Assembly (NCBI GenBank): GCA_947566125.1
Contig: CANOIR010000006.1
Location: 1 to 64,000, forward strand
From: an uncultured Ruminococcus sp.
GTDB taxonomy: Bacteria; Bacillota; Clostridia; Oscillospirales; Ruminococcaceae
DNA length: 64,000 nucleotides
Direction: 5' to 3'
Shown here: piece after piece, positions 1 to 64,000 of the stretch
Numbering within the stretch: the stretch's first letter is position 1
How the letters are laid out: each line of letters starts with the position of its first letter
The notes under the pieces: model-generated
Told to the model about the DNA's origin: nothing
Database searches by the model: none
The model's input: only the letters and a program-made list of their open reading frames with translations
Made by a program: the position numbers and the translations under genes

Positions 1-46
1 TGTATATTTCTTCTCATAAGTTTAGCAAGCATTTTTACAAGATCTG

Positions 47-730
47 CTATTTCATATATTGGAACAATTCGTTCATCTCTGGCCCTATGGAGGCGCCGTC
101 TGCGACAACAAGTACATTTCCTTGATCTGATTGCTGCAGTACATCTTTTATCTTTGATTTTCCGTCGGCGCTTTTGCATGCGATATGATGTTCATCACAC
201 ACGCTGTGGAAAAAATCATATCCCGAATTAGAATCTTCGACTATAACTTCGTCTGGTTTTACTGTTTCCGGAAAATCCATAAAACTGTATATATGATAAA
301 ATTCGTTATAAATCCTTTTTGTACCATGATATTTTCCGGCAGCATGTATTCCGTATATTTCTTCTACGGAATACGGCAGATTGGCCAGATCCTCCCGGGT
401 GATTATTACAAAATAATTATCAGATTCCCTGACCATCCGTGAAAATTCAGTTGTCTTGATAAACAGGTTATCTTCATCCAGAAAAATGATATGGTCATGC
501 AGTGCAGGCAATATTAATTTCCAGTCAAGATCGTCTAAAGTGCGGCATTTCTTCTCGCACCGCACTTCGATTCCGGAACTGTCGCCGAGTCTTGCGGCAA
601 GTGCGATCATCGAATACAGCGTCGTCTTCCCGGTTGCACTGTCGCCGCGGATAATCGTAATATTTCTTTTTATGTCGAATTCATAACGAATCCTGTTGTT
701 CTGTACCATGACATGGTATTTACCTTTCAT
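47..730 (-). CDS. P-loop ATPase-like hypothetical protein
   Basis: 227 aa. A Walker A motif GDSATGKTT lies near residue 30 after a short beta-strand lead (NITIIRG), and an acidic strand HIIFLDED near residue 80 could serve as Walker B. This suggests nucleotide binding; I do not recognise the family and cannot name a substrate. The stop is 3 bp after the end of the DUF4869 gene's coding order (the two genes are 3 bp apart, DUF4869 first), so they are probably cotranslated. Codon use is GC-richer than in the genes after 4.5 kb. It is the leftmost gene, so the operon may continue off the window. Confidence 0.6.
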   Translation of the reverse strand: MKGKYHVMVQNNRIRYEFDIKRNITIIRGDSATGKTTLYSMIALAARLGDSSGIEVRCEKKCRTLDDLDWKLILPALHDHIIFLDEDNLFIKTTEFSRMVRESDNYFVIITREDLANLPYSVEEIYGIHAAGKYHGTKRIYNEFYHIYSFMDFPETVKPDEVIVEDSNSGYDFFHSVCDEHHIACKSADGKSKIKDVLQQSDQGNVLVVADGASIGPEMNELFQYMK

Positions 731-733
731 ACG

Positions 734-1183
734 TTACCGCTCCTTTATTCGCAATGCCTCTTCCAGATATTCACGGTATCCGTGGATCATCTTGCCCGTA
801 TTAAGCATCCATGCATCGAATTCGCCTGCCGAACTAAAATCCAGCACATGATGCAGATTGATGGTCAGATCCTTCCTTCGCCCAATCTCCACAATCCATT
901 TGGCGCAATTATCCCCGCAGGATGACGCGTTGAATATTTTCCCAGACTCATCAAAAGCCATAAGCATAAGTGTCTTCACTCCGCCGGAGATCTCCTTTGT
1001 GGAAATGGGGCCGAGTATCGGACTGTCAATCAGATGTGCGCTGATAACTTCCGATTTATCGATATCTCTTATCATCTCTATGGACAGAGGATCTGTAATC
1101 CACTCATCCTCATACTGGTTGTCAAAATAAGTTGGCGGATGATATATGGAATGGTCAATATCTCCAAAAATGATTTTCAGCAT
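734..1183 (-). CDS. DUF4869 domain-containing protein
   Basis: 149 aa, starting MLKIIFGDIDHSIYHPP and containing KEISGGVKTLMLM and SCGDNCAKWIVEIGRR. I recognise this as the DUF4869 type found in Lachnospiraceae phage-like and accessory loci; its biochemical role is unknown. It is the first gene of a two-gene minus-strand unit with the P-loop protein (3 bp gap). The family match is from memory and moderate in certainty. Confidence 0.6.
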   Translation of the reverse strand: MLKIIFGDIDHSIYHPPTYFDNQYEDEWITDPLSIEMIRDIDKSEVISAHLIDSPILGPISTKEISGGVKTLMLMAFDESGKIFNASSCGDNCAKWIVEIGRRKDLTINLHHVLDFSSAGEFDAWMLNTGKMIHGYREYLEEALRIKER

Positions 1184-1345
1184 ACGCTCGTCCTCCCATG
1201 CAGCTTCTTTCGGATTAATGTAACATACATAGATGCAGAAATCAATGAATTAATGAATTTTCGAACATGCTTTGGAACTTTTAACACAAGCCGTATGAAC
1301 TGCGTCTGTTCGATTCACTGTCGGAGGAGTACGGGTGATGATATG

Positions 1346-1374
1346 TTGACAAACCCAAAACAAAGTAATATATT
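1346..1374 (+). promoter_or_regulatory. Likely promoter of the sirtuin gene
   Basis: TTGACA at 1346-1351 and TATATT at 1369-1374 with a 17-bp spacer, 26 bp upstream of the chosen sirtuin start codon. Confidence 0.5.
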
Positions 1375-1399
1375 GAATTACAAAGAAGGAGGAGACGCC

Positions 1400-2128
1400 A
1401 TGTATGAAGAGGAAGTAAGGAGATTACAGGAGATTATCGACGAAAGCAATCGTATCGTATTCTTTGGCGGGGCAGGAGTGTCCACGGAGAGTAACATCCC
1501 GGATTTCAGGAGTGCGGACGGTCTGTATCAGCAGAAGTACAAGTATTCACCGGAGCAGATTGTAAGTCACAGTTTCTTTGTACAGAATACAGAAGGTTTC
1601 TATGAGTTTTATAAGGAGAAGATGATGTTTCTGGATGCGCAGCCCAATCAGGCACATCAAAAGCTGGCACAGCTTGAGAAAGCGGGGAAACTCAGCGCAG
1701 TAATTACTCAGAATATTGACGGACTGCACCAGGCGGCGGGCAGTGAGAATGTGCTGGAACTGCATGGAAGCATCCACCGCAATTACTGCCAGAAGTGCGG
1801 GAAATTCTACGATGCCGCCTATGTAAAGAGTTCTGACGGAATCCCCAGATGCAGCTGCGGCGGAAGGATTAAGCCGGACGTCGTATTGTACGAAGAAGGC
1901 CTGGATTCAGATGTGATAAAGAAGAGCATTCAGGCAATCAGCCAGGCGGATACGTTGATCATCGGAGGGACGTCCCTTGTGGTTTATCCCGCGGCAGGAT
2001 TCATTGATTATTTCCGGGGGAAGCATCTGGTGGTGATTAATAAGAGTGCGACAGCGAGAGAGGTTGGGGCAGAGCTTAGCATCGCGGCGCCGATTGGGGA
2101 AGTGCTGGGACAGATTGTAGTGAAATAG
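1400..2128 (+). CDS. cobB: NAD-dependent protein deacylase, Sir2 family
   Basis: 242 aa. Sirtuins remove acyl groups from lysines using NAD+. The NAD-binding motif GAGVSTESNIPDFRS (about residues 24-38), the TQNIDGLH motif (about 105-112), the catalytic His in LELHGS and a four-cysteine zinc site (CQKC then CSCGG) are all present, so the enzyme looks intact. The start at 1400 is chosen because AAGGAGGAG precedes it by about 7 bases and the protein then begins in the usual place; the frame stays open upstream to 1034 but that extension has no sirtuin character. It lies in the GC-rich left segment. Confidence 0.93.
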   Translation: MYEEEVRRLQEIIDESNRIVFFGGAGVSTESNIPDFRSADGLYQQKYKYSPEQIVSHSFFVQNTEGFYEFYKEKMMFLDAQPNQAHQKLAQLEKAGKLSAVITQNIDGLHQAAGSENVLELHGSIHRNYCQKCGKFYDAAYVKSSDGIPRCSCGGRIKPDVVLYEEGLDSDVIKKSIQAISQADTLIIGGTSLVVYPAAGFIDYFRGKHLVVINKSATAREVGAELSIAAPIGEVLGQIVVK

Positions 2129-2252
2129 ATTTTTCTATAGTATTTTCATATCAACTGGTATATAATAGAAAAGATTCGGGATACTATTTACGACAGTCTC
2201 CCAGAAAAACACATCATAATGAACATATTAAGAAAGGAACAGGTGATGGAAG

Positions 2253-2414
2253 ATGCAGAAATATGTATGCGAACCATGCGGATATGTATATGATCCTGAG
2301 GTTGGCGATCCGGACGGCGGAATCGAGCCGGGAACAGCTTTTGAGGATATTCCAGAGGATTGGGTATGCCCGATCTGCGGAATGGGCAAGGAAGTATTCG
2401 CACCAGAAGAATAA
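2253..2414 (+). CDS. Rubredoxin
   Basis: 53 aa: [19 protein letters not shown] followed by [16 protein letters not shown]. The two CxxCG knuckles that ligate the single iron are both present at the usual spacing, and the length is normal for a rubredoxin. It is a small cytoplasmic electron carrier, typically serving oxygen or peroxide detoxification in anaerobes. The start follows AGGTGATGGAAG. A 29-bp hairpin begins 5 bp after the stop. Confidence 0.95.
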
Positions 2415-2419
2415 TCGCG

Positions 2420-2481
2420 GACAGGACAAGAACGGGCTGCCGGGAGATGAAGATCTCCTGGCAGCTCGTTCTTGTCCTGTC
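2420..2481. terminator. Long 29-bp hairpin after rubredoxin
   Basis: Arms 2420-2448 and 2453-2481 pair along about 29 bp with two G-T wobbles and a GAAG loop. There is no T-run after it, so it may be a factor-assisted or bidirectional terminator or an mRNA 3' stabiliser rather than a classical intrinsic terminator. Confidence 0.6.
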
Positions 2482-2489
2482 TAAAAGAC

Positions 2490-2562
2490 TTCCACCTGTA
2501 CGATTGAAAATCCATTTCCAACTTCCGTTCCTTGAACATCATTTCAACCGTACAGGTGGGAA
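2490..2562. repeat. Imperfect inverted repeat near the dehydrogenase stop
   Basis: Arms TTCCACCTGTACGATTGAAA (2490-2509) and its near-complement at 2542-2562 enclose about 32 bases. It sits between the rubredoxin hairpin and the stop of the minus-strand dehydrogenase and may be the dehydrogenase's transcription end; no transposase is associated. Confidence 0.45.
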
Positions 2563-2570
2563 ATTTTCCA

Positions 2571-3478
2571 CTACTTTATCGTATTGATATCGGTATATGC
2601 AACGTCTGTAAAGGGCAGCGTCATCCGCCTGCCGGAAGCGGAGGAGAGGTAGATCCCTTTAATGATCTCCAGTGTTTTGCGCCCTTCCATCCCGTCCACC
2701 GCGACCGGGGTGTCATTAAGCACAGAATCATAGAAGTCGCGGAGCTGCAGATAGTGGCTGCTTCCCCAGTACACTGGGCCGACGCCTGCCGGTACGTATT
2801 CATCCCGGATTTCTTCATAAGTATCGCCGATCTCATAGAAGCCGGTATCGTGTATCAGGCCGCAGCGTCCCTTTTCACCCGCCAGTTCTATGTAGATTGG
2901 AGAGTCCAGACCATAAGTATTGCAGGCGTACAGATTATACAGACAGCCGTTTTCAAACTTGACGACGGCATTGGCGGTGTCCTCTACCTTGACAAAGCCG
3001 TGGACATAATTGCGGATGTTTCCGTCGATCCATGCAACGTCGCTGCCGACCAGATAACGGACCCGGTCAATACTGTGGATCGCCTGGTCAATCAGGACTC
3101 CTCCGCCTTCCTTGTCCCAGGTTCCCTTCCAGTCGCTGTCGTCATAGTAGTTGAACGGGCGGTTCCAGGTGAGATAGGAACGGGCAGAAAGAATCCTTCC
3201 AAAATCGCCGCGTTCAATCATAGACTTAAGCGCCGCAACGCTCTTGGTGTACCGTGTCTGGAAGATCACGCCAAGCTTTACCCCCGTCTCCTGCTGGGTG
3301 CGAAGCATCAGATCCGCCTCCTGAAGCGTGACGGCGACAGGTTTCTCGGTTATCACATGAATCCCCGCACGCATGGCTTTCACGGCCATATGCGGATGAA
3401 GATAATGAGGAAGACACAGATGTACCACGTCGATATCTTCCTTCAGGATATCGTCATAACAATCTGTGTATCTGCAGG
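2571..3478 (-). pseudogene. Gfo/Idh/MocA-family oxidoreductase, 5'-truncated
   Basis: About 300 codons remain. The C-terminal substrate-binding domain is complete and the N-terminal part retains DILKEDIDVVHLCLPHYLHP and the EKPVA motif (HVITEKPVAVT) with its catalytic-region Lys, typical of NAD(P)-dependent sugar or inositol dehydrogenases. The GxGxxG Rossmann nucleotide-binding start, about 60-70 residues, is missing: the frame is still recognisable back to PSCRYTDCYDD at about 3478, where the sequence changes into an unrelated plus-strand gene. The cut is abrupt and no insertion sequence is present, so I treat it as a junction of two DNA sources or a deletion. Confidence 0.8.
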
Positions 3479-4177
3479 AAGGGACTGAATCAGGCGGCAG
3501 AGGAGTATACGCAGGACAGCTTCCGGGTATTTGAAGATGCTATGGCGGCAGCCAGGGGAATCCTGGACCGTGAGGATGCGACACAGGAAGAGATAGACGC
3601 GGCGTACCAGAATCTTAAGAATGCCATAAACGGACTGGTGCGTCTGGCAGTATTGACAGAGCTTCGGATTACGCCTCCGGACAAAGTAGAATATGTTGCC
3701 GGCGAGGAACTGGATCAGACGGGGCTGGTGGTAACAGCCGTATACAGCGACGGCGTTTCACGGGATGTGACCGGGGCGGCAGAGCTTACGGGATATGATA
3801 TGACTCAGTTGGGGGAGCAGACGGTTACGGTCAGTTATCAGGGAATGACGGCCGAGTTCAAGATCACTGTCAAGAAACCGGATGACCAGAAACCGGGCGA
3901 TCAGAAACCGGATGACCAGAAGCCGGATGACCAGAAACCAGGCGGACAGAAACCAGATACTCAGAAGCCGGACAGCAATAGCGGCGGATCAGGACAGACG
4001 GGAACCACAGGCAAGACGTCTGGTACGGCCAAGGCGCCTTCAACGGGAGATCCCGCTAAGCTGGGAATCCTCATGCTGATATGCACGGCCTCATTGTTTG
4101 CCGCTGTGACAATTGTTGTAAGTAAGAAAAAGGGCAAAAGAATCGCTGCGGGCAGAAGAGGACGCAGAAGATTCTAA
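3479..4177 (+). pseudogene. Sortase-anchored FIVAR/Ig-like surface protein, 5'-truncated
   Basis: The 3' end of a cell-wall protein. A FIVAR-like helical repeat (DATQEEIDAAYQNLKNAING) is followed by a bacterial Ig-like (Big_3 type) domain (LRITPPDKVEYVAGEELDQT), a low-complexity DQKPG repeat spacer at about 3880-3970, and a C-terminal sorting signal: APSTGD, hydrophobic stretch, then KKKGKR. PSTGD is a variant of LPxTG. No start codon or signal peptide is present; the frame is open to about 3479, where it abuts the truncated dehydrogenase. The first ATG in frame (3542) lies inside the FIVAR repeat and is not a credible start. Confidence 0.75.
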
Positions 4178-4207
4178 GATGGAGGATTCCTTCCTTTGAA
4201 CGCAGAA

Positions 4208-4246
4208 GGGTGCATGGATTACAGGTTATTCCATGCGCCTTTTGCG
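4208..4246 (+). terminator. Intrinsic terminator of the surface-protein gene
   Basis: GGTGCATGGA pairs with TCCATGCGCC (the first T-G position is a wobble), followed by TTTTGC. It could act for both convergent genes. Confidence 0.65.
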
Positions 4247-4251
4247 GTAGT

Positions 4252-4485
4252 TTAGTTTTGAGCCGGAACTTTCTGCCTGTACAGTTCCGGCGAAGTCCCG
4301 ACCTTCTTTTTAAAAACCCGGAAGAAATACTTCGTATTATCATAGCCCACGCTTCTGGCGACTGAACTGATATCCTTATCCGTCTGTGTCAGAAGTTCTT
4401 TTGCTTTCTCAATCCGGATATTATTCAGATAATTCACAAATTTCTCCCCTGTCTTCTTCTTAAAAATCTGGCTGTTCACCCGGTA
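4252..4485 (-). pseudogene. AraC-family regulator, C-terminal DNA-binding fragment
   Basis: About 74 codons encode the second half of an AraC/XylS helix-turn-helix domain: FKKKTGEKFVNYLNNIRIEK, then AKELL, DISSVARSVGY and YFFRVFKKKVGTSP. The first helix-turn-helix and any sensor domain are missing. Upstream, at about 4470-4485, the sequence changes frame and identity into the beginning of a hisC gene on the same strand. This is a fragment at a sequence junction rather than a decayed gene, because what remains has no internal defects. Confidence 0.75.
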
Positions 4486-4528
4486 CATAAGGTTCTACAC
4501 GTCGGATATATTTTTCAAATTCTGGCAT
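4473..4528 (-). pseudogene. hisC: Histidinol-phosphate aminotransferase, first ~20 codons only
   Basis: Starts ATG at 4528 and reads MPEFEKYIRRVEPYVPGEQP, the characteristic beginning of HisC (the VPGEQP motif precedes the PLP domain), then enters the AraC fragment and hits a stop. It begins 20 bp after the pncB stop on the same strand, so in the source genome hisC probably follows pncB. The rest of the gene is absent from the window. The assignment rests on about 20 residues. Confidence 0.6.
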
Positions 4529-4548
4529 ATTATCACGTCTTTCTTATT

Positions 4549-5988
4549 TTATATTTTTTCATTTAGAAGTTCTTGTCTTGTATCCCAAAGCCTTTGAGAT
4601 AGGTCTACATAGTATTTATGTGGATTTTCAAAGCGTTTTACCTCGTCCCAAAGCAAGTCTATTTGATTCAGGCAATATTTTCGTATCTCTTCAACAGATG
4701 GATTTTTATATACAAGTTTGCCGCCATGAAAGATTTCCTTTTGTAAAGACTTAGCGGTAAAATTAGTCAGAGTTTTTCTTTTCCATGTTGCATTTGGATC
4801 GAAAATAGTGTGAGAATCATTATTTGGAAGGCTTTCATCATAAAGACAAAGTTCATCAGCAAGTGCTTTGCCGGTAACATTATCATAGAATCTGTAGATT
4901 TTCTTAAAGTGTGGATTTGTTATTTTTATAATATTTTCACTTATTTTAATTTTAGGTTCGATCCTACCGTCCTCATGTTCTATTGCAACAAGCTTATATA
5001 CACCACCGAAAACAGGATTGCTTTTTGAGGTGATCAGTCGTTCGCCAACTCCGAAAATATCTATTTTAGCACCTTGTCTTAAAAGATCTGTTATCAAGAA
5101 TTCATCAAGCGAATTTGATGCAACTATTTTGCATTCTTTAAGACCAGCATCATCAAGCATTTTTCGTGCTTCTTTTGAAAGATATGCAATATCTCCGGAA
5201 TCAAGACGTACTGCACAATTAGTGATTCCCATTGGCAAAAGGACATCTTTGAATGCACGTATAGCGTTTGGCAGTCCGCTTTTAAGTGTATTATACGTAT
5301 CCACAAGCAGAACGGTATTATTTGGATACATTTCGCAGAAGGTTTTAAATGCTTCATATTCACTGTCAAATGACTGTATCCATGAATGAGCCATAGTGCC
5401 TGCTGACGGTACACCATAAAGCTGGTCGGTAAGCACACAGGCAGTTCCGTTGCAGCCGCCTATATAAGCTGCACGTGCACCTAAAACAGCACCTGATGCT
5501 CCTTGTGCACGTCTTGAACCGAGTTCCAAAACAGTTCTGCCTTCGGCTGCACGTACAATTCTGTTTGCTTTAGTTGCTATAAGCGATTGGTGATTTATAG
5601 CAATTAGCAGATATGTTTCCATAATTTGAGCTTCTATTATAGGTGCGTGTATTGTCATAATAGGCTCATTTGGAAAAATCGGAGTTCCTTCCGGTACAGC
5701 CCATATGTCGCCGGTAAATTTAAATTTGCTTAGATATTGTAGAAATTCTTCATCAAATATATTTTTATTACGCAGAAAGTCAATGTCATCTGCTTCAAAA
5801 TGAAGATTTTTTATATATTCTATCGCTTGTTCAAGACCTGCTGCAATGGCAAATCCTCCGCCGTCGGGAATAGTTCTGAAGAATAAATCAAAATAGACTA
5901 TCTTATTTTGAAACCCCTTTTTGAAATATCCATTTGCCATTGTAAGTTCATAAAAGTCGCATAGCATGGCAAAATTTTCACGTTTCAT
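4549..5988 (-). CDS. pncB: Nicotinate phosphoribosyltransferase
   Basis: 479 aa. It joins nicotinate and PRPP to give nicotinate mononucleotide, the entry step of the Preiss-Handler NAD salvage route. Features include an N-terminal DFYELTMANGYF motif, GSRRAQGASGA, and the substrate-loop region VRLDSGDIAYLSKEARK. The length fits the longer Firmicute type. It starts 3 bp after pncA, so nicotinamide deamidation and nicotinate capture are translated together. Confidence 0.95.
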   Translation of the reverse strand: MKRENFAMLCDFYELTMANGYFKKGFQNKIVYFDLFFRTIPDGGGFAIAAGLEQAIEYIKNLHFEADDIDFLRNKNIFDEEFLQYLSKFKFTGDIWAVPEGTPIFPNEPIMTIHAPIIEAQIMETYLLIAINHQSLIATKANRIVRAAEGRTVLELGSRRAQGASGAVLGARAAYIGGCNGTACVLTDQLYGVPSAGTMAHSWIQSFDSEYEAFKTFCEMYPNNTVLLVDTYNTLKSGLPNAIRAFKDVLLPMGITNCAVRLDSGDIAYLSKEARKMLDDAGLKECKIVASNSLDEFLITDLLRQGAKIDIFGVGERLITSKSNPVFGGVYKLVAIEHEDGRIEPKIKISENIIKITNPHFKKIYRFYDNVTGKALADELCLYDESLPNNDSHTIFDPNATWKRKTLTNFTAKSLQKEIFHGGKLVYKNPSVEEIRKYCLNQIDLLWDEVKRFENPHKYYVDLSQRLWDTRQELLNEKI

Positions 5989-5991
5989 GTT

Positions 5992-6528
5992 CTATTTCTC
6001 CTTTTGTCCTATAAGTTCTATCTGAATACTTTCCATGATCGCTAATGCTGCTTTATTAAGTTTCTCATTAAAGCTTGAGGTGCAGTTTATATCAACCTGA
6101 ATAGGTGTTTCAGGTTGAGCAGTTTTACAAATCACAGCATTTGAAATAACGCATATATTTGAAACAAGACCGCAAAGTTCTATGTTTTTATATGGAGTTT
6201 TTCTGAGATAGTCAAATAGCTTATCAGAGCCGAAAGTGCATTTTTCAAAGCATTTATCTGAAGGGTGTCTTAGAGCTTCAATTTCAGCGTTGAGTATATG
6301 TCCGTGAGTATTTTTTATACAGTGAGCCACAGGAAGTTTTTTACCTTCTTGTGTTTCTGCGTAATTTTTATCATGGGTATCATATGTGAATATTATGTCA
6401 TCATTTGAGCTGCGATACTGTTTTATTTTTTCTGCAATCGGCTCAATAAGCTCTTCTGCTTTTTTAAATCCGAGAGAACCGTTTATAAAATCATTTTGAA
6501 AATCTATTACTATCAGACAGCTTTTCAT
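5992..6528 (-). CDS. pncA: Nicotinamidase, isochorismatase-family cysteine hydrolase
   Basis: 178 aa. The catalytic triad of the family can be placed: Asp in VIDFQNDFI (residue ~10), a Lys in the middle (KCTF region) and the nucleophile Cys in GLVSNICVISNAV. Metal ligands fit DTHDKNY. With pncB directly downstream (3 bp), conversion of nicotinamide to nicotinate is the most likely reaction. It lies 23 bp after uppP and probably belongs to the same transcript. Confidence 0.88.
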   Translation of the reverse strand: MKSCLIVIDFQNDFINGSLGFKKAEELIEPIAEKIKQYRSSNDDIIFTYDTHDKNYAETQEGKKLPVAHCIKNTHGHILNAEIEALRHPSDKCFEKCTFGSDKLFDYLRKTPYKNIELCGLVSNICVISNAVICKTAQPETPIQVDINCTSSFNEKLNKAALAIMESIQIELIGQKEK

Positions 6529-6551
6529 AAAAATGCTCCTTAAAATGTATT

Positions 6552-7415
6552 TTAACCAATAATTCCTGTAAATCCTAATGTAAGTACAATTGCCCCCAGA
6601 ATTATTCTGTACCAGCCAAATACAGTAAAGTCATGTTTGCGTATATACTGCATGAGGAAACGTATGATCAACATTGAAACTATAAATGCAGTGAGCATAC
6701 CTACAGCAAGGACTGCAAGTTCCATTCCGGTGAATGAAAGTCCGTATTTTACAAGTTTTAAAAGGCTGGCACCAGCCATAACAGGCACTGCAAGGAAGAA
6801 TGTAAATTCAGCAGCTGATTTTCGTGATACACCAAGCAGAAGTGCACCGATGATAGTAGCACCCGAACGTGATGTTCCCGGGAAAATAGCTGCGATCAAC
6901 TGGAACAATCCTATTATCAGCACGATTTTATAATTCATATTATCAATGCTGTTTATCTTGGATATACGACCTTTATTCCACTTTTCTATAAAAATAAAGG
7001 CGATACCCACAACTATTAAAGCGATTGCTACTGAAGTTGCATTGTAAAAAAGTGCGTTGAATACATCGTCAAACAAGATACCTATAACAGCTGCCGGAAT
7101 ACAAGCTACTATAATTTTACCCCACATACTGAGAATATCACGTCTTAAATATGCACCTGCTCCATGTGAGGATAAGGGATTTGGATTATTTTTTATGTTT
7201 ATCGGGAAAAGCTGTTTCCAATATATTACAACTACTGCTAAAATAGCACCGAGCTGAATTACAACATCGAACATTTCCTTGAAATCATCAGACATATCAA
7301 GGTGTATAAATTCGTCAACAAGTATAAGATGTCCGGTACTGCTTACAGGAAGCCATTCTGTAATTCCCTCTACGATTCCTAGGATAAGAGCTTTGATAAT
7401 TTCAAGAAATTCCAT
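6552..7415 (-). CDS. uppP: Undecaprenyl-diphosphatase (BacA type)
   Basis: 287 aa, multi-pass membrane protein that recycles undecaprenyl pyrophosphate to the monophosphate carrier for peptidoglycan synthesis. The two conserved motifs are intact: GIVEGITEWLPVSSTGH near the N-terminus and FPGTSRSGATI around residue 180. First gene of a likely uppP-pncA-pncB-hisC unit, with its own promoter about 60 bp upstream. Confidence 0.96.
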   Translation of the reverse strand: MEFLEIIKALILGIVEGITEWLPVSSTGHLILVDEFIHLDMSDDFKEMFDVVIQLGAILAVVVIYWKQLFPINIKNNPNPLSSHGAGAYLRRDILSMWGKIIVACIPAAVIGILFDDVFNALFYNATSVAIALIVVGIAFIFIEKWNKGRISKINSIDNMNYKIVLIIGLFQLIAAIFPGTSRSGATIIGALLLGVSRKSAAEFTFFLAVPVMAGASLLKLVKYGLSFTGMELAVLAVGMLTAFIVSMLIIRFLMQYIRKHDFTVFGWYRIILGAIVLTLGFTGIIG

Positions 7416-7472
7416 AAATAAAAAATCCTTTCTTAAGACAATATTATAATATGTATAATTATTATGATTATC

Positions 7473-7501
7473 ATTTTACCACATATTTGTTATTCTGTCA
7501 A
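7473..7501 (-). promoter_or_regulatory. Promoter of the uppP-pncA-pncB unit
   Basis: On the minus strand: TTGACA (7496-7501), 17-bp spacer, TAAAAT (7473-7478). Confidence 0.6.
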
Positions 7502-7559
7502 TTACAACTCATGAATTTATACGGAATTTGTATCGCTTGTGAAAAAAGAATGATAGCAC

Positions 7560-7587
7560 TTGACAAAACGTAAAAAGATGATATACT
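7560..7587 (+). promoter_or_regulatory. Promoter of the pyrophosphatase gene
   Basis: TTGACA (7560-7565), 16-bp spacer, TATACT (7582-7587), about 70 bp before the start codon. Confidence 0.6.
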
Positions 7588-7659
7588 TAATATATGTATG
7601 AATGCCCGCATTATTAAACGGGACGGCAGAATAAATTTAATATGGGAGATGAGTTTTTT

Positions 7660-8193
7660 ATGAGTAATATCTGGCACGATATAAATCCAAAGCGTATAAC
7701 CGTGGATGAATTTATGGCTGTAATAGAAATACCTAAAAACAGCAAGATCAAATATGAGCTGAATAAAGAAACCGGTATGCTTGAGATGGATCGTATTTTG
7801 TATACATCTACTCATTATCCAGCAAATTATGGTTTTATTCCAAGAACTTATGCGGATGACGGCGACCCACTTGATGTTTTGGTAATTTGTTCTCAAACAC
7901 TTCAGCCAATGACATTGGTTCATTGTTATCCTATAGGTGTTATAAGAATGATCGACAGCGGAAAGCATGATGATAAGATCATAGCTATTCCATGCAACGA
8001 TCCGACTTATAATTCTTATGTAAATATCGATGAGCTTCCTCATCATATATTTGAAGAAATGGTTCATTTTTTCAAGGTGTATAAAGAACTTGAACATAAG
8101 ACTACAGCTGTAGATGAAATTCAAGATGCTGTTATTGCTAAAGAAATTATTGCAAATGATATTGATTCATATATCAATAAATTTTGTAAATAA
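7660..8193 (+). CDS. ppa: Inorganic pyrophosphatase, family I
   Basis: 177 aa. It hydrolyses pyrophosphate released by biosynthetic reactions. Signature elements: KYELNKETGMLEMDR, YPANYGFIPRT, and the metal-binding DDGDPLDVLV. The start at 7660 (MSNIWHDI) is chosen over the in-frame ATG at 7642 because GGAGATGAG lies 7 bases before it. The next gene downstream, PRPP synthetase, feeds many pyrophosphate-releasing reactions. Confidence 0.93.
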   Translation: MSNIWHDINPKRITVDEFMAVIEIPKNSKIKYELNKETGMLEMDRILYTSTHYPANYGFIPRTYADDGDPLDVLVICSQTLQPMTLVHCYPIGVIRMIDSGKHDDKIIAIPCNDPTYNSYVNIDELPHHIFEEMVHFFKVYKELEHKTTAVDEIQDAVIAKEIIANDIDSYINKFCK

Positions 8194-8265
8194 GTAAATA
8201 ATCAGAAAATATAGAATATTTCAATTTTGAATAGTCCGTATATTACGGATGGAAGGAGAAAATTC

Positions 8266-9417
8266 ATGGTTACATCATCAACTGAAACAGATATTCTTTT
8301 TAACCCAGGCACAAGTGTTGCTCCCTTAGGACTTATTGCAATGGAAGGAACGGAAGAACTTGGCAATAAGATCAATCAGTATTTGCTCGAATGGGCAAAA
8401 AAAGTCGGCTATGATGTTGATACATTCTTAATTGAATGTGAATGTCCACGTTTTGCTTCTGGTGATGGCAAGGGACTTATCAAGTCTACAGTTCGTGGTA
8501 AGGATTTGTTTATTTTGATTGATGTGGGCAACTACAACTGCAAGTATGAAATGTTTGGCTCAATGAATTCTATGTCACCAGATGATCATTATCAGGATCT
8601 TAAGAGAATTATTCAGGCAGCAAGCGGTAAGGCTCATAGAATTAACGTTATAATGCCTATTCTTTATGGTGGAAGGCAGCATAGAAGAAACTACCGTGAA
8701 TCTTTGGACTGTGCTTGTGCACTTCAGGAACTTGAAAGAATGGGTGTTTCAAATATAATTACATTTGATGCACATGACCCACGAGTTCATAATTCTATTC
8801 CGCTTATGGGATTTGACAATGTTATACCATCATATCAGGTACTTAAGGCAATGTTTAAAAAATTCCCTGATCTGCATACAACACCAGATCAGTTTATGGT
8901 TATTAGTCCTGACGAAGGTGCTCTTAACCGTAATATGTACTATGCATCAATGCTCGGTGTACCTATGGGTATGTTCTATAAAAGACGTGACTATTCTGTA
9001 ATTATCAACGGACGCAATCCTATTGTTGCACATGAATATCTTGGAAATTCAGTAGAAGGCAAGGACGTATTTATTGCCGATGATATTATTTCCTCCGGTG
9101 ATTCTATGCTTGATATTGCAGTTGCACTTAAGAAGCGTAATGCAAGAAGAGTATTCTGTTATGCTACATATGGTTTATTTGTAAATGGACTTGAAGTATT
9201 TGACAAGGCTTATGCAGATGGTTATATTGATGCTGTATTTGGTACAAACCTTACATATCGTTCAGATGAACTTTTGAAGAGAGAATGGTTTAATGAAGTT
9301 GACTGTTCAAAATATATTTCCTATTTTATTACCGCACTTAATCATGACGCTTCAATTGGAAATGTAATCGATCCAAATCAGAAGATAAAGGCATTGCTTG
9401 AGAATAGAAATAAGTGA
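8266..9417 (+). CDS. prs: Ribose-phosphate pyrophosphokinase (PRPP synthetase)
   Basis: 383 aa, the longer clostridial variant. It transfers pyrophosphate from ATP to ribose 5-phosphate; PRPP is used here by pncB and by purine, pyrimidine and histidine synthesis. The PRPP-binding loop VFIADDIISSGDSML is intact (about residues 265-285), with PDEGALNR and the catalytic region YGGRQHRRN. ATG at 8266 is preceded by GGAAGGAG. The gene is 72 bp after ppa without an obvious separate promoter. Confidence 0.93.
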   Translation: MVTSSTETDILFNPGTSVAPLGLIAMEGTEELGNKINQYLLEWAKKVGYDVDTFLIECECPRFASGDGKGLIKSTVRGKDLFILIDVGNYNCKYEMFGSMNSMSPDDHYQDLKRIIQAASGKAHRINVIMPILYGGRQHRRNYRESLDCACALQELERMGVSNIITFDAHDPRVHNSIPLMGFDNVIPSYQVLKAMFKKFPDLHTTPDQFMVISPDEGALNRNMYYASMLGVPMGMFYKRRDYSVIINGRNPIVAHEYLGNSVEGKDVFIADDIISSGDSMLDIAVALKKRNARRVFCYATYGLFVNGLEVFDKAYADGYIDAVFGTNLTYRSDELLKREWFNEVDCSKYISYFITALNHDASIGNVIDPNQKIKALLENRNK

Positions 9418-9424
9418 TAAAAGG

Positions 9425-9453
9425 TTGACATTTTAAAGTAAATCTGTTATACT
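9425..9453 (+). promoter_or_regulatory. Promoter of the T-box-alaS transcript
   Basis: TTGACA (9425-9430), 17-bp spacer, TATACT (9448-9453), immediately before the T-box leader. Confidence 0.8.
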
Positions 9454-9459
9454 AAAAAC

Positions 9460-9676
9460 GATGTTGAACGGAATGACTGCATGAGCGTTTTTCAGAGAGA
9501 ATGTGTTTGGTGAAAACATTTAAACGCAGTGCAGGTGCTACCCGGAAGTCATTCGTAGAAATACGGACGTAAGCTCTGCGTTAAAGGCATTGAGGAAAAC
9601 GAAAGCTTCGTTTTCAAATTTGGGTGGTAACACGAAAGCCTTCGTCCCATTATGGCGGCGTGGGCTTTTTGTATTT
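9460..9676 (+). promoter_or_regulatory. T-box leader controlling alaS
   Basis: The leader fills the 302-bp gap between prs and alaS. The T-box sequence TGGGTGGTAACACG is at 9621-9634 and a terminator hairpin ending GTGGGCTTTTT follows at about 9636-9670. Stem I is bounded by GAATGACT (near 9472) and AGTCATTC (near 9547). GCT at 9537-9539, followed by A, is the best specifier candidate and encodes alanine, matching the gene below. Uncharged tRNA-Ala would stabilise the antiterminator and turn alaS on. Confidence 0.9.
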
Positions 9677-9719
9677 TTTTGAATATATTATTTAAATTAT
9701 TTAAAAGGAGTATATAATA

Positions 9720-12371
9720 ATGCAGTGGCAGGGATTAAATGATTTAAGAGAAAAGTATCTTTCATTTTTTGAAAGCAAGAAACATACACGTTTGCCGAGT
9801 GCGTCACTTGTACCACAAGGAGATAAAAGCCTTTTGCTTATAAATTCCGGAATGGCACCTTTGAAAAAATATTTTCTTGGACAGGCTGTACCGCCAAATG
9901 TAAGAGTAACTACTTGTCAGAAGTGTATACGTACACCTGATATTGAGCGAGTAGGTCAAACTGCACGTCATGGTACATATTTTGAAATGCTTGGGAATTT
10001 CTCATTTGGTGATTATTTCAAGAAAGAAGCTATTACATGGGCATGGGAATTTTTAACAGGTGAGCTTGGAATTCCGGCTGAGCTGCTTTATATATCTGTT
10101 TTTAAGGACGGAAATGATGCAGACGATGAGGCCTATGATATTTGGACAAAGGATATTGGTGTAGACCCTTCACATATGGTTCACCTTGGCAGAGAAGATA
10201 ACTTCTGGGAACACGGTTCTGGTCCATGCGGTCCATGCTCTGAAATATATTTTGACAGAGGTCCTGAAAAGGGTTGCGGCAAACCTGGATGTGCAGTAGG
10301 CTGTGATTGTGACCGTTATGTAGAAGTTTGGAATCTTGTATTCAGCCAGTTTGACAGTGATGGCAATGGTCATTATGCGGAAATGAAGCATAAGAACATT
10401 GATACCGGTATGGGACTTGAACGTCTTGCTTGTGTAATGCAGGGTGTTGACAATTTGTTTGAAGTAGACACCGTTCAGAATATTATGAATCACGTTTGCA
10501 ATATTGCCAATGTTAAATATCACACAGATGACAAGACAGATGTAGCACTGCGAGTTATAACTGACCATATTAGAAGTACAACATTTATGGTAGGCGATGG
10601 TGTTATGCCTTCAAACGAAGGCAGAGGTTATGTTCTTAGAAGACTTCTTCGCCGTGCAGCACGTTTTGGCAGACTGCTTGGCGTTAACAATGCCTTTCTT
10701 TATAAGGTATGCGAAACTGTTATTGCTGAGAACAAATGTGCTTATCCTGAGCTTGAAGAAAAGAAAAATTATATTTGCAAAGTAATTAAGAATGAGGAAG
10801 AGTCATTTGCAAAGACTATTGATAATGGCTTTGCACTGCTTAAAGATGTTCTTTATAATCTTGAAATAAATGGCGGCAAGATCGTATCAGGCGAAGATGC
10901 ATTTAAGCTTTCTGATACATATGGATTCCCAATCGATTTAACTTTTGAAATTGCTGCTGAGCGTGGATTTAAGATCGATAGAGAGAAATATGATGAACTT
11001 GTAAAGAAGCAGCGTCAAAAGGCAAGAGAAGATCATCTTGCAAAGGCAGGTTCTTCATGGGCTGATAATAGCGTAAAGCTTGATTCTACCAAGACTGTAT
11101 TTACAGGATATACTGATTTTACTGCTGAAACTAAGGTAGTTGCAATATTTAAGGGACAGGAAACAGTTGATGTTCTCGGCGAAGGTGAGCAGGGCGTTGT
11201 TGTTCTGGAAAAAACACCTTTTTATGCTGAAAGCGGTGGTCAGGTTGGCGATACAGGTACAATCAGCACACCAAGCAGTACTTTTAGTGTACAGAATACA
11301 AATAAAAATGAAGATGGCCATTATCTTCACATTGGTACAATGGAAGAGGGAGAAATAAGAGTAGGTGATACTGTTTCAGCTGATATTGATGCATACAGAA
11401 GAAAGTCTATAATGAGAAATCATACTGTAGCTCATATTTTGCAGGCAGCTCTCCGTGAGGTTTTGGGTGATCACGTTCATCAGGCAGGTCAGCTTGTAAA
11501 TGAGAATGAATGTCGCTTTGACTTTTCACATTTTGCAGCATTGACATCAAAAGAACTTGAAGCAGTTGAAAATATTGTAAATGAAAAGATTCTTTCTGCT
11601 ATTCCTGTAACAATGAAGGAAATGCCTATAGAAGAGGCAAGAAAGCTTGGAGCTATGGCACTCTTTGGTGAAAAGTATGGTAATGTTGTAAGAGTTGTAT
11701 CTGCCGGTGATTTTTCTGTTGAATTCTGCGGCGGTACTCATGTTTCAAACACATCAAGCATAGGTTTGTTCCGTATTATATCTGAAAGTTCTGTTGCATC
11801 TGGTGTTCGCCGTATTGAAGCTGTAACGGGTACAGGAGTTCTTAAACTTCTGAATTCTTACAAGCAGAGCATAAACTTTGCTGCAAAGGCACTGAAGCTT
11901 AGCAATGTTTCTGATATAGCTGAAAAATGTGCTGCTATGGCTGCTGAACTTCATGATAAGGATAAGCAGATCGAGATGCTTAATCAGAAGATCTCTGATA
12001 TGAAGATGAGTGCTATCTTTGATAATGCAAAGCTTATAGATAATGTAAAGGTAGTTTCTGCAATGATGACAGGCGTAAATGCTCAGATGCTTCGCAAGAT
12101 GGGCGATAATATTAAGGCTATGGATACTCCTGTTATAGCTGTTATTGCAGGTGTAACAGATGACAAGGGCAATATGATTTGTGCTTGTTCAAAGCCGGCT
12201 CAGGAAAAAGGCGCTCATGCTGGAAAAATCGTTCAGAGAATAGCAGCTATTACAGGCGGTAAAGGTGGTGGACGTCCGGATACTGCAATGGCTGGTATAG
12301 GTCAGACTTATATGATAGATGAGGCACTTATGGCTCTTGAAAATATCGTAAATGAAATGATAAATAAATAA
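9720..12371 (+). CDS. alaS: Alanine--tRNA ligase
   Basis: 883 aa, full length. Order: class II catalytic core (start MQWQGLNDLREKYLSFFESK, HGTYFEMLGNFSFGDYFK, GRGYVLRRLLRRA), then the editing domain with zinc/active-site motifs HTVAHILQAAL (HxxxH type) and VEFCGGTHVSNT (CxxxH), then a C-Ala domain ending near GGKGGGRPDTAMAG. All expected motifs are present. AAAGGAG precedes the start. Controlled by the T-box leader. Confidence 0.98.
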   Translation: MQWQGLNDLREKYLSFFESKKHTRLPSASLVPQGDKSLLLINSGMAPLKKYFLGQAVPPNVRVTTCQKCIRTPDIERVGQTARHGTYFEMLGNFSFGDYFKKEAITWAWEFLTGELGIPAELLYISVFKDGNDADDEAYDIWTKDIGVDPSHMVHLGREDNFWEHGSGPCGPCSEIYFDRGPEKGCGKPGCAVGCDCDRYVEVWNLVFSQFDSDGNGHYAEMKHKNIDTGMGLERLACVMQGVDNLFEVDTVQNIMNHVCNIANVKYHTDDKTDVALRVITDHIRSTTFMVGDGVMPSNEGRGYVLRRLLRRAARFGRLLGVNNAFLYKVCETVIAENKCAYPELEEKKNYICKVIKNEEESFAKTIDNGFALLKDVLYNLEINGGKIVSGEDAFKLSDTYGFPIDLTFEIAAERGFKIDREKYDELVKKQRQKAREDHLAKAGSSWADNSVKLDSTKTVFTGYTDFTAETKVVAIFKGQETVDVLGEGEQGVVVLEKTPFYAESGGQVGDTGTISTPSSTFSVQNTNKNEDGHYLHIGTMEEGEIRVGDTVSADIDAYRRKSIMRNHTVAHILQAALREVLGDHVHQAGQLVNENECRFDFSHFAALTSKELEAVENIVNEKILSAIPVTMKEMPIEEARKLGAMALFGEKYGNVVRVVSAGDFSVEFCGGTHVSNTSSIGLFRIISESSVASGVRRIEAVTGTGVLKLLNSYKQSINFAAKALKLSNVSDIAEKCAAMAAELHDKDKQIEMLNQKISDMKMSAIFDNAKLIDNVKVVSAMMTGVNAQMLRKMGDNIKAMDTPVIAVIAGVTDDKGNMICACSKPAQEKGAHAGKIVQRIAAITGGKGGGRPDTAMAGIGQTYMIDEALMALENIVNEMINK

Positions 12372-12393
12372 TTATAAAGTGAGGAAGATAAAG

Positions 12394-12753
12394 ATGGACG
12401 ATTGTTTATTTTGTAAAATAGCTGCTGGAGAAATACCGAGTACAAAAGTTTACGAAGATGAAACGGTATATGTATTTAAAGATATAGCACCTATAGCACC
12501 TATTCATTATCTGCTTATACCAAAGGAGCATATTTGCTGTGCTGCCAAGATAACTCCTGAAAATTCCTCTGTAGTTGCTCATATTTATGAAGTAGCAGCG
12601 AAAATTGCTGAAAAAGAAGGTTTGGAAAGCGGTTATCGTATTGTAACAAACTGCGGTGCAGATGCTGGTCAGACTGTATTTCATCTTCATTTCCATATGC
12701 TTGCAGGCGTAAAAATGGGTTGGGGAAAAGAATTTATTCAAGCATCTGAGTAA
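12394..12753 (+). CDS. HIT-family nucleotide-binding protein
   Basis: 119 aa. The histidine triad HLHFHM (about residues 102-107) and the DCLFCKI zinc-site start mark a Hint/PKCI-type HIT hydrolase that cleaves AMP-linked substrates, including aminoacyl-adenylates. It follows alaS by 22 bp, so clean-up of misreleased aminoacyl-AMP is an attractive but unproven role. Start at 12394 is preceded by GTGAGGAAG. Confidence 0.92.
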   Translation: MDDCLFCKIAAGEIPSTKVYEDETVYVFKDIAPIAPIHYLLIPKEHICCAAKITPENSSVVAHIYEVAAKIAEKEGLESGYRIVTNCGADAGQTVFHLHFHMLAGVKMGWGKEFIQASE

Positions 12754-12806
12754 ATTTTATTATAGGCATTTAAGTGTTGACATAAAAAGATAAAGGATTT
12801 GAAGAA

Positions 12807-14891
12807 ATGAAGCGGAAAATGGTTATCATCGGGATTTCGTACATCTTGGGACTGTTTTTTGCTTCATTTTTCACACATAATGGTTTTTGGATAATAGCTG
12901 TTATAAGTGCAGTCGCTTTTGTACTTTTAATTTTATTCAAGACCCTTACATTAAAAGCTGTAATTTTATCATCTATTTCGCTTTTGTTGGGAGTATCTGT
13001 TTATTCAGGCTATACTACTTATAATTATAAACCAATTATTTCTCTTGAAGGTAAAAGCACTATTTTTGTAGGTGAAGTTCAGTCTGTAGATGAATATGCC
13101 GGAGAAACTGCGTCTTATATACTTAAAGGCGAATTTGAAAATGGTGTAAAAGGTTCTATAATTTGTTTAACTGATAATTATGATTGCAGATACGGCGATT
13201 ATATGAGAGTTAGAGGTACATTTTCCATACCGGAGAAAACATATCTTTATGATAGTCCTGAATACTACAAAGGAATGTCTATATTTTTAGAAGCAGATAC
13301 AGAATGTGTGTATACAGTACTTTATACAGATGATTATCCATTTTTGCGAAAGATACAAGATTATCGTGAGCGTTTACAGAGGAGAATGTATTCTCTTTGC
13401 GGAAGAACAGGTGGAAGCCTTGTATCTGCAATGCTTTTTGGAAACAGAGAAGGTCTTGATGAACATATAGAATCAGCATTTTATAATGCAGGGTTAGCAC
13501 CTATGCTTGCTCTTTCAGGATTTCATCTTGTACTTTTTAGCAGCTTTTGCAATATTGTTGGCAAGCGTACCAGATTACAGCGAATAATTCAGTTTTTAAT
13601 GATAACTATTATGACTTTATTATTCTCTGTTATATCAATGTGGCCAATATCTGTTATTCGTGCCGGCATAATGCTTATTATAGATAAAGGCTCATGTATA
13701 TTTTGCAGAAAATCTGATTCTCTTAGTTCGCTTTTAATTGCAGTTATAATACTAACTCTAATAAATCCATATCTTATTTATAATGTAAGTTTTCTTTTAT
13801 CAGTATCAGGCACGTTTGCTTTAAATAGTTTTGCACCATGGCTAATTAAAAAACTCACTTTTAATGGCTATTTTGGAGTGGTTTTAAGAGATATAATTTC
13901 CATAGGAATTGTAACACTTTGCACATTGCCCATTTGCATGAAGTATTTCTCTCGTGTGTCGCTGTTGTCACCGATTTCCAATACGATTTTTGCACCTATG
14001 TGTATTCTTATTATTGTATTTGGAATGATAATATTTTTCATTGGCGGAAATGGTTTTATATGCGATATATTCAGCGATATTATAAATGCAGTGTCAAAGC
14101 TTTTAGCTGATGGACTTTTGTTTATGCAAAGCCATCTTTCTCTTTCGATGGCTTCGGGATTTGATGCTCTTTTAAATGTTTTATTTGTGTTTGCTATAAT
14201 GACAGTTTTTGTTATAATACTTACAAAAAGCCGTAAAATGACTGCTATATCTATTATAATATCATTTGCTGTTTTGTTTTCCGGAGAATTTATGCTTTTA
14301 AAACGGTTTGAAAGTAAGCTAAGGGTATTTATACTTGGACGCAACACAGGACAAGTTGTTGTTGTAACTTATGCAGGAAGAACGGATGTTATAGATTTTA
14401 CGTATGACCGAAAGAATGTTGCTCATCTTAAGAACTTTTTATATGAATATGGTATAAGTAATATCAATTGTCTTTATCTTACTGATAATATAAGTGCAGC
14501 AGCTATTTCATATAATTATGAGCTTTATGAATTTGATGTTGATACTGTTTTGATTTCTTCTGATATTGATTTTGGCGAGAATAGAACGATTTGCAGAAAT
14601 CAGCCGGTTTATTCAGACTTTTGTAAAATAACTGCACCGTTATATGAAATATCAGAGTATGATATGAAACTTACAGTAAGTGCCTATGGCAAGACTGTAC
14701 TTGTTCAAAATTTTAATTCAGCACTTCCTTCAGACAGCAGTAATTATGATTATGTTGTTGCAGGATATAAAAAGAATCAGGTTTTTTTTGAAATTTCACA
14801 AGGAGAACCAAGCAGTCTGATGTGTGATGGAAATAACATAGAAATTATAATGAATGATGATGGAGAAGTCTATGCAAGGAGGCTTTATTGA
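12807..14891 (+). CDS. comEC: ComEC/Rec2-family protein with degenerate C-terminal domain
   Basis: 694 aa. Hydrophobic segments at the N-terminus, an OB-like soluble region (about 60-150), then the Competence membrane domain with LALSGFHL (the LALSGxH signature) near residue 234. ComEC forms the inner-membrane DNA channel in transformation. The part after about residue 505 has the beginning of the usual metallo-beta-lactamase domain (LRVFILGRNTGQVVVVTYAG, DVID), but the HxHxDH nuclease motif is absent: the expected position reads LYLTDN. So the nuclease function is probably lost. The stop overlaps the holA start by one base. Confidence 0.85.
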   Translation: MKRKMVIIGISYILGLFFASFFTHNGFWIIAVISAVAFVLLILFKTLTLKAVILSSISLLLGVSVYSGYTTYNYKPIISLEGKSTIFVGEVQSVDEYAGETASYILKGEFENGVKGSIICLTDNYDCRYGDYMRVRGTFSIPEKTYLYDSPEYYKGMSIFLEADTECVYTVLYTDDYPFLRKIQDYRERLQRRMYSLCGRTGGSLVSAMLFGNREGLDEHIESAFYNAGLAPMLALSGFHLVLFSSFCNIVGKRTRLQRIIQFLMITIMTLLFSVISMWPISVIRAGIMLIIDKGSCIFCRKSDSLSSLLIAVIILTLINPYLIYNVSFLLSVSGTFALNSFAPWLIKKLTFNGYFGVVLRDIISIGIVTLCTLPICMKYFSRVSLLSPISNTIFAPMCILIIVFGMIIFFIGGNGFICDIFSDIINAVSKLLADGLLFMQSHLSLSMASGFDALLNVLFVFAIMTVFVIILTKSRKMTAISIIISFAVLFSGEFMLLKRFESKLRVFILGRNTGQVVVVTYAGRTDVIDFTYDRKNVAHLKNFLYEYGISNINCLYLTDNISAAAISYNYELYEFDVDTVLISSDIDFGENRTICRNQPVYSDFCKITAPLYEISEYDMKLTVSAYGKTVLVQNFNSALPSDSSNYDYVVAGYKKNQVFFEISQGEPSSLMCDGNNIEIIMNDDGEVYARRLY

Positions 14892-15955
14892 TGGCAGTTA
14901 TAGATTGCAAGGAAATGAATTCTAAGATAAGGCAGGGTGATCTTGCTGGAGTTTATTATTTTTACGGAGCAGATATTGTTCAAATAGAGGATATGACAAA
15001 AAAGCTTATCCACAAGGCAACAGACGGCAATGAAACAATGGCACTTACACAGTATGACGGCAAGGAGCTTGATGTTCAGGCTCTTAACAATGCAGCGGAA
15101 ATGTTTCCAATGATGTCGCCGTTTAATTGTATATGGATAAGTAATTTTAATGCTGAAAAATTTTCTGAAGAGCTGCTTAAACGTTTATTTAAAGTTTGTG
15201 AAAATTTAGGCGAACAGACTGTACTTATTTTCAGTATTACAAGTTTTGATGTTAAGGACGGAAAAAAATCACCTACAGCCAAAAATAAGAAGCTTATAGA
15301 TAAAATTGCAAAGATAGGAACTGTATGCGAAGCAGTACAAAAAACATTTCCTGAAATTGCAAAATCACTCATTTCATATGCACAAAAAAGAGGATGTAAT
15401 ATGGAACGCAAGGTTGCAGATGCACTTGTTATTAGATGTATGGGCAACACAATTCAGCTGAGAAGTGAGATAGAAAAGCTTTGCACTTATGCAAATGGCA
15501 GTGAAATAACAGAGAAAATGGTTAAAGAGCTTGTTGCACCATCTGTTGAAACTACTGTCTTTAATCTTGCTAAGGCAGTAATATCATTGCATCGTCTGTC
15601 AGCAATGGAAGAGCTTGATAGGTTATATGCTATGAGAACTGAGAGAACATTTATAGTACACTCTGTGGCAAGTGCTTTTCTTGATTTATATAGAGCTTGT
15701 ACAGCGTGGCGAAGTAATAAGACCGCAGCGGATATGCAAAAGGACTTTGGGTATAGGTTTGATTTTGTGGTAAAAAATGCTTTTCGTGATTGTCGTAAAA
15801 TTCAACCCGAACGTATTCGTGCCTGTATATCTGTTCTGTGTGATTTGGAACAAAAACTTAATTCATCGGCTGCTGATGAACGTATTTTAATGGAAACAGC
15901 AATTGTAAAGATGCTTGAAATTGCTTCTGGAAGAATGGAGCTTGAATATGATTAA
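14891..15955 (+). CDS. holA: DNA polymerase III subunit delta
   Basis: 354 aa; the clamp-loader subunit that opens the sliding clamp. The sequence has the HolA pattern: a YFFYGAD-like N-terminal strand (VYYFYGADIVQ), a FNCIWISNFN segment, and a C-terminal helical collar. Neighbour order comEC-holA is common in Firmicutes and supports the call. ATG 14891 is preceded by AAGGAGG; a TTG codon one codon earlier is in frame but less likely. Confidence 0.88.
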   Translation: MAVIDCKEMNSKIRQGDLAGVYYFYGADIVQIEDMTKKLIHKATDGNETMALTQYDGKELDVQALNNAAEMFPMMSPFNCIWISNFNAEKFSEELLKRLFKVCENLGEQTVLIFSITSFDVKDGKKSPTAKNKKLIDKIAKIGTVCEAVQKTFPEIAKSLISYAQKRGCNMERKVADALVIRCMGNTIQLRSEIEKLCTYANGSEITEKMVKELVAPSVETTVFNLAKAVISLHRLSAMEELDRLYAMRTERTFIVHSVASAFLDLYRACTAWRSNKTAADMQKDFGYRFDFVVKNAFRDCRKIQPERIRACISVLCDLEQKLNSSAADERILMETAIVKMLEIASGRMELEYD

Positions 15956-16538
15956 AATTAAAGAAGCTATAATAGTTGAGGGAAAATATGATAAAATAAA
16001 GCTTTCTTCTATTTTAGACGCTGTTATAATAGTTACAGACGGATTTCAGATTTATAAAGATAAAGAAAAGCTTTCACTTATAAGACATTATGCAGAAACA
16101 ACGGGTATAATTATTCTAACAGATTCAGACAGAGCCGGCTTTAAGATAAGAAGTTTTATAAAAGGTGCCGTAAAAAATGGTAAAGTATATAATGTTTATG
16201 CTCCTGATATTTACGGCAAAGAGTCACGTAAGGAAAAGCCATCTGCTGAAGGAAAACTTGGAGTTGAGGGAATAAGTCCCGATCTTTTGCTTGATGCATT
16301 TTCAAAATGCGGAATAAGAGCATCTGATGCACCTGAAAATACTGACCTTATAAAAAAGTCGGATCTTTTTATGCTTGGACTTTCAGGTTGCAGCGGCAGT
16401 AGTGAGCTAAGACGAAAGCTTCAAAAAAAGCTGGGATTACCAGAGCTTTTATCTGCCAATTCTCTTGTTGAAGTACTTAATACTATGATGAATAAAAGTG
16501 AGCTCATAGAGCTTATGGATAATTTTTCAGATAGGTGA
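15948..16538 (+). CDS. rnmV: Ribonuclease M5, toprim domain
   Basis: 196 aa. RNase M5 matures 5S rRNA. Toprim motifs: the conserved Glu in AIIVEGKYDKIKL and the DxD in LTDSDRAGFKIR, then a C-terminal DUF4093-type region (LMLGLSGCSGSSELRRKL). The start overlaps the holA stop by 8 bp, so the two are translationally coupled. Length matches the family (about 180-200 aa). Confidence 0.85.
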   Translation: MIKIKEAIIVEGKYDKIKLSSILDAVIIVTDGFQIYKDKEKLSLIRHYAETTGIIILTDSDRAGFKIRSFIKGAVKNGKVYNVYAPDIYGKESRKEKPSAEGKLGVEGISPDLLLDAFSKCGIRASDAPENTDLIKKSDLFMLGLSGCSGSSELRRKLQKKLGLPELLSANSLVEVLNTMMNKSELIELMDNFSDR

Positions 16539-16553
16539 AGGGAGGAATTTTAA

Positions 16554-17933
16554 CTGTTTACTTCGCTTACTTTTATATTTTTCTTTTTACCTATTACAAT
16601 GATAATATACAGGTTTGTATCTCAAAATGCCAAGCAGCCTTTATTTATAATGATAAGCATGATATTTTTATCAGTTTCTGATATTATATCAGCAACTGGA
16701 ATGATAATTGTTGCTATTATTATAGCTTTGTATGGAAGATTGAGCAAATTGCTAAGAAAAAAGAAAATATTGTTTCTGATAACAACAATTATAAATATTC
16801 TTTTATGTGTTGGAAGCTTTATAGGATGGAGCATTTACAACATCACGAAATTTGAAAATGCAAATTCATTTTTAAGATTTTGCCCTATAGGTGCATCATT
16901 TTTCTTTTTGCAGGCGTTTCGATTTACAATTGATGTTTACACCGGCAGAATAAACGGTACACTTTTTGTCAATGATTCACTTGATTATCTCTTGTTTTAT
17001 CCACGGCTGGTTATGGGTCCTGTTATGACTTACAATGAACATAGGCAAATGCTTATAAATGGTAAAGCTAGTACTGACAAAACAGGTGAAGGCTTTAGTT
17101 TGCTTATAAAAGGTCTTTCCAAAAAACTGTTGCTTGCTGATACAATAGGTCTTGTTTTCTTTCCTTTGTATGGCAATTTGGATAGTGAATCAACGCTTTT
17201 GATGTCATGGCTTACAGTTTTGGCGTTTGCATTGGAATTTTACTTTACAGTTGCCGGTTATGGCGATATGGCAAAGGGAATTGCATTGTGCTATGGCTTT
17301 GATATTCCGGAAAGTTATAAGTATCCTCTTTTTTCAGGGTCGTTTTCACGTTTTGACAATGAGTGGAATATAAGCGTGGTTTCATGGATAAAAGAACTGT
17401 TTGCACCCATGCTTAGAAATAATAAATGGCAGTATGTTGTTGGAATGATATTAGCTTGGACAATAGTTGGCTTTTGGTACGGGCCACATCTTAATGTAAT
17501 AATATTTGGCATATGGCTTGGATTATGGATAGGACTTGAAAAGGCTATTGAAATTAGATTCAAGCATATTCCTAAGATATTGAAAGGTTTATTATTTTTT
17601 ATTATAACGTTTTTAGGTTGGATGTTATTTATGTCTGACTCTCTGATTGATGGTGTAAAATCGATTGGTTTGCTTTTGGGAAGCAGTGCAAACATTGCAA
17701 GTTCAAAGGATTTTTATTATCTTAGAAGCACTGGAGTAATATTGCTTATTGCAGCATACAGTGCTACAGGAAATTTCAATATGATCCTTGAACGTATGAG
17801 AAAGAATCAGCTGCTCGCAAGAATAATTTCAGTTATTGGCTTTGCGGTAAATATTTTTCTTTTTATTTTATGTATTATTGTACTTGTTACAAGCAATGAT
17901 ATTACTGCATTGCAGTTTAAAGGAGCGATGTGA
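16554..17933 (+). CDS. MBOAT-family O-acyltransferase, probable CTG start
   Basis: About 459 aa, polytopic membrane protein that moves acyl groups across the membrane for polysaccharide O-acetylation (AlgI/DltB-like). Conserved features are YPRLVMGPVMTYNE, the WNISVVSWIKELF region and WYGPHLNVIIFGIWLG, which carries the catalytic His. The first ATG (16599) would remove the family-typical start. Reading from CTG 16554 gives FTSLTFIFFFLPIT as expected, GGGAGG lies 8 bases before it, and an in-frame TAA at 16551 closes the frame just upstream. It is paired with the SGNH-like gene that follows. Confidence 0.88.
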   Translation: MFTSLTFIFFFLPITMIIYRFVSQNAKQPLFIMISMIFLSVSDIISATGMIIVAIIIALYGRLSKLLRKKKILFLITTIINILLCVGSFIGWSIYNITKFENANSFLRFCPIGASFFFLQAFRFTIDVYTGRINGTLFVNDSLDYLLFYPRLVMGPVMTYNEHRQMLINGKASTDKTGEGFSLLIKGLSKKLLLADTIGLVFFPLYGNLDSESTLLMSWLTVLAFALEFYFTVAGYGDMAKGIALCYGFDIPESYKYPLFSGSFSRFDNEWNISVVSWIKELFAPMLRNNKWQYVVGMILAWTIVGFWYGPHLNVIIFGIWLGLWIGLEKAIEIRFKHIPKILKGLLFFIITFLGWMLFMSDSLIDGVKSIGLLLGSSANIASSKDFYYLRSTGVILLIAAYSATGNFNMILERMRKNQLLARIISVIGFAVNIFLFILCIIVLVTSNDITALQFKGAM

Positions 17934-17935
17934 TT

Positions 17936-19048
17936 ATGTATAAAAAGCTTTATGCATGGATGATATTTCCTATAATGCTTATTGGTATGATATGGATCAT
18001 TTTTGCAGCGATAGACAATGCAATATCAAGCAGCGATGATTTAAACAGTACAAATATGCACTCCGGCTGGAATAGAGCAGATGATATTATAGATGATAAA
18101 TTGATAGGTTATGACAAGGCACTTGCAGTGCGTACGAAACTTACTCTTGCTTCGGGCAGCAAAAAGGTTGGAAATATTTATATAAGCCGTGAAAGGCTGC
18201 TGCGTGAGCCGGAAATTTTAGATGAAGAATCGCTTGTATCAGTGGCGGAATCAATAAATAATTTTTATTTGGAATATTCTGTGCCGATTTGTATGACAGC
18301 ATTTCCTGAAGCAGCTGAAATATATACTGAATGTCTGCCGGAAAATTTAAATGTTCCATCTCAGCTTGGCTCGCTTGATGTGTTGTACGAAAATGTTGAC
18401 TCTAAAATACGTATAGTCGATTCATATCATGTGTTGTCTACTTTTAAGGAAGATTATATATATTACCGTACTGATGCAAGATGTACTGTAAACGGATCGT
18501 ATTTTTTATATAGAAGTCTTATTAGAAAAATGGGTTATTACCCTGTGCCTTATGACAGCTGTACTATTTCTCACATGAAAAATGATATATATGGAGATTT
18601 ATATGATGTGTGTCTTTATGATAAGGTAACGCCTGATATAATTGATATTTATACTTGTGAAAGCAGCAGTGAAATAGTTTCCATGCATAGTTTTAATGGT
18701 CGGCAATGGAGTGATAGTTCATTTTATGATAAAAACGCTCTTGAGTCTGGTGATGCCGAGAACTATTATATAGGCAAACCTATGATTTTAACTGAAATAG
18801 AAACAAATGTTGAAAATGAAAAGCAGCTGCTTATATTCAAAGATTCATATGCGGATAATATGCTGCCGTTTTTTACTCAGCATTATTCAAAAATAGATAT
18901 TATAGATATGAATTGTTTAGACAGAAATATTTCAGAGCTTGTATCTCCATCTGATTATCAGCAGGTTCTTATATTATGTGATGCCGATACATTTGCTGAT
19001 GTAGGAGCTTTTAAATATTTAGAAATGGAGAGTGGAAATAATGATTGA
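17936..19048 (+). CDS. DHHW/AlgJ-like SGNH protein with altered active site
   Basis: 370 aa. One N-terminal membrane anchor (FPIMLIGMIWIIFAAI) and an extracellular SGNH-type domain. The serine block is present as LLIFKDSYADNMLPFF near residue 300. The position of the family's DHHW motif reads YYRTDARCTVNG, so the Asp is kept but the His pair and Trp are replaced by Ala-Arg-Cys. In MBOAT/AlgJ systems this protein transfers the acetyl group to the polymer; here catalysis may be lost or reorganised. The frame begins right at the MBOAT stop. ATG 17936 is 10 bases after AAAGGAG; GTG 17930 is possible. Confidence 0.75.
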   Translation: MYKKLYAWMIFPIMLIGMIWIIFAAIDNAISSSDDLNSTNMHSGWNRADDIIDDKLIGYDKALAVRTKLTLASGSKKVGNIYISRERLLREPEILDEESLVSVAESINNFYLEYSVPICMTAFPEAAEIYTECLPENLNVPSQLGSLDVLYENVDSKIRIVDSYHVLSTFKEDYIYYRTDARCTVNGSYFLYRSLIRKMGYYPVPYDSCTISHMKNDIYGDLYDVCLYDKVTPDIIDIYTCESSSEIVSMHSFNGRQWSDSSFYDKNALESGDAENYYIGKPMILTEIETNVENEKQLLIFKDSYADNMLPFFTQHYSKIDIIDMNCLDRNISELVSPSDYQQVLILCDADTFADVGAFKYLEMESGNND

Positions 19049-19892
19049 CCTTCATATGCACAGTACGTGTTCGGATGGACAAAATAAGCCTGAAAAGCTT
19101 GTTGAAATCGCAGCAGCGGCTGGTATAACTACAATGGCACTGACCGATCATGATACAATAAATGGTCTTGAACGAGCAAGTGCAAGGGCATCTCAGTTGG
19201 GAATTGATTTTATTTCCGGAATAGAGATAGGTTCTCAGGGTGGACGAGAACTGCATATCTTGGGTTATGGAGTAGACTGTAATGACAAGGGACTTAAGAG
19301 CTTTTATGAAGATAATAGAATACACAGAATAACTCGTCGAGATAAATTTATAGAACTTCTTAATAAATTAGGTATTGAAATAACAGCTGAATATATAGCT
19401 GATGTTAATGACGGTAAAAGTACCGGCAGACCACATATAGCACGTGCTTTGGTAAACCTGGGTTATGCTGAATCAGTGGATGAGGCATTTAAAAAATATT
19501 TGCAAACTCCAGAATTTTACAGTTATGACAGACCAAAACCGTATTATTCAATATCCATTGAAATGATAAGAAATGCAGGAGGAGTGGCTGTTTTGGCACA
19601 TCCCTATACACTAGGTCTTGATGACATGGAATTCAGACTGCTTTTGAAGAAGCTTGTAATGTCAGGGTTATGCGGCATTGAGTGTTATTACAGCAGGCAT
19701 ACACCAGAGCAGATAGAATATTACAGAAATATAGCAGATGAATACGGTCTTATATTTACTTGTGGTTCTGATTATCATGGACCGGATGTTAAGCCGAATA
19801 TACTTCTTGGTAGAGGTTATAAAGATTCACTTATTAAGGCGAATGTTCCGGAATATGAAATAATAGAACGATTGAAAGAAAAGATAGGATAG
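19041..19892 (+). CDS. PHP-domain phosphoesterase
   Basis: 283 aa. Metal-binding PHP motifs: DLHMHSTCSDG at the N-terminus, LTDHDTING, HPYT and CGSDYHGP near the C-terminus. It resembles the YciV/TrpH (RNase AM) group of nucleotide 3',5'-bisphosphate phosphatases and 5'-3' exonucleases. The start overlaps the stop of the SGNH gene by 8 bp. Exact substrate cannot be read from sequence. Confidence 0.85.
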   Translation: MIDLHMHSTCSDGQNKPEKLVEIAAAAGITTMALTDHDTINGLERASARASQLGIDFISGIEIGSQGGRELHILGYGVDCNDKGLKSFYEDNRIHRITRRDKFIELLNKLGIEITAEYIADVNDGKSTGRPHIARALVNLGYAESVDEAFKKYLQTPEFYSYDRPKPYYSISIEMIRNAGGVAVLAHPYTLGLDDMEFRLLLKKLVMSGLCGIECYYSRHTPEQIEYYRNIADEYGLIFTCGSDYHGPDVKPNILLGRGYKDSLIKANVPEYEIIERLKEKIG

Positions 19893-19908
19893 AATTTATA
19901 TTGATATA

Positions 19909-19985
19909 AAAAGGGCTGTTGCAAAGTTTAAATTTTGCAACAGCCCTTTTTGTTTGCTTTTTATTATCAATCCCTCCACCGCCAA
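19909..19985. repeat. Intergenic hairpin element, copy A
   Basis: A strong hairpin (AAGGGCTGTTGCAAA pairing with TTTTGCAACAGCCCTT) with a T-run on the plus strand sits between convergent genes and can terminate the PHP transcript. It is followed by ATTATCAATCCCTCCACC at 19963-19980, which recurs exactly at copy B (near 33949-33966). Confidence 0.75.
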
Positions 19986-20016
19986 GGGCAGTCGAGCTGG
20001 CAATGGCTCGAAAGGA

Positions 20017-21957
20017 TTATTCCTGAACTTCAGGATATACAGGAAGAACCTTGATCTGTTCTGATATACGATTCATAAGTGCATTTGCATCTAAAGGATC
20101 TATTATACCATCTGCAAAACAATCTGCATTGGCATTTTGTTCATCGTTTAGAACTATAGCACCTGCTAATGATTTATTTAAGTATACTATATCAACAATT
20201 GAAAGAACACCATTAAGATCTAAGTCACCATATACAACAGGCTTTTTATCAATAATTGGATTACCGTCATAGTCAACTGCGGTAATATTATTTTCCTTTG
20301 CATATTCATGTGCAGCGGAATCTTTAGTAACAGCCAGAGTTTTATCCTCAGCAATTATAAGAGAACCTTCTTCATTGAATTCATAACCGAAAGACATAGA
20401 ACCCATATTTTCAACAGAAGCAGGAACACTTAATTCTTTCAGTGCAGGGCAGTTAAGAAATGCTTGTTTTCCGATAGATGTTAATGTATCTGGCAGAGTA
20501 ACTGATTCAAGAGAATTACAGCCGCTGAATACATATTCATTTATCTTTGTAATATTGTCAGGGATTACTACATTTTTAAGTGCATCACATTCAGCAAATG
20601 TATAATTATCAATAGCTGACAATGAAGTACCAAAGTCGATGTCAGTCAAAGACTTGCAGTCACTAAATACCCACTTGTTCAGAGTTGTTATGCCGTTTCC
20701 AAGTTTTATAGAAGCAAGGTTATCACAGTGTGAGAAAGAACTGATACCGATATTTGCTACACTGTCAGGAATTTTAATAGTTTCAAGTCCGCTGCCGTAG
20801 AATGAATAGTCACCGATTTTTGTTACTGTTTCCGGTAATTCGATTGACTTAAGGCTGGTACAGCCATAGAACAGCTGATCAGTTATAGTGGTAAGTCCAG
20901 CAGGAAGTTTTACGCTTTCAAGACCGGAACAGCCATAGAATGCCTGTTTACGAATATCATTAAGTGTATCTGGAAGTTCAACAGACTTGATGTTTTGACA
21001 GAATGAAAAAGCACCGGAGTTAATTTCTGCAACAGAATCAGGGATAACAATGTTTTCAAGACCGGTATTTGCAAAAACATCAGGACGAATAGCCTTCAGA
21101 CCATTTGGAAGCTTAACGCTTGTCATAAATGCACAGTTTGAGAAAGCAGCAGTACCGATTTCTTTAACACTGTCAGGGATGTCAACAGACTTAAGACCTG
21201 TATAAGCAAATGCACTATTAGAAATATCAACTACTGTATTTGGAATATTGACTTCAGCGAGTGAATAGCAATTGTAGAATGCACTTCCAAGAATATGGGT
21301 AACGCCTTCAGGAATTACAACTTCTGAAAGGTATGGACAATCTTGGAACATAAGTGTGCTTACCTTAGGAAGAGTTGATGGAAGAACAGCTGATTTAAGA
21401 TTTGAACAGCCTGCAAAAGATTCGCTGCCGGCTTTTTTAAGACCTTCTGGAAGAACGACTGATTCGATACCAGACATTGTAAATGCTGTTTCACCAAGCA
21501 GTGTAAGACTTGTTGGGATATGTACACGTTTAAGATTTACACAGCCACAGAATGCACTGTTGCCTATAGTTTCTACAGTATCTGGAATATATATAGATGT
21601 GATCTTAGTACTATAGAAAGCATCTTTAAGAATTGCATTTACAGGATAATCGCTAATAGTGTCAGGAATTCTGATTTCTGTAAGGTCACAGTCTTCAACC
21701 AACCCCTTGATTTGAATAGCATCATCTTTGAAATCGTAATCAAAACATTCTTCAGGAGTAACCTCCATGTTTGCAAAATATTCATCGTCATCAGAAGCAG
21801 TAGTTATAGCATTGTCTTCAGCAACAGATTCTGTTTCGGAAATTGCAGTGTCAATAATTTCTTCAGCGTATGATGCAAAAGAAGTTGAAAATGTCATTGA
21901 AGCTGCTGTTGTAAGTGCAACGAGTGCAGCCAGTGAGCGTTGTAATTTTTTTTTCAT
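20017..21957 (-). CDS. BspA-like leucine-rich repeat protein with C-terminal dockerin
   Basis: 646 aa, secreted. A signal peptide (MKKKLQRSLAALVALTTAAS, then FASYA cleavage region) is followed by about 18 repeats of the LRR_5/BspA type with a period near 23 residues (pattern AFxxCxxLxxVxLPxxL). The C-terminus is a type I dockerin: GDLDLNGVLSIVDIVYLNK and a second segment NADCFADGIIDPLDANALMN, both with calcium-loop acidic residues. It should bind a cohesin on a scaffoldin and present an adhesive LRR surface. The start at 21957 follows GAAAGGGA; ATG 21966 lies directly on that site. It has its own promoter. Confidence 0.9.
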   Translation of the reverse strand: MKKKLQRSLAALVALTTAASMTFSTSFASYAEEIIDTAISETESVAEDNAITTASDDDEYFANMEVTPEECFDYDFKDDAIQIKGLVEDCDLTEIRIPDTISDYPVNAILKDAFYSTKITSIYIPDTVETIGNSAFCGCVNLKRVHIPTSLTLLGETAFTMSGIESVVLPEGLKKAGSESFAGCSNLKSAVLPSTLPKVSTLMFQDCPYLSEVVIPEGVTHILGSAFYNCYSLAEVNIPNTVVDISNSAFAYTGLKSVDIPDSVKEIGTAAFSNCAFMTSVKLPNGLKAIRPDVFANTGLENIVIPDSVAEINSGAFSFCQNIKSVELPDTLNDIRKQAFYGCSGLESVKLPAGLTTITDQLFYGCTSLKSIELPETVTKIGDYSFYGSGLETIKIPDSVANIGISSFSHCDNLASIKLGNGITTLNKWVFSDCKSLTDIDFGTSLSAIDNYTFAECDALKNVVIPDNITKINEYVFSGCNSLESVTLPDTLTSIGKQAFLNCPALKELSVPASVENMGSMSFGYEFNEEGSLIIAEDKTLAVTKDSAAHEYAKENNITAVDYDGNPIIDKKPVVYGDLDLNGVLSIVDIVYLNKSLAGAIVLNDEQNANADCFADGIIDPLDANALMNRISEQIKVLPVYPEVQE

Positions 21958-22049
21958 TATTTCCATTCCCTTTCAAATTTTTTTTAGTTTATCACCTTAA
22001 TAAATATAATATAAGCCGTATCCTATATGGACATTTGTACTACGTATTT

Positions 22050-22078
22050 ATTATATAATATTTACTACATTTTGTCAA
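22050..22078 (-). promoter_or_regulatory. Promoter of the LRR-dockerin gene
   Basis: TTGACA (22073-22078), 17-bp spacer, TATAAT (22050-22055) on the minus strand, about 95 bp before the start codon. Confidence 0.7.
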
Positions 22079-22173
22079 GTGTTTAAGTTCAATTTGCATG
22101 ATAACAATATTTAATTTTTATATTTATAATTCTTGTCAGTAATGAAAAGTTTTAAAGTATAAAAATGCTGTTA

Positions 22174-22216
22174 CAAAAAAACAAGCTGCCGCAGATTAAA
22201 TCTCTGCGACAGTTCG
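22174..22216 (-). terminator. Terminator of the VanY-like gene
   Basis: On the minus strand CTGTCGCAGA pairs with TCTGCGGCAG around GATTTAA and is followed by a T-run. It is related to the hairpins at 19909, 33900 and 48891. Confidence 0.7.
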
Positions 22217-22222
22217 TTAAAT

Positions 22223-23332
22223 TTAATATGAGTAAGGATCAGTTGCAATTTCAGTTGTAGTTTCTTCTGATATTGCATCAGTTGCAGGTTCTGATTCAGC
22301 TCCAACCGGAGTTGTTGAACTTGCTGGATCAGCACTCTTTTCTCCTTCTATTGTTATTATAAATCCGTCTGTATTATTTCCTGAAACAGTATATACAGCA
22401 TCTTTTGGAATGGTTATTTCAGTTTCGCCGGAGCTGTTTGCAGAGACATAAAAGATTTTATATTCCTTTGAATCAGTACTGTATACAAGAGGTGAATCGC
22501 TTTTATAGCTTGTGAGTGACTGTAAATACTCTTCAAGGCACATACCCTTTTCATTCATTATAAGAGAGTGCGGCAATCCAACATATCGGAAATGATGCGG
22601 CATGAAGTTAATTCCCGTAGTACCTGTTTTTAAATCAGAATAACGAACGATAAAACCATATTTCCAGCAGTTATCGAACATCCATTCATTACGCTTTGTG
22701 ATATAAGGTGCGATTTCACCAGTACTTGTGATAAGACCTATATCAAATGAGTAACCTGTACTTCTTTCTGGAAGGCTGGTTGTATATAAACTTCCTGTAC
22801 CCATATAAGTTTCATTTGTACTGTATATTTGTAGATTTACATAGCCATTATCATTACAGTAAGCATTAAACAAATCAGAAAGTGGCTGCATCATGTCTTG
22901 ATGTATCTTCATTGAATTGTCACGTGGCTGAATATTACTGTTTGTATTTGATGAGAAATCAGTTAAGTTTTCCGCTCCTATATATGGACAAGTATCACTT
23001 ACCAAGATAAGCGGACCGGTATGTATTTGACCTTGAGAAAGTTTAATTGTCTGCGAGAAGATGTCTGTCTGGGTGTTATCTGAATTATCTTTAGTATCTT
23101 CAGTGCTTTCTTCAGAATCTGGTTTTGTAGTTGTAACAGGTTCATCATCTTCTAATATGCCGTTATTTTCAGCAAATGTTCCTTCGGAAGTTATAATGTT
23201 ATTAGTATCACCGGGTACTGTTGGAGAAATAACATTTCTCCAAAGGAAATCAAACAGGAATATTAAAATTATAAGTCCGCACAACAACAGAATTATATTT
23301 GGAAAGCGAAGACGTGGTTTTTGTTTAGCCAT
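22223..23332 (-). CDS. VanY-like D,D-carboxypeptidase homologue, probably inactive
   Basis: 369 aa with one N-terminal transmembrane helix (IILLLCGLIILIFLFDFLW), an acidic Ser/Thr-rich linker (about 55-110), and a C-terminal VanY fold (WMFDNCWKYGFIVRYSD, HFRYVGLPHS, CLEEYL). In active VanY enzymes the motif SxHxxGxAxD supplies a zinc His; here it reads PERSTGYSFD, with Arg in place of His. The catalytic Glu of ExWH is Met (MPHHFRYVG). One Asp and one His ligand remain. It may bind peptidoglycan stems rather than cut them. The start is set at 23332 by AAAGGAGAACC; it follows the dac gene by 37 bp. Confidence 0.8.
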   Translation of the reverse strand: MAKQKPRLRFPNIILLLCGLIILIFLFDFLWRNVISPTVPGDTNNIITSEGTFAENNGILEDDEPVTTTKPDSEESTEDTKDNSDNTQTDIFSQTIKLSQGQIHTGPLILVSDTCPYIGAENLTDFSSNTNSNIQPRDNSMKIHQDMMQPLSDLFNAYCNDNGYVNLQIYSTNETYMGTGSLYTTSLPERSTGYSFDIGLITSTGEIAPYITKRNEWMFDNCWKYGFIVRYSDLKTGTTGINFMPHHFRYVGLPHSLIMNEKGMCLEEYLQSLTSYKSDSPLVYSTDSKEYKIFYVSANSSGETEITIPKDAVYTVSGNNTDGFIITIEGEKSADPASSTTPVGAESEPATDAISEETTTEIATDPYSY

Positions 23333-23369
23333 AATGACTGGTTCTCCTTTCAAGCTATCTTTTTTATGA

Positions 23370-24623
23370 TTATTCTTGTGTATCTTCTGTATCTTCAGCA
23401 GCAACAGTTTCTGTAGTTGTTTCGTTAGAAGCACTTGCGAGTTCTGTTACGATCTCACCATTTTCATCAGTTACCAATGCACCATTTTCATCTGTAACAA
23501 CAACGTAAACTTCTGAAGTAGTTGTTGTCTTTCTTTTATCAAGGTCAGTAGGCATATCGTATGTGCCTGTAATAGTACCATAAATTGCAAAAGCATCCCA
23601 TATAGGATCCATATCAGTTGGAGCGTGACATGTTACAAGAATATATTCCTTGCCGTCAATTGCTTTTGCATAGCTTGCAAGGCACTGTTTTGCTTGGTCG
23701 TGGAATCCTGTTTTTGCACCCATTATCTCAATTCCTTTTACTTCTGAACCGTACATTCTGCTAAAAGCAGTGCTTTGCAAAAGGATACCGCCCGGGTGCT
23801 GTTGAGTTGAAGTTGTATTATATTCAACTGTACTTAAAATTTTTCTGCAAATATCATTTTTAATAGCTTCTTTCATAAGCACAGCAAGATCTGTTGCTGT
23901 AGAATAATGTTTTGCATTATAAAGACCGACTGCATTTGTAAAGTGTGTGTTGACCATTCCAAGTTCTTCAGCCTTTTCATTCATGAGTTCAACGAATTTA
24001 TCTTCTGTTTTTGAAACATATTCCACAATAGCCATTGTGGCATCAGCACCGGATGGAAGAATCATGCCATATAAAAGATCTGTTATAGTTACTGTTTCCT
24101 GATCTTCAAATCCGGCACGTGCAGCATCTTGTTCAATAAGAGGGCTTATCATGTCGTAAGTAATAGTGTATGTAGCATTGAAATCGGAAATGTTTTCTAT
24201 AGCAACAAGCAATGTCATTACTTTTGTGATAGAGGCTGGATTCATTTTTGAATCGGCACCCCTATATGCCAATATCTGATTGCTTTCTACATCAAGTAAT
24301 ACAGCGTAGTCACTATAGATATTGGATTTGTCAAGTTTTAAAGCATCGTCAGAAAGTCTTGGGTAGTTTGGATCTATATTATCATTAACATCATCTTTAG
24401 AAACAGGGTCAATTTCCGACTGTGTTTTACTTTCAGATGTATCATCTAAAAACAGCGATTGATCTGAAGCATCAGCATCTGCGGAAGTATTACGTGTTTT
24501 CCAATCAGATTTGTTGCTTGCTACAATTGCTACTGTAGTAAATATACCTATGATTAAAACAAAAACAATTATAAGAATAAATATCAGTTTACTTTTTTGA
24601 TCTTTTCTTTTGTTATAGCCCAT
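23370..24623 (-). CDS. D-alanyl-D-alanine carboxypeptidase (PBP5/S11 family)
   Basis: 417 aa, membrane-anchored by one N-terminal helix. It removes the terminal D-Ala of peptidoglycan stem peptides. The active-site motifs are SITK (SxxK, in NPASITKVMTLL), SGADA (second motif) and KTG (MGAKTGFHD), all in order. A Thr/Glu-rich tail follows the catalytic domain instead of a clear C-terminal amphipathic anchor. Start 24623 is preceded by AAGAGGTG. It shares a transcript with the VanY-like gene. Confidence 0.92.
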   Translation of the reverse strand: MGYNKRKDQKSKLIFILIIVFVLIIGIFTTVAIVASNKSDWKTRNTSADADASDQSLFLDDTSESKTQSEIDPVSKDDVNDNIDPNYPRLSDDALKLDKSNIYSDYAVLLDVESNQILAYRGADSKMNPASITKVMTLLVAIENISDFNATYTITYDMISPLIEQDAARAGFEDQETVTITDLLYGMILPSGADATMAIVEYVSKTEDKFVELMNEKAEELGMVNTHFTNAVGLYNAKHYSTATDLAVLMKEAIKNDICRKILSTVEYNTTSTQQHPGGILLQSTAFSRMYGSEVKGIEIMGAKTGFHDQAKQCLASYAKAIDGKEYILVTCHAPTDMDPIWDAFAIYGTITGTYDMPTDLDKRKTTTTSEVYVVVTDENGALVTDENGEIVTELASASNETTTETVAAEDTEDTQE

Positions 24624-24661
24624 GATTACACCTCTTAAAGAATTATAGTATATCAAGTTTA

Positions 24662-24690
24662 ATTATAATACGCTACAAGAAAATTGTCAA
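24662..24690 (-). promoter_or_regulatory. Promoter of the carboxypeptidase/VanY-like operon
   Basis: TTGACA (24685-24690), 17-bp spacer, TATAAT (24662-24667) on the minus strand. Confidence 0.75.
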
Positions 24691-24810
24691 GACAAATAAG
24701 GCAGAAAAGATGCATATCTGACGAATTTATGTGAATTTTGCCTAAATCAATTGCATTTTGCAAAGCTGATTTTTAAAATACTCAACGTTGTATTTGTTTT
24801 TTATCCATTC

Positions 24811-24839
24811 TTGACAAATATGTATCTATATAGTAAAAT
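24811..24839 (+). promoter_or_regulatory. Promoter of the zinc-ribbon/nspC/radical SAM operon
   Basis: TTGACA (24811-24816), 17-bp spacer, TAAAAT (24834-24839), divergent from the carboxypeptidase promoter. Confidence 0.7.
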
Positions 24840-24928
24840 GTAATACAGAGTATATTTTGTATAACTTTTTCTTGATATATTATATAGTTAATGTATTTTA
24901 TATTAAAAAATAAAAGGAGCATTTATGT

Positions 24929-25732
24929 ATGAAATGTATAAATTGCGGAAGAGAATTGCCGCCGGACACTGTTGAGTGTCCGTTTTGTATAGAAAATGAA
25001 AAACAGAAATTTAAATTCAAAAAGGAAAGACATAAAATATATATTACTCTTGGAATATGCTGTCTTGTACTTGTTTTAATTGTTGTTGCAGTTTTGATAT
25101 TCATGCCAGATACATCATTTCAGAGAGATATGGAAAGTGCAGATGGCAGCTATGCGGTTGCAGCATTGTGTGAAGGATCTCCAAATGAAGCCTCAGACAG
25201 CCGTTATCAGCTTATACTGCTTGATGCTGTAGACGATATTGAAGCAAGATATAATGACCAAACTTGTGGCTATAATCAAACTGTCACGGCCTTGAAGCAG
25301 ATATATTCCGTGAAAAATCCAGTAGTGCGTGACCATACCGAAGATGTTTGGTCAAATGTAGAGCGTATGCGGTTTTATAAAATTTTAAATCATGAGCGAA
25401 CTGAAAACAGCATGGATAAGATCACATGGAGTTCTGATATTGCTATTGCAGCTGAAAGCATTGCAGATGAATATAGTGCGGTAGGTCTTGATTATGAGCA
25501 AAATGCAGAAAAGCTTATAAGAAATTTGCTTGCGGATGATACAGAAAAAATAACTGTTTTTACTCTTTTGAATACTGCCAATGCTCAAGATGCACTTGAA
25601 AAATACAAAGGCGATTCTGACCCATCAAAAGGAACAGACCTTGTGCGCGGAAGTGAAATATCGCTTGCCGGTATTGATGCTGTTTACGATGAACAGAGTG
25701 GGCTTTGGAGCTTTTTTATTCTTGCAGAGTAG
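24929..25732 (+). CDS. Zinc-ribbon membrane protein with degenerate CAP-like domain
   Basis: 267 aa. A cytoplasmic zinc ribbon at the N-terminus (CINCGRELPPDTVECPFC) precedes one transmembrane helix (about residues 37-60). The outside part ends with a pattern like the CAP/SCP fold: FYKILNHERTENS, then ITWSSDIAIAAESIADEYS, and a final IDAVYDEQSGLWSFFILAE, as in CAP proteins (NxxR, LxWxxxLxxxA, WxxxxFA). The usual CAP histidines are not evident. Function unknown; start preceded by AAAAGGAG. First gene of a four-gene operon. Confidence 0.65.
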   Translation: MKCINCGRELPPDTVECPFCIENEKQKFKFKKERHKIYITLGICCLVLVLIVVAVLIFMPDTSFQRDMESADGSYAVAALCEGSPNEASDSRYQLILLDAVDDIEARYNDQTCGYNQTVTALKQIYSVKNPVVRDHTEDVWSNVERMRFYKILNHERTENSMDKITWSSDIAIAAESIADEYSAVGLDYEQNAEKLIRNLLADDTEKITVFTLLNTANAQDALEKYKGDSDPSKGTDLVRGSEISLAGIDAVYDEQSGLWSFFILAE

Positions 25733-25754
25733 ATAATTATAAGGAGATTTGTTT

Positions 25755-26906
25755 ATGATACGTGATTCTTTTGACATTGATATTTCCAATATTAAAACAC
25801 CGTGTTTTATTACCGATGAAAGATTGCTTAGAAGAAATGGTGAAATCCTTTTGGATATTCAGAAGAGAACAGGATGCAAGATTTTGCTTGCACAAAAGGC
25901 ATTTTCAATGTTTAGTACATATCCTATACTTCGTGAATATTTAGCTGGAACTACAGCAAGCGGTCTTTATGAAGCAAAGCTGGGCAGGGAAGAATTCGGC
26001 GGTGAAGTGCATATATTCTCACCAGCATACAGTAGATCTGATATTGCGGAAATATGCAAAATAAGCGACCATATAGTATTCAATACGCTTAGTCAATGGC
26101 AGCAGCATAAAGATACAGTGCGTTCTTTTGGAAGAAATATTTCATGTGGAATAAGAGTTAATCCAGAATATGCAGAGGTTGAAACAGAACTATATAATCC
26201 ATGTATATCGGGTTCACGCATGGGATGCCGTGCTGAAAGCTTTACAGATGAACTTTTTGACGGCTTAGAGGGAATACATTTTCATACAATGTGTGAGCAA
26301 AATTCTGATGTATTAGAGCGAACTCTTCCTCATGTCATTGAAAAGTTTGATCGCTATCTTAAAAAGTGCAATTGGGTAAATTTTGGCGGCGGTCATCATA
26401 TTACAAGAGAAGATTACGATATAGAAAAGCTTGTAGATTGCATTAAACTTATTCAGGATAGATATGGCGTTCAAGTATATCTTGAACCAGGAGAAGCAGT
26501 TGCTTTAAATGCAGGATTTCTTGTAACAACAGTTCTTGACTTTGTGGATAACGGAATGCCTGTTGCAATACTTGATGTCTCAGCAGCGTGTCATATGCCT
26601 GATGTATTGGAAATGCCTTACAGACCGCATATTATAGGAAGCAGCGATCCAAATGAAAAAAAATATACATATCGTCTTGGCGGAAATACTTGTCTTGCCG
26701 GTGATATTATAGGCGACTACTCATTTGACAAACCGCTTAAAGCAGGTGATAAACTTGTTCTATGTGATATGGCTATTTATTCTATGGTAAAGACAAATAC
26801 ATTTAATGGTATGCCGTTGCCTGATATTGCATTTCACAGATCAGATGGAACTATAGAAATTATAAAAAGTTTTACTTATGAGGATTTTAAATGCAGACTG
26901 TCATAA
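25755..26906 (+). CDS. nspC: Carboxynorspermidine decarboxylase
   Basis: 383 aa. A PLP-dependent fold III decarboxylase of the alternative spermidine/norspermidine route; it decarboxylates carboxy(nor)spermidine. The PLP lysine lies in ILLAQKAFSMFSTY (about residue 43). Other signatures are HFHTMCEQN, NFGGGHHITRE and LEPGEAV. The partner carboxyspermidine dehydrogenase is not in the window. Start 25755 follows AAGGAGATTT. The 3' end overlaps the radical SAM gene by 16 bp. Confidence 0.92.
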   Translation: MIRDSFDIDISNIKTPCFITDERLLRRNGEILLDIQKRTGCKILLAQKAFSMFSTYPILREYLAGTTASGLYEAKLGREEFGGEVHIFSPAYSRSDIAEICKISDHIVFNTLSQWQQHKDTVRSFGRNISCGIRVNPEYAEVETELYNPCISGSRMGCRAESFTDELFDGLEGIHFHTMCEQNSDVLERTLPHVIEKFDRYLKKCNWVNFGGGHHITREDYDIEKLVDCIKLIQDRYGVQVYLEPGEAVALNAGFLVTTVLDFVDNGMPVAILDVSAACHMPDVLEMPYRPHIIGSSDPNEKKYTYRLGGNTCLAGDIIGDYSFDKPLKAGDKLVLCDMAIYSMVKTNTFNGMPLPDIAFHRSDGTIEIIKSFTYEDFKCRLS

Positions 26907-27811
26907 TGGATAGATTTGATATATCGCGCTGTATTCTTTGTCCTAAAAAATGTGGTGCTGACAGAACTAAAACATCTGGCATATGCGGCGGTGGAAATAC
27001 TGTTAGGGCGGCAAGAAGTGCATTGCATTTTGGAGAAGAACCTTGCATAAGCGGAAGATGCGGTTCGGGTACGATATTTTTTTCAGGATGCAGTCTGCGT
27101 TGCTGCTTTTGTCAAAATCATATTATAAGTCAGGAAAACTTTGGAATGGAACTTACGGTTGATAAGCTTTCAAGGTGTATTCTTGATTTACAGGAAAAGG
27201 GTGCTCATAACATAAATTTTGTAACAGGAACACATTACGTACCATGGATAATAGAAGCTGTCATGAAAGTAAAGCCAAAGCTTGATATACCTATAATATG
27301 GAACAGCAGTGGGTATGAAACTATTGAAACCTTAAAAATGCTTGAGGGAATAGTAGATATTTATCTGCCTGATTTTAAATATATCTATAGAGATACAGCG
27401 AGACATTATTCACAAGCAGAGGATTATTCGGAAATTGCCGAAGCAGCGATTATAGAAATGTACAGACAAGTTGGGATACCTGTTATAAATTCAAACGGGC
27501 TTATGGAAAAGGGCATTATAGTGCGTCATCTTGTACTGCCTGGTCATAGGCATGAATCTATGGCGATTTTAAAACGACTTTCGGAAATGATTCCAAAGGA
27601 GAATTTTCTTTTGAGTCTTATGGGACAATATACACCGCCTGAATCAGCTTTGCCTTATAAAAATCTTAATCGAAAGCTAACTACAATGGAATATCAAAGT
27701 GTGCTTAGATATGCGGAAAATATGGGGTTTGAAGGGTTTTCTCAGGATCTTTCCTCTGCAAAAGCTTCATATACGCCAAGTTTTAATTTGGAGGGACTTT
27801 TAAATGAATAA
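26891..27811 (+). CDS. Radical SAM protein, PflX/COG1313-like
   Basis: 306 aa. The radical SAM cluster motif GCSLRCCFCQNH (CxxxCxxC) is near residue 70. An N-terminal cysteine group, CILCPKKCGADR then GICGGG, is typical of the PflX family and may hold a second site. The family resembles pyruvate formate-lyase activators, but the target protein is not known. It is translated in overlap with nspC (16 bp) and with the CPBP gene (8 bp), so the products are probably needed together. ATG 26906 is a possible later start. Confidence 0.85.
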   Translation: MQTVIMDRFDISRCILCPKKCGADRTKTSGICGGGNTVRAARSALHFGEEPCISGRCGSGTIFFSGCSLRCCFCQNHIISQENFGMELTVDKLSRCILDLQEKGAHNINFVTGTHYVPWIIEAVMKVKPKLDIPIIWNSSGYETIETLKMLEGIVDIYLPDFKYIYRDTARHYSQAEDYSEIAEAAIIEMYRQVGIPVINSNGLMEKGIIVRHLVLPGHRHESMAILKRLSEMIPKENFLLSLMGQYTPPESALPYKNLNRKLTTMEYQSVLRYAENMGFEGFSQDLSSAKASYTPSFNLEGLLNE

Positions 27812-28505
27812 CGAGAATAACAAAAGCTTAAAAAGTAAATTTTTTCTTATACCTATTGTATATTATATTTGTCTTTGGGCAGTGTGGGCAGCATATACTC
27901 TGCTTTTAAGACCTGTGATTTGTGATGCTTTGGGAGAAGAAAATTTTATTTCTTCATTTTTACGCAGTGGCATTATAAAGAATATTGTATGGACACTGCC
28001 TGCGGCTTTACTTATTATAAAATTCAGAGAGAATTGTATGGTGTCGCTAAAAAATATGTTCACAAAAATAAGTCCGGATTGGAAAATCTCTCTTCTTATA
28101 TTTCCGCTTTTTATTTTATTTGTGGGTATAAGTTCATTTAGAGTTTATGATGGACTGCATATTTCCGAAAGATTTGGAATTGATGAAATTATAACAGTTA
28201 TCTTTGTTGGACTAACAGAAGAACTGGTATTTCGTGGCTGGCTTTTGAATTCTTCTGTGAATGAGAATTCTTCTCAAAAACAACAGTATATTGCCATAGC
28301 AATAAATGCAGTCATGTTTTTATTCATACATTTTCCAATATGGATCTTAGAAGGCAGATTTGTATCTTCTTTTACAAGCCTTGGATTTTTAACTATAATT
28401 GTACTAAGTGCGGTTTTCAGTATGGTTTTCATTAAAACTAAAAATATTATTCTTCCTATTACACTTCATATGTTTTGGGATTTGCTTGTATTTATTTTTG
28501 GATGA
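27804..28505 (+). CDS. CPBP-family intramembrane metalloprotease
   Basis: 233 aa, several membrane helices. Conserved motifs: EELVFRGWLL (EExxxR), FLFIHFP (FxxxH) and a final HMFWDLLVF (HxxxD type). Members act as CAAX-like proteases or bacteriocin self-immunity proteins; the substrate here is unknown. Last gene of the operon beginning at 24929. The start overlaps the upstream stop and is preceded by GGAGGGA. Confidence 0.88.
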   Translation: MNNENNKSLKSKFFLIPIVYYICLWAVWAAYTLLLRPVICDALGEENFISSFLRSGIIKNIVWTLPAALLIIKFRENCMVSLKNMFTKISPDWKISLLIFPLFILFVGISSFRVYDGLHISERFGIDEIITVIFVGLTEELVFRGWLLNSSVNENSSQKQQYIAIAINAVMFLFIHFPIWILEGRFVSSFTSLGFLTIIVLSAVFSMVFIKTKNIILPITLHMFWDLLVFIFG

Positions 28506-28531
28506 TGAGTTTATAGATTTTTAAAATTTAC

Positions 28532-28560
28532 TTGATTTTCTTTTTTTAGTACTGTATAAT
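28532..28560 (+). promoter_or_regulatory. Promoter of proC
   Basis: TTGATT (28532-28537), 17-bp spacer, TATAAT (28555-28560). Confidence 0.6.
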
Positions 28561-28602
28561 AATAATATCTAATATTTTTTTGAAACGAGGATTGATTTTA
28601 AT

Positions 28603-29400
28603 ATGAAAATAGGTTTTATAGGTGCAGGCAATATGGGCAGTGCCATTATGAAAGGCATTGCAGGAAGCAGTATGTCAAGCGAAGCTGAACTCTTTGCTTT
28701 TGACCCTTTTAAAGATAAACTTAACTCTCTTGCAGAAATAGGAGTTAAGCCAAAGGAAAGTGCAGCAGATGTTGCCGCAGAATGTAAATACGTTTTCCTT
28801 GCAATAAAGCCACAGCAGTTTGGCGATGCACTGCCGTCTATAAAAGATTATGTCACTGAAGATACTGTTATAGTGTCAATAGCAGCAGGTATTACATCTG
28901 AATATATTCGTTCCGAAACTATCCCAAATGCGAAAGTTATCATCGTTATGCCAAATACACCATTGCTTTTAGGTGTAGGTGCAACTGCACTTTCAAAAAA
29001 TGAAGCTGTAAGCGATGAGGAATTTTCAGTTGTAAAACAGATTTTTGATTCATGCGGTATAACTGCTATAGTAGCACCGGATAAGATGAAAGAAATCATT
29101 GCAATAAATGGAAGCAGTCCGGCATTTATATATTTGTTTGCAAAAGGCTTTGTTGAATATGCAGAGTCACAAAATATCAGCGGCGATACAGCATTGTCAC
29201 TTTTTGCTCAAACTTTAATCGGTTCTGCCAAGATGCTTACAGATTCCGGTATGACTGTAGATGAGCTTATTAAAATGGTATCATCACCAGGCGGTACAAC
29301 TCTTGCAGGTCTGGATGCACTTTATGAAGGCAAGCTTACTGATATAGTAAAAGATGCTTGTGACAGATGTACCAAGAGAGCATATGAGCTTTCAAAGTAA
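28603..29400 (+). CDS. proC: Pyrroline-5-carboxylate reductase
   Basis: 265 aa, cytoplasmic; last step of proline synthesis. Rossmann motif GFIGAGNMGSAIMKG at the N-terminus, AGITSEYIR and MPNTPLLLGVGATAL in the middle, and the C-terminal dimerisation signature SPGGTTLAGLDAL. Full length, its own promoter, no proBA genes nearby. Confidence 0.97.
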   Translation: MKIGFIGAGNMGSAIMKGIAGSSMSSEAELFAFDPFKDKLNSLAEIGVKPKESAADVAAECKYVFLAIKPQQFGDALPSIKDYVTEDTVIVSIAAGITSEYIRSETIPNAKVIIVMPNTPLLLGVGATALSKNEAVSDEEFSVVKQIFDSCGITAIVAPDKMKEIIAINGSSPAFIYLFAKGFVEYAESQNISGDTALSLFAQTLIGSAKMLTDSGMTVDELIKMVSSPGGTTLAGLDALYEGKLTDIVKDACDRCTKRAYELSK

Positions 29401-29506
29401 AGCAAGATTTTATTTTCTCATCGTACTTGATTTAATGTTATAATATTTATTTCTCCTGCATAAGCTTTATAAGAAACTTGAGCGAAGTGCAAAGAGGAGG
29501 AATATT

Positions 29507-30097
29507 ATGAAAAGAATGAGTTTGCGGTTATGGCTGACATCTTCCCAAAGACGCAAGTTAGAAATTTCTATTTATGTTATATTGCTTGTCATAGGATTTA
29601 TGGCGGGAATGTTTTGTACTATGAAGCATGATAATATGTCGATCTGTAAGTTTTGTATTACATATGGAATGGCAAAATCAACAGTAAGCAGGACAGAGGT
29701 ATTTCTATTCTGTTTTTTAAAAAACGGTGTACCGTGGCTCTTATCAATTTTCTTTGGCCTATGTGCAATAGGACAGCCTTGTCTTTTAAGCATTCTTTTA
29801 ATGCATGGCTTTGCATCTGGCTGTTGTTTGGCATATCTTTCAAGTGATTTTAATGCTGTGATTTTTCCAAGATATATGACCGAGGCAGTTTTCACTATTG
29901 CATCATCATTTATAATTTTGCTTGCGGTACGCAGTGCCGTAAGGTTTTCATTAGCTGCTATTGAGGTATATATTTCTGAAAGCAGTGCTGAAGGAATGAG
30001 AAAAAATCTTAAGCTTTATTTTGTACGTTTTGGAATATTATTTTTAATGGTCTTGCTTTTGAGCGGAATTTATGCAGTTTTAATCGGCTTCTTTTAA
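29507..30097 (+). CDS. SpoIIM-like membrane protein
   Basis: 196 aa with about five hydrophobic segments. The region GVPWLLSIFFGLCAIGQPCL followed by SILLMHGFASGC matches the core of stage II sporulation protein M, part of the DMP peptidoglycan-degrading complex that drives engulfment. The N-terminus is more cysteine-rich than I would expect. The call is by pattern only; no other sporulation gene is in the window, so a non-sporulation SpoIIM/DUF95 relative is possible. Confidence 0.6.
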   Translation: MKRMSLRLWLTSSQRRKLEISIYVILLVIGFMAGMFCTMKHDNMSICKFCITYGMAKSTVSRTEVFLFCFLKNGVPWLLSIFFGLCAIGQPCLLSILLMHGFASGCCLAYLSSDFNAVIFPRYMTEAVFTIASSFIILLAVRSAVRFSLAAIEVYISESSAEGMRKNLKLYFVRFGILFLMVLLLSGIYAVLIGFF

Positions 30098-30121
30098 TGA
30101 TTAGAAAGGAATTTAAATAAA

Positions 30122-31111
30122 ATGGGTCTGTTTGGAAAAAAATATGAAAATGCCGGTGCAGGTATCGCAAAAAATGCTCCTAAGAAAAAACCTTTTTTTA
30201 GGTTTATGGAGATATTTGGCAGAAAATTTTGGAAAATGATAGGTTTGAATATTCTGTATTCTATATTTTTTCTGCCACTTGTTGGTGCTATAGCAGTTTT
30301 CATCATGAGATACAATGGCTCAATGCCACCTGGTGCACCAACGGTTCTGCTTATAATAGGTCTTGCACTGCTTTTTGCAATTATAATTGGACCAGCAACC
30401 GCCGGACATACCAAGATCCTTAGAGCGTATATTTTGGAGAAGCCTGTATTTATGGTTCATGACTTTTTCAAGACATTCAAAAATGAATTTAAGTACAGTT
30501 GTATATTAGGATTTTTCGATTGCTTTGTGGCTATGTGTATAGTGGCGTCTTTATATATTTATCCTATTATTATTGAGCATTATGAAAGCAAGATTTTCTA
30601 TGTTTTCTTTGCAATTGCACTTAGTGTTGGAATAGTTGTACTTATGATGAATTTCTATGCATTTCTCATGATTATCGCAACTAATCTTAAAATAAAGCAG
30701 ATTATGAAAAACTCTTTTTCACTTGCTATTATAGCACTTAAGAAAAATATAATCACACTTTTAATAATTTCAGTTATCATAGGAATTTTTGTGGTTCTGA
30801 TTGTTTTTGCTGATATGAGCATAGCAGTTGTTGCAATGTCACTTCTGCCTTTTATCCCAGCATCATGGGTTGGACTTATAATGTGCTTTAACAGCTATCC
30901 TATTATTCAGAAGTATATTATCAATCCTTATTATGAACAAAGAGGAGAGATAAATCCTGAGCTTATTGGCGATTTAGGAGAAGGTACTGATTCAGAGGAA
31001 ACACTTTTTGAAGATATGGGCGGCAAAGAAAAGCCGGTGGAAACTCCTAAAAAAGCGAAATCTAAAAGCAGCGGCAAGAATTCAAAGCATAAAGGAAAGA
31101 TTATTTCCTGA
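30122..31111 (+). CDS. DUF624/YesL-like membrane protein
   Basis: 329 aa. The start of the soluble-to-membrane transition, GRKFWKMIGLNILYSIFFLP, then GPATAGHTKILRAY and VHDFFKTFKNEFK match the YesL/DUF624 family of multi-pass proteins often found near ABC sugar transporters, though none is here. The C-terminus is a charged Lys-rich tail after an acidic stretch. Role unknown. It lies 24 bp after the SpoIIM-like gene. Confidence 0.72.
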   Translation: MGLFGKKYENAGAGIAKNAPKKKPFFRFMEIFGRKFWKMIGLNILYSIFFLPLVGAIAVFIMRYNGSMPPGAPTVLLIIGLALLFAIIIGPATAGHTKILRAYILEKPVFMVHDFFKTFKNEFKYSCILGFFDCFVAMCIVASLYIYPIIIEHYESKIFYVFFAIALSVGIVVLMMNFYAFLMIIATNLKIKQIMKNSFSLAIIALKKNIITLLIISVIIGIFVVLIVFADMSIAVVAMSLLPFIPASWVGLIMCFNSYPIIQKYIINPYYEQRGEINPELIGDLGEGTDSEETLFEDMGGKEKPVETPKKAKSKSSGKNSKHKGKIIS

Positions 31112-31138
31112 TTATTATAAAGTTCACAAAATTGTAAC

Positions 31139-31167
31139 TTTACAAATAGTGTGATCTGTGGTATAAT
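31139..31167 (+). promoter_or_regulatory. Promoter of the rpsO leader transcript
   Basis: TTTACA (31139-31144), 17-bp spacer, TATAAT (31162-31167). Confidence 0.65.
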
Positions 31168-31171
31168 AAAT

Positions 31172-31244
31172 AAGTCATGTACTTGGATATGGGAGCAAAC
31201 CGCAAGGCGGAGTGTCACCTACCCATTTCTACGTTTATGACTAA
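31172..31244 (+). promoter_or_regulatory. Structured leader of rpsO, candidate S15 autoregulatory element
   Basis: Starting at the predicted transcription start, nested pairings can be drawn: AGTCAT with ATGACT outside, ATGGG with CCCAT inside, and a small CCGC-AAG-GCGG hairpin in the centre. Ribosomal protein S15 mRNAs are commonly controlled by S15 binding to such leaders; which class this one belongs to cannot be decided by eye. Confidence 0.5.
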
Positions 31245-31267
31245 ATATTAAATGAGGTGAATTTATC

Positions 31268-31534
31268 ATGATGCTTAAAGAAGAAAAGACAAGCGTAATC
31301 GAGCAGAATCGTCTGCATGAAACTGACACAGGTTCTCCTGAGGTTCAGGTTGCTATTCTCACAAAGAGAATCAATGACCTTACTGAACATCTCAAGACTC
31401 ACAAGAAGGATCATCATTCCAGAAGAGGTCTTCTTAAGATGGTTGGTCACAGAAGAAACCTTCTTGCTTATATGAAGAAAAAGGATGTAAACCGTTATCG
31501 TGCTTGCATCGAAAAGCTTGGTATTCGTAAGTAA
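31268..31534 (+). CDS. rpsO: Ribosomal protein S15
   Basis: 88 aa, 30S subunit protein binding the 16S central domain. Motifs [20 protein letters not shown] and [20 protein letters not shown] are intact. TGAGGTGA precedes the start. The order rpsO-pnp is the usual one; both participate in RNA binding and decay. Confidence 0.98.
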
Positions 31535-31548
31535 TTTTATTAAAAAAT

Positions 31549-31588
31549 ACGGTAAAAAGGCAGATGGGGTTCCTCTGCCTTTCCGTGT
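31549..31588 (+). terminator. Terminator after rpsO
   Basis: AAAGGCAGA pairs with TCTGCCTTT, extended by ACGG/CCGT. The T-run is weak, so some read-through into pnp is plausible. Confidence 0.6.
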
Positions 31589-31752
31589 TTGAATTGGAAT
31601 TTGAAAAAAGCATGCAGCGGCGGCTATTTAGCATGAAATCGTGTGTCTTTGAATTTATAATAAATAATAAACAACTTATTATAAGACATAGGATTTTCTG
31701 CTAAACTGTCGCTGTATAGATTGCTCTGTCTGAAAAGAAAGGAATTTATACA

Positions 31753-33873
31753 ATGTTTGAAAATTACAGAAAATTTGAAACAACATTTGCAGGTCGTCCT
31801 GTTGTTGTTGAAACTGGTAAGACTTGTGCACTTTCAAATGGTTCTTGCTGGGTAAGATATGGTGAAACTGTTGTAATGGCAAATGTTACAGCAAGTGCAA
31901 AGCCAAGAGAAGGAGTAGATTTCTTCCCACTTTCCGTTGATTATGAAGAACGTATGTATTCTGTTGGCAGAATACCAGGATCATTTACAAAGAGAGAAGG
32001 AAAGCCATCTGAAAAGGCAATACTTACTTCACGTATGGTAGACCGTCCGATTCGTCCGCTTTTCCCTAAGGATATGCGTAATGATGTTTCAGTTGTAATG
32101 ACTGTTTTGGCTGTAGATCCGGATTGTTCACCTGAAATCACCGGTATGCTTGCTACTTCTATTGCAATTTCCATTTCAGATATTCCGTGGAATGGCCCTA
32201 TTGCAGGTATAAGCGTTGGTCTTTGTGATGGTAAACTGGTTCTTAATCCTACACTGGAGCAGAGAGCTAATAATGACCTTCAGCTTACAGTTGCAGGTTC
32301 TAGAGACAAGATTGTTATGATTGAAGCTGGTGCTAATGAAGTTCCTGATGACCTTATGCTGGAAGCAATTATGACAGGTCACGAAGAAATCAAGAAGATG
32401 GTTGCATTTATCGATGATATTCGTTCAGAAATCGGCAAGCCTAAGTTTGAATTCCAGTCAATGGAAGTTGATCACGATCTTTTTGATGCAATTGAATCTG
32501 ATTTTGCTGAGCAGGTAAAGGTTGCTCTTGATACTGATGATAAAAATGAAAGAGATGCAAGACTTCAGCCTATTGCTGATGCTATTCATGAAAAGTTTGA
32601 TGAAGCTTATCCTGAACAGGGTGCGATGATTGATGAGTGCCTGTATAAACTTCAGAAAAAGATCGTAAGAAATTGGCTGTATGAAGGCAAGCGTGTTGAC
32701 GGCAGAGGTATTGATGAGATACGTCCTCTGGCTGCTGAAGTAGGTCTTTTGCCTAGAGTTCATGGCTCTGGTTTATTTACAAGAGGTCAAACTCAGGTTC
32801 TTACTATTGCAACTCTCGGTCCTGTAAGCGAAGCTCAGAAGCTTGACGGACTTGATGAAGAAACATCAAAGCGTTATATGCATCAGTATAATTTCCCTTC
32901 ATATTCTGTAGGCGAAACAAAGCCAAGCAGGGGACCGGGCAGACGTGAAATAGGTCACGGTGCATTGGCAGAACGTGCATTAGTACCAGTTATTCCATCT
33001 GTAGAAGAATTCCCATACTCCATGCGTCTTGTTTCTGAAGTACTTTCTTCTAATGGTTCAACATCTCAGGGTTCTATCTGTGGTTCTACACTTGCTCTTA
33101 TGGATGCTGGTGTTCCTTTGAAAGCACCTGTTGCAGGTATCTCATGCGGTCTTATTACAAAGCCCGACAGCGATGAGTTTATGACAATGGTTGATATTCA
33201 GGGTCTGGAAGACTTTTATGGAGATATGGACTTTAAGGTTGGCGGTACACATAAGGGTATCACAGCTATTCAGGTTGATATTAAGGTTGATGGTCTTACA
33301 CCTGCTATAATCAAGGAAGCATTTGAAAAGACAAGAAAAGCACGTCTTTACATTCTTGATGAGATAATGCTCAAGGCTATTTCAGAGCCAAGAGATACTG
33401 TAAATGAATATGCACCTAAGATGTTCCAGACTAAGATTCCAGTAGATAAGATTCGTGAAGTTATTGGTCAGGGCGGAAAGGTTATACAAAAGATCTCTGC
33501 TGAATGCGATGTAAAAATCGATATTAGCGAAGATGGCAATGTATTTATCAGTGGCTTGAGCATGGATGGTTGTCAAAAGGCACTTCAGATCGTTCATACA
33601 ATTGCACTCGATCCTGAAGTTGGTGCTATCTATCGTGGCAAGGTCGTATCTATAAAGCCATTTGGTGCGTTTGTTGAAATTGCACCGGGTAAAGATGGAT
33701 TAGTTCATGTTTCAAAGCTTGATAAGAGTCGTGTTGAAAACGTTGAAGATGTTGTATCAGTCGGTGATGAAATTGTTGTAAAGGTAATGGAAATCAAGGA
33801 CGGTAAGATCAGTCTTTCACGTAAGGATGCACTTATTGAAATTGAACAACGCAAGGCTGATAATAATCAGTAA
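31753..33873 (+). CDS. pnp: Polyribonucleotide nucleotidyltransferase (PNPase)
   Basis: 706 aa, full length. Two RNase PH domains (GKTCALSNGSCWVRYGE at the start; GSGLFTRGQTQVLTI and RREIGHGALAERAL in the second), a KH domain (IREVIGQGGKVIQKI) and a C-terminal S1 domain (GAIYRGKVVSIKPFGAFVEI). It degrades RNA 3'-5' phosphorolytically and is the core of the degradosome. Confidence 0.98.
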   Translation: MFENYRKFETTFAGRPVVVETGKTCALSNGSCWVRYGETVVMANVTASAKPREGVDFFPLSVDYEERMYSVGRIPGSFTKREGKPSEKAILTSRMVDRPIRPLFPKDMRNDVSVVMTVLAVDPDCSPEITGMLATSIAISISDIPWNGPIAGISVGLCDGKLVLNPTLEQRANNDLQLTVAGSRDKIVMIEAGANEVPDDLMLEAIMTGHEEIKKMVAFIDDIRSEIGKPKFEFQSMEVDHDLFDAIESDFAEQVKVALDTDDKNERDARLQPIADAIHEKFDEAYPEQGAMIDECLYKLQKKIVRNWLYEGKRVDGRGIDEIRPLAAEVGLLPRVHGSGLFTRGQTQVLTIATLGPVSEAQKLDGLDEETSKRYMHQYNFPSYSVGETKPSRGPGRREIGHGALAERALVPVIPSVEEFPYSMRLVSEVLSSNGSTSQGSICGSTLALMDAGVPLKAPVAGISCGLITKPDSDEFMTMVDIQGLEDFYGDMDFKVGGTHKGITAIQVDIKVDGLTPAIIKEAFEKTRKARLYILDEIMLKAISEPRDTVNEYAPKMFQTKIPVDKIREVIGQGGKVIQKISAECDVKIDISEDGNVFISGLSMDGCQKALQIVHTIALDPEVGAIYRGKVVSIKPFGAFVEIAPGKDGLVHVSKLDKSRVENVEDVVSVGDEIVVKVMEIKDGKISLSRKDALIEIEQRKADNNQ

Positions 33874-33899
33874 TGAATAATTGAGTTTTATAAAAATAA

Positions 33900-33966
33900 T
33901 GGGCTGCTGCAAAGTTTAAATTTTGCAGCAGCCTTTTGTTGTTTTCATTATTATCAATCCCTCCAC
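33900..33966. repeat. Intergenic hairpin element, copy B
   Basis: GGCTGCTGCAAA pairs with TTTGCAGCAGCC, followed by a T-run, between convergent pnp and hslO. Downstream it carries ATTATCAATCCCTCCACC, identical to copy A at 19963-19980. A short perfect palindrome CCACTAGTGG follows. Confidence 0.75.
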
Positions 33967-34015
33967 CACTAGTGGCTTTTCAAGGGATGCTTGTAGCTGT
34001 CGTCAGCTCGTGTAT

Positions 34016-34891
34016 TTACATCTTTTTTCTAAGGTTTAGAAGTTCATCGGGTGTGAATACATATTTATTATCGCAGAAATGACAATTGACTGTAATAGGT
34101 TCGTCCTCTTTTGCCATCAATTCCAATTCATCTTTTCCAAGACTGCATAGAATTTTTTCTGTTCTTTCACGACTGCAATTGCATTTATAAAATACCTCGT
34201 TCTCATCAAGAATATTTGGTTCAAGTCCGTCAAGCAGTCTTAGTGCTATATCTTCAGCAGACATTCCATTTGTCATCATTTTTGTAACAGGTGGTAAAGT
34301 AGCCATGTTTTTTTCAATAGTATCGATTACGGAATCATCAGCGAACGGCAGAACTTGTATTAAATATCCGCCTGCAACATTTACAGTAAGATCTGGATTT
34401 ACAAGAACGCCTAAACCGCATACAGTTGGTGTTTGTTCACTTGTGGCATAATATTTTGCTACATCTTCGGCAATTTCTCCGGATACAAGCGGACATACAC
34501 CTACATAAGGATCTTTAAGACCCAAGTCTTTTACAACAGAAAGTGTGCCGTCATTGCCGATTGCACCGCCAACGTCAAGTTTGCCTTTGTCATTTAACGG
34601 AATTTCAACTACAGGGTTTTCGGCATAGCTTTTAACATTGCCATGGCTGTCTGCAACTGCAACTAACATTCCAGAAGGTCCGCCGCCTTTAACACGAAGC
34701 GTAACAGTATCGTTATTTCCCTTAAGACCATATCCCATCATGCTTGCTGCAATTGAAAGTCGTCCAAGACCTGCTGTAATAACCGCAGAGGTTTTGTGTA
34801 TGCGTTCGATTTCTGATACAATATCAGTAGCGTTTATGGCACATGATACAACAGATGCGTCCTTTGCAATAGCTCTTTTAAGTATTCCCAT
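34016..34891 (-). CDS. hslO: Redox-regulated chaperone Hsp33
   Basis: 291 aa. Hsp33 is activated by oxidation of a zinc-bound four-cysteine switch. Here the switch is CNC (FYKCNCSRERTEK) and CHFC (VNCHFCDNKYVF) near the C-terminus, both complete. The N-terminal chaperone domain includes GLGRLSIAASMMGY and GNDGTLSVVKDLGLKDPYVG. It is 13 bp after a methyltransferase gene on the same strand. Confidence 0.95.
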   Translation of the reverse strand: MGILKRAIAKDASVVSCAINATDIVSEIERIHKTSAVITAGLGRLSIAASMMGYGLKGNNDTVTLRVKGGGPSGMLVAVADSHGNVKSYAENPVVEIPLNDKGKLDVGGAIGNDGTLSVVKDLGLKDPYVGVCPLVSGEIAEDVAKYYATSEQTPTVCGLGVLVNPDLTVNVAGGYLIQVLPFADDSVIDTIEKNMATLPPVTKMMTNGMSAEDIALRLLDGLEPNILDENEVFYKCNCSRERTEKILCSLGKDELELMAKEDEPITVNCHFCDNKYVFTPDELLNLRKKM

Positions 34892-34904
34892 TTTATTTTA
34901 CCTC

Positions 34905-35654
34905 CTATTTTTGTGCAACAAATACCATTCTTTCACTTTTTTCCTGAATTGGATTTTCGGTATCTGCCTCATAGCAGTCTATGACTTTGAAACCAATTGT
35001 TTCAAGGAATTTCTGTATTTTTTCAGATTCATAAGCGTGTTCAGTTATTTCTTCACAGCTTCTTGAGTATTTTCCATCTTCACAGAGTTCAAAAAAGTCA
35101 AGCCGTATATTTACAGTATTATCTTCAGGTTCAAAGTTGTTTTCCCAAACGCAGTATACACTGTCAGTGTCATATATATAAATTTGATTGCCCAGAATTT
35201 CACGGTGCTTGTATGGAGTATTCATATCAAATATAAAAACGCCGCCGGTTTCCAGATTGTCATAAACTTTTTGAAAAGCAGTTTGAACATCGTTAAAATT
35301 ATCCAGATGATTTAAGCTGTCGAGTGTGCATATTACTATATCAACAGTGTCGTAAAGTTCAAGTTCACGCATATCCTGACATATATATTGAATTGGAAGT
35401 CCGCTTTCAATTTTCTTGTTCATAGCACGATTGAGCATTCCGTATGAATAATCAGAGCCTATTACGTCATAGGACAATCTGCACATTTCTTCAGCCATAC
35501 TGCCAGTACCGCAAGCAAGATCCAAAAGAACGTTGCCGTTGTTTTTTTTGTGTTTTTGAATAAGCTTATGGAAATATTTGCTGCGTTTTTTATAGTCAAC
35601 ATTTTCGGTAAGTTCATCATAATATTGTGAAAAAATCTCATAACCTGTATTCAT
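34905..35654 (-). CDS. Class I SAM-dependent methyltransferase
   Basis: 249 aa. SAM-binding motif I is LLDLACGTGSMAEEM (about residue 42) and the acidic loop after strand 2 is VIGSDYSYGML. It begins YEIFSQYYDELTENVDY, typical of small-molecule methyltransferases located near secA or hslO in Clostridia. The substrate cannot be named. Confidence 0.82.
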   Translation of the reverse strand: MNTGYEIFSQYYDELTENVDYKKRSKYFHKLIQKHKKNNGNVLLDLACGTGSMAEEMCRLSYDVIGSDYSYGMLNRAMNKKIESGLPIQYICQDMRELELYDTVDIVICTLDSLNHLDNFNDVQTAFQKVYDNLETGGVFIFDMNTPYKHREILGNQIYIYDTDSVYCVWENNFEPEDNTVNIRLDFFELCEDGKYSRSCEEITEHAYESEKIQKFLETIGFKVIDCYEADTENPIQEKSERMVFVAQK

Positions 35655-35665
35655 AAATATCTCCT

Positions 35666-35701
35666 ATAAAACAAAGGGACGCAGCGTTTAACTCGTCCCT
35701 A
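35666..35701 (-). terminator. Terminator after secA
   Basis: AGGGACG/CGTCCCT hairpin; on the minus strand it is followed by TTTGTTTTA. Confidence 0.65.
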
Positions 35702-35722
35702 TTGTTTTGCTTTATTTTTGCA

Positions 35723-38422
35723 TTATTTGTTTTTCTTCTTAGCAGCTCTTTCAGGATTTCTACGCTGATTTCCAAAGCTTCCATCGCCTGAACCAGCATT
35801 TGGAGCGTCTGGTTTTGCAACCTGTTCACGTTCAGGAGCTTTGTTTTGCTGTAACTTTACAGTCAACAGCATACGAACAGTTTCTTCCTGAATGGAAGCG
35901 ACCATTTCATCAAACATTTCAAAGCCTTCATAACGGTATTCAACAACAGGATTCTTCTGACCATATGCACGAAGTCCGATACCTTTTTTCAGTTCGCTCA
36001 TATCGTCAATGTGTGCCATCCACTTTGTATCAACTACCTTGAGCATAATTACACGCTCAAGTTCACGGATAGTATCGCTGCCATACTCTTCTTCCTTGGT
36101 ACTATAAATAGTACGTGCTTTTTCCTGAAGAATTTTTGTAATGTCATCAGCAGACATTTTATCAAGTTCTTCTGGTTCGTATTCAAGGTCGCCTTCTTCA
36201 GTGAGCCAACCCATAAAATGTTCTCTCAGACCAACGATATTCCACTCGCTGTGTTCAGTAAGCTCATCATCAGCATACATTTTTACAGTAGAAGAAATCA
36301 TCTCGTCCATCATATTAAGAATGCTGTCGTGGAGATCTTCACCATCAAGCACTTGTGCTCTCTGCTTATAAATGATCTCACGCTGTGTATTCATAACATC
36401 ATCGTAGTTAAGAACATTCTTACGAATGCTGAAATTACGTCCTTCAACCTTACGCTGTGAAGATTCAACTATTTTAGTAAGCATTTTGCTTTCAATAGGA
36501 GTATCTTCATCGACATTGAGTGTACGCATCATATTTTCCAAACGGTCGCCGGCAAATATACGCATAAGGTCATCTTCTACAGAAAGGAAGAAACGGCTTT
36601 CACCTTCATCGCCCTGACGGCCGGAACGACCACGGAGCTGGTTATCAATACGTCTTGATTCATGTCGCTCAGTACCCAGAATATACAGACCGCCGGCTTC
36701 TTTTACAGAAGCAGCCTTTTCCTTAACTTCTTCACCAAACTTCATGTAAAGTTCCTGATAAACCTTACGTGCCTCCAGAACTTCCTCATTATCAGTATCA
36801 GCATAGCCGATAGCTTCTGTGATAATTTCTTCTGGATATTCTTTTTTACGCATTTCTGCACGTGCAAGGAATTCAGCATTACCGCCGAGCATAATATCAG
36901 TACCACGACCAGCCATATTTGTTGCGATAGTAACAGCACCGAGCTTACCTGCCTGAGCAACGATCTCAGCTTCTTTTGCGTGATATTTAGCATTTAAGAC
37001 TTCATGCGGAATGCCCTTTTTCTTAAGCATTGCAGAGAGAAGTTCAGATTTTTCAATTGAAATAGTACCGACCAGAACAGGCTGTCCTTTTTCATGGCAA
37101 TCTATTATTTGATCAATTATAGCACGATATTTAGCAGCTTCTGTACGATAAATAAGGTCGTTGTGATCTATTCTTTGAACCGGACGGTTTGTTGGTATAG
37201 CGATAACATCCAGTTTATAGATCTCACGGAATTCATCTTCCTCTGTCATAGCAGTACCGGTCATACCGGAGAGTTTATTATACAAGCGGAAATAATTCTG
37301 GAATGTAATAGTTGCAAGAGTCTTTGACTCACGCATAACCTTTACATTTTCTTTAGCTTCAATAGCCTGATGCAGACCGTCATTAAATCTACGTCCAAGC
37401 ATTTTACGGCCTGTAAATTCATCAATAATAACTACTTCGCCGTCTTCAACGATATAATCAGTATCCTTATGCATGATACCGTTTGCCTTAAGAGCCTGGT
37501 TGATATGGTGCATAAGTGTCATATTATCAGGATCCATGAGGTTGTCAATAGCGAAATAATCTTCAGCTTTCTTTATACCACGGCGTGTAATAGTTGCGGT
37601 TTTAGCCTTTTCATCAACGATATAGTCAGCTTCCTGATTTAATTCTTCCTGATCCTGTTTAGAATCTGTTTCAACGATAACAGTAGGAGTCAAAGTCTTG
37701 GCGAATTTATCAACAACTCCATAAAGAGCTGTAGACTTGTCGCCCTTACCGGAAATGATAAGAGGAGTTCTTGCTTCATCGATAAGAATGGAGTCAACCT
37801 CATCGACAATAGCGAAGTTGTGTTCTCTTTGAACCTTGTCCTTTTTATAGATAACCATGTTGTCACGCAGGTAGTCAAATCCGAGTTCGTTATTTGTACC
37901 ATATGTAACATCGCAGTTATAAGCTTCACGGCGTTGGTCATTGTTAAGTCCGTGAAGAATACAGCCAACTGTAAGACCAAGATAACGTAAAACCTTGCCC
38001 ATTTCGTCTGACTGTGTTTTTGCCAGATAGTCGTTTACTGTTACGATATGAACGCCCTTACCCGGAAGTGCATTTAGATAAGCAGAAACGCAGGCAACCA
38101 AAGTTTTACCTTCACCAGTTTTCATTTCTGCGATACGGCCTTGGTGCAGTACTATAGCACCGATAAGCTGTACCGGGAATGGTTTTTTTCCAAGTACACG
38201 ATAAGCTGCTTCACGAACAGTTGCCAGTGCCTCAGGAATCATAGATTCCAGTGCTTCGCCTGTTTCAAGACGTTCACGGAAATCAAATGTCTTTTGCTTA
38301 AGCTCTGCATCGGACAGTGCCTTGTACTCGTCATCCAGAGCAAGAACTTTATTTTTAATCGGTTCGATTCTTGCCAGCTCTCTTTTACTATATGAGCCGA
38401 ACAGTTTGCTAAAAATACCCAT
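35723..38422 (-). CDS. secA: Preprotein translocase ATPase SecA
   Basis: 899 aa. Drives protein export through SecYEG. Walker [10 protein letters not shown] (about residue 100), [15 protein letters not shown] (DEAD-type Walker B region), [15 protein letters not shown] and [11 protein letters not shown] (helicase motif VI) are all present. The C-terminus ends in a Lys/Arg-rich tail without the CxCx(8)CH/C zinc finger that binds SecB and ribosomes in many bacteria. Own promoter just upstream. Confidence 0.98.
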
Positions 38423-38458
38423 CAGTCTACCGCCTTCATTTAAAAGTATACATCTTAA

Positions 38459-38487
38459 AGTATATCACAATATTTATATTTTGTCAA
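38459..38487 (-). promoter_or_regulatory. Promoter of secA
   Basis: TTGACA (38482-38487), 17-bp spacer, TATACT (38459-38464) on the minus strand. Confidence 0.75.
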
Positions 38488-38503
38488 CCACAATTTTTAA
38501 CAC

Positions 38504-39145
38504 TTATTTTAACGCTTTATAATATGAACATATGTCACACATTTTACATTCTTCGCATTTAGGCTTTCTTGCTGTGCAAGTATCTCTGCCGAACTGAACT
38601 ATTCTGTGGCAGAAATCCGAAGAACGCTCAGGAGGAACAAGAGGAAGGAGATCTTTTTCAACTTTAAAAGGTTCTTTGTTTTCAGTAAGACCAAGTCTGC
38701 CTGTTATTCTGATAAAATGTGTGTCTGTTACAATTGCCGGCTTTCCATAAACATCGCCAAGTATTAAATTTGCAGTTTTTCTTCCCACACCGGGAAGAGT
38801 AAGCAGTTCTTCCATAGTATCCGGTATTTTGCTGTCATATGTTTCGATAAGTCTTTTTGACATTCCTATAATGCTTTCTGCCTTTGTTCTGTAAAATCCA
38901 CAAGGTTTAATATCCATTTCAAGTTCCGAAAGGTCTGCATTTGCAAAGGACTCCAGTGTTGGATATTTCTTAAAAAGAGTTTGAGTTACAATATTCACTC
39001 TTGCGTCTGTGCATTGAGCGGAAAGACGAACTGATATTAGCAGTTCATATGGTTTATCATATTTTAATGCACAAGCTGAATCCGGATATATTTCTTCCAA
39101 AATATCACATGCCTTTAGAGCAATTTCTTCTTTTGTATATGTCAT
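38504..39145 (-). CDS. nth: Endonuclease III
   Basis: 213 aa; base-excision-repair glycosylase/AP lyase for oxidised pyrimidines. Helix-hairpin-helix LLTLPGVGRKTANLIL with the catalytic Lys, the catalytic Asp in VTDTHFIRI, and a C-terminal 4Fe-4S motif CTARKPKCEECKMCDIC (Cx6Cx2Cx5C). It lies 17 bp after queF and is probably the last gene of the queuosine operon. Confidence 0.96.
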   Translation of the reverse strand: MTYTKEEIALKACDILEEIYPDSACALKYDKPYELLISVRLSAQCTDARVNIVTQTLFKKYPTLESFANADLSELEMDIKPCGFYRTKAESIIGMSKRLIETYDSKIPDTMEELLTLPGVGRKTANLILGDVYGKPAIVTDTHFIRITGRLGLTENKEPFKVEKDLLPLVPPERSSDFCHRIVQFGRDTCTARKPKCEECKMCDICSYYKALK

Positions 39146-39162
39146 AAAAAGCTCCTTATTTG

Positions 39163-39660
39163 TTATCTGTTATCTATTTTTTCCGGATAAAGATCGTGGT
39201 GAATAAGTCTTTCCCATGCAACGTTTTCCCACTTTGTGCCTTGTTTTCCGTAATTACAGTATGGGTCGATAGAAATTCCACCTCTTGGTGTAAATTTACC
39301 CCAAACTTCAATATAAAATGGATCCATAAGTTTTATAAGATCATTCATTATGATATTTACGCAGTCCTCATGAAAATCGCCGTGATTACGGAAGCTGAAA
39401 AGATAGAGCTTTAAAGATTTGCTTTCAACCATGTGAATATTTGGAACATAAGAAATATAGATAGTTGCAAAATCAGGCTGACCTGTAATAGGGCAAAGAC
39501 TGGTAAACTCCGGACAGTTGAATTTTACGAAATAATCTCTTCCAATATGTTTGTTTTCAAAGGTTTCCAATACTTCAGGAGCATAGTCAGACTTATATTT
39601 TGTGTTTTGATTTCCAAGAAGGGTAATGCCTTCTGTTTCAGATTTAGTTCTTCCTGTCAT
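39163..39660 (-). CDS. queF: preQ0 reductase (QueF, short type)
   Basis: 165 aa. NADPH-dependent reduction of 7-cyano-7-deazaguanine (preQ0) to preQ1. The catalytic Cys is in [14 protein letters not shown] and the QueF signature is [18 protein letters not shown]. It starts one base after the queC stop. Its product, preQ1, is the presumed ligand of the leader upstream of queD. Confidence 0.96.
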
Positions 39661-39661
39661 T

Positions 39662-40348
39662 TTAATTTTCCTCCATAAGTGGGTCTGTGATGCCGTTTGC
39701 CTTAAATGCTTCTATTCTGTCACGGCAAGTTCCGCATATACCGCATGGTTTCTCTCCGCCTTCATAGCAGCTCCATGTGAGTTCATATGGAACGTTTAAT
39801 TCCAGTCCAAGCTTTACAATATCTTTTTTAGTCATGTTTACAAAAGGAGCTCTAATGCTTACCTGTTGTCCGCTGCCTTCATAAATAGCCTTTGCCATAG
39901 CGTCATTAAATACAGATGAACAATCAGGATATGCATTTCCGGCTGCATCATCTGCATGAGGTCCATAGTAAATTACATTACAGCCATGCGAAAGTGCTAT
40001 GCTTGCAGCAGAGGCGAGAAACAGACCGTTTCTGAACGGTACATATGTAGATACCGGTGCACCATCTGTTTTTAATAGCTGTTCAGAGTAGCTTTCTTTA
40101 GGGATTTCATCATTAGAATTTTTCAAAAGTGAACAGTTTGAATCTTTAAATATGAGTGATAAGTCAAGAGTCTGCCATTTTACGCCGTAATATTTTGTAA
40201 GCTTTTCAGCAGATTCTATTTCCTTATTATGTTTTTGACCATAGGAAATTGATATGGCAATAACATTTTCTGCTCCATGTTTTTTTACTGCTAGTGCAAG
40301 ACAGGTCGTGCTGTCAACTCCGCCGCTAAATAATACTATTGCTTTCAT
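39662..40348 (-). CDS. queC: 7-cyano-7-deazaguanine synthase
   Basis: 228 aa. ATP-dependent formation of preQ0 from 7-carboxy-7-deazaguanine. PP-loop [12 protein letters not shown] at the N-terminus and a zinc site at the C-terminus ([19 protein letters not shown]). Third step of the preQ1 pathway encoded here. Confidence 0.97.
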
Positions 40349-40367
40349 TATATAATCATGCTCCTTT

Positions 40368-40940
40368 TTAATCCATTACAAGACTCTGCAAGAATGTGTC
40401 ATTTTCATATTTTCCGCAGAATGTTGTAGTAGTTGTTTTTGCAGGAAAGTTTTTTATTCCTCTTGCTGTCATACAGCTGTGGGACGCTGTTATAACAACG
40501 CCTATATCGTCCGAACTTGTAGCTATTTTCATTATTTCAGCAATATCCTGTCCAAGTCTTTCTTGCAATTGAAGACGTTTTGCCGCCATATCACAAATAC
40601 GTGCAATTTTGCTAAGACCTATTACTTTGCCATTTGGCAGATATGATACATTTACGTGCATATCGTACATTAGAGCCATGTGATGTTCGCAGTAGCTGTA
40701 AACAGTAATATCACGAACAGTTACAGCAGAACCTTTTCCGACAGCCTTTGTTTCTGTAAATGTTTTTTCAAACATATCCGCAATCTCTTTATTACTGTAT
40801 GAAATGCCTTCAAACACTTCGGCATACATTCTTGCGACACGTTCCGGAGTTTCCAAAAGTCCTTCTCTATTTGGGTCTTCGCCGAGTGCTTCCAGAATCC
40901 CACGTATATGGTACGCAATTTTTTCCTGATCGATCGCCAT
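40368..40940 (-). CDS. folE: GTP cyclohydrolase I
   Basis: 190 aa. Makes dihydroneopterin triphosphate from GTP, the substrate of queD. Zinc and active-site motifs: YCEHHMALM, GLSKIARICDM and SHSCMTARGI. Its place between queE and queC suggests it serves queuosine synthesis as well as folate. Confidence 0.97.
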   Translation of the reverse strand: MAIDQEKIAYHIRGILEALGEDPNREGLLETPERVARMYAEVFEGISYSNKEIADMFEKTFTETKAVGKGSAVTVRDITVYSYCEHHMALMYDMHVNVSYLPNGKVIGLSKIARICDMAAKRLQLQERLGQDIAEIMKIATSSDDIGVVITASHSCMTARGIKNFPAKTTTTTFCGKYENDTFLQSLVMD

Positions 40941-40967
40941 TATATATTACCTCTTTGCATTTATAAT

Positions 40968-41642
40968 TTATACTCCACGTTCGTTTGGATCCCATATAAA
41001 CTTGTGCATCTGCAATTGCAGTCTTGCATTATTGAGCTTTTTCTTTTTCATGAATTCAACTATTTCAGCCGGATTGATTTTTCCAAATACCGGACTAAAA
41101 TAAACATGACAGCGTTTTGTAAGGCTATATTCTTCTATTATTTCAAAAGCTCTTTCAAGGTCATTATTCGAGCCGGCAACAAATTTAATGCAGTCTTTTT
41201 TTTCTATAAATGATATATTTTCATTAAGTATCATTTTATCTTCCATACTGCTTGAAGGGAGCTTATAATCCAGAGTGAATATTGGTCTGTTATTTATTTT
41301 AGAAAGCTCTTCTATATTCACACTGCCGTTTGTTTCAATTTCTAAGCTTAGCACATTTTCCTTTGATAAACAGGTTATAAGTTCTTTTACATATGGTGAT
41401 GTCAAAGGTTCACCGCCTGTAAGAGTCACATTTTTAATGCCTGTTTGCAAAACAGTTTCTTTAATTTCATTTGCGGTCATTTTTACAAATTTTGCGTTAT
41501 CTGAGTTTGCCCACATTGTATCACAGTAACTGCATTTTAAATTACATCCGCAAAGTCTTATAAATACTGCAAGTTCACCGGCTCGTGTACCTTCTCCATT
41601 TATGCTTGTGAAAATTTCAGCAACCTTATATTGATGTTCCAT
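40968..41642 (-). CDS. queE: 7-carboxy-7-deazaguanine synthase, radical SAM
   Basis: 224 aa. Radical SAM ring contraction of 6-carboxytetrahydropterin. The cluster motif CNLKCSYCDTMW (CxxxCxxC) is near residue 31, preceded by EIFTSINGEGTRAGE, then TLTGGEPL. The start at 41642 is 4 bp after the queD stop and gives the typical N-terminus; an in-frame ATG at 41687 lies inside queD and is not needed. Confidence 0.95.
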   Translation of the reverse strand: MEHQYKVAEIFTSINGEGTRAGELAVFIRLCGCNLKCSYCDTMWANSDNAKFVKMTANEIKETVLQTGIKNVTLTGGEPLTSPYVKELITCLSKENVLSLEIETNGSVNIEELSKINNRPIFTLDYKLPSSSMEDKMILNENISFIEKKDCIKFVAGSNNDLERAFEIIEEYSLTKRCHVYFSPVFGKINPAEIVEFMKKKKLNNARLQLQMHKFIWDPNERGV

Positions 41643-41646
41643 ATAA

Positions 41647-42069
41647 TTAAATATCCTCATAAACGGCACAATTTTCCGGCGTTTCATAAACAGCCACGCT
41701 TTTTACGGGAATTCCTTCTTGCTTTAATAGTTCAAAGAAATACTTAGCAAAGCATTCAGCAGTAGGTCGAAAAGGAAGGGCTATTATTCTAAAGTTTTCT
41801 TCTTTTAATGAATCAATAGTCTTTTCTTTAAGAGTACCGTCTTCATATAGCAGTGCATGGTCAAAGTGATCAGCGATTTTGCGTACAGCTTTTTTTAAAT
41901 CGACAAAGTCGATTACCATACCTCTGCACTGACCTGTTTTTTGAAGTTCTGTTTCTGATGCCTGTACTTCTATTTTCCACCTGTGACCATGCAGGTTTGA
42001 GCATTTGCCGTCATAGCCGCTTAAAAAATGTGCACTGTCAAATTCAGCTGATGTCTTGAGATAATACAT
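41647..42069 (-). CDS. queD: 6-carboxy-5,6,7,8-tetrahydropterin synthase
   Basis: 140 aa. Converts dihydroneopterin triphosphate to 6-carboxytetrahydropterin. Zinc histidines: AHFL and CSNLHGHRW, with the catalytic Cys just before NLHGH; the active-site Asp-His in DHALLYEDG. Start 42069 is directly preceded by GGAGGAAAATAT, which abuts a terminator T-run (see attenuator). First gene of queD-queE-folE-queC-queF-nth. Confidence 0.95.
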   Translation of the reverse strand: MYYLKTSAEFDSAHFLSGYDGKCSNLHGHRWKIEVQASETELQKTGQCRGMVIDFVDLKKAVRKIADHFDHALLYEDGTLKEKTIDSLKEENFRIIALPFRPTAECFAKYFFELLKQEGIPVKSVAVYETPENCAVYEDI

Positions 42070-42081
42070 ATATTTTCCTCC

Positions 42082-42115
42082 AAAAAAGCGGCTTCCCACT
42101 ATAGAAAAGCCGCTT
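42082..42115 (-). terminator. Attenuator hairpin before queD
   Basis: AAGCGGCTT pairs with AAGCCGCTT, then TTTTTT on the minus strand, then immediately the queD ribosome binding site GGAGGA. No gene stands upstream, so it can only act within the queD leader. Confidence 0.8.
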
Positions 42116-42162
42116 GATACACATTATAACAAATTTATAAAATTTATTAAAAAGGTTTTTGC

Positions 42163-42210
42163 TGCCCATAGTTTTATTTTATGACAGGATGGTGCAAACG
42201 AACTGTCAGA
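42163..42210 (-). promoter_or_regulatory. Candidate preQ1 class I riboswitch
   Basis: Minus strand, starting at the predicted transcription start: stem TGACAG/CTGTCA with loop TTCGTTTGCACCATC, then an A-rich tail TAAAATAAAACTATGGG. The small stem, a loop with TTC and CACC, and a following AAAACTA tail match the preQ1-I layout, in which the tail folds back as a pseudoknot. It precedes the preQ1 operon. The covariation model must be run to confirm it. Confidence 0.65.
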
Positions 42211-42213
42211 TAA

Positions 42214-42242
42214 ATTATATCATATAAAAGCATATGTGTCAA
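42214..42242 (-). promoter_or_regulatory. Promoter of the queuosine operon
   Basis: TTGACA (42237-42242), 17-bp spacer, TATAAT (42214-42219) on the minus strand; the riboswitch begins about where transcription should. Confidence 0.8.
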
Positions 42243-42247
42243 CCAAT

Positions 42248-42294
42248 AAAAAGCCGGATGCTTCAAGATTTTAGTCATAAAACACCCGGCTTTT
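42248..42294 (-). terminator. Terminator of the mannanase gene
   Basis: AAAAGCCGG/CCGGCTTTT arms around a long loop, with a T-run on the minus strand. Confidence 0.65.
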
Positions 42295-42323
42295 GATATT
42301 AAATTAAGATTGCTTAAAAAACA

Positions 42324-44720
42324 TTAAGCACGAACAGGTAATGAAGAGATGCTTTGTGCTAAACGATTCATCAAAGCTGTTGCATCATTAGCGTTAATGG
42401 CCTTTGTACCGTCATCATAGCAGTCAGCATTTGCAAGCTGAGTTGGCTCAAGTGTTAAAACATTAGCAATATACTTATTTAAGTATACAAGGTCGAGCAT
42501 TGATATAGAATCATCAAGATTTAAATCGCCGTATTTTACTTCGCCAGGTATAAACGCTGTAGTGGTTGTTGTTGTTTCTGTAGTAGTATCTTTTGTAGTT
42601 TCTGTAGTAGAAATTGTTGTTGTTTCTGTTGAAGTTACTGTTGTTGTAGTTGTGGTTGTGGTTGTATCTGAGCTTGATGCAGACTTAATAATATAAACAT
42701 CTGTTACAGTAACGTTTGAATTGTCAAGCTGTTCGCCAGCAGTATCATTTACCCACCAGATCTGTACAAGACCGTTATCCTGCTTCTGTGCTTCCTTTGC
42801 GATTTCAGCGATAAGAGCCTTGTCGATTACCTTATCTTCACCGCTGTTGTAAGAGATTTCAGAAGGTTTAGTAAGGTCGATTTTTACTGTATCAGAACCT
42901 GCTATCTCCCACTTGTATGATACCCAGTATTCTACATCCATCTTAACAGAAATACCAACACAGCCGTTTGCAAATTTTACTGCATTGTCAGCGTCCAGCT
43001 TAACATAAAGTGTGTCACCGATAGGTTCGCTAAGTGTGAATTTATAACCGTCAGCACCTTCCTTGATGTTAGCCTTTATCTCTGTTGTAGGACCTGCTTC
43101 TGTAGTTGTAGTAGTTGTTGTTGTGCCAGTTGGCTTAGTGCCTGTAGGCTTTGTTGTTATATTTCCGTTAGTATAAAGATCTGCCGGAAGTTCGTCAAGA
43201 GTGATACAGTAATCACTCTGATACATATCAATAGTATCTTTTTCGGTATTAAACATTGGGTCGCTGAGGAATTTAGGGCTGTCACTTTCAGCACTGCCAC
43301 TGCCGTCATACCATGTACAGAAGTAGAGCCAGCCAGCCTTTTCAGATGTCAGATTTTCAACAGTAGAGAAGCTGTCGTTTTCAGCCATAGCTACCATCTT
43401 TTTGCTATTGTATTTTTCCATAATTCCATAGAATGTGCTTGCAATGGCACTGTCATTATGATAAACACGCTTAGAACCTGTAGAATAGTCAATGCAGCTG
43501 TATTTATCATAACCTATAATGTCAACATATTCATCACCTGGATACCAGTTGGCAGAAGTATCAAAATTGTAGCTGTTCCATTCCCAGATTATATTGTGAA
43601 GGTCGTAATCTTCTGTAAGAGTCTTATATGTAAGTTTCCAAATATCTTTATAAACAGCAGAACCGTCTTTGCCCCACCAGAACCAAGATCCGGTTTCTCC
43701 TCCGCCGCCTTCGGCTTCATGAAGAGGACGGAAAATAAGTGGAATATTTGCATCCTGAAGTTTTTTTAATTGTTCAGCAAGAACTTTAAGTGCTGCAAGA
43801 TAATATTCACGCTCAACAGTACCCTCAACAAGAACATTTGAAGTTACAAAATTAGTTAATTTTGGATCGTATGTTGCATCGTTCCATGTAATATTTGTAT
43901 CTCCAACTTTGTAATTATCCATGTTCTTTGGAACAGTGATGTGCCACGAAGCAGTTGCAATACCATTTTTATTCTTTACCCAATCAATTATTCTATCAGA
44001 AGTTCCATCTTCCGAACCATAAAGTATGTTAGCACTATTAAGGTAGTCAAAACCTCTTATAGCAGGATAATGACCTGTAAGATTTTTAAGATATTCGAAC
44101 TCATATTCAAAGTCATGAGGACCGTGCTGGTAAATTTCCTGCTGACCTGAAATGATATGGCTGCCGTAAACAGATGCCATATAATTCATAAGATTCTGAG
44201 CTTCTGGAATAGCTTTTGGGTCTGTACAAGTTGTATCTGATGCTTTAATATCAGAAAGAACCGCAGTTTCTATTTCAAAATAGTCAAAAGTTGACCAACC
44301 CCATGATTTTTCAATTAAAAGTGTGTTTTCGCCTTCCTGGAGCTTTATAGATTTAACAACAATCTTTTCAAAGCTCTCGCTTTCAGGAATAGCAAGTGCA
44401 CCCTGAGATACGCCGTTTATTGACATGTTCTGCTGCTTTGCACCGCCAAGACCACCGCCATATATTATTATGTTATATATACCGGCAGTTGGTGCATTAA
44501 AATTCATGGTTATTGTGCCGCTTTCGGTCATTTTAAGGTATGAGCCGCCGCTTGCATCAGCAGCATTTTCTACTGTTACTTCACCGGTAATAGTGGCGTC
44601 TTCAAATTCGTATTTTTCGTCTGCCGCCAATGCTCCAATATTAAGTATGGAAGCAGCTGCTATATTTACTGCAAGAACAGATGTAATAAATACAGGCAAT
44701 GTTTTTTTCACTTTCTTCAT
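42324..44720 (-). CDS. GH26 beta-mannanase with CBM35-like module and dockerin
   Basis: 798 aa, secreted. Signal peptide to about residue 33; CBM35-like module (about 35-150, KYEFEDATITG to FDYFEIE); GH26 catalytic domain (about 165-510) with acid/base Glu in FRPLHEAEGGGG (residue ~335) and nucleophile Glu in VAMAENDSF (~447); Thr-rich linker; an unassigned beta-rich module (about 550-680) likely to be carbohydrate-binding; second Thr linker; type I dockerin (about 728-790). It should hydrolyse beta-mannans from a cellulosome. Start 44720 follows GGAGGAA. Confidence 0.92.
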   Translation of the reverse strand: MKKVKKTLPVFITSVLAVNIAAASILNIGALAADEKYEFEDATITGEVTVENAADASGGSYLKMTESGTITMNFNAPTAGIYNIIIYGGGLGGAKQQNMSINGVSQGALAIPESESFEKIVVKSIKLQEGENTLLIEKSWGWSTFDYFEIETAVLSDIKASDTTCTDPKAIPEAQNLMNYMASVYGSHIISGQQEIYQHGPHDFEYEFEYLKNLTGHYPAIRGFDYLNSANILYGSEDGTSDRIIDWVKNKNGIATASWHITVPKNMDNYKVGDTNITWNDATYDPKLTNFVTSNVLVEGTVEREYYLAALKVLAEQLKKLQDANIPLIFRPLHEAEGGGGETGSWFWWGKDGSAVYKDIWKLTYKTLTEDYDLHNIIWEWNSYNFDTSANWYPGDEYVDIIGYDKYSCIDYSTGSKRVYHNDSAIASTFYGIMEKYNSKKMVAMAENDSFSTVENLTSEKAGWLYFCTWYDGSGSAESDSPKFLSDPMFNTEKDTIDMYQSDYCITLDELPADLYTNGNITTKPTGTKPTGTTTTTTTTEAGPTTEIKANIKEGADGYKFTLSEPIGDTLYVKLDADNAVKFANGCVGISVKMDVEYWVSYKWEIAGSDTVKIDLTKPSEISYNSGEDKVIDKALIAEIAKEAQKQDNGLVQIWWVNDTAGEQLDNSNVTVTDVYIIKSASSSDTTTTTTTTTVTSTETTTISTTETTKDTTTETTTTTTAFIPGEVKYGDLNLDDSISMLDLVYLNKYIANVLTLEPTQLANADCYDDGTKAINANDATALMNRLAQSISSLPVRA

Positions 44721-44772
44721 TTTGTAAATTCCTCCCATATATTATTAAACAACGATAAATTTTACCATAAAT

Positions 44773-44801
44773 ATAATACCATGAAAAATTATAATTGTCA
44801 A
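44773..44801 (-). promoter_or_regulatory. Promoter of the GH26-dockerin gene
   Basis: TTGACA (44796-44801), 17-bp spacer, TATTAT (44773-44778) on the minus strand. Confidence 0.7.
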
Positions 44802-44863
44802 CTGTTTTTTGAAAAATATCAGTAATTTTCAAAGTTTTTTGTGCAATGCGTTATAAGCTTATG

Positions 44864-45040
44864 TTATCTGAATTGGTTGATTTCAGGTTTATATTTGAAT
44901 CCGGCTTTTTTAAGTTTTTCTATAAGCTCTTCTTTGTCAATATTGAGTGACTTACACAGTTCTTCAGGAGATGAATATTTATCTCTTAGTTTAGTATTTA
45001 TCACACTCATTAACATGATAGGGTCTTTTGGAAGATTCAT
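44864..45040 (-). CDS. DUF4250 small protein
   Basis: 58 aa: MNLPKDPIMLMSVINTKLRD, then SSPEELCKSLNIDKEEL and a C-terminal INQFR. This is the DUF4250 pattern (MNLPKDPxMLLSxxNxKLRD...NQF) common in Firmicutes; function unknown, predicted small helical protein with a helix-turn-helix-like middle. Start 45040 is preceded by AAAGGAG at good spacing and a promoter stands upstream. Confidence 0.85.
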   Translation of the reverse strand: MNLPKDPIMLMSVINTKLRDKYSSPEELCKSLNIDKEELIEKLKKAGFKYKPEINQFR

Positions 45041-45108
45041 TTTTTATTCTCCTTTAATAAAAATCTTATTTTAATAATTTTATATAGTTTACATAAAAAA
45101 TCTATATT

Positions 45109-45137
45109 AGTATACCATGTATAAAAAACATTGTCAA
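45109..45137 (-). promoter_or_regulatory. Promoter of the DUF4250 gene
   Basis: TTGACA (45132-45137), 17-bp spacer, TATACT (45109-45114) on the minus strand, back to back with the MntR-like gene's promoter. Confidence 0.75.
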
Positions 45138-45142
45138 CTGTA

Positions 45143-45171
45143 TTGCATTATTATTAAAAGTGTGTTATAAT
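45143..45171 (+). promoter_or_regulatory. Promoter of the MntR-like regulator
   Basis: TTGCAT (45143-45148), 17-bp spacer, TATAAT (45166-45171). Confidence 0.65.
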
Positions 45172-45177
45172 AAGCAG

Positions 45178-45207
45178 TAATAAATCAAGAAAATCCTTGA
45201 TTTATTA
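45178..45207. promoter_or_regulatory. Perfect 12-bp inverted repeat, candidate operator
   Basis: TAATAAATCAAG (45178-45189) and CTTGATTTATTA (45196-45207) around 6 bases, at about +1 to +30 of the regulator transcript and before its ribosome binding site. Likely the regulator's own binding site; an RNA hairpin is the alternative. Confidence 0.6.
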
Positions 45208-45226
45208 TGCATTAGGAGGTGTTTAT

Positions 45227-45607
45227 ATGCAAATAAAAGAATCTGCTGAAAATTACCTTGAAACTATACTTATCTTGAGTAAGGAGATCGGAGGAGTTCG
45301 ATCTATCGATATAGTAAACGAGCTTTCATATTCAAAGCCGAGTGTAAGCATTGCGATGAAAAATCTGCGTGAAAATGGCTTTGTTCAGGTGGATAAAAAT
45401 GGGTATATTACCCTTACTGATAAAGGACGTGATATTGCGGAAACTATGTATGAACGGCATACTGTTATTTCACGTTGGCTGAGATTTTTGGGTGTTTCGG
45501 AAAAAACTGCAATTGATGATGCATGTCGTATAGAACACGTGATAAGTGCAGAAAGTTTTGAGGCTATGAAAAAGCATTTTTTTGAAAATGATGAGCTTGT
45601 AAAGTAA
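45227..45607 (+). CDS. DtxR/MntR-family metal-dependent regulator
   Basis: 126 aa. Winged helix N-terminal domain with recognition region VNELSYSKPSVSIAMKNLRE, then the dimerisation/metal domain with HTVISRWLRFLGV, DACRIEHVISAESF. The residues Asp/Glu/His of the MntR manganese site can be matched, and the short length (no SH3-like domain) is the MntR type. Start 45227 is preceded by AGGAGGTG. The metal and the targets cannot be deduced; no transporter is adjacent. Confidence 0.88.
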   Translation: MQIKESAENYLETILILSKEIGGVRSIDIVNELSYSKPSVSIAMKNLRENGFVQVDKNGYITLTDKGRDIAETMYERHTVISRWLRFLGVSEKTAIDDACRIEHVISAESFEAMKKHFFENDELVK

Positions 45608-45653
45608 TATTATAGTATCATTTGTTTTTATAATTATTTATTTGGCATTTTAC

Positions 45654-45682
45654 TTGCAATTTTTATGCAAAAATGGTATAAT
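45654..45682 (+). promoter_or_regulatory. Promoter of metY
   Basis: TTGCAA (45654-45659), 17-bp spacer, TATAAT (45677-45682). Confidence 0.6.
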
Positions 45683-45715
45683 ATTTTTAATTTAAAATTA
45701 TAGGAGGCATTTTTT

Positions 45716-47002
45716 ATGAAAGAACTTTCTTCAAATGCAAAAATAGAAACTAAATGTCTGCACGCTGGATATACTCCTGAAAATGGTGCTCCGGGTGTAA
45801 TGCCTATAGTGCAGAGTACAACATATCGTTTTGATTCTACAGAACACGTGGCAGCACTTTTTGATATGCCTACTGAATGTATGTATTCACGTTTTGCAAA
45901 TCCTACTTGTGACGCTGTTGAAAAGAAGATAGCTGCACTTGAAGGCGGCAGCGGTGCAATGCTTACTACCAGCGGACAGGCAGCTTCACTTTTGTCTATC
46001 CTGAATGTTTGTAGTGCAGGAGATAGTTTCATTTCCGTTACTACAATTTATGGCGGTACAGTAAATCTTTTTGGTGTTACTCTAAAGAAACTCGGCATTG
46101 AATGCATATGGGTAGAACCTGATGCAACAGATGAAGAAATAAAGAAGTCATTCAAGCCTAATACAAAGGCTGTTTTTGGTGAAACTATAGCAAATCCGGC
46201 ACTTACTGTTTTTGATATAGAGCGTTTTGCAAATATTGCACATGAACAGGGTGTACCGCTTATTGTTGACAATACATTTGCTACACCTATTCTTTGCAGA
46301 CCTTTTGAATTTGGTGCTGATGTAGTTATTCATTCTACTACAAAATATATGGACGGTCATGCTGTACAGGGTGGCGGTGTTATTGTTGACAGCGGTAAAT
46401 TCGACTGGGCAGCAAGCGGAAAGTTCCCTGATTTTACAGAACCGGATGAAAGCTATCACGGAGTTGTATATACAAGAGATTTTGGCAATATGGCTTATAT
46501 TATCAAGGCAAGAATGCAGCTTATGCGTGATTTTGGCTGCTATCCGGCTGCTAATTCTGCATTCCTTTTGAATCTTGGCCTTGAAACAATGCACGTGCGT
46601 ATGGAGCGTTATTGTGAGAATGCACTTAAGGTTGCAAGCTTTCTTAAGGAATCTGATAAGATAAATTTTGTAACATATCCGGGTCTTGAGGGAGATAAGA
46701 ATCATGCTCTTGCACAGAAGTATCTTCCAAAGGGTACTTGTGGTGTTATTTCATTCTCAATAAAGGACGGAAGACCGGCGGCTGTACGTTTTATGGATTC
46801 ACTTCAGCTTGCAAGCATTGAGGTTCATGTTGCAGATATAAGAACTTGCGTTCTTCATCCAGCATCTGCCACACATCGTCAGTTGACAGAAGAACAGCTT
46901 GTAGCAGCAGGTATTGACGGCGGACTTATTCGTTTGTCTGTAGGTCTTGAAAATGCAGATGATATAATCGCCGATGTAAAACAAGCACTCGAAAAGGTTT
47001 GA
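45716..47002 (+). CDS. metY: O-acetylhomoserine sulfhydrylase-type enzyme
   Basis: 428 aa. Cys/Met metabolism PLP enzyme. PLP lysine in IHSTTKYMDGHAVQGGG (about residue 208); start region ETKCLHAGYTPENGA; TTSGQAASLL. The length and the insertion near GKFDWAASGKFPDF fit MetY, making homocysteine from O-acetylhomoserine and sulfide, rather than MetB or MetC. Single-gene unit by its flanks. Confidence 0.9.
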   Translation: MKELSSNAKIETKCLHAGYTPENGAPGVMPIVQSTTYRFDSTEHVAALFDMPTECMYSRFANPTCDAVEKKIAALEGGSGAMLTTSGQAASLLSILNVCSAGDSFISVTTIYGGTVNLFGVTLKKLGIECIWVEPDATDEEIKKSFKPNTKAVFGETIANPALTVFDIERFANIAHEQGVPLIVDNTFATPILCRPFEFGADVVIHSTTKYMDGHAVQGGGVIVDSGKFDWAASGKFPDFTEPDESYHGVVYTRDFGNMAYIIKARMQLMRDFGCYPAANSAFLLNLGLETMHVRMERYCENALKVASFLKESDKINFVTYPGLEGDKNHALAQKYLPKGTCGVISFSIKDGRPAAVRFMDSLQLASIEVHVADIRTCVLHPASATHRQLTEEQLVAAGIDGGLIRLSVGLENADDIIADVKQALEKV

Positions 47003-47073
47003 TTTGCAAAAAAATATAATAATTTATATTCTGGAGTAGTCCGCAAATATATTGAAAAGGAGTGTGAGTTTCC

Positions 47074-48861
47074 ATGCTTTTACATGAATTTTTTAATATA
47101 GGGCTTGGAGGCTCACTTTCCGAAATCGATAAAGAAATATTTAGACTTATGCTTTCGCATTATAATCACCGAGCAATGGGTGCAGATGCGGGAAAGGTGT
47201 TTTTTGATAATATGTTGAGTGGGCCGTTATATAATATGAGCAGTGAAATGTTCAGAGTGATTATATCACATTTAAATCACAAGGCATTATGTGCTGATAC
47301 AAAGAGAAATATAGTTATAACCTGTGACCTTATTCTTGAACCGGATACATCGCCTCAGGACGAATTTGAGCTGTTCAAATATCTTTTTAGCAAGGAACAT
47401 GAAAGCGGTCTTTTACCGTATTACATTATGAATGGAGATTCTCCAGAATACGGAGAAATACGTGAAATGTACGGCGAAAGAATAATCCCGTATACAGCAG
47501 AAAAGCATATGGAATTTGCACTTAATTTAAGAAAATTGCTTGTAAACACAAAGTTTATATGCAGTGGCTTTCAAGTTCTTCATGCTCTTAACATAGGTCT
47601 TACAGACGCTGTTAAGAAAAGTCCGTATGTATATCTTATATTTACACAGCACGGCGTAAACTTTTTCAAGGATAATTTTATTACTCAATCTGCTTACAGT
47701 TCTTTTATATTTGATAAGATAATGATAAGTAATGACTTTGAGCGAAATCTTTTTATCGAAAAAGGCTGTTACAATGAAAATGACCTTATACCGAATGGTC
47801 TTTTCAGATGGGATCTTTTAAGTGCAGATAATGCAGAACATGAGAAAAGTATTTTTATTTACTTTACGCATAGGCGTTATCTTAGAGATATGGAAAATAT
47901 AGAAGATTCTGTTTATGTAAATACAATAGCAGGGCTTTTAAAAGACGAACGTTTTATAAAGATGGTCAAGGAGAATGGTTATACTTTAAAAGTTGCACTT
48001 CATCATACAGTTCTTTCTGTATGCGGAAAGGATATTCTTGGGGATATACAAATCTTAGAGGACTCTGACATTGCAGACGCAAAGAGAAATTCAGCTATTC
48101 TTATAACAGATTATTCATCAATGTGCTTTGAAATGTGGTTTCAGCATAAACCTGTTATTTTCCTAAATGTTCCAGACAGCGAAGACTGCATTGAATATGG
48201 ACATAAAACAGATCTGCCTGCTCCTTATGAGGGAAAGGAAGATTATATCTGGGGTGTTGTGAATACAAAAGATGAATGCATAGATATGCTTGACAGTTAT
48301 ATAAAGACGGATTTTGTATTTACAGAAGAAGACAGCATTAAGCGAAATAGATTTTTCTATTATAATTCTGATTATAGAAAGCGTTTTTGTGAATATCTTG
48401 TTTCCATGAAAGACAGTAAAAAAGATATGTATAAATTAAAGAGCAATTTTACTGTAAACTTTTCAAGGCATTCCGATATTTATACTGAAGGCGTTCATTT
48501 CCCTGATACTGAAGGCAGATGGATAGTGTGCAAAAGTTCAAGAATATTGTTTTATGCAATTGATGCGAAAAATGGCGTTAGACTTGTATTAAATGGAATA
48601 CCGCATCCTAAGTGCGAATTGTGTGGAATAGGCTTGAAATTTTATATAAACGGACGTTTTATAAAAAATGCAGAATTTCATGTTCACGAAATGAGCGAAG
48701 TTGTACTTGATGTACCCGATGAGCTTATTGAAAGTGACAAGAAAATCGATATAAAGATAAAAGCAGAGATTCTTGGCAGTGCAAAAAGCACATCAGAAGA
48801 TATAAATACAAAGAGCAGACTAATGTTTAAGCTTTGCACATTGAATATAGAAAATCTTTAA
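47074..48861 (+). CDS. CDP-glycerol glycerophosphotransferase-family protein
   Basis: 595 aa. The core from about 200 to 450 matches TagF/TarB-type polymerases: YLIFTQHGVNFF, IFIYFTHRRYLRD and the donor-site ILITDYSSMCFEMWFQHKP. These enzymes add glycerol phosphate or similar units to wall polymers at the membrane. The N-terminal 75 residues contain a tandem repeat: FRLMLSHYNHRAMGAD and FRVIISHLNHKALCAD. A beta-rich C-terminal domain (about 470-595) is unassigned. No other teichoic acid genes lie near. Confidence 0.82.
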   Translation: MLLHEFFNIGLGGSLSEIDKEIFRLMLSHYNHRAMGADAGKVFFDNMLSGPLYNMSSEMFRVIISHLNHKALCADTKRNIVITCDLILEPDTSPQDEFELFKYLFSKEHESGLLPYYIMNGDSPEYGEIREMYGERIIPYTAEKHMEFALNLRKLLVNTKFICSGFQVLHALNIGLTDAVKKSPYVYLIFTQHGVNFFKDNFITQSAYSSFIFDKIMISNDFERNLFIEKGCYNENDLIPNGLFRWDLLSADNAEHEKSIFIYFTHRRYLRDMENIEDSVYVNTIAGLLKDERFIKMVKENGYTLKVALHHTVLSVCGKDILGDIQILEDSDIADAKRNSAILITDYSSMCFEMWFQHKPVIFLNVPDSEDCIEYGHKTDLPAPYEGKEDYIWGVVNTKDECIDMLDSYIKTDFVFTEEDSIKRNRFFYYNSDYRKRFCEYLVSMKDSKKDMYKLKSNFTVNFSRHSDIYTEGVHFPDTEGRWIVCKSSRILFYAIDAKNGVRLVLNGIPHPKCELCGIGLKFYINGRFIKNAEFHVHEMSEVVLDVPDELIESDKKIDIKIKAEILGSAKSTSEDINTKSRLMFKLCTLNIENL

Positions 48862-48890
48862 GTAATTCTATTATAAATAATAAAATAATA

Positions 48891-48930
48891 TGGCTGCCGC
48901 AAAATAAACTTTGCAGCAGCCTTTTTGTTG
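48891..48930. repeat. Intergenic hairpin element, copy C
   Basis: GGCTGCCGCAAA with TTTGCAGCAGCC then a T-run, between convergent genes. Related to copies A and B, including the CTTTTTGTTGTTTTCATT continuation shared with B. Confidence 0.65.
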
Positions 48931-48975
48931 TTTTCATTTACAAAACAAGCATATCGCACTTTGGCGACAGTTCGA

Positions 48976-49743
48976 TTATTTGTTTTTTAGATAAAGTATT
49001 CTCATGCCTTTAAGAAGCAGGGTGTCATCTAATATAATATTTTTATGTCTGCAATAAGGTATTATAGTTTCCGCAAGGCCTCCTGTAGCTATTGTTGTTA
49101 CAGGCATTTTCAGTTCATCTTCTATATGGTCAAGCAGTCCGTCTATGCTTCCCGCAAAGCCATATATCATACCGCTTTTCATGCAGTCAACAGTGTTTCT
49201 GCCAATCTTTTTCTTTGGAGGTTCAAAGGCAATTTTAGGCAGCTGTGCGGTTTTATCATAAAGAGCGTTCATTGAAATTGCAATTCCCGGCATTATCATT
49301 CCGCCGATGAATTCATTCTTTTCATTTATAACTGATACAGTCGTAGCTGTTCCCATATCTATCAATGTCAAAGGCCCGCTGTATTGATCCAGTGCAGCAA
49401 CTGCACCAATAGCCATGTCGCTTCCAAGCTGAGCTGGATTGTCGATAGATATTCTCAGCCCTGTTTTTATGCCGGGACCAACGACTATACAGCTTTTTTG
49501 AGTTATTTTTTCAACAGCCTGACGTACTATGCCCGTTATTGATGGGACTACAGAAGAAAGAATACTTCCTTCTATATCATGACTGTTAAGACCATATATT
49601 TCAAGAACGGATTTAAAAGAAACTGCAAATTCAAGTACCGTTCCGGTTTGGTTTGTGGATATTCTTTCAACAAAAATTATCTTATCATCTTGAAAACAAC
49701 CTATTACTATATTTGTGTTTCCAATATCTACTGCTAAAACCAT
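48976..49743 (-). CDS. coaX: Type III pantothenate kinase
   Basis: 255 aa; first step of CoA synthesis. ASKHA-fold motifs: DIGNTNIVIG at the N-terminus, VVGPGIKTGL, PAQLGSDMAIGA and the GTATTVSVI phosphate loop (in LIDMGTATTVSV), then GGMIMPGIAIS. Intact and full length. Confidence 0.96.
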   Translation of the reverse strand: MVLAVDIGNTNIVIGCFQDDKIIFVERISTNQTGTVLEFAVSFKSVLEIYGLNSHDIEGSILSSVVPSITGIVRQAVEKITQKSCIVVGPGIKTGLRISIDNPAQLGSDMAIGAVAALDQYSGPLTLIDMGTATTVSVINEKNEFIGGMIMPGIAISMNALYDKTAQLPKIAFEPPKKKIGRNTVDCMKSGMIYGFAGSIDGLLDHIEDELKMPVTTIATGGLAETIIPYCRHKNIILDDTLLLKGMRILYLKNK

Positions 49744-49800
49744 GGGCTTAACTCCTATTATTTTATTGGGTTAAATTTATTTTTACTGCTTATTTTTAAA

Positions 49801-51894
49801 TTATACATTGAATATCATGTCGCTGTAAGCCGGTACAGGCCACTTTTCAGACGGAATCATTACTTCAAGCATATCAATGCATGAGCGAAGTTTTTCCATA
49901 ACAGTAAGAACATCATCTCTGTAAGAAGTAGCCATATCAAGTATATTTTCATATGATGATGCCTTGGCTGTATTTCCTTCAAGCGTATGTACAAGTTCAT
50001 ATGTTTCGCTTGTAAGCTTTGTTATTTTTTCAGCAAGATCTCTTTCGATTTTGGAATCTATTCCCAGACCTGCCTTTAATGAAATTCCGTCACATAATTT
50101 ATGACAATATTCAATAGCTGTTGGAATGAATTTTTTTCTTGCCATATCTATCATTGTGAGTGATTCGATATTTATTGTTTTGCTGTATCTTTCCAGTAAT
50201 ATATCAATTCTGCTCTGGATCTGAGATTTTGTAAATATGCCGAATTTCTCCAGAAGTTCTACGTTTTTGTCATCTGCATAATGAGGAACAGCATCAACAG
50301 TTGTTTTGTAAATAGGAAGTCCTCTGCGTTCTGCTTCTTCTATCCATTCTTCGGAATATCCATTGCCGTTGAATATGATTCTTTTATGTTCTTTTATAAT
50401 TTTCTTAAGCATTTCTTTAAGCTTTGCGTCAAATTCTTCAGTCGGCACACTTTCCATAATATCGGCAATTTCGCAAAGTTCTCCTGCAACTATAGTATTA
50501 AGCAAGTGGTTTGGACAAGCGATATTGTCAGATGAACCTACCATTCTGAATTCAAAACGATTTCCTGTAAATGCAAATGGAGAAGTTCTGTTTCTATCTG
50601 TTGAATCCTTAGGAAAATCAGGCAGTGCGTGTACGCCAATGCTGAATTCCTGAGATTCGCTTTTATAAGTGCTGTCATTTTCAAGTGCATCAAGTACACC
50701 CTGAAGTTCTTCACCCATAAAGATAGAGATAATAGCCGGTGGTGCTTCATGTGCACCAAGCCTATGATCATTGCCGGCGGAAGCAGCACTTATACGCAGC
50801 AGAGATGCGTATTCATCAACGCCCTTTAAAACGGCACATAAGAATGTAAGAAACTGCATATTTTCGCTTGGAGTATTTCCGGGATCAAAAAGATTTTGAC
50901 CATTGTCTGTACTCAAAGACCAGTTATTGTGCTTTCCTGAGCCATTTACGCCTGCGAATGGCTTTTCATGCAGTAAACATACAAGACCATGACGAAGTGC
51001 AACTTTCTTCATAACTTCCATTGTGAGTGAATTTTGGTCAGTTGATATATTTGAAGTTGTGAAGATAGGAGCAAGCTCATGCTGTGCCGGAGCTACTTCA
51101 TTATGTTTAGTATGTGCATATATTCCGAGTTTCCAGAGTGATTCATCAAGGTCAGCCATATATGCTGCTATTCTTGGTTTTAGATTTGCATAATACTGGT
51201 CGTCAAGCTCTTGACCTTTAGGCGGCATAGCACCAAAAAGTGTTCTTCCAGACATGATAAGATCTTCACGCTGGTCGTACATTTTTTTATCTATAAGGAA
51301 ATATTCTTGTTCAGGACCTACTGTAGATGTTACTTTTGTTGCAGTAGTATTTCCAAATAATCTTAAAACACGTAGAGCCTGTTCGCTTAAAACATCCATT
51401 GAACGCAGCAGAGGAGTTTTCTTATCAAGAGTTTCACCAGTATATGAAACAAAAGCAGTAGGAATATAGAGAGTGCCTTCTTTTACAAATATAGGAGAAG
51501 TAGGGTCCCATATAGTATATCCTCTTGCAGAACAGGTTTGTCTTAAGCCGCCTGACGGAAATGATGAAGCATCAGGTTCTCCCTTTACAAGAGCCTTTCC
51601 GGAGAAGTCCATGATGATCATACCGTTGTCTGTAGGGCTTATAAATGAATCATGTTTTTCAGCAGTTGAACCTGTCATAGGCTGGAACCAGTGTGTATAG
51701 TGTGTTGCTCCACGCTCTATAGCCCAGTCTTTAATTGCATTTGCAACAACGTCTGCATAAGCAGGGTCAAGAGAAACGCCCATTTTTTTAGTTTTTGTAA
51801 GTGCCTTGTAGATTTGTTTTGGAAGTCTTGCACGCATGACTTCATCATTGAAAACATCACAGGCAAAATACTTGGAAACATCAGCTTTAGACAT
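49801..51894 (-). CDS. glnN: Glutamine synthetase type III
   Basis: 697 aa. GSIII is the long form found in Bacteroides, Ruminococcus and other anaerobes. Signatures include [40 protein letters not shown]-like [17 protein letters not shown], and [11 protein letters not shown], which carries the glutamate and ATP-binding residues. Assimilates ammonia. Own promoter upstream. Confidence 0.97.
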
Positions 51895-51962
51895 AATTAA
51901 AGAACCTCACTCTCTTTTATTTTAATATTTTAAATTTTTGCTATTTTTACGTTTATCTATAT

Positions 51963-51991
51963 ATCTTACATTAGAAAATACATTTTGTCAA
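51963..51991 (-). promoter_or_regulatory. Promoter of glnN
   Basis: TTGACA (51986-51991), 17-bp spacer, TAAGAT (51963-51968) on the minus strand. The rest of the 51895-52099 gap shows nothing else that I recognise. Confidence 0.65.
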
Positions 51992-52099
51992 GTGGCTTAA
52001 TTTTTTTGGAGAAATTCATTGGTTTTTAAAACTTACGGGATTGATTTTATCTTTAAATAAAGTTTTTTGTTTAAAAATAATGTCGTTGGAAAATAGCTG

Positions 52100-52128
52100 T
52101 TGACAAAGGTCTTTGGCAGTGATATAAT
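52100..52128 (+). promoter_or_regulatory. Promoter of the riboflavin operon
   Basis: TTGACA (52100-52105), 17-bp spacer, TATAAT (52123-52128). Confidence 0.8.
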
Positions 52129-52150
52129 AAAAACATAATTTAATTAGTTG

Positions 52151-52258
52151 CTTCAGGGTATGTGCAATTCATAACCGGTGGTATAGTCCACGACCTGCTT
52201 TTTTGCAGCTGATTCGGTGAGATTCCGAAACCGACGGTAAAGTCCGGATGGGAGAAGT
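52151..52258 (+). promoter_or_regulatory. FMN riboswitch (RFN element)
   Basis: Conserved blocks in order: CTTCAGGGTATGTGCAATTC, ACCGGTGGTATAGTCCACGA, GATTCGGTGAGATTCCGAAA, CCGACGGTAAAGTCCGGATG, GGAGAAG. These are the hallmark RFN helices, located 140 bp before ribD. FMN binding should favour the terminator that follows. Confidence 0.96.
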
Positions 52259-52313
52259 TTCACCTATTTTTTTGCATTAAGTGCATTTTGTTTTATCTTA
52301 TAATTGGTGATAT

Positions 52314-52351
52314 AAGCTGCCCTGTTCTTTATGAATCGGCAGCTTTTTTTA
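52314..52351 (+). terminator. Riboswitch-controlled terminator before ribD
   Basis: AAGCTGCC pairs with GGCAGCTT, followed by a T-run. It lies between the FMN aptamer and the ribD start. Confidence 0.88.
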
Positions 52352-52395
52352 TTTATTTTTATTTATATAATCAAGGCTTATTTGAAGGTGGTTTA

Positions 52396-53484
52396 TTGAG
52401 TAAATATAAAAGCGAATATATGAAACGAGCTATAGAGCTTGCAAAGCTTGGTACTGGTCTTGTTGCACCGAATCCGCTTGTGGGAGCTGTTATTGTAAAA
52501 GACGACAGGATAATAGGCGAAGGGTACCATGCAAAATATGGTGAACTTCATGCAGAGCGTCACGCATTAAGCAGATGTACTGAATCGCCAGTTGGTGCTG
52601 ATATGTATGTTACATTAGAGCCTTGTTGTCATTATGGAAAGCAGCCGCCTTGTACAGATGCAATTATCGAATCAGGTATAAAACGTGTATTTGTTGGTTC
52701 ATACGACCCAAATCCTCTTGTAAGCGGCAAGAGCAGGGAAGTGCTTGAGAATGCAGGCATTGACGTTACATATGATGTTATGAGAAATGAATGTAATAAG
52801 CTTAATCCATTCTTCTTTCATTATATGCATCATAAGCTGCCATATGTAATATGTAAGTACGCAATGTCAGCAGACGGCAAAATCGCCTGCAAGAATGGAA
52901 GTTCAAAGTGGGTAACAAGTGAGGCGTCAAGAGAACGAGTTCAAGAAACAAGAAAATCAGTTTCTGCTATTATGGTAGGAATAGGTACAGTTTTAGCCGA
53001 TGACCCAAGTCTTTTGTGCAGGTGCAAAGACAATCCTGTGCATCCGGTGCGTGTTGTATGTGATACTCACTTGAGAATACCGCTGGAATGTTTTCTTGTG
53101 CAGAGTGCCAATATTGCTTCTGTGGTAATTATGACTTGCAGCAGCGATAGTGAAAAAATAGAAACGCTTACTAACAAAAATGTAAAGGTTTGTAGAGTTG
53201 CTGAGCAAAACGGGCATACTGATATTCGAGAAGTTATGGAAGTTCTTGCAGGGATGAGACTTACAAGTGTGCTTGTAGAAGGCGGAGCAGAATTTAATGC
53301 TTCTGTTTTCAAATCTGGTATGGTGAATCAAGTTCAAGTTTATATCGCACCAAAGATAGTCGGCGGTGACGGTTTGTCACCAATAGGAAGTTTGAATATA
53401 GACAATATGGCAGATGCCTTTAAGTTCTCTGCACCTGATATTGAAATAATAGGTGAGGATATTGTTTTAACTTATGTTTTATAA
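52396..53484 (+). CDS. ribD: Bifunctional riboflavin deaminase/reductase
   Basis: 362 aa with a TTG start. N-terminal deaminase: zinc motif HAERHAL and EPCCHYGKQPPC; C-terminal reductase: CKYAMSADGKIA, DDPSLLCR, VLVEGGAEFN. It converts the ribBA product to 5-amino-6-ribitylaminouracil phosphate. TTG 52396 (SKYKSEYMKRAIEL) is chosen because GAAGGTGG precedes it by about 6 bases; the ATG at 52288 lies before the riboswitch terminator and cannot be used. Confidence 0.95.
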   Translation: MSKYKSEYMKRAIELAKLGTGLVAPNPLVGAVIVKDDRIIGEGYHAKYGELHAERHALSRCTESPVGADMYVTLEPCCHYGKQPPCTDAIIESGIKRVFVGSYDPNPLVSGKSREVLENAGIDVTYDVMRNECNKLNPFFFHYMHHKLPYVICKYAMSADGKIACKNGSSKWVTSEASRERVQETRKSVSAIMVGIGTVLADDPSLLCRCKDNPVHPVRVVCDTHLRIPLECFLVQSANIASVVIMTCSSDSEKIETLTNKNVKVCRVAEQNGHTDIREVMEVLAGMRLTSVLVEGGAEFNASVFKSGMVNQVQVYIAPKIVGGDGLSPIGSLNIDNMADAFKFSAPDIEIIGEDIVLTYVL

Positions 53485-53531
53485 TCGCCTTTATTATAAT
53501 GTGTAAAAGAAAGGAGCAATATTTAACTGAA

Positions 53532-54167
53532 ATGTTTACAGGAATCGTAGAGGAAAAGGGCATAGTTAAAAATATTGAACATACGCACGATAAATATAAA
53601 CTTAATATAAAAGCAGAAATAGTTCTGGGCGGTACAAAAATAGGCGACAGCATAGCAGTAAACGGCGTTTGCCTTACGGTTACAGATATGTCAAGCGATA
53701 GTTTTTCGGCTGACGTTATGCCGGAAACATTGAGAAGAAGCAGCCTTGGCGAACTTAAAAGCGGCAGCAGCGTAAATCTTGAAAGAGCTATGGCAGCAAA
53801 CGGACGCTTTGGCGGACATATTGTTACAGGTCATATTGATGGCACTGGAAAAATATCATCTGTAAAAAAAGAAGGCAATGCTGTACTTGTGAGCATTGCT
53901 GCAAAACAGAATATTCTGCGTCTTATTGTGGAAAAGGGTTCTATTGCAATTGATGGAATAAGTCTTACTGTAACAGGTGTTACAAAAACTGATTTTTCAG
54001 TCAGCCTGATTCCGCATACAGCCGATGAAACAACGCTGCTTTCTAAAAAAGCAGGCGACAAAGTGAATCTGGAAAATGATATTATTGGAAAATATGTTGA
54101 AAGGCTTATGAGTGTGCCTGAAAGTACGAGCATAACTAAAGAATTTCTTTTAAAAAATGGTTTTTGA
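53532..54167 (+). CDS. ribE: Riboflavin synthase, alpha subunit type
   Basis: 211 aa. Two lumazine-binding domains: MFTGIVEEKG at the start and GGHIVTGHIDGTG opening the second. It dismutates two 6,7-dimethyl-8-ribityllumazines to riboflavin. The typical start is 53532, but AAGGAG is 15 bases upstream, which is long; an ATG at 53499 precedes that site and would add an atypical 11-residue lead. Confidence 0.95.
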   Translation: MFTGIVEEKGIVKNIEHTHDKYKLNIKAEIVLGGTKIGDSIAVNGVCLTVTDMSSDSFSADVMPETLRRSSLGELKSGSSVNLERAMAANGRFGGHIVTGHIDGTGKISSVKKEGNAVLVSIAAKQNILRLIVEKGSIAIDGISLTVTGVTKTDFSVSLIPHTADETTLLSKKAGDKVNLENDIIGKYVERLMSVPESTSITKEFLLKNGF

Positions 54168-54182
54168 TAAGGAGGTACTTAT

Positions 54183-55379
54183 ATGAAAATATCATCTATT
54201 GAAGATGCTCTGGAAGCACTTAAAAATGGTAAATGCATTCTTTGTACAGATGACCCTGATCGTGAAAATGAAGGCGATCTTATTTGTGCAGGAGAATTTG
54301 CAACAACAGAAAATGTAAATCTTATGGCAAGTGTAGGCAAGGGTCTTATATGTATGCCGATGAGCAAGAGTAATATCTCAAGGCTTGGACTAACACAAAT
54401 GGTTACGAATAATACAGATAACCATGAAACAGCATTTACAGTATCTATTGACCATATGGATACTACCACCGGTATATCTGCTGTTGAACGTGGAATTACT
54501 GCAAGAAGAGCCGCAGCAGGTGATTCTCATCCGGGAGAATTCAGACGACCGGGTCATATGTTTCCATTGGAAGCAAAACCAGGCGGTGTACTTGAAAGAA
54601 ACGGTCACACTGAAGCCACTGTTGACCTTTTGAGATTGGCAGGACTTTCGGAAGTTGGTCTTTGCTGTGAGATAATGGCTGATGACGGAACTATGATGCG
54701 TGGTCAGCAGCTTTCGGACCTTGCAGAGAGCCTTGAAATTCCGTTTATAACTATAAGGGATTTGCAGAGATACAGACGACAGCATGATATTTATATGAAA
54801 GAAACAGCTGTAGCTAAACTGCCGACCAAACATGGAAACTTCATGATACATGGCTTTAAAAATACGATTACCGGAGAAGAACACGTTGCTCTTACTATGG
54901 GCGATGTTGCAGACGGAGAGCCTGTACTTTGCAGAGTTCATTCAGAATGCATGACAGGAGATGTCTTTGGTTCTCTTAGATGTGATTGCGGTGAACAGCT
55001 GGATAGGGCTATGGATATGATCGCTAAAGAAGGCAGAGGTGTTTTGGTTTATCTTCGTCAAGAGGGAAGAGGAATTGGACTTCTTAATAAAATAAATGCG
55101 TATGTTTTGCAGGAACAGGGATTTGATACGGTAGATGCCAACATAGAACTTGGTTTTGCACCGGATTTACGTGATTATAGTGCCGGAGCGCAAATCCTTG
55201 GAAGTTTGGGTGTAAGCAAACTAAGACTTATGACAAATAATCCGGAAAAGATTTCGGATTTGTCTGAATATGGAATCGAAATAACAGAACGTGTTTCGAT
55301 TGACATTCCGGATAAACCGGAGAATTTGAAATATCTGCGTACCAAGCAGTTTAGAATGGGACATTATCTTCATTTTTAA
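54183..55379 (+). CDS. ribBA: Bifunctional DHBP synthase / GTP cyclohydrolase II
   Basis: 398 aa. N-terminal 3,4-dihydroxy-2-butanone-4-phosphate synthase ([30 protein letters not shown]) and C-terminal GTP cyclohydrolase II ([20 protein letters not shown] with its zinc cysteines, [12 protein letters not shown]). It makes both precursors of riboflavin. Preceded by AAGGAGGT. Confidence 0.97.
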
Positions 55380-55426
55380 AGAAAATTTAAATAATAATAA
55401 ATTAAATTATCAGGAGGAATATAATT

Positions 55427-55900
55427 ATGCGTAAACTTGAAGGTCTTTATGATGGCGAAGGATTTAAGATCGCTATTGTGGCATCAAGATTCAATGAATT
55501 TATTACAAGCAAGCTTATAAGCGGTGCTGAAGACTGCCTTTTAAGACACGGAGTTGCAGAGGATCATATAACTCTGGCATGGGTACCGGGTGCATTTGAG
55601 ATACCAATGATCGCAAAAAAACTTGCATTATCAGGAAAATATGATGCTGTAATATGCGTAGGTGCAGTTATTCGTGGAGCAACAAGTCATTATGATTATG
55701 TTTGTGCTGAAGTGTCAAAGGGTATTGCACAAGTAGGGTTGGAAACAGGTGTACCGGTTCTTTTTGGCGTACTTACTACAGACAATATTGAACAGGCTAT
55801 TGAACGTGCAGGCACTAAGGCAGGCAATAAGGGTACAGATTGTGCTATGAGCGCACTTGAAATGATAAATCTTTTAAATACAATAAATATTGAAGGCTAA
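55427..55900 (+). CDS. ribH: 6,7-Dimethyl-8-ribityllumazine synthase
   Basis: 157 aa. Motifs [37 protein letters not shown] and [12 protein letters not shown] are all intact. It condenses the ribBA and ribD products and probably assembles as a capsid-like shell. Preceded by AGGAGGAA. Confidence 0.97.
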
Positions 55901-55937
55901 TTTTTAGATTTATTTATAAGAAGGGATATGAACGATA

Positions 55938-56732
55938 ATGTCTTTAAAGCGTAAAGTTTTCTTTTTTGATATTGATGGAACTATACGTTCTGAGAGTGAC
56001 AGATATATTCCAGAAAGCACAATTGATGCAATAAAAAAGCTTCGTTTAAACGGCAACAAAGTATTTGTCAATACGGGCAGAACCTTTTCCAATATAGATG
56101 AAGAAATACGTTCTATAGGATTTGACGGATACGTTTGCGGATGCGGAACTGAAATAATTTTGAATGATAAGCCTTTTTATCGTAAAATAAATTCTCTGGA
56201 GCTTTGCAAGTCAATTATTGATGCTGTGTGCGACTGTGGCTGTGTTCCGATATATGAACGAAGTGATGTTTTAATGACAGACAGAAGGGCAGGAACTATG
56301 CCTGAAATGGAAGAGCTTCTTCAGGACTGTGTAAACGGCGGAGCGACTGCAATTGATATAAATGATACAGATGATATGTGCTTTGATAAATTTGTTATAT
56401 GGTTTGACGATAATATGGATATAGAACGTTTTCGCCATGTAATAGCAAATCATTTTGAGTATATAGGCAGAGGATCTAATTTTGCTGAAATGATACCGCT
56501 TGACTGTAATAAGGCGAGCGGTATGAGCAAAGTTTTGCAGGAGATGGGCGTAGAATCGAAAGATTCTATAGCCTTTGGTGATAGTCTTAATGATGCAGCT
56601 ATGCTTGAAGCCGCTGGTTTGGGAATTGCCATGGGTGGCAGCAAACCACTTTATAAGTACGCTGATTATGTTACAAAAGAGCTTGAAATGGATGGAATAT
56701 CATACGCATTAAAAGAATATGGATTTATATAA
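55938..56732 (+). CDS. HAD-family phosphatase (Cof type) in the rib operon
   Basis: 264 aa. HAD motif I FFDIDGTIRSESD with the nucleophile and acid Asp (DxDxT), motif II NTGRTFSN, motif III Lys region (CNKAS), motif IV AFGDSLNDAAM. A C2-type cap lies between. It starts 37 bp after ribH, in the same direction with no terminator between. In B. subtilis Cof-type HADs (YcsE, YitU, YwtE) dephosphorylate the ribityl intermediate; this is a candidate for that step, which ribD-ribH lack. Confidence 0.88.
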   Translation: MSLKRKVFFFDIDGTIRSESDRYIPESTIDAIKKLRLNGNKVFVNTGRTFSNIDEEIRSIGFDGYVCGCGTEIILNDKPFYRKINSLELCKSIIDAVCDCGCVPIYERSDVLMTDRRAGTMPEMEELLQDCVNGGATAIDINDTDDMCFDKFVIWFDDNMDIERFRHVIANHFEYIGRGSNFAEMIPLDCNKASGMSKVLQEMGVESKDSIAFGDSLNDAAMLEAAGLGIAMGGSKPLYKYADYVTKELEMDGISYALKEYGFI

Positions 56733-56839
56733 ATAAAATTATATGATAAGTTTCTTGCTTTGAAATTTAAAATGATATATTGGTTTTACTTAATAAAATA
56801 AAAATAAATTTTACAGCTGAAATTAAAAGGCAAAAAGCA

Positions 56840-56868
56840 TTGACAATCATGTCGCTTTGTGATATAAT
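56840..56868 (+). promoter_or_regulatory. Promoter of tRNA-Thr
   Basis: TTGACA (56840-56845), 17-bp spacer, TATAAT (56863-56868), about 50 bp before the tRNA. Confidence 0.8.
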
Positions 56869-56918
56869 ATTATTTGTGAGTTTGAATGATGTTTTATTAT
56901 GAGTTCATTCTCGCAGAT

Positions 56919-56994
<76 letters not shown>

Positions 56995-57000
56995 AAAGAA

Positions 57001-57047
57001 AACCACGCAGTTTGGGAGAAATTCTGGGTTGCGTGGTTCTTTTGCTT
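57001..57047 (+). terminator. Terminator after tRNA-Thr
   Basis: AACCACGCA pairs with TGCGTGGTT, followed by a CTTTTGCTTTTG tail. Confidence 0.8.
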
Positions 57048-57058
57048 TTGTTATATTA

Positions 57059-57349
57059 TTATCTCTGCTCACAACTCGAATCAACCGTATTTGTAAGATT
57101 TAAAATTTTGCATATGTAATCGTCTGCAATCTCAATAAGCGTGAATATACGTTCATATTCTGAGTACCATTTAAAAGATTGTATGCTTTCAATTGTACTG
57201 CTTTTTCCGGTTAAGCAGGCAAGTGCCTTTTGTGGATCTGGCTTCTTTGCAAAACCGTAATCTGCAATAAATTCCGATGTGGCAATCTCTGCACATTTTG
57301 CCAATGCTTTAATATCATCTAATCTGTCAAGAAGTTCAACGGTTTTCAT
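57059..57349 (-). CDS. Small protein of unknown function, intact module copy 1
   Basis: 96 aa, starting MKTVELLDRLDDIKALAKCA; no family recognised. Predicted helical and cytoplasmic, with two Cys in the first half and a Trp/Tyr-rich centre (SFKWYSEYERIF). AAAGGAATTTTTAAA precedes the ATG. I see no strong promoter of its own, so it is probably read from the RHH gene upstream (127 bp away), across a region transcribed in the other direction as a small RNA. A shortened second copy lies at 57742-57858. Confidence 0.7.
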   Translation of the reverse strand: MKTVELLDRLDDIKALAKCAEIATSEFIADYGFAKKPDPQKALACLTGKSSTIESIQSFKWYSEYERIFTLIEIADDYICKILNLTNTVDSSCEQR

Positions 57350-57374
57350 TTTAAAAATTCCTTTCTATCATAAC

Positions 57375-57403
57375 TTGACAAAAAGGCTAATCTGATGTAT
57401 AAT
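57375..57403 (+). promoter_or_regulatory. Antisense promoter P-sRNA1 with operator-like inverted repeat
   Basis: TTGACA (57375-57380), 17-bp spacer, TATAAT (57398-57403). Arms 57377-57395 and 57409-57427 are complementary at 17 of 19 positions and centre on the -10 box. Confidence 0.75.
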
Positions 57404-57409
57404 AAATTT

Positions 57410-57486
57410 CAGATAAGACTTTTTGTCTTTGGTTGATAACGGTAACACTTTACTTCCTACGGTGCGGTGTTATCGTTATTTTTTTA
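57410..57486 (+). ncRNA. Predicted antisense small RNA 1
   Basis: About 77 nt from the predicted start to the T-run. A small hairpin AAGAC-TTTTT-GTCTT is followed by a terminator hairpin (AACGGTAACAC with GTGTTATCGTT) and a long T-run that overlaps the stop codon of the convergent RHH gene. It is complementary to the leader of the 57059-57349 gene as read from the RHH promoter. No reading frame of note. Predicted only from promoter and terminator. Confidence 0.6.
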
Positions 57487-57649
57487 TTTTTTTATAGACT
57501 TCACGTATTCCCTCACGAATAATATCCGCTTTACTTTTACCAGTAACTTTAGCACAATACTCTAAAATTTCTATATCTTCATCAGACATTCTTATTCTGG
57601 TTTCGTGTTTCTTAGGGTCTGTAGTTGGTCTACCTGTTCTTGGGGACAT
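57476..57649 (-). CDS. Ribbon-helix-helix (CopG-like) regulator, copy 1
   Basis: 57 aa. MSPRTGRPTTDPKKHETRIR, then MSDEDIEILEYCAKVTGKSK, ADIIREGIREVYKKIKK: a beta strand with basic residues followed by two helices, the RHH_1 pattern. RHH proteins bind operators as dimers and usually repress their own promoter; the inverted repeat on its -10 box fits. Start 57649 follows GAGGTGAAATA. It is about 40% similar by eye to the copy at 57979-58158. Confidence 0.82.
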   Translation of the reverse strand: MSPRTGRPTTDPKKHETRIRMSDEDIEILEYCAKVTGKSKADIIREGIREVYKKIKK

Positions 57650-57666
57650 TATTTCACCTCTTTTCT

Positions 57667-57709
57667 GTGTCACCATAATTATTATAACATTTGGTGACAC
57701 TAAAGTCAA
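57667..57709 (-). promoter_or_regulatory. Promoter/operator of RHH copy 1
   Basis: TTGACT (57704-57709), 17-bp spacer, TATAAT (57681-57686) on the minus strand. A perfect 9-bp inverted repeat, GTGTCACCA (57667-57675) and TGGTGACAC (57692-57700), is centred exactly on the -10 box. Confidence 0.8.
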
Positions 57710-57710
57710 G

Positions 57711-57757
57711 CCCTATATCAAAATAAATTTGCACAAATATTTCATTTTGTCTTCTTT
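57711..57757. repeat. Direct repeat R2, left copy
   Basis: CCCTATATCAAAATAAATTT and GCACAAATATTTCATT in a row, matching 58221-58262 almost base for base. It marks the promoter-distal edge of each module. Confidence 0.85.
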
Positions 57758-57858
57758 GCAAAACCATAATCAGCAATAAATTCTAATGTAGCAATTTCTG
57801 CACATTTTGCTAATGCTTTAATATCATCTAATCTGTCAAGAAGTTCAACGGTTTTCAT
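57742..57858 (-). pseudogene. Truncated copy 2 of the unknown small gene
   Basis: 38 codons. The first 36 residues match the intact copy almost exactly (MKTVELLDRLDDIKALAKCA; Leu for Ser once), then the coding sequence runs into repeat R2 and ends at KTK. The remaining ~60 residues are missing. It keeps its ribosome binding site (AAAGGAATTTTTGAA) and could still make a short peptide. Confidence 0.7.
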
Positions 57859-57878
57859 TTCAAAAATTCCTTTCATAT

Positions 57879-57907
57879 TTGACATTTCACGAAAGGCATG
57901 ATATAAT
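57879..57907 (+). promoter_or_regulatory. Antisense promoter P-sRNA2 with operator-like inverted repeat
   Basis: TTGACA (57879-57884), 17-bp spacer, TATAAT (57902-57907). A perfect 9-bp inverted repeat, CACGAAAGG (57888-57896) and CCTTTCGTG (57919-57927), is centred 3 bp from the middle of the -10 box. Confidence 0.75.
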
Positions 57908-57913
57908 AGATTT

Positions 57914-57981
57914 ATCAACCTTTCGTGTTGGTATTTTAAGCACATTGTTTTCGTTGGTAGCGGGCACAGTGTGCTTTTTTA
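57914..57981 (+). ncRNA. Predicted antisense small RNA 2
   Basis: About 68 nt. It ends in a terminator hairpin (AAGCACATTG with CAGTGTGCTT) and a T-run that overlaps the stop codon of RHH copy 2, the same geometry as small RNA 1 although the sequences have diverged. TATCAACC near its 5' end is complementary to GGTTGATA in small RNA 1. Confidence 0.6.
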
Positions 57982-58158
57982 TTTGGGTTCTACTTCTTCC
58001 TTAACCTTTTTGATACCCAATCGAATTACGTCGCTTTTCGATAATTTGGTTTTTTCACAACAGTATTCCAAATCTTCAATAGTTTGTTTATCTGCTCGTA
58101 TTTTCAATTGAATGTCTTTCGGGTTATCAGTTAGCTTAGTACCTTTTTTGATACCCAT
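57979..58158 (-). CDS. Ribbon-helix-helix (CopG-like) regulator, copy 2
   Basis: 59 aa. MGIKKGTKLTDNPKDIQLKI, then RADKQTIEDLEYCCEKTKLS, KSDVIRLGIKKVKEEVEPK: the same strand-helix-helix layout as copy 1, with matching EDLEYC/IEILEYC and KSDVIRLGI/KADIIREGI blocks. The DNA-contacting strand differs (DIQLKIRAD against ETRIRMSD), in keeping with its different operator. Start 58158 follows GAGGTGAAC. Confidence 0.82.
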   Translation of the reverse strand: MGIKKGTKLTDNPKDIQLKIRADKQTIEDLEYCCEKTKLSKSDVIRLGIKKVKEEVEPK

Positions 58159-58179
58159 AGGTTCACCTCTTTTCTCTGG

Positions 58180-58218
58180 GTACACACACATCATATCATG
58201 TGTACACAAACCTGTCAA
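58180..58218 (-). promoter_or_regulatory. Promoter/operator of RHH copy 2
   Basis: TTGACA (58213-58218), 17-bp spacer, TATGAT (58190-58195) on the minus strand. ACACAT (58186-58191) and ATGTGT (58198-58203) form an inverted repeat within about 2 bp of the -10 centre, extended outward by GTAC. Confidence 0.75.
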
Positions 58219-58220
58219 CC

Positions 58221-58262
58221 CCTATATCAAAATAAATTTGCACAAATATTTCATTCTGCACT
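58221..58262. repeat. Direct repeat R2, right copy
   Basis: Near-identical to 57711-57757; it lies upstream of the RHH copy 2 promoter and marks the duplicated unit boundary. Confidence 0.85.
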
Positions 58263-58277
58263 TGTATATTTTGTCAC

Positions 58278-58306
58278 TTGAAATCATGATGATGATATGA
58301 TATAAT
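58278..58306 (+). promoter_or_regulatory. Promoter of the toxin-antitoxin pair
   Basis: TTGAAA (58278-58283), 17-bp spacer, TATAAT (58301-58306). Confidence 0.65.
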
Positions 58307-58345
58307 TATAGTGAATAATAGTAAACAAGGGTGATAATCAAGTTA

Positions 58346-58588
58346 ATGGAGATTATATATACAAAGAAAGCAGAAAAGCATATATCCAAGCTGGATAGGT
58401 CAACCAAGCACAGAATTAAAGCTGGTATAGAAGCTATCCCAAGCGGAGATATAAAACGGCTTCAAGGTGTTGTGCCTATTGCGTTTCGCTTGCGTGTTGG
58501 GGACTATAGAATTATATTTGAAATGACAACAGACAAAATTGTGATCCGTGATGTTCTTCCACGTGGAAAAGCTTACGAACGTGTATGA
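58346..58588 (+). CDS. RelE/ParE-superfamily toxin
   Basis: 80 aa. Pattern of the fold: IIYTKKAEKHISKLDR, then IKAGIEAIPSGDIKRLQG and the C-terminal strands FRLRVGDYRIIFEM and IVIRDVLPRGKAYER. Conserved Arg/Lys at RLRVGDYRI fit mRNA interferases of the RelE type. Start 58346 follows AAGGGTGA. The probable antitoxin gene follows by 12 bp, an inverted order compared with relBE. Confidence 0.82.
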   Translation: MEIIYTKKAEKHISKLDRSTKHRIKAGIEAIPSGDIKRLQGVVPIAFRLRVGDYRIIFEMTTDKIVIRDVLPRGKAYERV

Positions 58589-58600
58589 GGTGATAAAAAT

Positions 58601-58789
58601 ATGTCTACTAGAGAAATGATTTGCCATCTTGTTAATGACAGTGTACCGAATGATGAACTAGAACTTCTGTATAAGATTGTTCTAAAATTCATTCCAACAG
58701 ATGAACCAGAACTAGATGAATTGGAAGCACTGGAAAATACAGCTGATGAAACTGAATTTGTTTCACATGATGCTATCAACTGGGATTAA
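58601..58789 (+). CDS. Probable cognate antitoxin
   Basis: 62 aa, strongly acidic (many Asp and Glu), starting MSTREMICHLVNDSVPNDEL and ending with an extended EETEF-like tail. No DNA-binding motif is obvious. Position directly after the RelE-type gene, with AGGTGATAAAA before the start, is the main evidence. Confidence 0.65.
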   Translation: MSTREMICHLVNDSVPNDELELLYKIVLKFIPTDEPELDELEALENTADETEFVSHDAINWD

Positions 58790-58794
58790 TAGAA

Positions 58795-58870
58795 CGCTGA
58801 GGACGGAACAGGCAGCTGTCGCCCAGGTAATACTGTAGGAGATGTGGGAATAGTCACCCCACCTCGTTCC
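58795..58870 (+). ncRNA. GC-rich structured segment, unassigned
   Basis: About 75 nt, much richer in G and C than its surroundings. GGAAC (near 58805) can pair with GTTCC (near 58866), GTGGG with CCCAC, and GGAG with CTC inside. It stands between the antitoxin stop and a strong terminator, so it is the 3' part of that transcript or a separate RNA. I could not match it to a known family; a right-end remnant of an IS200/IS605-type element is one guess. Confidence 0.4.
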
Positions 58871-58876
58871 ATCAAT

Positions 58877-58912
58877 AAAAACGCTGTACAAAATTCGTAC
58901 AGCGTTTTTTAG
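58877..58912 (+). terminator. Terminator after the toxin-antitoxin transcript
   Basis: AAAAACGCTGTAC pairs perfectly with GTACAGCGTTTTT around AAAATTC, then TTTTTT. Confidence 0.85.
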
Positions 58913-58947
58913 CTATATTATATATTAAAATATAAGGAGTAAAAGAA

Positions 58948-59646
58948 TTGATAAAACCAATAGCATATATAAGAAGTCCATTTCCCACAAAATTTGGAAT
59001 ACCAAGACAGCCGGGACTTGTGCCGGATTTAAGGGCAGAGATAATATTTGAACCAGAATACCGCATACCGGAAGCATTTAGAGAACTTGACGGATACTCT
59101 CACATATGGCTTATATGGGAGTTTCACGAAGCAGTTAGGGATAAATGGTCACCTACTGTACGTCCGCCACGACTTGGCGGAAACAAGCGTATAGGCGTGT
59201 TTGCAACAAGAAGTCCCTTTCGACCAAATCCAATAGGCATTTCTGTTGTGGAACTTGAGAAGATAGAGTTTGATGTTCCCAATGGACCGATTATTCACGT
59301 AAAAGGTGTAGACCTTGTGGATAACACACCGATATATGATATAAAGCCATATCTTCCTCATATCGACAGTGTCCCATATGCAAAGGCTGGCTTTTCGGAA
59401 AAAGCAGCCATGCATAATTTAAACGTAATAATTCCAAATGAAATTCTTGATAAAATACCTCAAGCTCAAAAAACTCAAATAGAAACTTTAAAAGCTATTT
59501 TAGCACAAGACCCACGTCCGGGCTATCAAAGAAGCAGTGAACGTGAATACGGCTTTTTCTATGCAGGAATGGAAATTAAATTTATAGTAAACGATGATGA
59601 TGTCTTGACAGTTACAGAATTAACCGCAGATTCTGACAATAGCTGA
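58948..59646 (+). CDS. trmO: tRNA (t6A37)-methyltransferase TrmO/TsaA family
   Basis: 232 aa with a TTG start (58948), 8 bases after AAGGAG. SAM-dependent beta-barrel methyltransferase of N6-threonylcarbamoyladenosine at position 37. Motifs: PIAYIRSPFPTKFGIPRQPG, DGYSHIWLIWEF, GVFATRSPFRPNPIG and DLVDNTPIYDIKPYLP. The 3' end overlaps the convergent dipeptidase by 27 bp. Confidence 0.92.
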   Translation: MIKPIAYIRSPFPTKFGIPRQPGLVPDLRAEIIFEPEYRIPEAFRELDGYSHIWLIWEFHEAVRDKWSPTVRPPRLGGNKRIGVFATRSPFRPNPIGISVVELEKIEFDVPNGPIIHVKGVDLVDNTPIYDIKPYLPHIDSVPYAKAGFSEKAAMHNLNVIIPNEILDKIPQAQKTQIETLKAILAQDPRPGYQRSSEREYGFFYAGMEIKFIVNDDDVLTVTELTADSDNS

Positions 59647-60921
59647 AGCTATCATGCGGACTGTACTCATCATGTGTTCTATAGGATAATGTTCATCGCA
59701 GCCATGCATATTATATTGATAATCAGGCATTTCAGCTCCAAATGCAACTCCGCCGTCTATATCGTGTACATATGTTCCGCCGCCTATAGCAATGCAGCTG
59801 CCCTTTTCACCTGTTTCTTCCTCATAAACAGAAAGAAGTGTTTGAACAAATTCTGAATTTGCAGATGTTTTGTGAACATCTGAGGCAATTAGTATCTCTG
59901 TTTCAAATCCATATTCAGCGAATCTTTTTGTTATATTTTCTATTATATTTTCTTTTGTAGTGTTTGCCGGATAGCGTATATCGCCCGTGCAAGTCACAAC
60001 ACCGTTTTCTATTGACATCATGCTTAAAACACACGTAAGCTTTCCTGATTCTTCATCTTGGCAGTTTATTCTAAGACCTTCGCCGTTAGTAGAGCCGTGT
60101 GGAAAGAGTTTGGCTATTGCTTTTGCATCTGTACATGAATCATTATTTTTTGCAATTATATCCATAAGACCTGTTATTGCGTTATCTCCAAGCTCAGGAG
60201 TAGAAGCGTGGGCTTCTATACCTTTGTAGCATTCACAGTGTCCGTCAGCAAATACAGATTCTGCAATGGATGGAACAGCATTTGGAACAGTACCGGCATT
60301 CATGTGTTCAATAGTTCCGTCAGATTTTTTTGAAAATTTAAATCGTATCATGCCTTTTTCAATATTTATAATAGGATAGCTGCCGTCCGGAGTAAAAACC
60401 ATTGGCGGCATTTTATCTTTAGTAAGATAATAAACAATATCTGAACTGCCGTTTTCCTCATCGCAGCCAAACAAAAAACGTACATTCTTTTTTAGTTTAA
60501 TACCAGATTCTTTTATAGCTTTCATAGCGTAAAGTGCAGCTAAAGCAGGACCTTTATTGTCAATAGCACCTCTGCCGTATATACATTCGTTTGATATTTT
60601 CATTTCAAATGGGTTTTGTGACCAGTTTTCAGGCGATGCTGGTACGACATCAAGATGGCAAAGAATTCCCAGTTCTGGTTTGCCAAGCGAATTGTCAAAG
60701 TCGGCTGTTCCAACGTGGTATTCATAATTTGTAACATCAAAACCTATATCTTTTGCTGAGCCAAGCATAAGTTCCAGTGCCTCTGCACATGGCTTGCCGT
60801 ATGGATATATGCTGTCTGAAGTGCTTGTCGATACGCTTTTTATAGCAATGAGTTCTTTCAGAGTTTCAAGCATAAGAGGTTTGTTCTTTTCAATTGTATA
60901 ATATAATTTTTCAAGGTTCAT
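59620..60921 (-). CDS. M20-family dipeptidase, Sapep/PepV-like
   Basis: 433 aa. Di-zinc aminopeptidase pattern: ILCHLDVVPASPENW (first His and Asp), YGRGAIDNKGPALAAL (bridging Asp), LFGCDEENGSSD (catalytic Glu), and a C-terminal AIGGGTYVHDIDG and HGCDEHYPIEHM. PepV-type enzymes release amino acids from dipeptides in the cytoplasm. The overlap with trmO is between convergent 3' ends. Confidence 0.9.
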   Translation of the reverse strand: MNLEKLYYTIEKNKPLMLETLKELIAIKSVSTSTSDSIYPYGKPCAEALELMLGSAKDIGFDVTNYEYHVGTADFDNSLGKPELGILCHLDVVPASPENWSQNPFEMKISNECIYGRGAIDNKGPALAALYAMKAIKESGIKLKKNVRFLFGCDEENGSSDIVYYLTKDKMPPMVFTPDGSYPIINIEKGMIRFKFSKKSDGTIEHMNAGTVPNAVPSIAESVFADGHCECYKGIEAHASTPELGDNAITGLMDIIAKNNDSCTDAKAIAKLFPHGSTNGEGLRINCQDEESGKLTCVLSMMSIENGVVTCTGDIRYPANTTKENIIENITKRFAEYGFETEILIASDVHKTSANSEFVQTLLSVYEEETGEKGSCIAIGGGTYVHDIDGGVAFGAEMPDYQYNMHGCDEHYPIEHMMSTVRMIASAIVRICG

Positions 60922-60959
60922 ATAATTATTCTCCTGTTATTATTTTTAATATATTATTC

Positions 60960-61502
60960 TTAACATTTGCCCGAAATCTTTGGTTTCAGATTTTTTATAT
61001 AAAATAACTGTGCTATGTCCATTAAATAATCATAACTTATAAACATCATATTAGCCGTACCAAGAAGTGTCAAACCGCCGTATTTACCCATTTCGCCCAT
61101 TTCATCAATAAGTTCTTTTGCACCAAAGAGGTAAACTGTAATTAAAAAATATACTATTATGCAAAAATTGAAAATAGCAGCTTTTAAGAAAAAGCCTAGA
61201 ATTTTAAGCTTTATTTTTGAGAGCTTAGGTCTTATCAGAGGGTAATGACCAAAGAACATTATAAATATCAAAGCTGCTTCTTTGTTTGGCGTAATAAATA
61301 TTGACAGAACCGAAACAGCAAGGTACATTAGAAAACCCCATTGAGTGCCGGTTTCATCGGACATTACTGTTACTAGAATGCCACATATCATTGGCATTAT
61401 AATATAAAAAATAGGAAATACACCTGTGATAAATTGGCAGGCAAGGCATATGGACGCCAGAGTTCCGCCAAGTGCGATTTTATAGCTTAAAGAATGTTTC
61501 AT
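60960..61502 (-). CDS. Membrane protein, possibly ECF S-component-like
   Basis: 180 aa, about five hydrophobic segments. The start MKHSLSYKIALGGTLASICL, then PIFYIIMPMICGILVTVMSD, resembles small clostridial proteins annotated as ECF transporter substrate-binding components or DUF2232-like. No ATPase partner is adjacent. It lies 38 bp upstream of the dipeptidase on the same strand, so both may share a transcript. Confidence 0.5.
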   Translation of the reverse strand: MKHSLSYKIALGGTLASICLACQFITGVFPIFYIIMPMICGILVTVMSDETGTQWGFLMYLAVSVLSIFITPNKEAALIFIMFFGHYPLIRPKLSKIKLKILGFFLKAAIFNFCIIVYFLITVYLFGAKELIDEMGEMGKYGGLTLLGTANMMFISYDYLMDIAQLFYIKNLKPKISGKC

Positions 61503-61665
61503 TTAAAAGCACACCTTTATACAAAAATATAATAAAATAATTAGCATTACAAATTATCTGCTTAATAATATAATAATAACATATTCTGTGTTTTTCGTCA
61601 ATCTTATTTATGTGAAAATGGGATGATAATCTTGCACTTAAGCTTTGATTTTCTTGAAATTATCC

Positions 61666-61695
61666 TTGACAATTATGTCGAAAAAACTGTATAAT
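61666..61695 (+). promoter_or_regulatory. Promoter of the MscS gene
   Basis: TTGACA (61666-61671), 18-bp spacer, TATAAT (61690-61695). Confidence 0.65.
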
Positions 61696-61743
61696 GTAAG
61701 AGTAAGTTGTTATTATAAATAAATTATAACAGGAGGAAATTTA

Positions 61744-62616
61744 ATGATAGAAGAAGCAATACAAAATGCTACTGAAAACAATATTACTGATGTAATGGCA
61801 GACGAAATATCAAATGCCACATCAATACTAAGTAATATTGCAGAACCTGTAAAATCAGCCGTTCCAACTTTTATAATTGCAGTTGTATTTGCAATTATAG
61901 GTTTTTTGGCTATAAAATTACTTATGAGAATAATAGGGCATGCTTTAAATCGTTCTGAGATGGACGGTATAGCGTCCGGATTTCTAAAAAGTGTGATAAA
62001 AATTATTCTTTATGTGCTTTTGGCAGTTATAATTCTTTCAATTATTCACGTTCCAATGGATTCTATAGTTGCGATAATAGTTTCCAGCAGTATGGCAGTT
62101 GCACTTGCATTAAAAGACAGTCTTGCAAATGTTGCAGGAGGATTTATTATATCATTTGCAAAGCCTATAAAAGCAGGAGATATAGTTGAAATAGAAGGCT
62201 CAAAGGGAAAAGTAGAATCAGTCGGTATGCTCTATACCAAAATAGTAACTAAAGATAATGTATCGGTTTATATACCAAACGGCAAGGTTTCTTCTGATAA
62301 AATAATAAATTATACAGATAAAGAAAAACGCCGTGTAGATATTGGGTTTTGTATATCTTATGATGACGATATAGACCTTGCAAAGAAAACACTAAGCAAT
62401 ACTGCACTATCTATTGAAGAAGTTTTAAAAGAACCTGCACCGGAAGTTGATGTAACAGCTCATGCGGACAGTTCGATAGAGCTAACGCTTAGAGTATGGG
62501 TGGATACGGATAATTATTGGAAGGTATATTACACCCTTATTGAAAACGTGAAAAAAGAATTTGATAAGAAAGGCATCTCAATACCATATCCACAGGTGGA
62601 TTTACATATGAAGTAA
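61744..62616 (+). CDS. mscS: Small-conductance mechanosensitive channel (MscS family)
   Basis: 290 aa. Two or three N-terminal transmembrane helices, the pore-lining helix with the small-residue pattern ALALKDSLANVAGGFII, then the beta domain FAKPIKAGDIVEIEGSKGKV and VYIPNGKVSSDKIINY, and the C-terminal alpha/beta part. It releases solutes on hypo-osmotic shock. AGGAGGAA before the start. Confidence 0.93.
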   Translation: MIEEAIQNATENNITDVMADEISNATSILSNIAEPVKSAVPTFIIAVVFAIIGFLAIKLLMRIIGHALNRSEMDGIASGFLKSVIKIILYVLLAVIILSIIHVPMDSIVAIIVSSSMAVALALKDSLANVAGGFIISFAKPIKAGDIVEIEGSKGKVESVGMLYTKIVTKDNVSVYIPNGKVSSDKIINYTDKEKRRVDIGFCISYDDDIDLAKKTLSNTALSIEEVLKEPAPEVDVTAHADSSIELTLRVWVDTDNYWKVYYTLIENVKKEFDKKGISIPYPQVDLHMK

Positions 62617-62740
62617 AATAAAATAATAATATTAAATGTATATTATGTAAAATTTAAAAACTACTATTGACATATAGGGAATATATGGGTATAATATAAG
62701 TATCCTTTCTTAAAAATTTTTTCATAAAAATCCCCTTACT

Positions 62741-62776
62741 AAAATGCACACCGGTTTATCCGGTGTGCATTTTACT
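62741..62776 (+). terminator. Hairpin after mscS
   Basis: AAAATGCACACCGG pairs perfectly with CCGGTGTGCATTTT, followed by ACTTTTA. Confidence 0.8.
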
Positions 62777-62795
62777 TTTATATAAACTTTTACGC

Positions 62796-62848
62796 AAAAA
62801 TTCCGCTTTAAGTTTCATTTTATATAATGACTTAAGCGGAATTTTTTT
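62796..62848. terminator. Bidirectional terminator beside the dockerin gene
   Basis: AAAAATTCCGC pairs with GCGGAATTTTT, with internal TTTAAGT/ACTTAAG pairing. T-runs on both strands; on the minus strand it ends the dockerin gene. Confidence 0.8.
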
Positions 62849-62877
62849 AATTTTAAATATTATATATATAATTTATC

Positions 62878-64000
62878 TTATTGCAGATATTTATCCCATG
62901 AAACGTCAATGTCAGCAGCATTGTTTGAATAATAAGAGAGAATACTTAAAGCGTCAGTTATATCGAGCTTACCACCGTTTTCCATATTTTGTGATTCTGT
63001 GTCTACATCGCCAAGGAAAAATGCAAGTGCTTCCTTATACTTGTCACCGTCTGCTATCTTTGATTCCAATCCTGCCGCATTTTCAGAATAGTATCTAAGA
63101 ACCTCTAATGCATCGGTAATGTCTGCCTTTCCGTCAAAGTTAACATCGCCCTTTTTTCCTATTAGAGCTTTAATATTATTTTCCTCACCATTGTAAGTTA
63201 ATCTGGTATCGCCGCAGTACATTGGAATATCGCCAATAAAATAAGTTCCCGAATTTTTATTCATAATATAATTTGGTGATGTTCCTGCATTTACAGCACC
63301 TGTAACATTTTTAGAGCTTTCTGATGTACCGTCCGAATAATTAACATTGCAAATATAATCTGCTCCTGAACTTGCACCTGTTATAGTTTTCTTGTCGTCT
63401 GCATAATAACAAGCATATTCCGGTATATTGCTCTCTGAAACTATATCAGCACCTGTAACTCCTACAGCTATGGCAGCAGAACGGTATTTTGCCGGCAGGG
63501 CATATGAATTGCCGTTTAAAGTACCTTTTATATCAAGCTTGTTTTCTTGGAATGATATATCATAGATTCCGCAAGGAGTATTTTTCTTGAATAATGCGGT
63601 TGTTTGCATCAATGGAAAACTATCTGAATTGCCAAGGAATGATGTTGACGCATCAAGTGTTGCTATCCAACTGATTTGATTGTTCTTGTCCGGTATTCTG
63701 TCGCCTTCATTAAGAAGTTCAGGCTGATAATAGTCTATAACTCTTTCAGCCACGTCAACATAAACATTTCCGCCGTAGCTATTGGCGTATTTGAATGAAA
63801 AAGTCGCAGTTCCGTCACCATTAACTGTTAGAGGGCAGGTTATTTCATGTAAAATGCTATCCTGAGCAAGTTCGCCGTTTTCATTTACATAATATCTTCC
63901 GTGCAGCTTAAAGCTTATAGTATCATTTCCTCTGTAATATATATATCCGCCTGAAACAGGTTCTGTGCAGTAATCAAGAGAGGCACAAGTGAATGTATTT
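62878..64000 (-). CDS. Secreted dockerin-containing protein, 5' end beyond the window
   Basis: At least 373 codons; the frame stays open to base 64000, so the N-terminus is outside. The visible N-terminal part is beta-rich (YIYYRGNDTISFKLHGRYYV, FKYANSYGGNVYVDVAERV), possibly a carbohydrate-binding or cohesin-like fold. The C-terminus has two dockerin calcium segments: GDVNFDGKADITDALEVLRY and GDVDTES...GGKLDITDALSILSYY. The spacer between them is long (about 50 residues). Different dockerin subtype from the two others here. No catalytic domain visible. Confidence 0.8.
   Translation of the reverse strand, partial: NTFTCASLDYCTEPVSGGYIYYRGNDTISFKLHGRYYVNENGELAQDSILHEITCPLTVNGDGTATFSFKYANSYGGNVYVDVAERVIDYYQPELLNEGDRIPDKNNQISWIATLDASTSFLGNSDSFPLMQTTALFKKNTPCGIYDISFQENKLDIKGTLNGNSYALPAKYRSAAIAVGVTGADIVSESNIPEYACYYADDKKTITGASSGADYICNVNYSDGTSESSKNVTGAVNAGTSPNYIMNKNSGTYFIGDIPMYCGDTRLTYNGEENNIKALIGKKGDVNFDGKADITDALEVLRYYSENAAGLESKIADGDKYKEALAFFLGDVDTESQNMENGGKLDITDALSILSYYSNNAADIDVSWDKYLQ

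Follow-up and report, generated by a model that had tools for sequence, protein, structure and literature searches.

Why should a bacterial chromosome carry, beside a tRNA gene, two tandem regulatory units that look like the copy-control region of a plasmid? The window analyzed here, a 64,000-nt stretch of an uncultured Ruminococcus sp. contig, holds such an array at 57059-58262. An earlier note, made from the sequence alone, described two minus-strand RHH genes, each with its own promoter and a small gene downstream, separated by plus-strand promoters that fire toward the RHH genes, and likened the whole to plasmid copy control. We think it probable that the array is a mobile cassette in which an RHH repressor and an antisense attenuator doubly lock a downstream gene (the payload) through a pT181-like switch, and that the payloads carried here are orphans.

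The main lines of that description are borne out (Table 1). Both RHH genes are present behind promoters matching 11 of 12 positions, and the plus-strand promoters at 57375 and 57879 are perfect TTGACA-17-TATAAT matches to the sigma-70 consensus (12/12), with a predicted hairpin and U-run at the 3′ end of each sRNA overlapping the RHH stop codon. A small gene per unit, in contrast, holds only for unit 2, whose 96-aa ORF is intact; in unit 1, the small ORF (57742-57858) is a stub of that gene, comprising its first ~37 codons and stopping at the unit boundary. The flanks of the two units are alike (93% over 127 nt in repeat D1, 77% over 97 nt in repeat D2), and what sets the units apart is the RHH, the operator, and the terminator loop of the sRNA. 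The unit 2 RHH protein scores above the Pfam RHH_1 cutoff (24.1 bits vs. 20.5) and that of unit 1 below it (16 bits); PHROG 876 matches both at 1e-13 to 1e-14. All promoters, terminators, and folds given here are predicted. Near the cassette, on the plus strand, lies a ParE-family toxin gene (PF05016, 1.1e-6; 58346-58588) followed in toxin-first order by a 62-aa ORF (the pair spans 58346-58789), and directly downstream from both is a skipping-rope RNA (Rfam RF02924; 58792-58869, plus strand; 48.4 bits, cutoff 36.7).

Table 1. Features of the tandem array, in window coordinates
Feature	Position	Strand	Basis or remark
RHH repressor gene, unit 1, 59 aa	57979..58158	-	PHROG 876, E=1e-13
Unit 1 RHH promoter	58190..58218	-	11/12, TG extended; overlapped by operator-like inverted repeat GTACACA/TGTGTAC
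Promoter, antisense sRNA 1	57879..57907	+	12/12 consensus, 17-nt spacer
Antisense sRNA 1, ~66 nt	57915..57980	+	Predicted ends; terminator overlaps RHH1 stop
Truncated copy of 96-aa gene, 38 codons	57742..57858	-	95% identity over 37 aa; repeat D1
RHH repressor gene, unit 2, 57 aa	57476..57649	-	Pfam RHH_1; PHROG 876, 2e-14
Unit 2 RHH promoter	57681..57709	-	11/12
Operator-like inverted repeat GTGTCACCA-16-TGGTGACAC	57667..57700		Surrounds RHH2 -10; sequence
Promoter, antisense sRNA 2	57375..57403	+	12/12 consensus, 17-nt spacer
Antisense sRNA 2, ~72 nt	57411..57482	+	Predicted ends; terminator overlaps RHH2 stop
Leader hairpin (pre-emptor)	57377..57427	-	Arms 57409-57427 and 57377-57395; inverted repeat I3, 89%
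Attenuator/SD-sequestering hairpin, then U-run	57360..57386	-	Terminator-like site and folding; alternative to pre-emptor
Payload gene, 96 aa, predicted helical	57059..57349	-	No Pfam, NCBIfam, or PHROG match
Hairpin terminator between payload and tRNA-Thr	57001..57038	.	Predicted
Cassette-boundary motif AAATTTGCACAAATATTTCAT, unit 1	58234..58254	+	Motif count in genome
Cassette-boundary motif AAATTTGCACAAATATTTCAT, unit 2, junction to truncated gene	57725..57745	+	Motif count in genome

The relatives of these units are found largely in phages. A blastn search of unit 2 against phages identified gut phage MT835941 (78% identity over 130 nt including the sRNA, E 1e-16), in which the RHH gene and sRNA precede an 81-aa ORF and a Bro-N-like antirepressor gene; the streptococcal prophages Javan166 and Javan362 have RHH, sRNA, a 90/91-aa ORF, and an annotated antirepressor in the same order. 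RHH protein searches of IMG/VR yielded 88 loci. With near-duplicate loci and those of insufficient length for the antisense promoter test set aside, 78 loci picked by RHH similarity alone were tested (72 IMG/VR contigs, the two window units, a unit on contig 28 of the source genome, MT835941, and the two Javan phages). Conservation of the antisense promoter in relatives, a check proposed at the outset, is pronounced: a promoter scoring at least 10/12 lies just past the RHH stop in 47 of the 78, whereas shuffling predicts 1.8 and the sense strand has 3, although the loci have common ancestry, so that locus counts are not independent events. The predicted antisense TSSs cluster +54 to +66 past the RHH stop, an sRNA terminator is present in 65/66 loci and sits at the RHH stop codon in nearly all, and predicted sRNA lengths in relatives are mostly 54-82 nt. 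Operator-like repeats with perfect arms of at least 9 nt accompany 25 of 66 loci (1 expected), and the RHH proteins may bind these inverted repeats in their own promoters, as Arc and CopG do. The candidate operators of the individual units are of GTGTACAC, GTGTCACC, and GTGTTCC types.

What follows the sRNA varies. We scanned 115 downstream ORFs from about 61 loci against Pfam and PHROGs and clustered them with phmmer. An antirepressor is encoded at 34 of these loci (L043 may have joined the antirepressor cluster by chance) and an HNH/AP2 endonuclease at 13, and a small conserved ORF stands ahead of the antirepressor or endonuclease at 13. At one locus (L065 1883-2995), a TnpB/IS605 OrfB-like gene lies behind the RHH-sRNA unit. 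The layout of copG, counter-transcribed RNA, and gene is real and recurs across phages and chromosomes. A mainly plasmid-like or isolated chromosomal system is not supported; most relatives found are phage cassettes governing antirepressor genes. A search of the open-licence literature returned no account of Gram-positive phages in which RHH, antisense RNA, and antirepressor form one cassette; an earlier description is possible.

The RNA elements provide the link to plasmids. The terminator loop CAAACUUUGGUC(A/G)GGG is common to the sRNAs of relatives and to pT181-family plasmids, and several phage sRNAs carry the loop CAAACUUUGGUCGGGG, identical to that of pT181-family ctRNAs. By blastn, two plasmids, pLUG10 and pSALNT4.9, contain the phage sRNA loop, and their rep leaders form a matching SD-plus-U-run hairpin; in pSALNT4.9, an annotated CopG gene adjoins the ctRNA-type sequence. 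The window sRNA loops, CGUUGGUAGCGG and CUUCCUACGGUG, are different and of the same general kind. The Rfam model ctRNA_pT181 (RF00242; cutoff 56) gave 44.9 and 45.7 bits for two phage-relative sRNAs and a weak 27.5 bits for window sRNA 2 (57399-57493, E 0.19-0.73). A MAFFT and RNAalifold consensus structure of the sRNAs had 0 pairs, the alignment being too divergent, and the sRNAs were instead analyzed locus by locus. Assignment of the cassette RNA to the plasmid ctRNA type is supported by the shared terminator loop and by the sub-threshold Rfam matches in relatives. A search of plasmids with the RHH proteins yielded large extrachromosomal records of C. difficile, along with chance hits, but no relative on a small plasmid, and one of the matched C. 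difficile records equals a listed phage record in length.

The payload leaders are predicted to share a design in which the 3′ arm of a long hairpin can pair instead with the SD region, followed by a U-run. Within the leader segment that the sRNA does not occupy, the payload SD has an accessibility of 0.14 (n=56); for 371 other ORFs of those contigs, the value is 0.51 (p=1.7e-19). The eight positions after the payload SD hold 4.55 U residues vs. 2.17 in other ORFs (p=4e-18). When the leaders are folded without the sRNA-complementary part, SD accessibility drops by >0.2 in 45% and rises in 2%; it goes from 0.87 to 0.17 in unit 1, and equilibrium folding of unit 2 gives a modest change, from 0.32 to 0.13.

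Three known systems share parts of this anatomy. In pMV158, as here, an RHH gene, an antisense RNA over the intergenic leader, and a governed gene downstream follow one another (copG-RNAII-repB; PMC4485353), but RNAII is 48 nt, has no U-turn loop, and blocks repB translation, and the cassette payload is not a replication initiator. The leader is closer to that of pT181 repC, with a similar ctRNA terminator loop (in the phage relatives), a pre-emptor, and a predicted SD-containing, terminator-like hairpin just ahead of the start codon with a U-run after it; in pT181, the pre-emptor otherwise prevents the attenuator hairpin from forming (PMC5703833). The RNA control of pT181 is described without an RHH repressor, and the gene governed is repC. 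The likeness to plasmid copy control stands for the layout and the ctRNA-type RNA, whereas the payload leader resembles the pT181 attenuator and not the pMV158-style translation block; we regard the plasmid analogy as largely right in mechanism.

The third system is immI of phage P22, a region named the "ant moron" (PMC2629481), in which the 70-nt sar RNA has its 3′ end overlapping the arc stop. Like arc-sar-ant, the cassette appears to be an operon headed by an RHH gene whose own promoter contains operator-like repeats, with an antisense RNA of ~70 nt between RHH and payload whose terminator lies on the RHH stop, and with an antirepressor downstream in most of the viral-contig relatives counted above, although the window payload is an orphan 96-aa protein without a family match and resembles no antirepressor. 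Further, sar starts beside ant and spans its start region, whereas the predicted start of the cassette sRNA lies ~60 nt upstream of the payload, leaving the payload ribosome-binding site uncovered, a separate attenuator hairpin holding the SD. No counterpart of mnt was seen in the cassette. In the c4-icd-ant system of P1/P7, an antisense RNA likewise governs a small ORF ahead of an antirepressor, but C4 is a processing product of that same transcript and there is no RHH gene.

Together, these elements suggest how the cassette could work. RHH bound to the inverted repeats in its own promoter would limit the RHH-payload mRNA, as we infer from Arc and CopG. The ~70-nt antisense RNA, made constitutively from inside the leader, would use its looped terminator and its own 5′ segment to pair with the leader's 5′ part, taking away the 5′ arm of the pre-emptor hairpin. 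We propose that the 3′ arm, so released, forms the payload-SD hairpin followed by the U-run, at which transcription would stop or translation would be blocked in the manner of pT181. The payload would be made only when new mRNA gets ahead of the antisense RNA, as might happen upon entry into a naive cell, and tandem copies would supply a second lock. In phages, the payload so controlled would mostly be an antirepressor; on this chromosome, two loci have the orphan 96-aa protein as payload, and a third has an ImmA-like peptidase together with a small protein.

Those other loci are on contig 28 of the same genome. One combines another RHH gene with an intact 96-aa gene, and an additional unit has an intact sRNA, lacks RHH, and lies beside a truncated gene. 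The third unit has an RHH near-identical to RHH1, a chimeric sRNA (its 5′ part resembles unit 2, its terminator unit 1), and as payload (L110 3633-4235) a 75-aa protein and an M78/ImmA-like peptidase (Pfam PF06114, 3.8e-6). ImmA is an anti-repressor protease. Four of the five copies of AAATTTGCACAAATATTTCAT in the genome are at cassette upstream ends and one is beside HicB, and on contig 28, hairpins like the 57001-57038 terminator lie where the payload ends and on the far side of HicAB. Duplication from one boundary motif to the next is the probable origin of the tandem copies. An HTH gene and a HicA/HicB-like pair (L006 4480-5151) lie beside the contig 28 cassettes, with the boundary motif and hairpin beyond. 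Judged by sequence, recurrence of the array on contig 28 together with an antisense promoter kept across separate phage loci is more than chance.

Cassettes of this kind also occur in related chromosomes. The RHH family (PHROG 876, E<=1e-10) is present in 11 of 99 related genomes, RHH-sRNA-single small ORF arrangements are common among related chromosomes, and two consecutive units precede one payload at L115, L117, L124, L128, and L132, the first-unit antisense promoter being weak in L115 and L117. A sister species has a consensus-promoter sRNA and a 76-aa payload upstream of trmO, with RHH absent. Nine RHH cassettes in relatives stand directly ahead of DUF6809 matches; DUF6809 as a dedicated payload was rejected because RHH is upstream in 1 of the 30 DUF6809 loci examined, so that it is captured only sometimes. 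The tRNA-Thr gene adjoining the window cassette retains its HAD neighbor in relatives L191-L193, and two of these have 3′ fragments of tRNA-Thr at other positions, which suggests an integration site; no such fragment was found elsewhere in the 64,000-nt window. The fragments in sister species (L184 1290-1345, L191 717-751) are att-like, and one is upstream of trmO.

Could the array be functionless debris of a decaying prophage? The truncated unit 1 gene, the contig 28 sRNA orphaned without RHH, and the adjoining tRNA-Thr, whose 3′ end recurs as fragments elsewhere in the genus, would all fit. We nonetheless consider this unlikely, given perfect promoters, intact terminators, operator-like repeats, and the recurrence in other genomes of tandem units ahead of a single payload, and given that the 96-aa gene is under apparent purifying selection, the window and contig 28 copies being 88% identical with dN 0.061, dS 0.277, and dN/dS 0.22.

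The 96-aa protein itself gives few leads. It has no Pfam, NCBIfam, or PHROG match, resembles no antirepressor, and has no relatives in the genome and viral contig collections searched; a search of 99 related genomes gave one marginal match (E 0.0096), and its confident relatives appear confined to the source genome among the genomes searched. Whether its gene has an RHH neighbor can be asked only in the source genome because no other searched genome has a convincing match; there, both intact copies have one. A reading as a type I-like toxin-antitoxin system, with the sRNA as antitoxin against a toxic 96-aa protein and RHH as an extra repressor, would explain an antisense RNA spanning the leader of a small protein, the tight double control, and the toxin-antitoxin genes nearby (ParE at 58346-58588, the HicAB-like pair at the contig 28 copy). 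Type I toxins, however, are typically small and hydrophobic (PMC2701414), whereas this protein is charged and predicted to be helical (a low-confidence AlphaFold model, pLDDT 53), the same cassette elsewhere carries antirepressors and endonucleases, and an intact sRNA without RHH persists beside a truncated gene. We find this reading decidedly unlikely.

The phage relationship allows another explanation, a chromosomal immunity array in which RHH and sRNA would silence, in trans, the antirepressors of incoming phages with the same cassette. It is improbable as a whole, and equally so in the form in which each unit, with its own RHH/operator pair and sRNA loop, acts on antirepressor mRNAs of cassette-bearing phages, whether incoming or resident, and so stops induction or superinfection. 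It accords with the 78% identity of the sRNA2 region to MT835941 (predicted pairing -79 kcal/mol), the GTGTACAC-type half site common to RHH1 and the RHH of that phage, unit flanks that are alike while RHH, operator, and loop differ, and orphan sRNAs retained in this genome and a sister species; the attenuation-driving 5′ arm, however, is unlike that of the phage, and retention of the payload is left unexplained. The remnant of an integrated rolling-circle plasmid that retained copG and ctRNA while rep was replaced or lost is very improbable and was rejected, despite the pMV158 gene order and a phage sRNA loop equal to that of pT181-family ctRNAs, because no rep or relaxase is nearby, plasmid RHH matches are C. 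difficile extrachromosomal records and chance hits, and the close relatives are phage loci, with an sRNA region 78% identical to a phage.

A mobile RHH and antisense-attenuator cassette would join, in one element spread across phages and chromosomes of Bacillota, the antisense copy control of Gram-positive plasmids and the antisense control of the P22 antirepressor. Its antisense promoter, with an RNA start 55-65 nt past the RHH stop, provides a signature with which such genes and their payloads can be searched for. If the proposal is true, a pT181-like RNA attenuator gates the lysis-lysogeny antirepressors of many gut phages.
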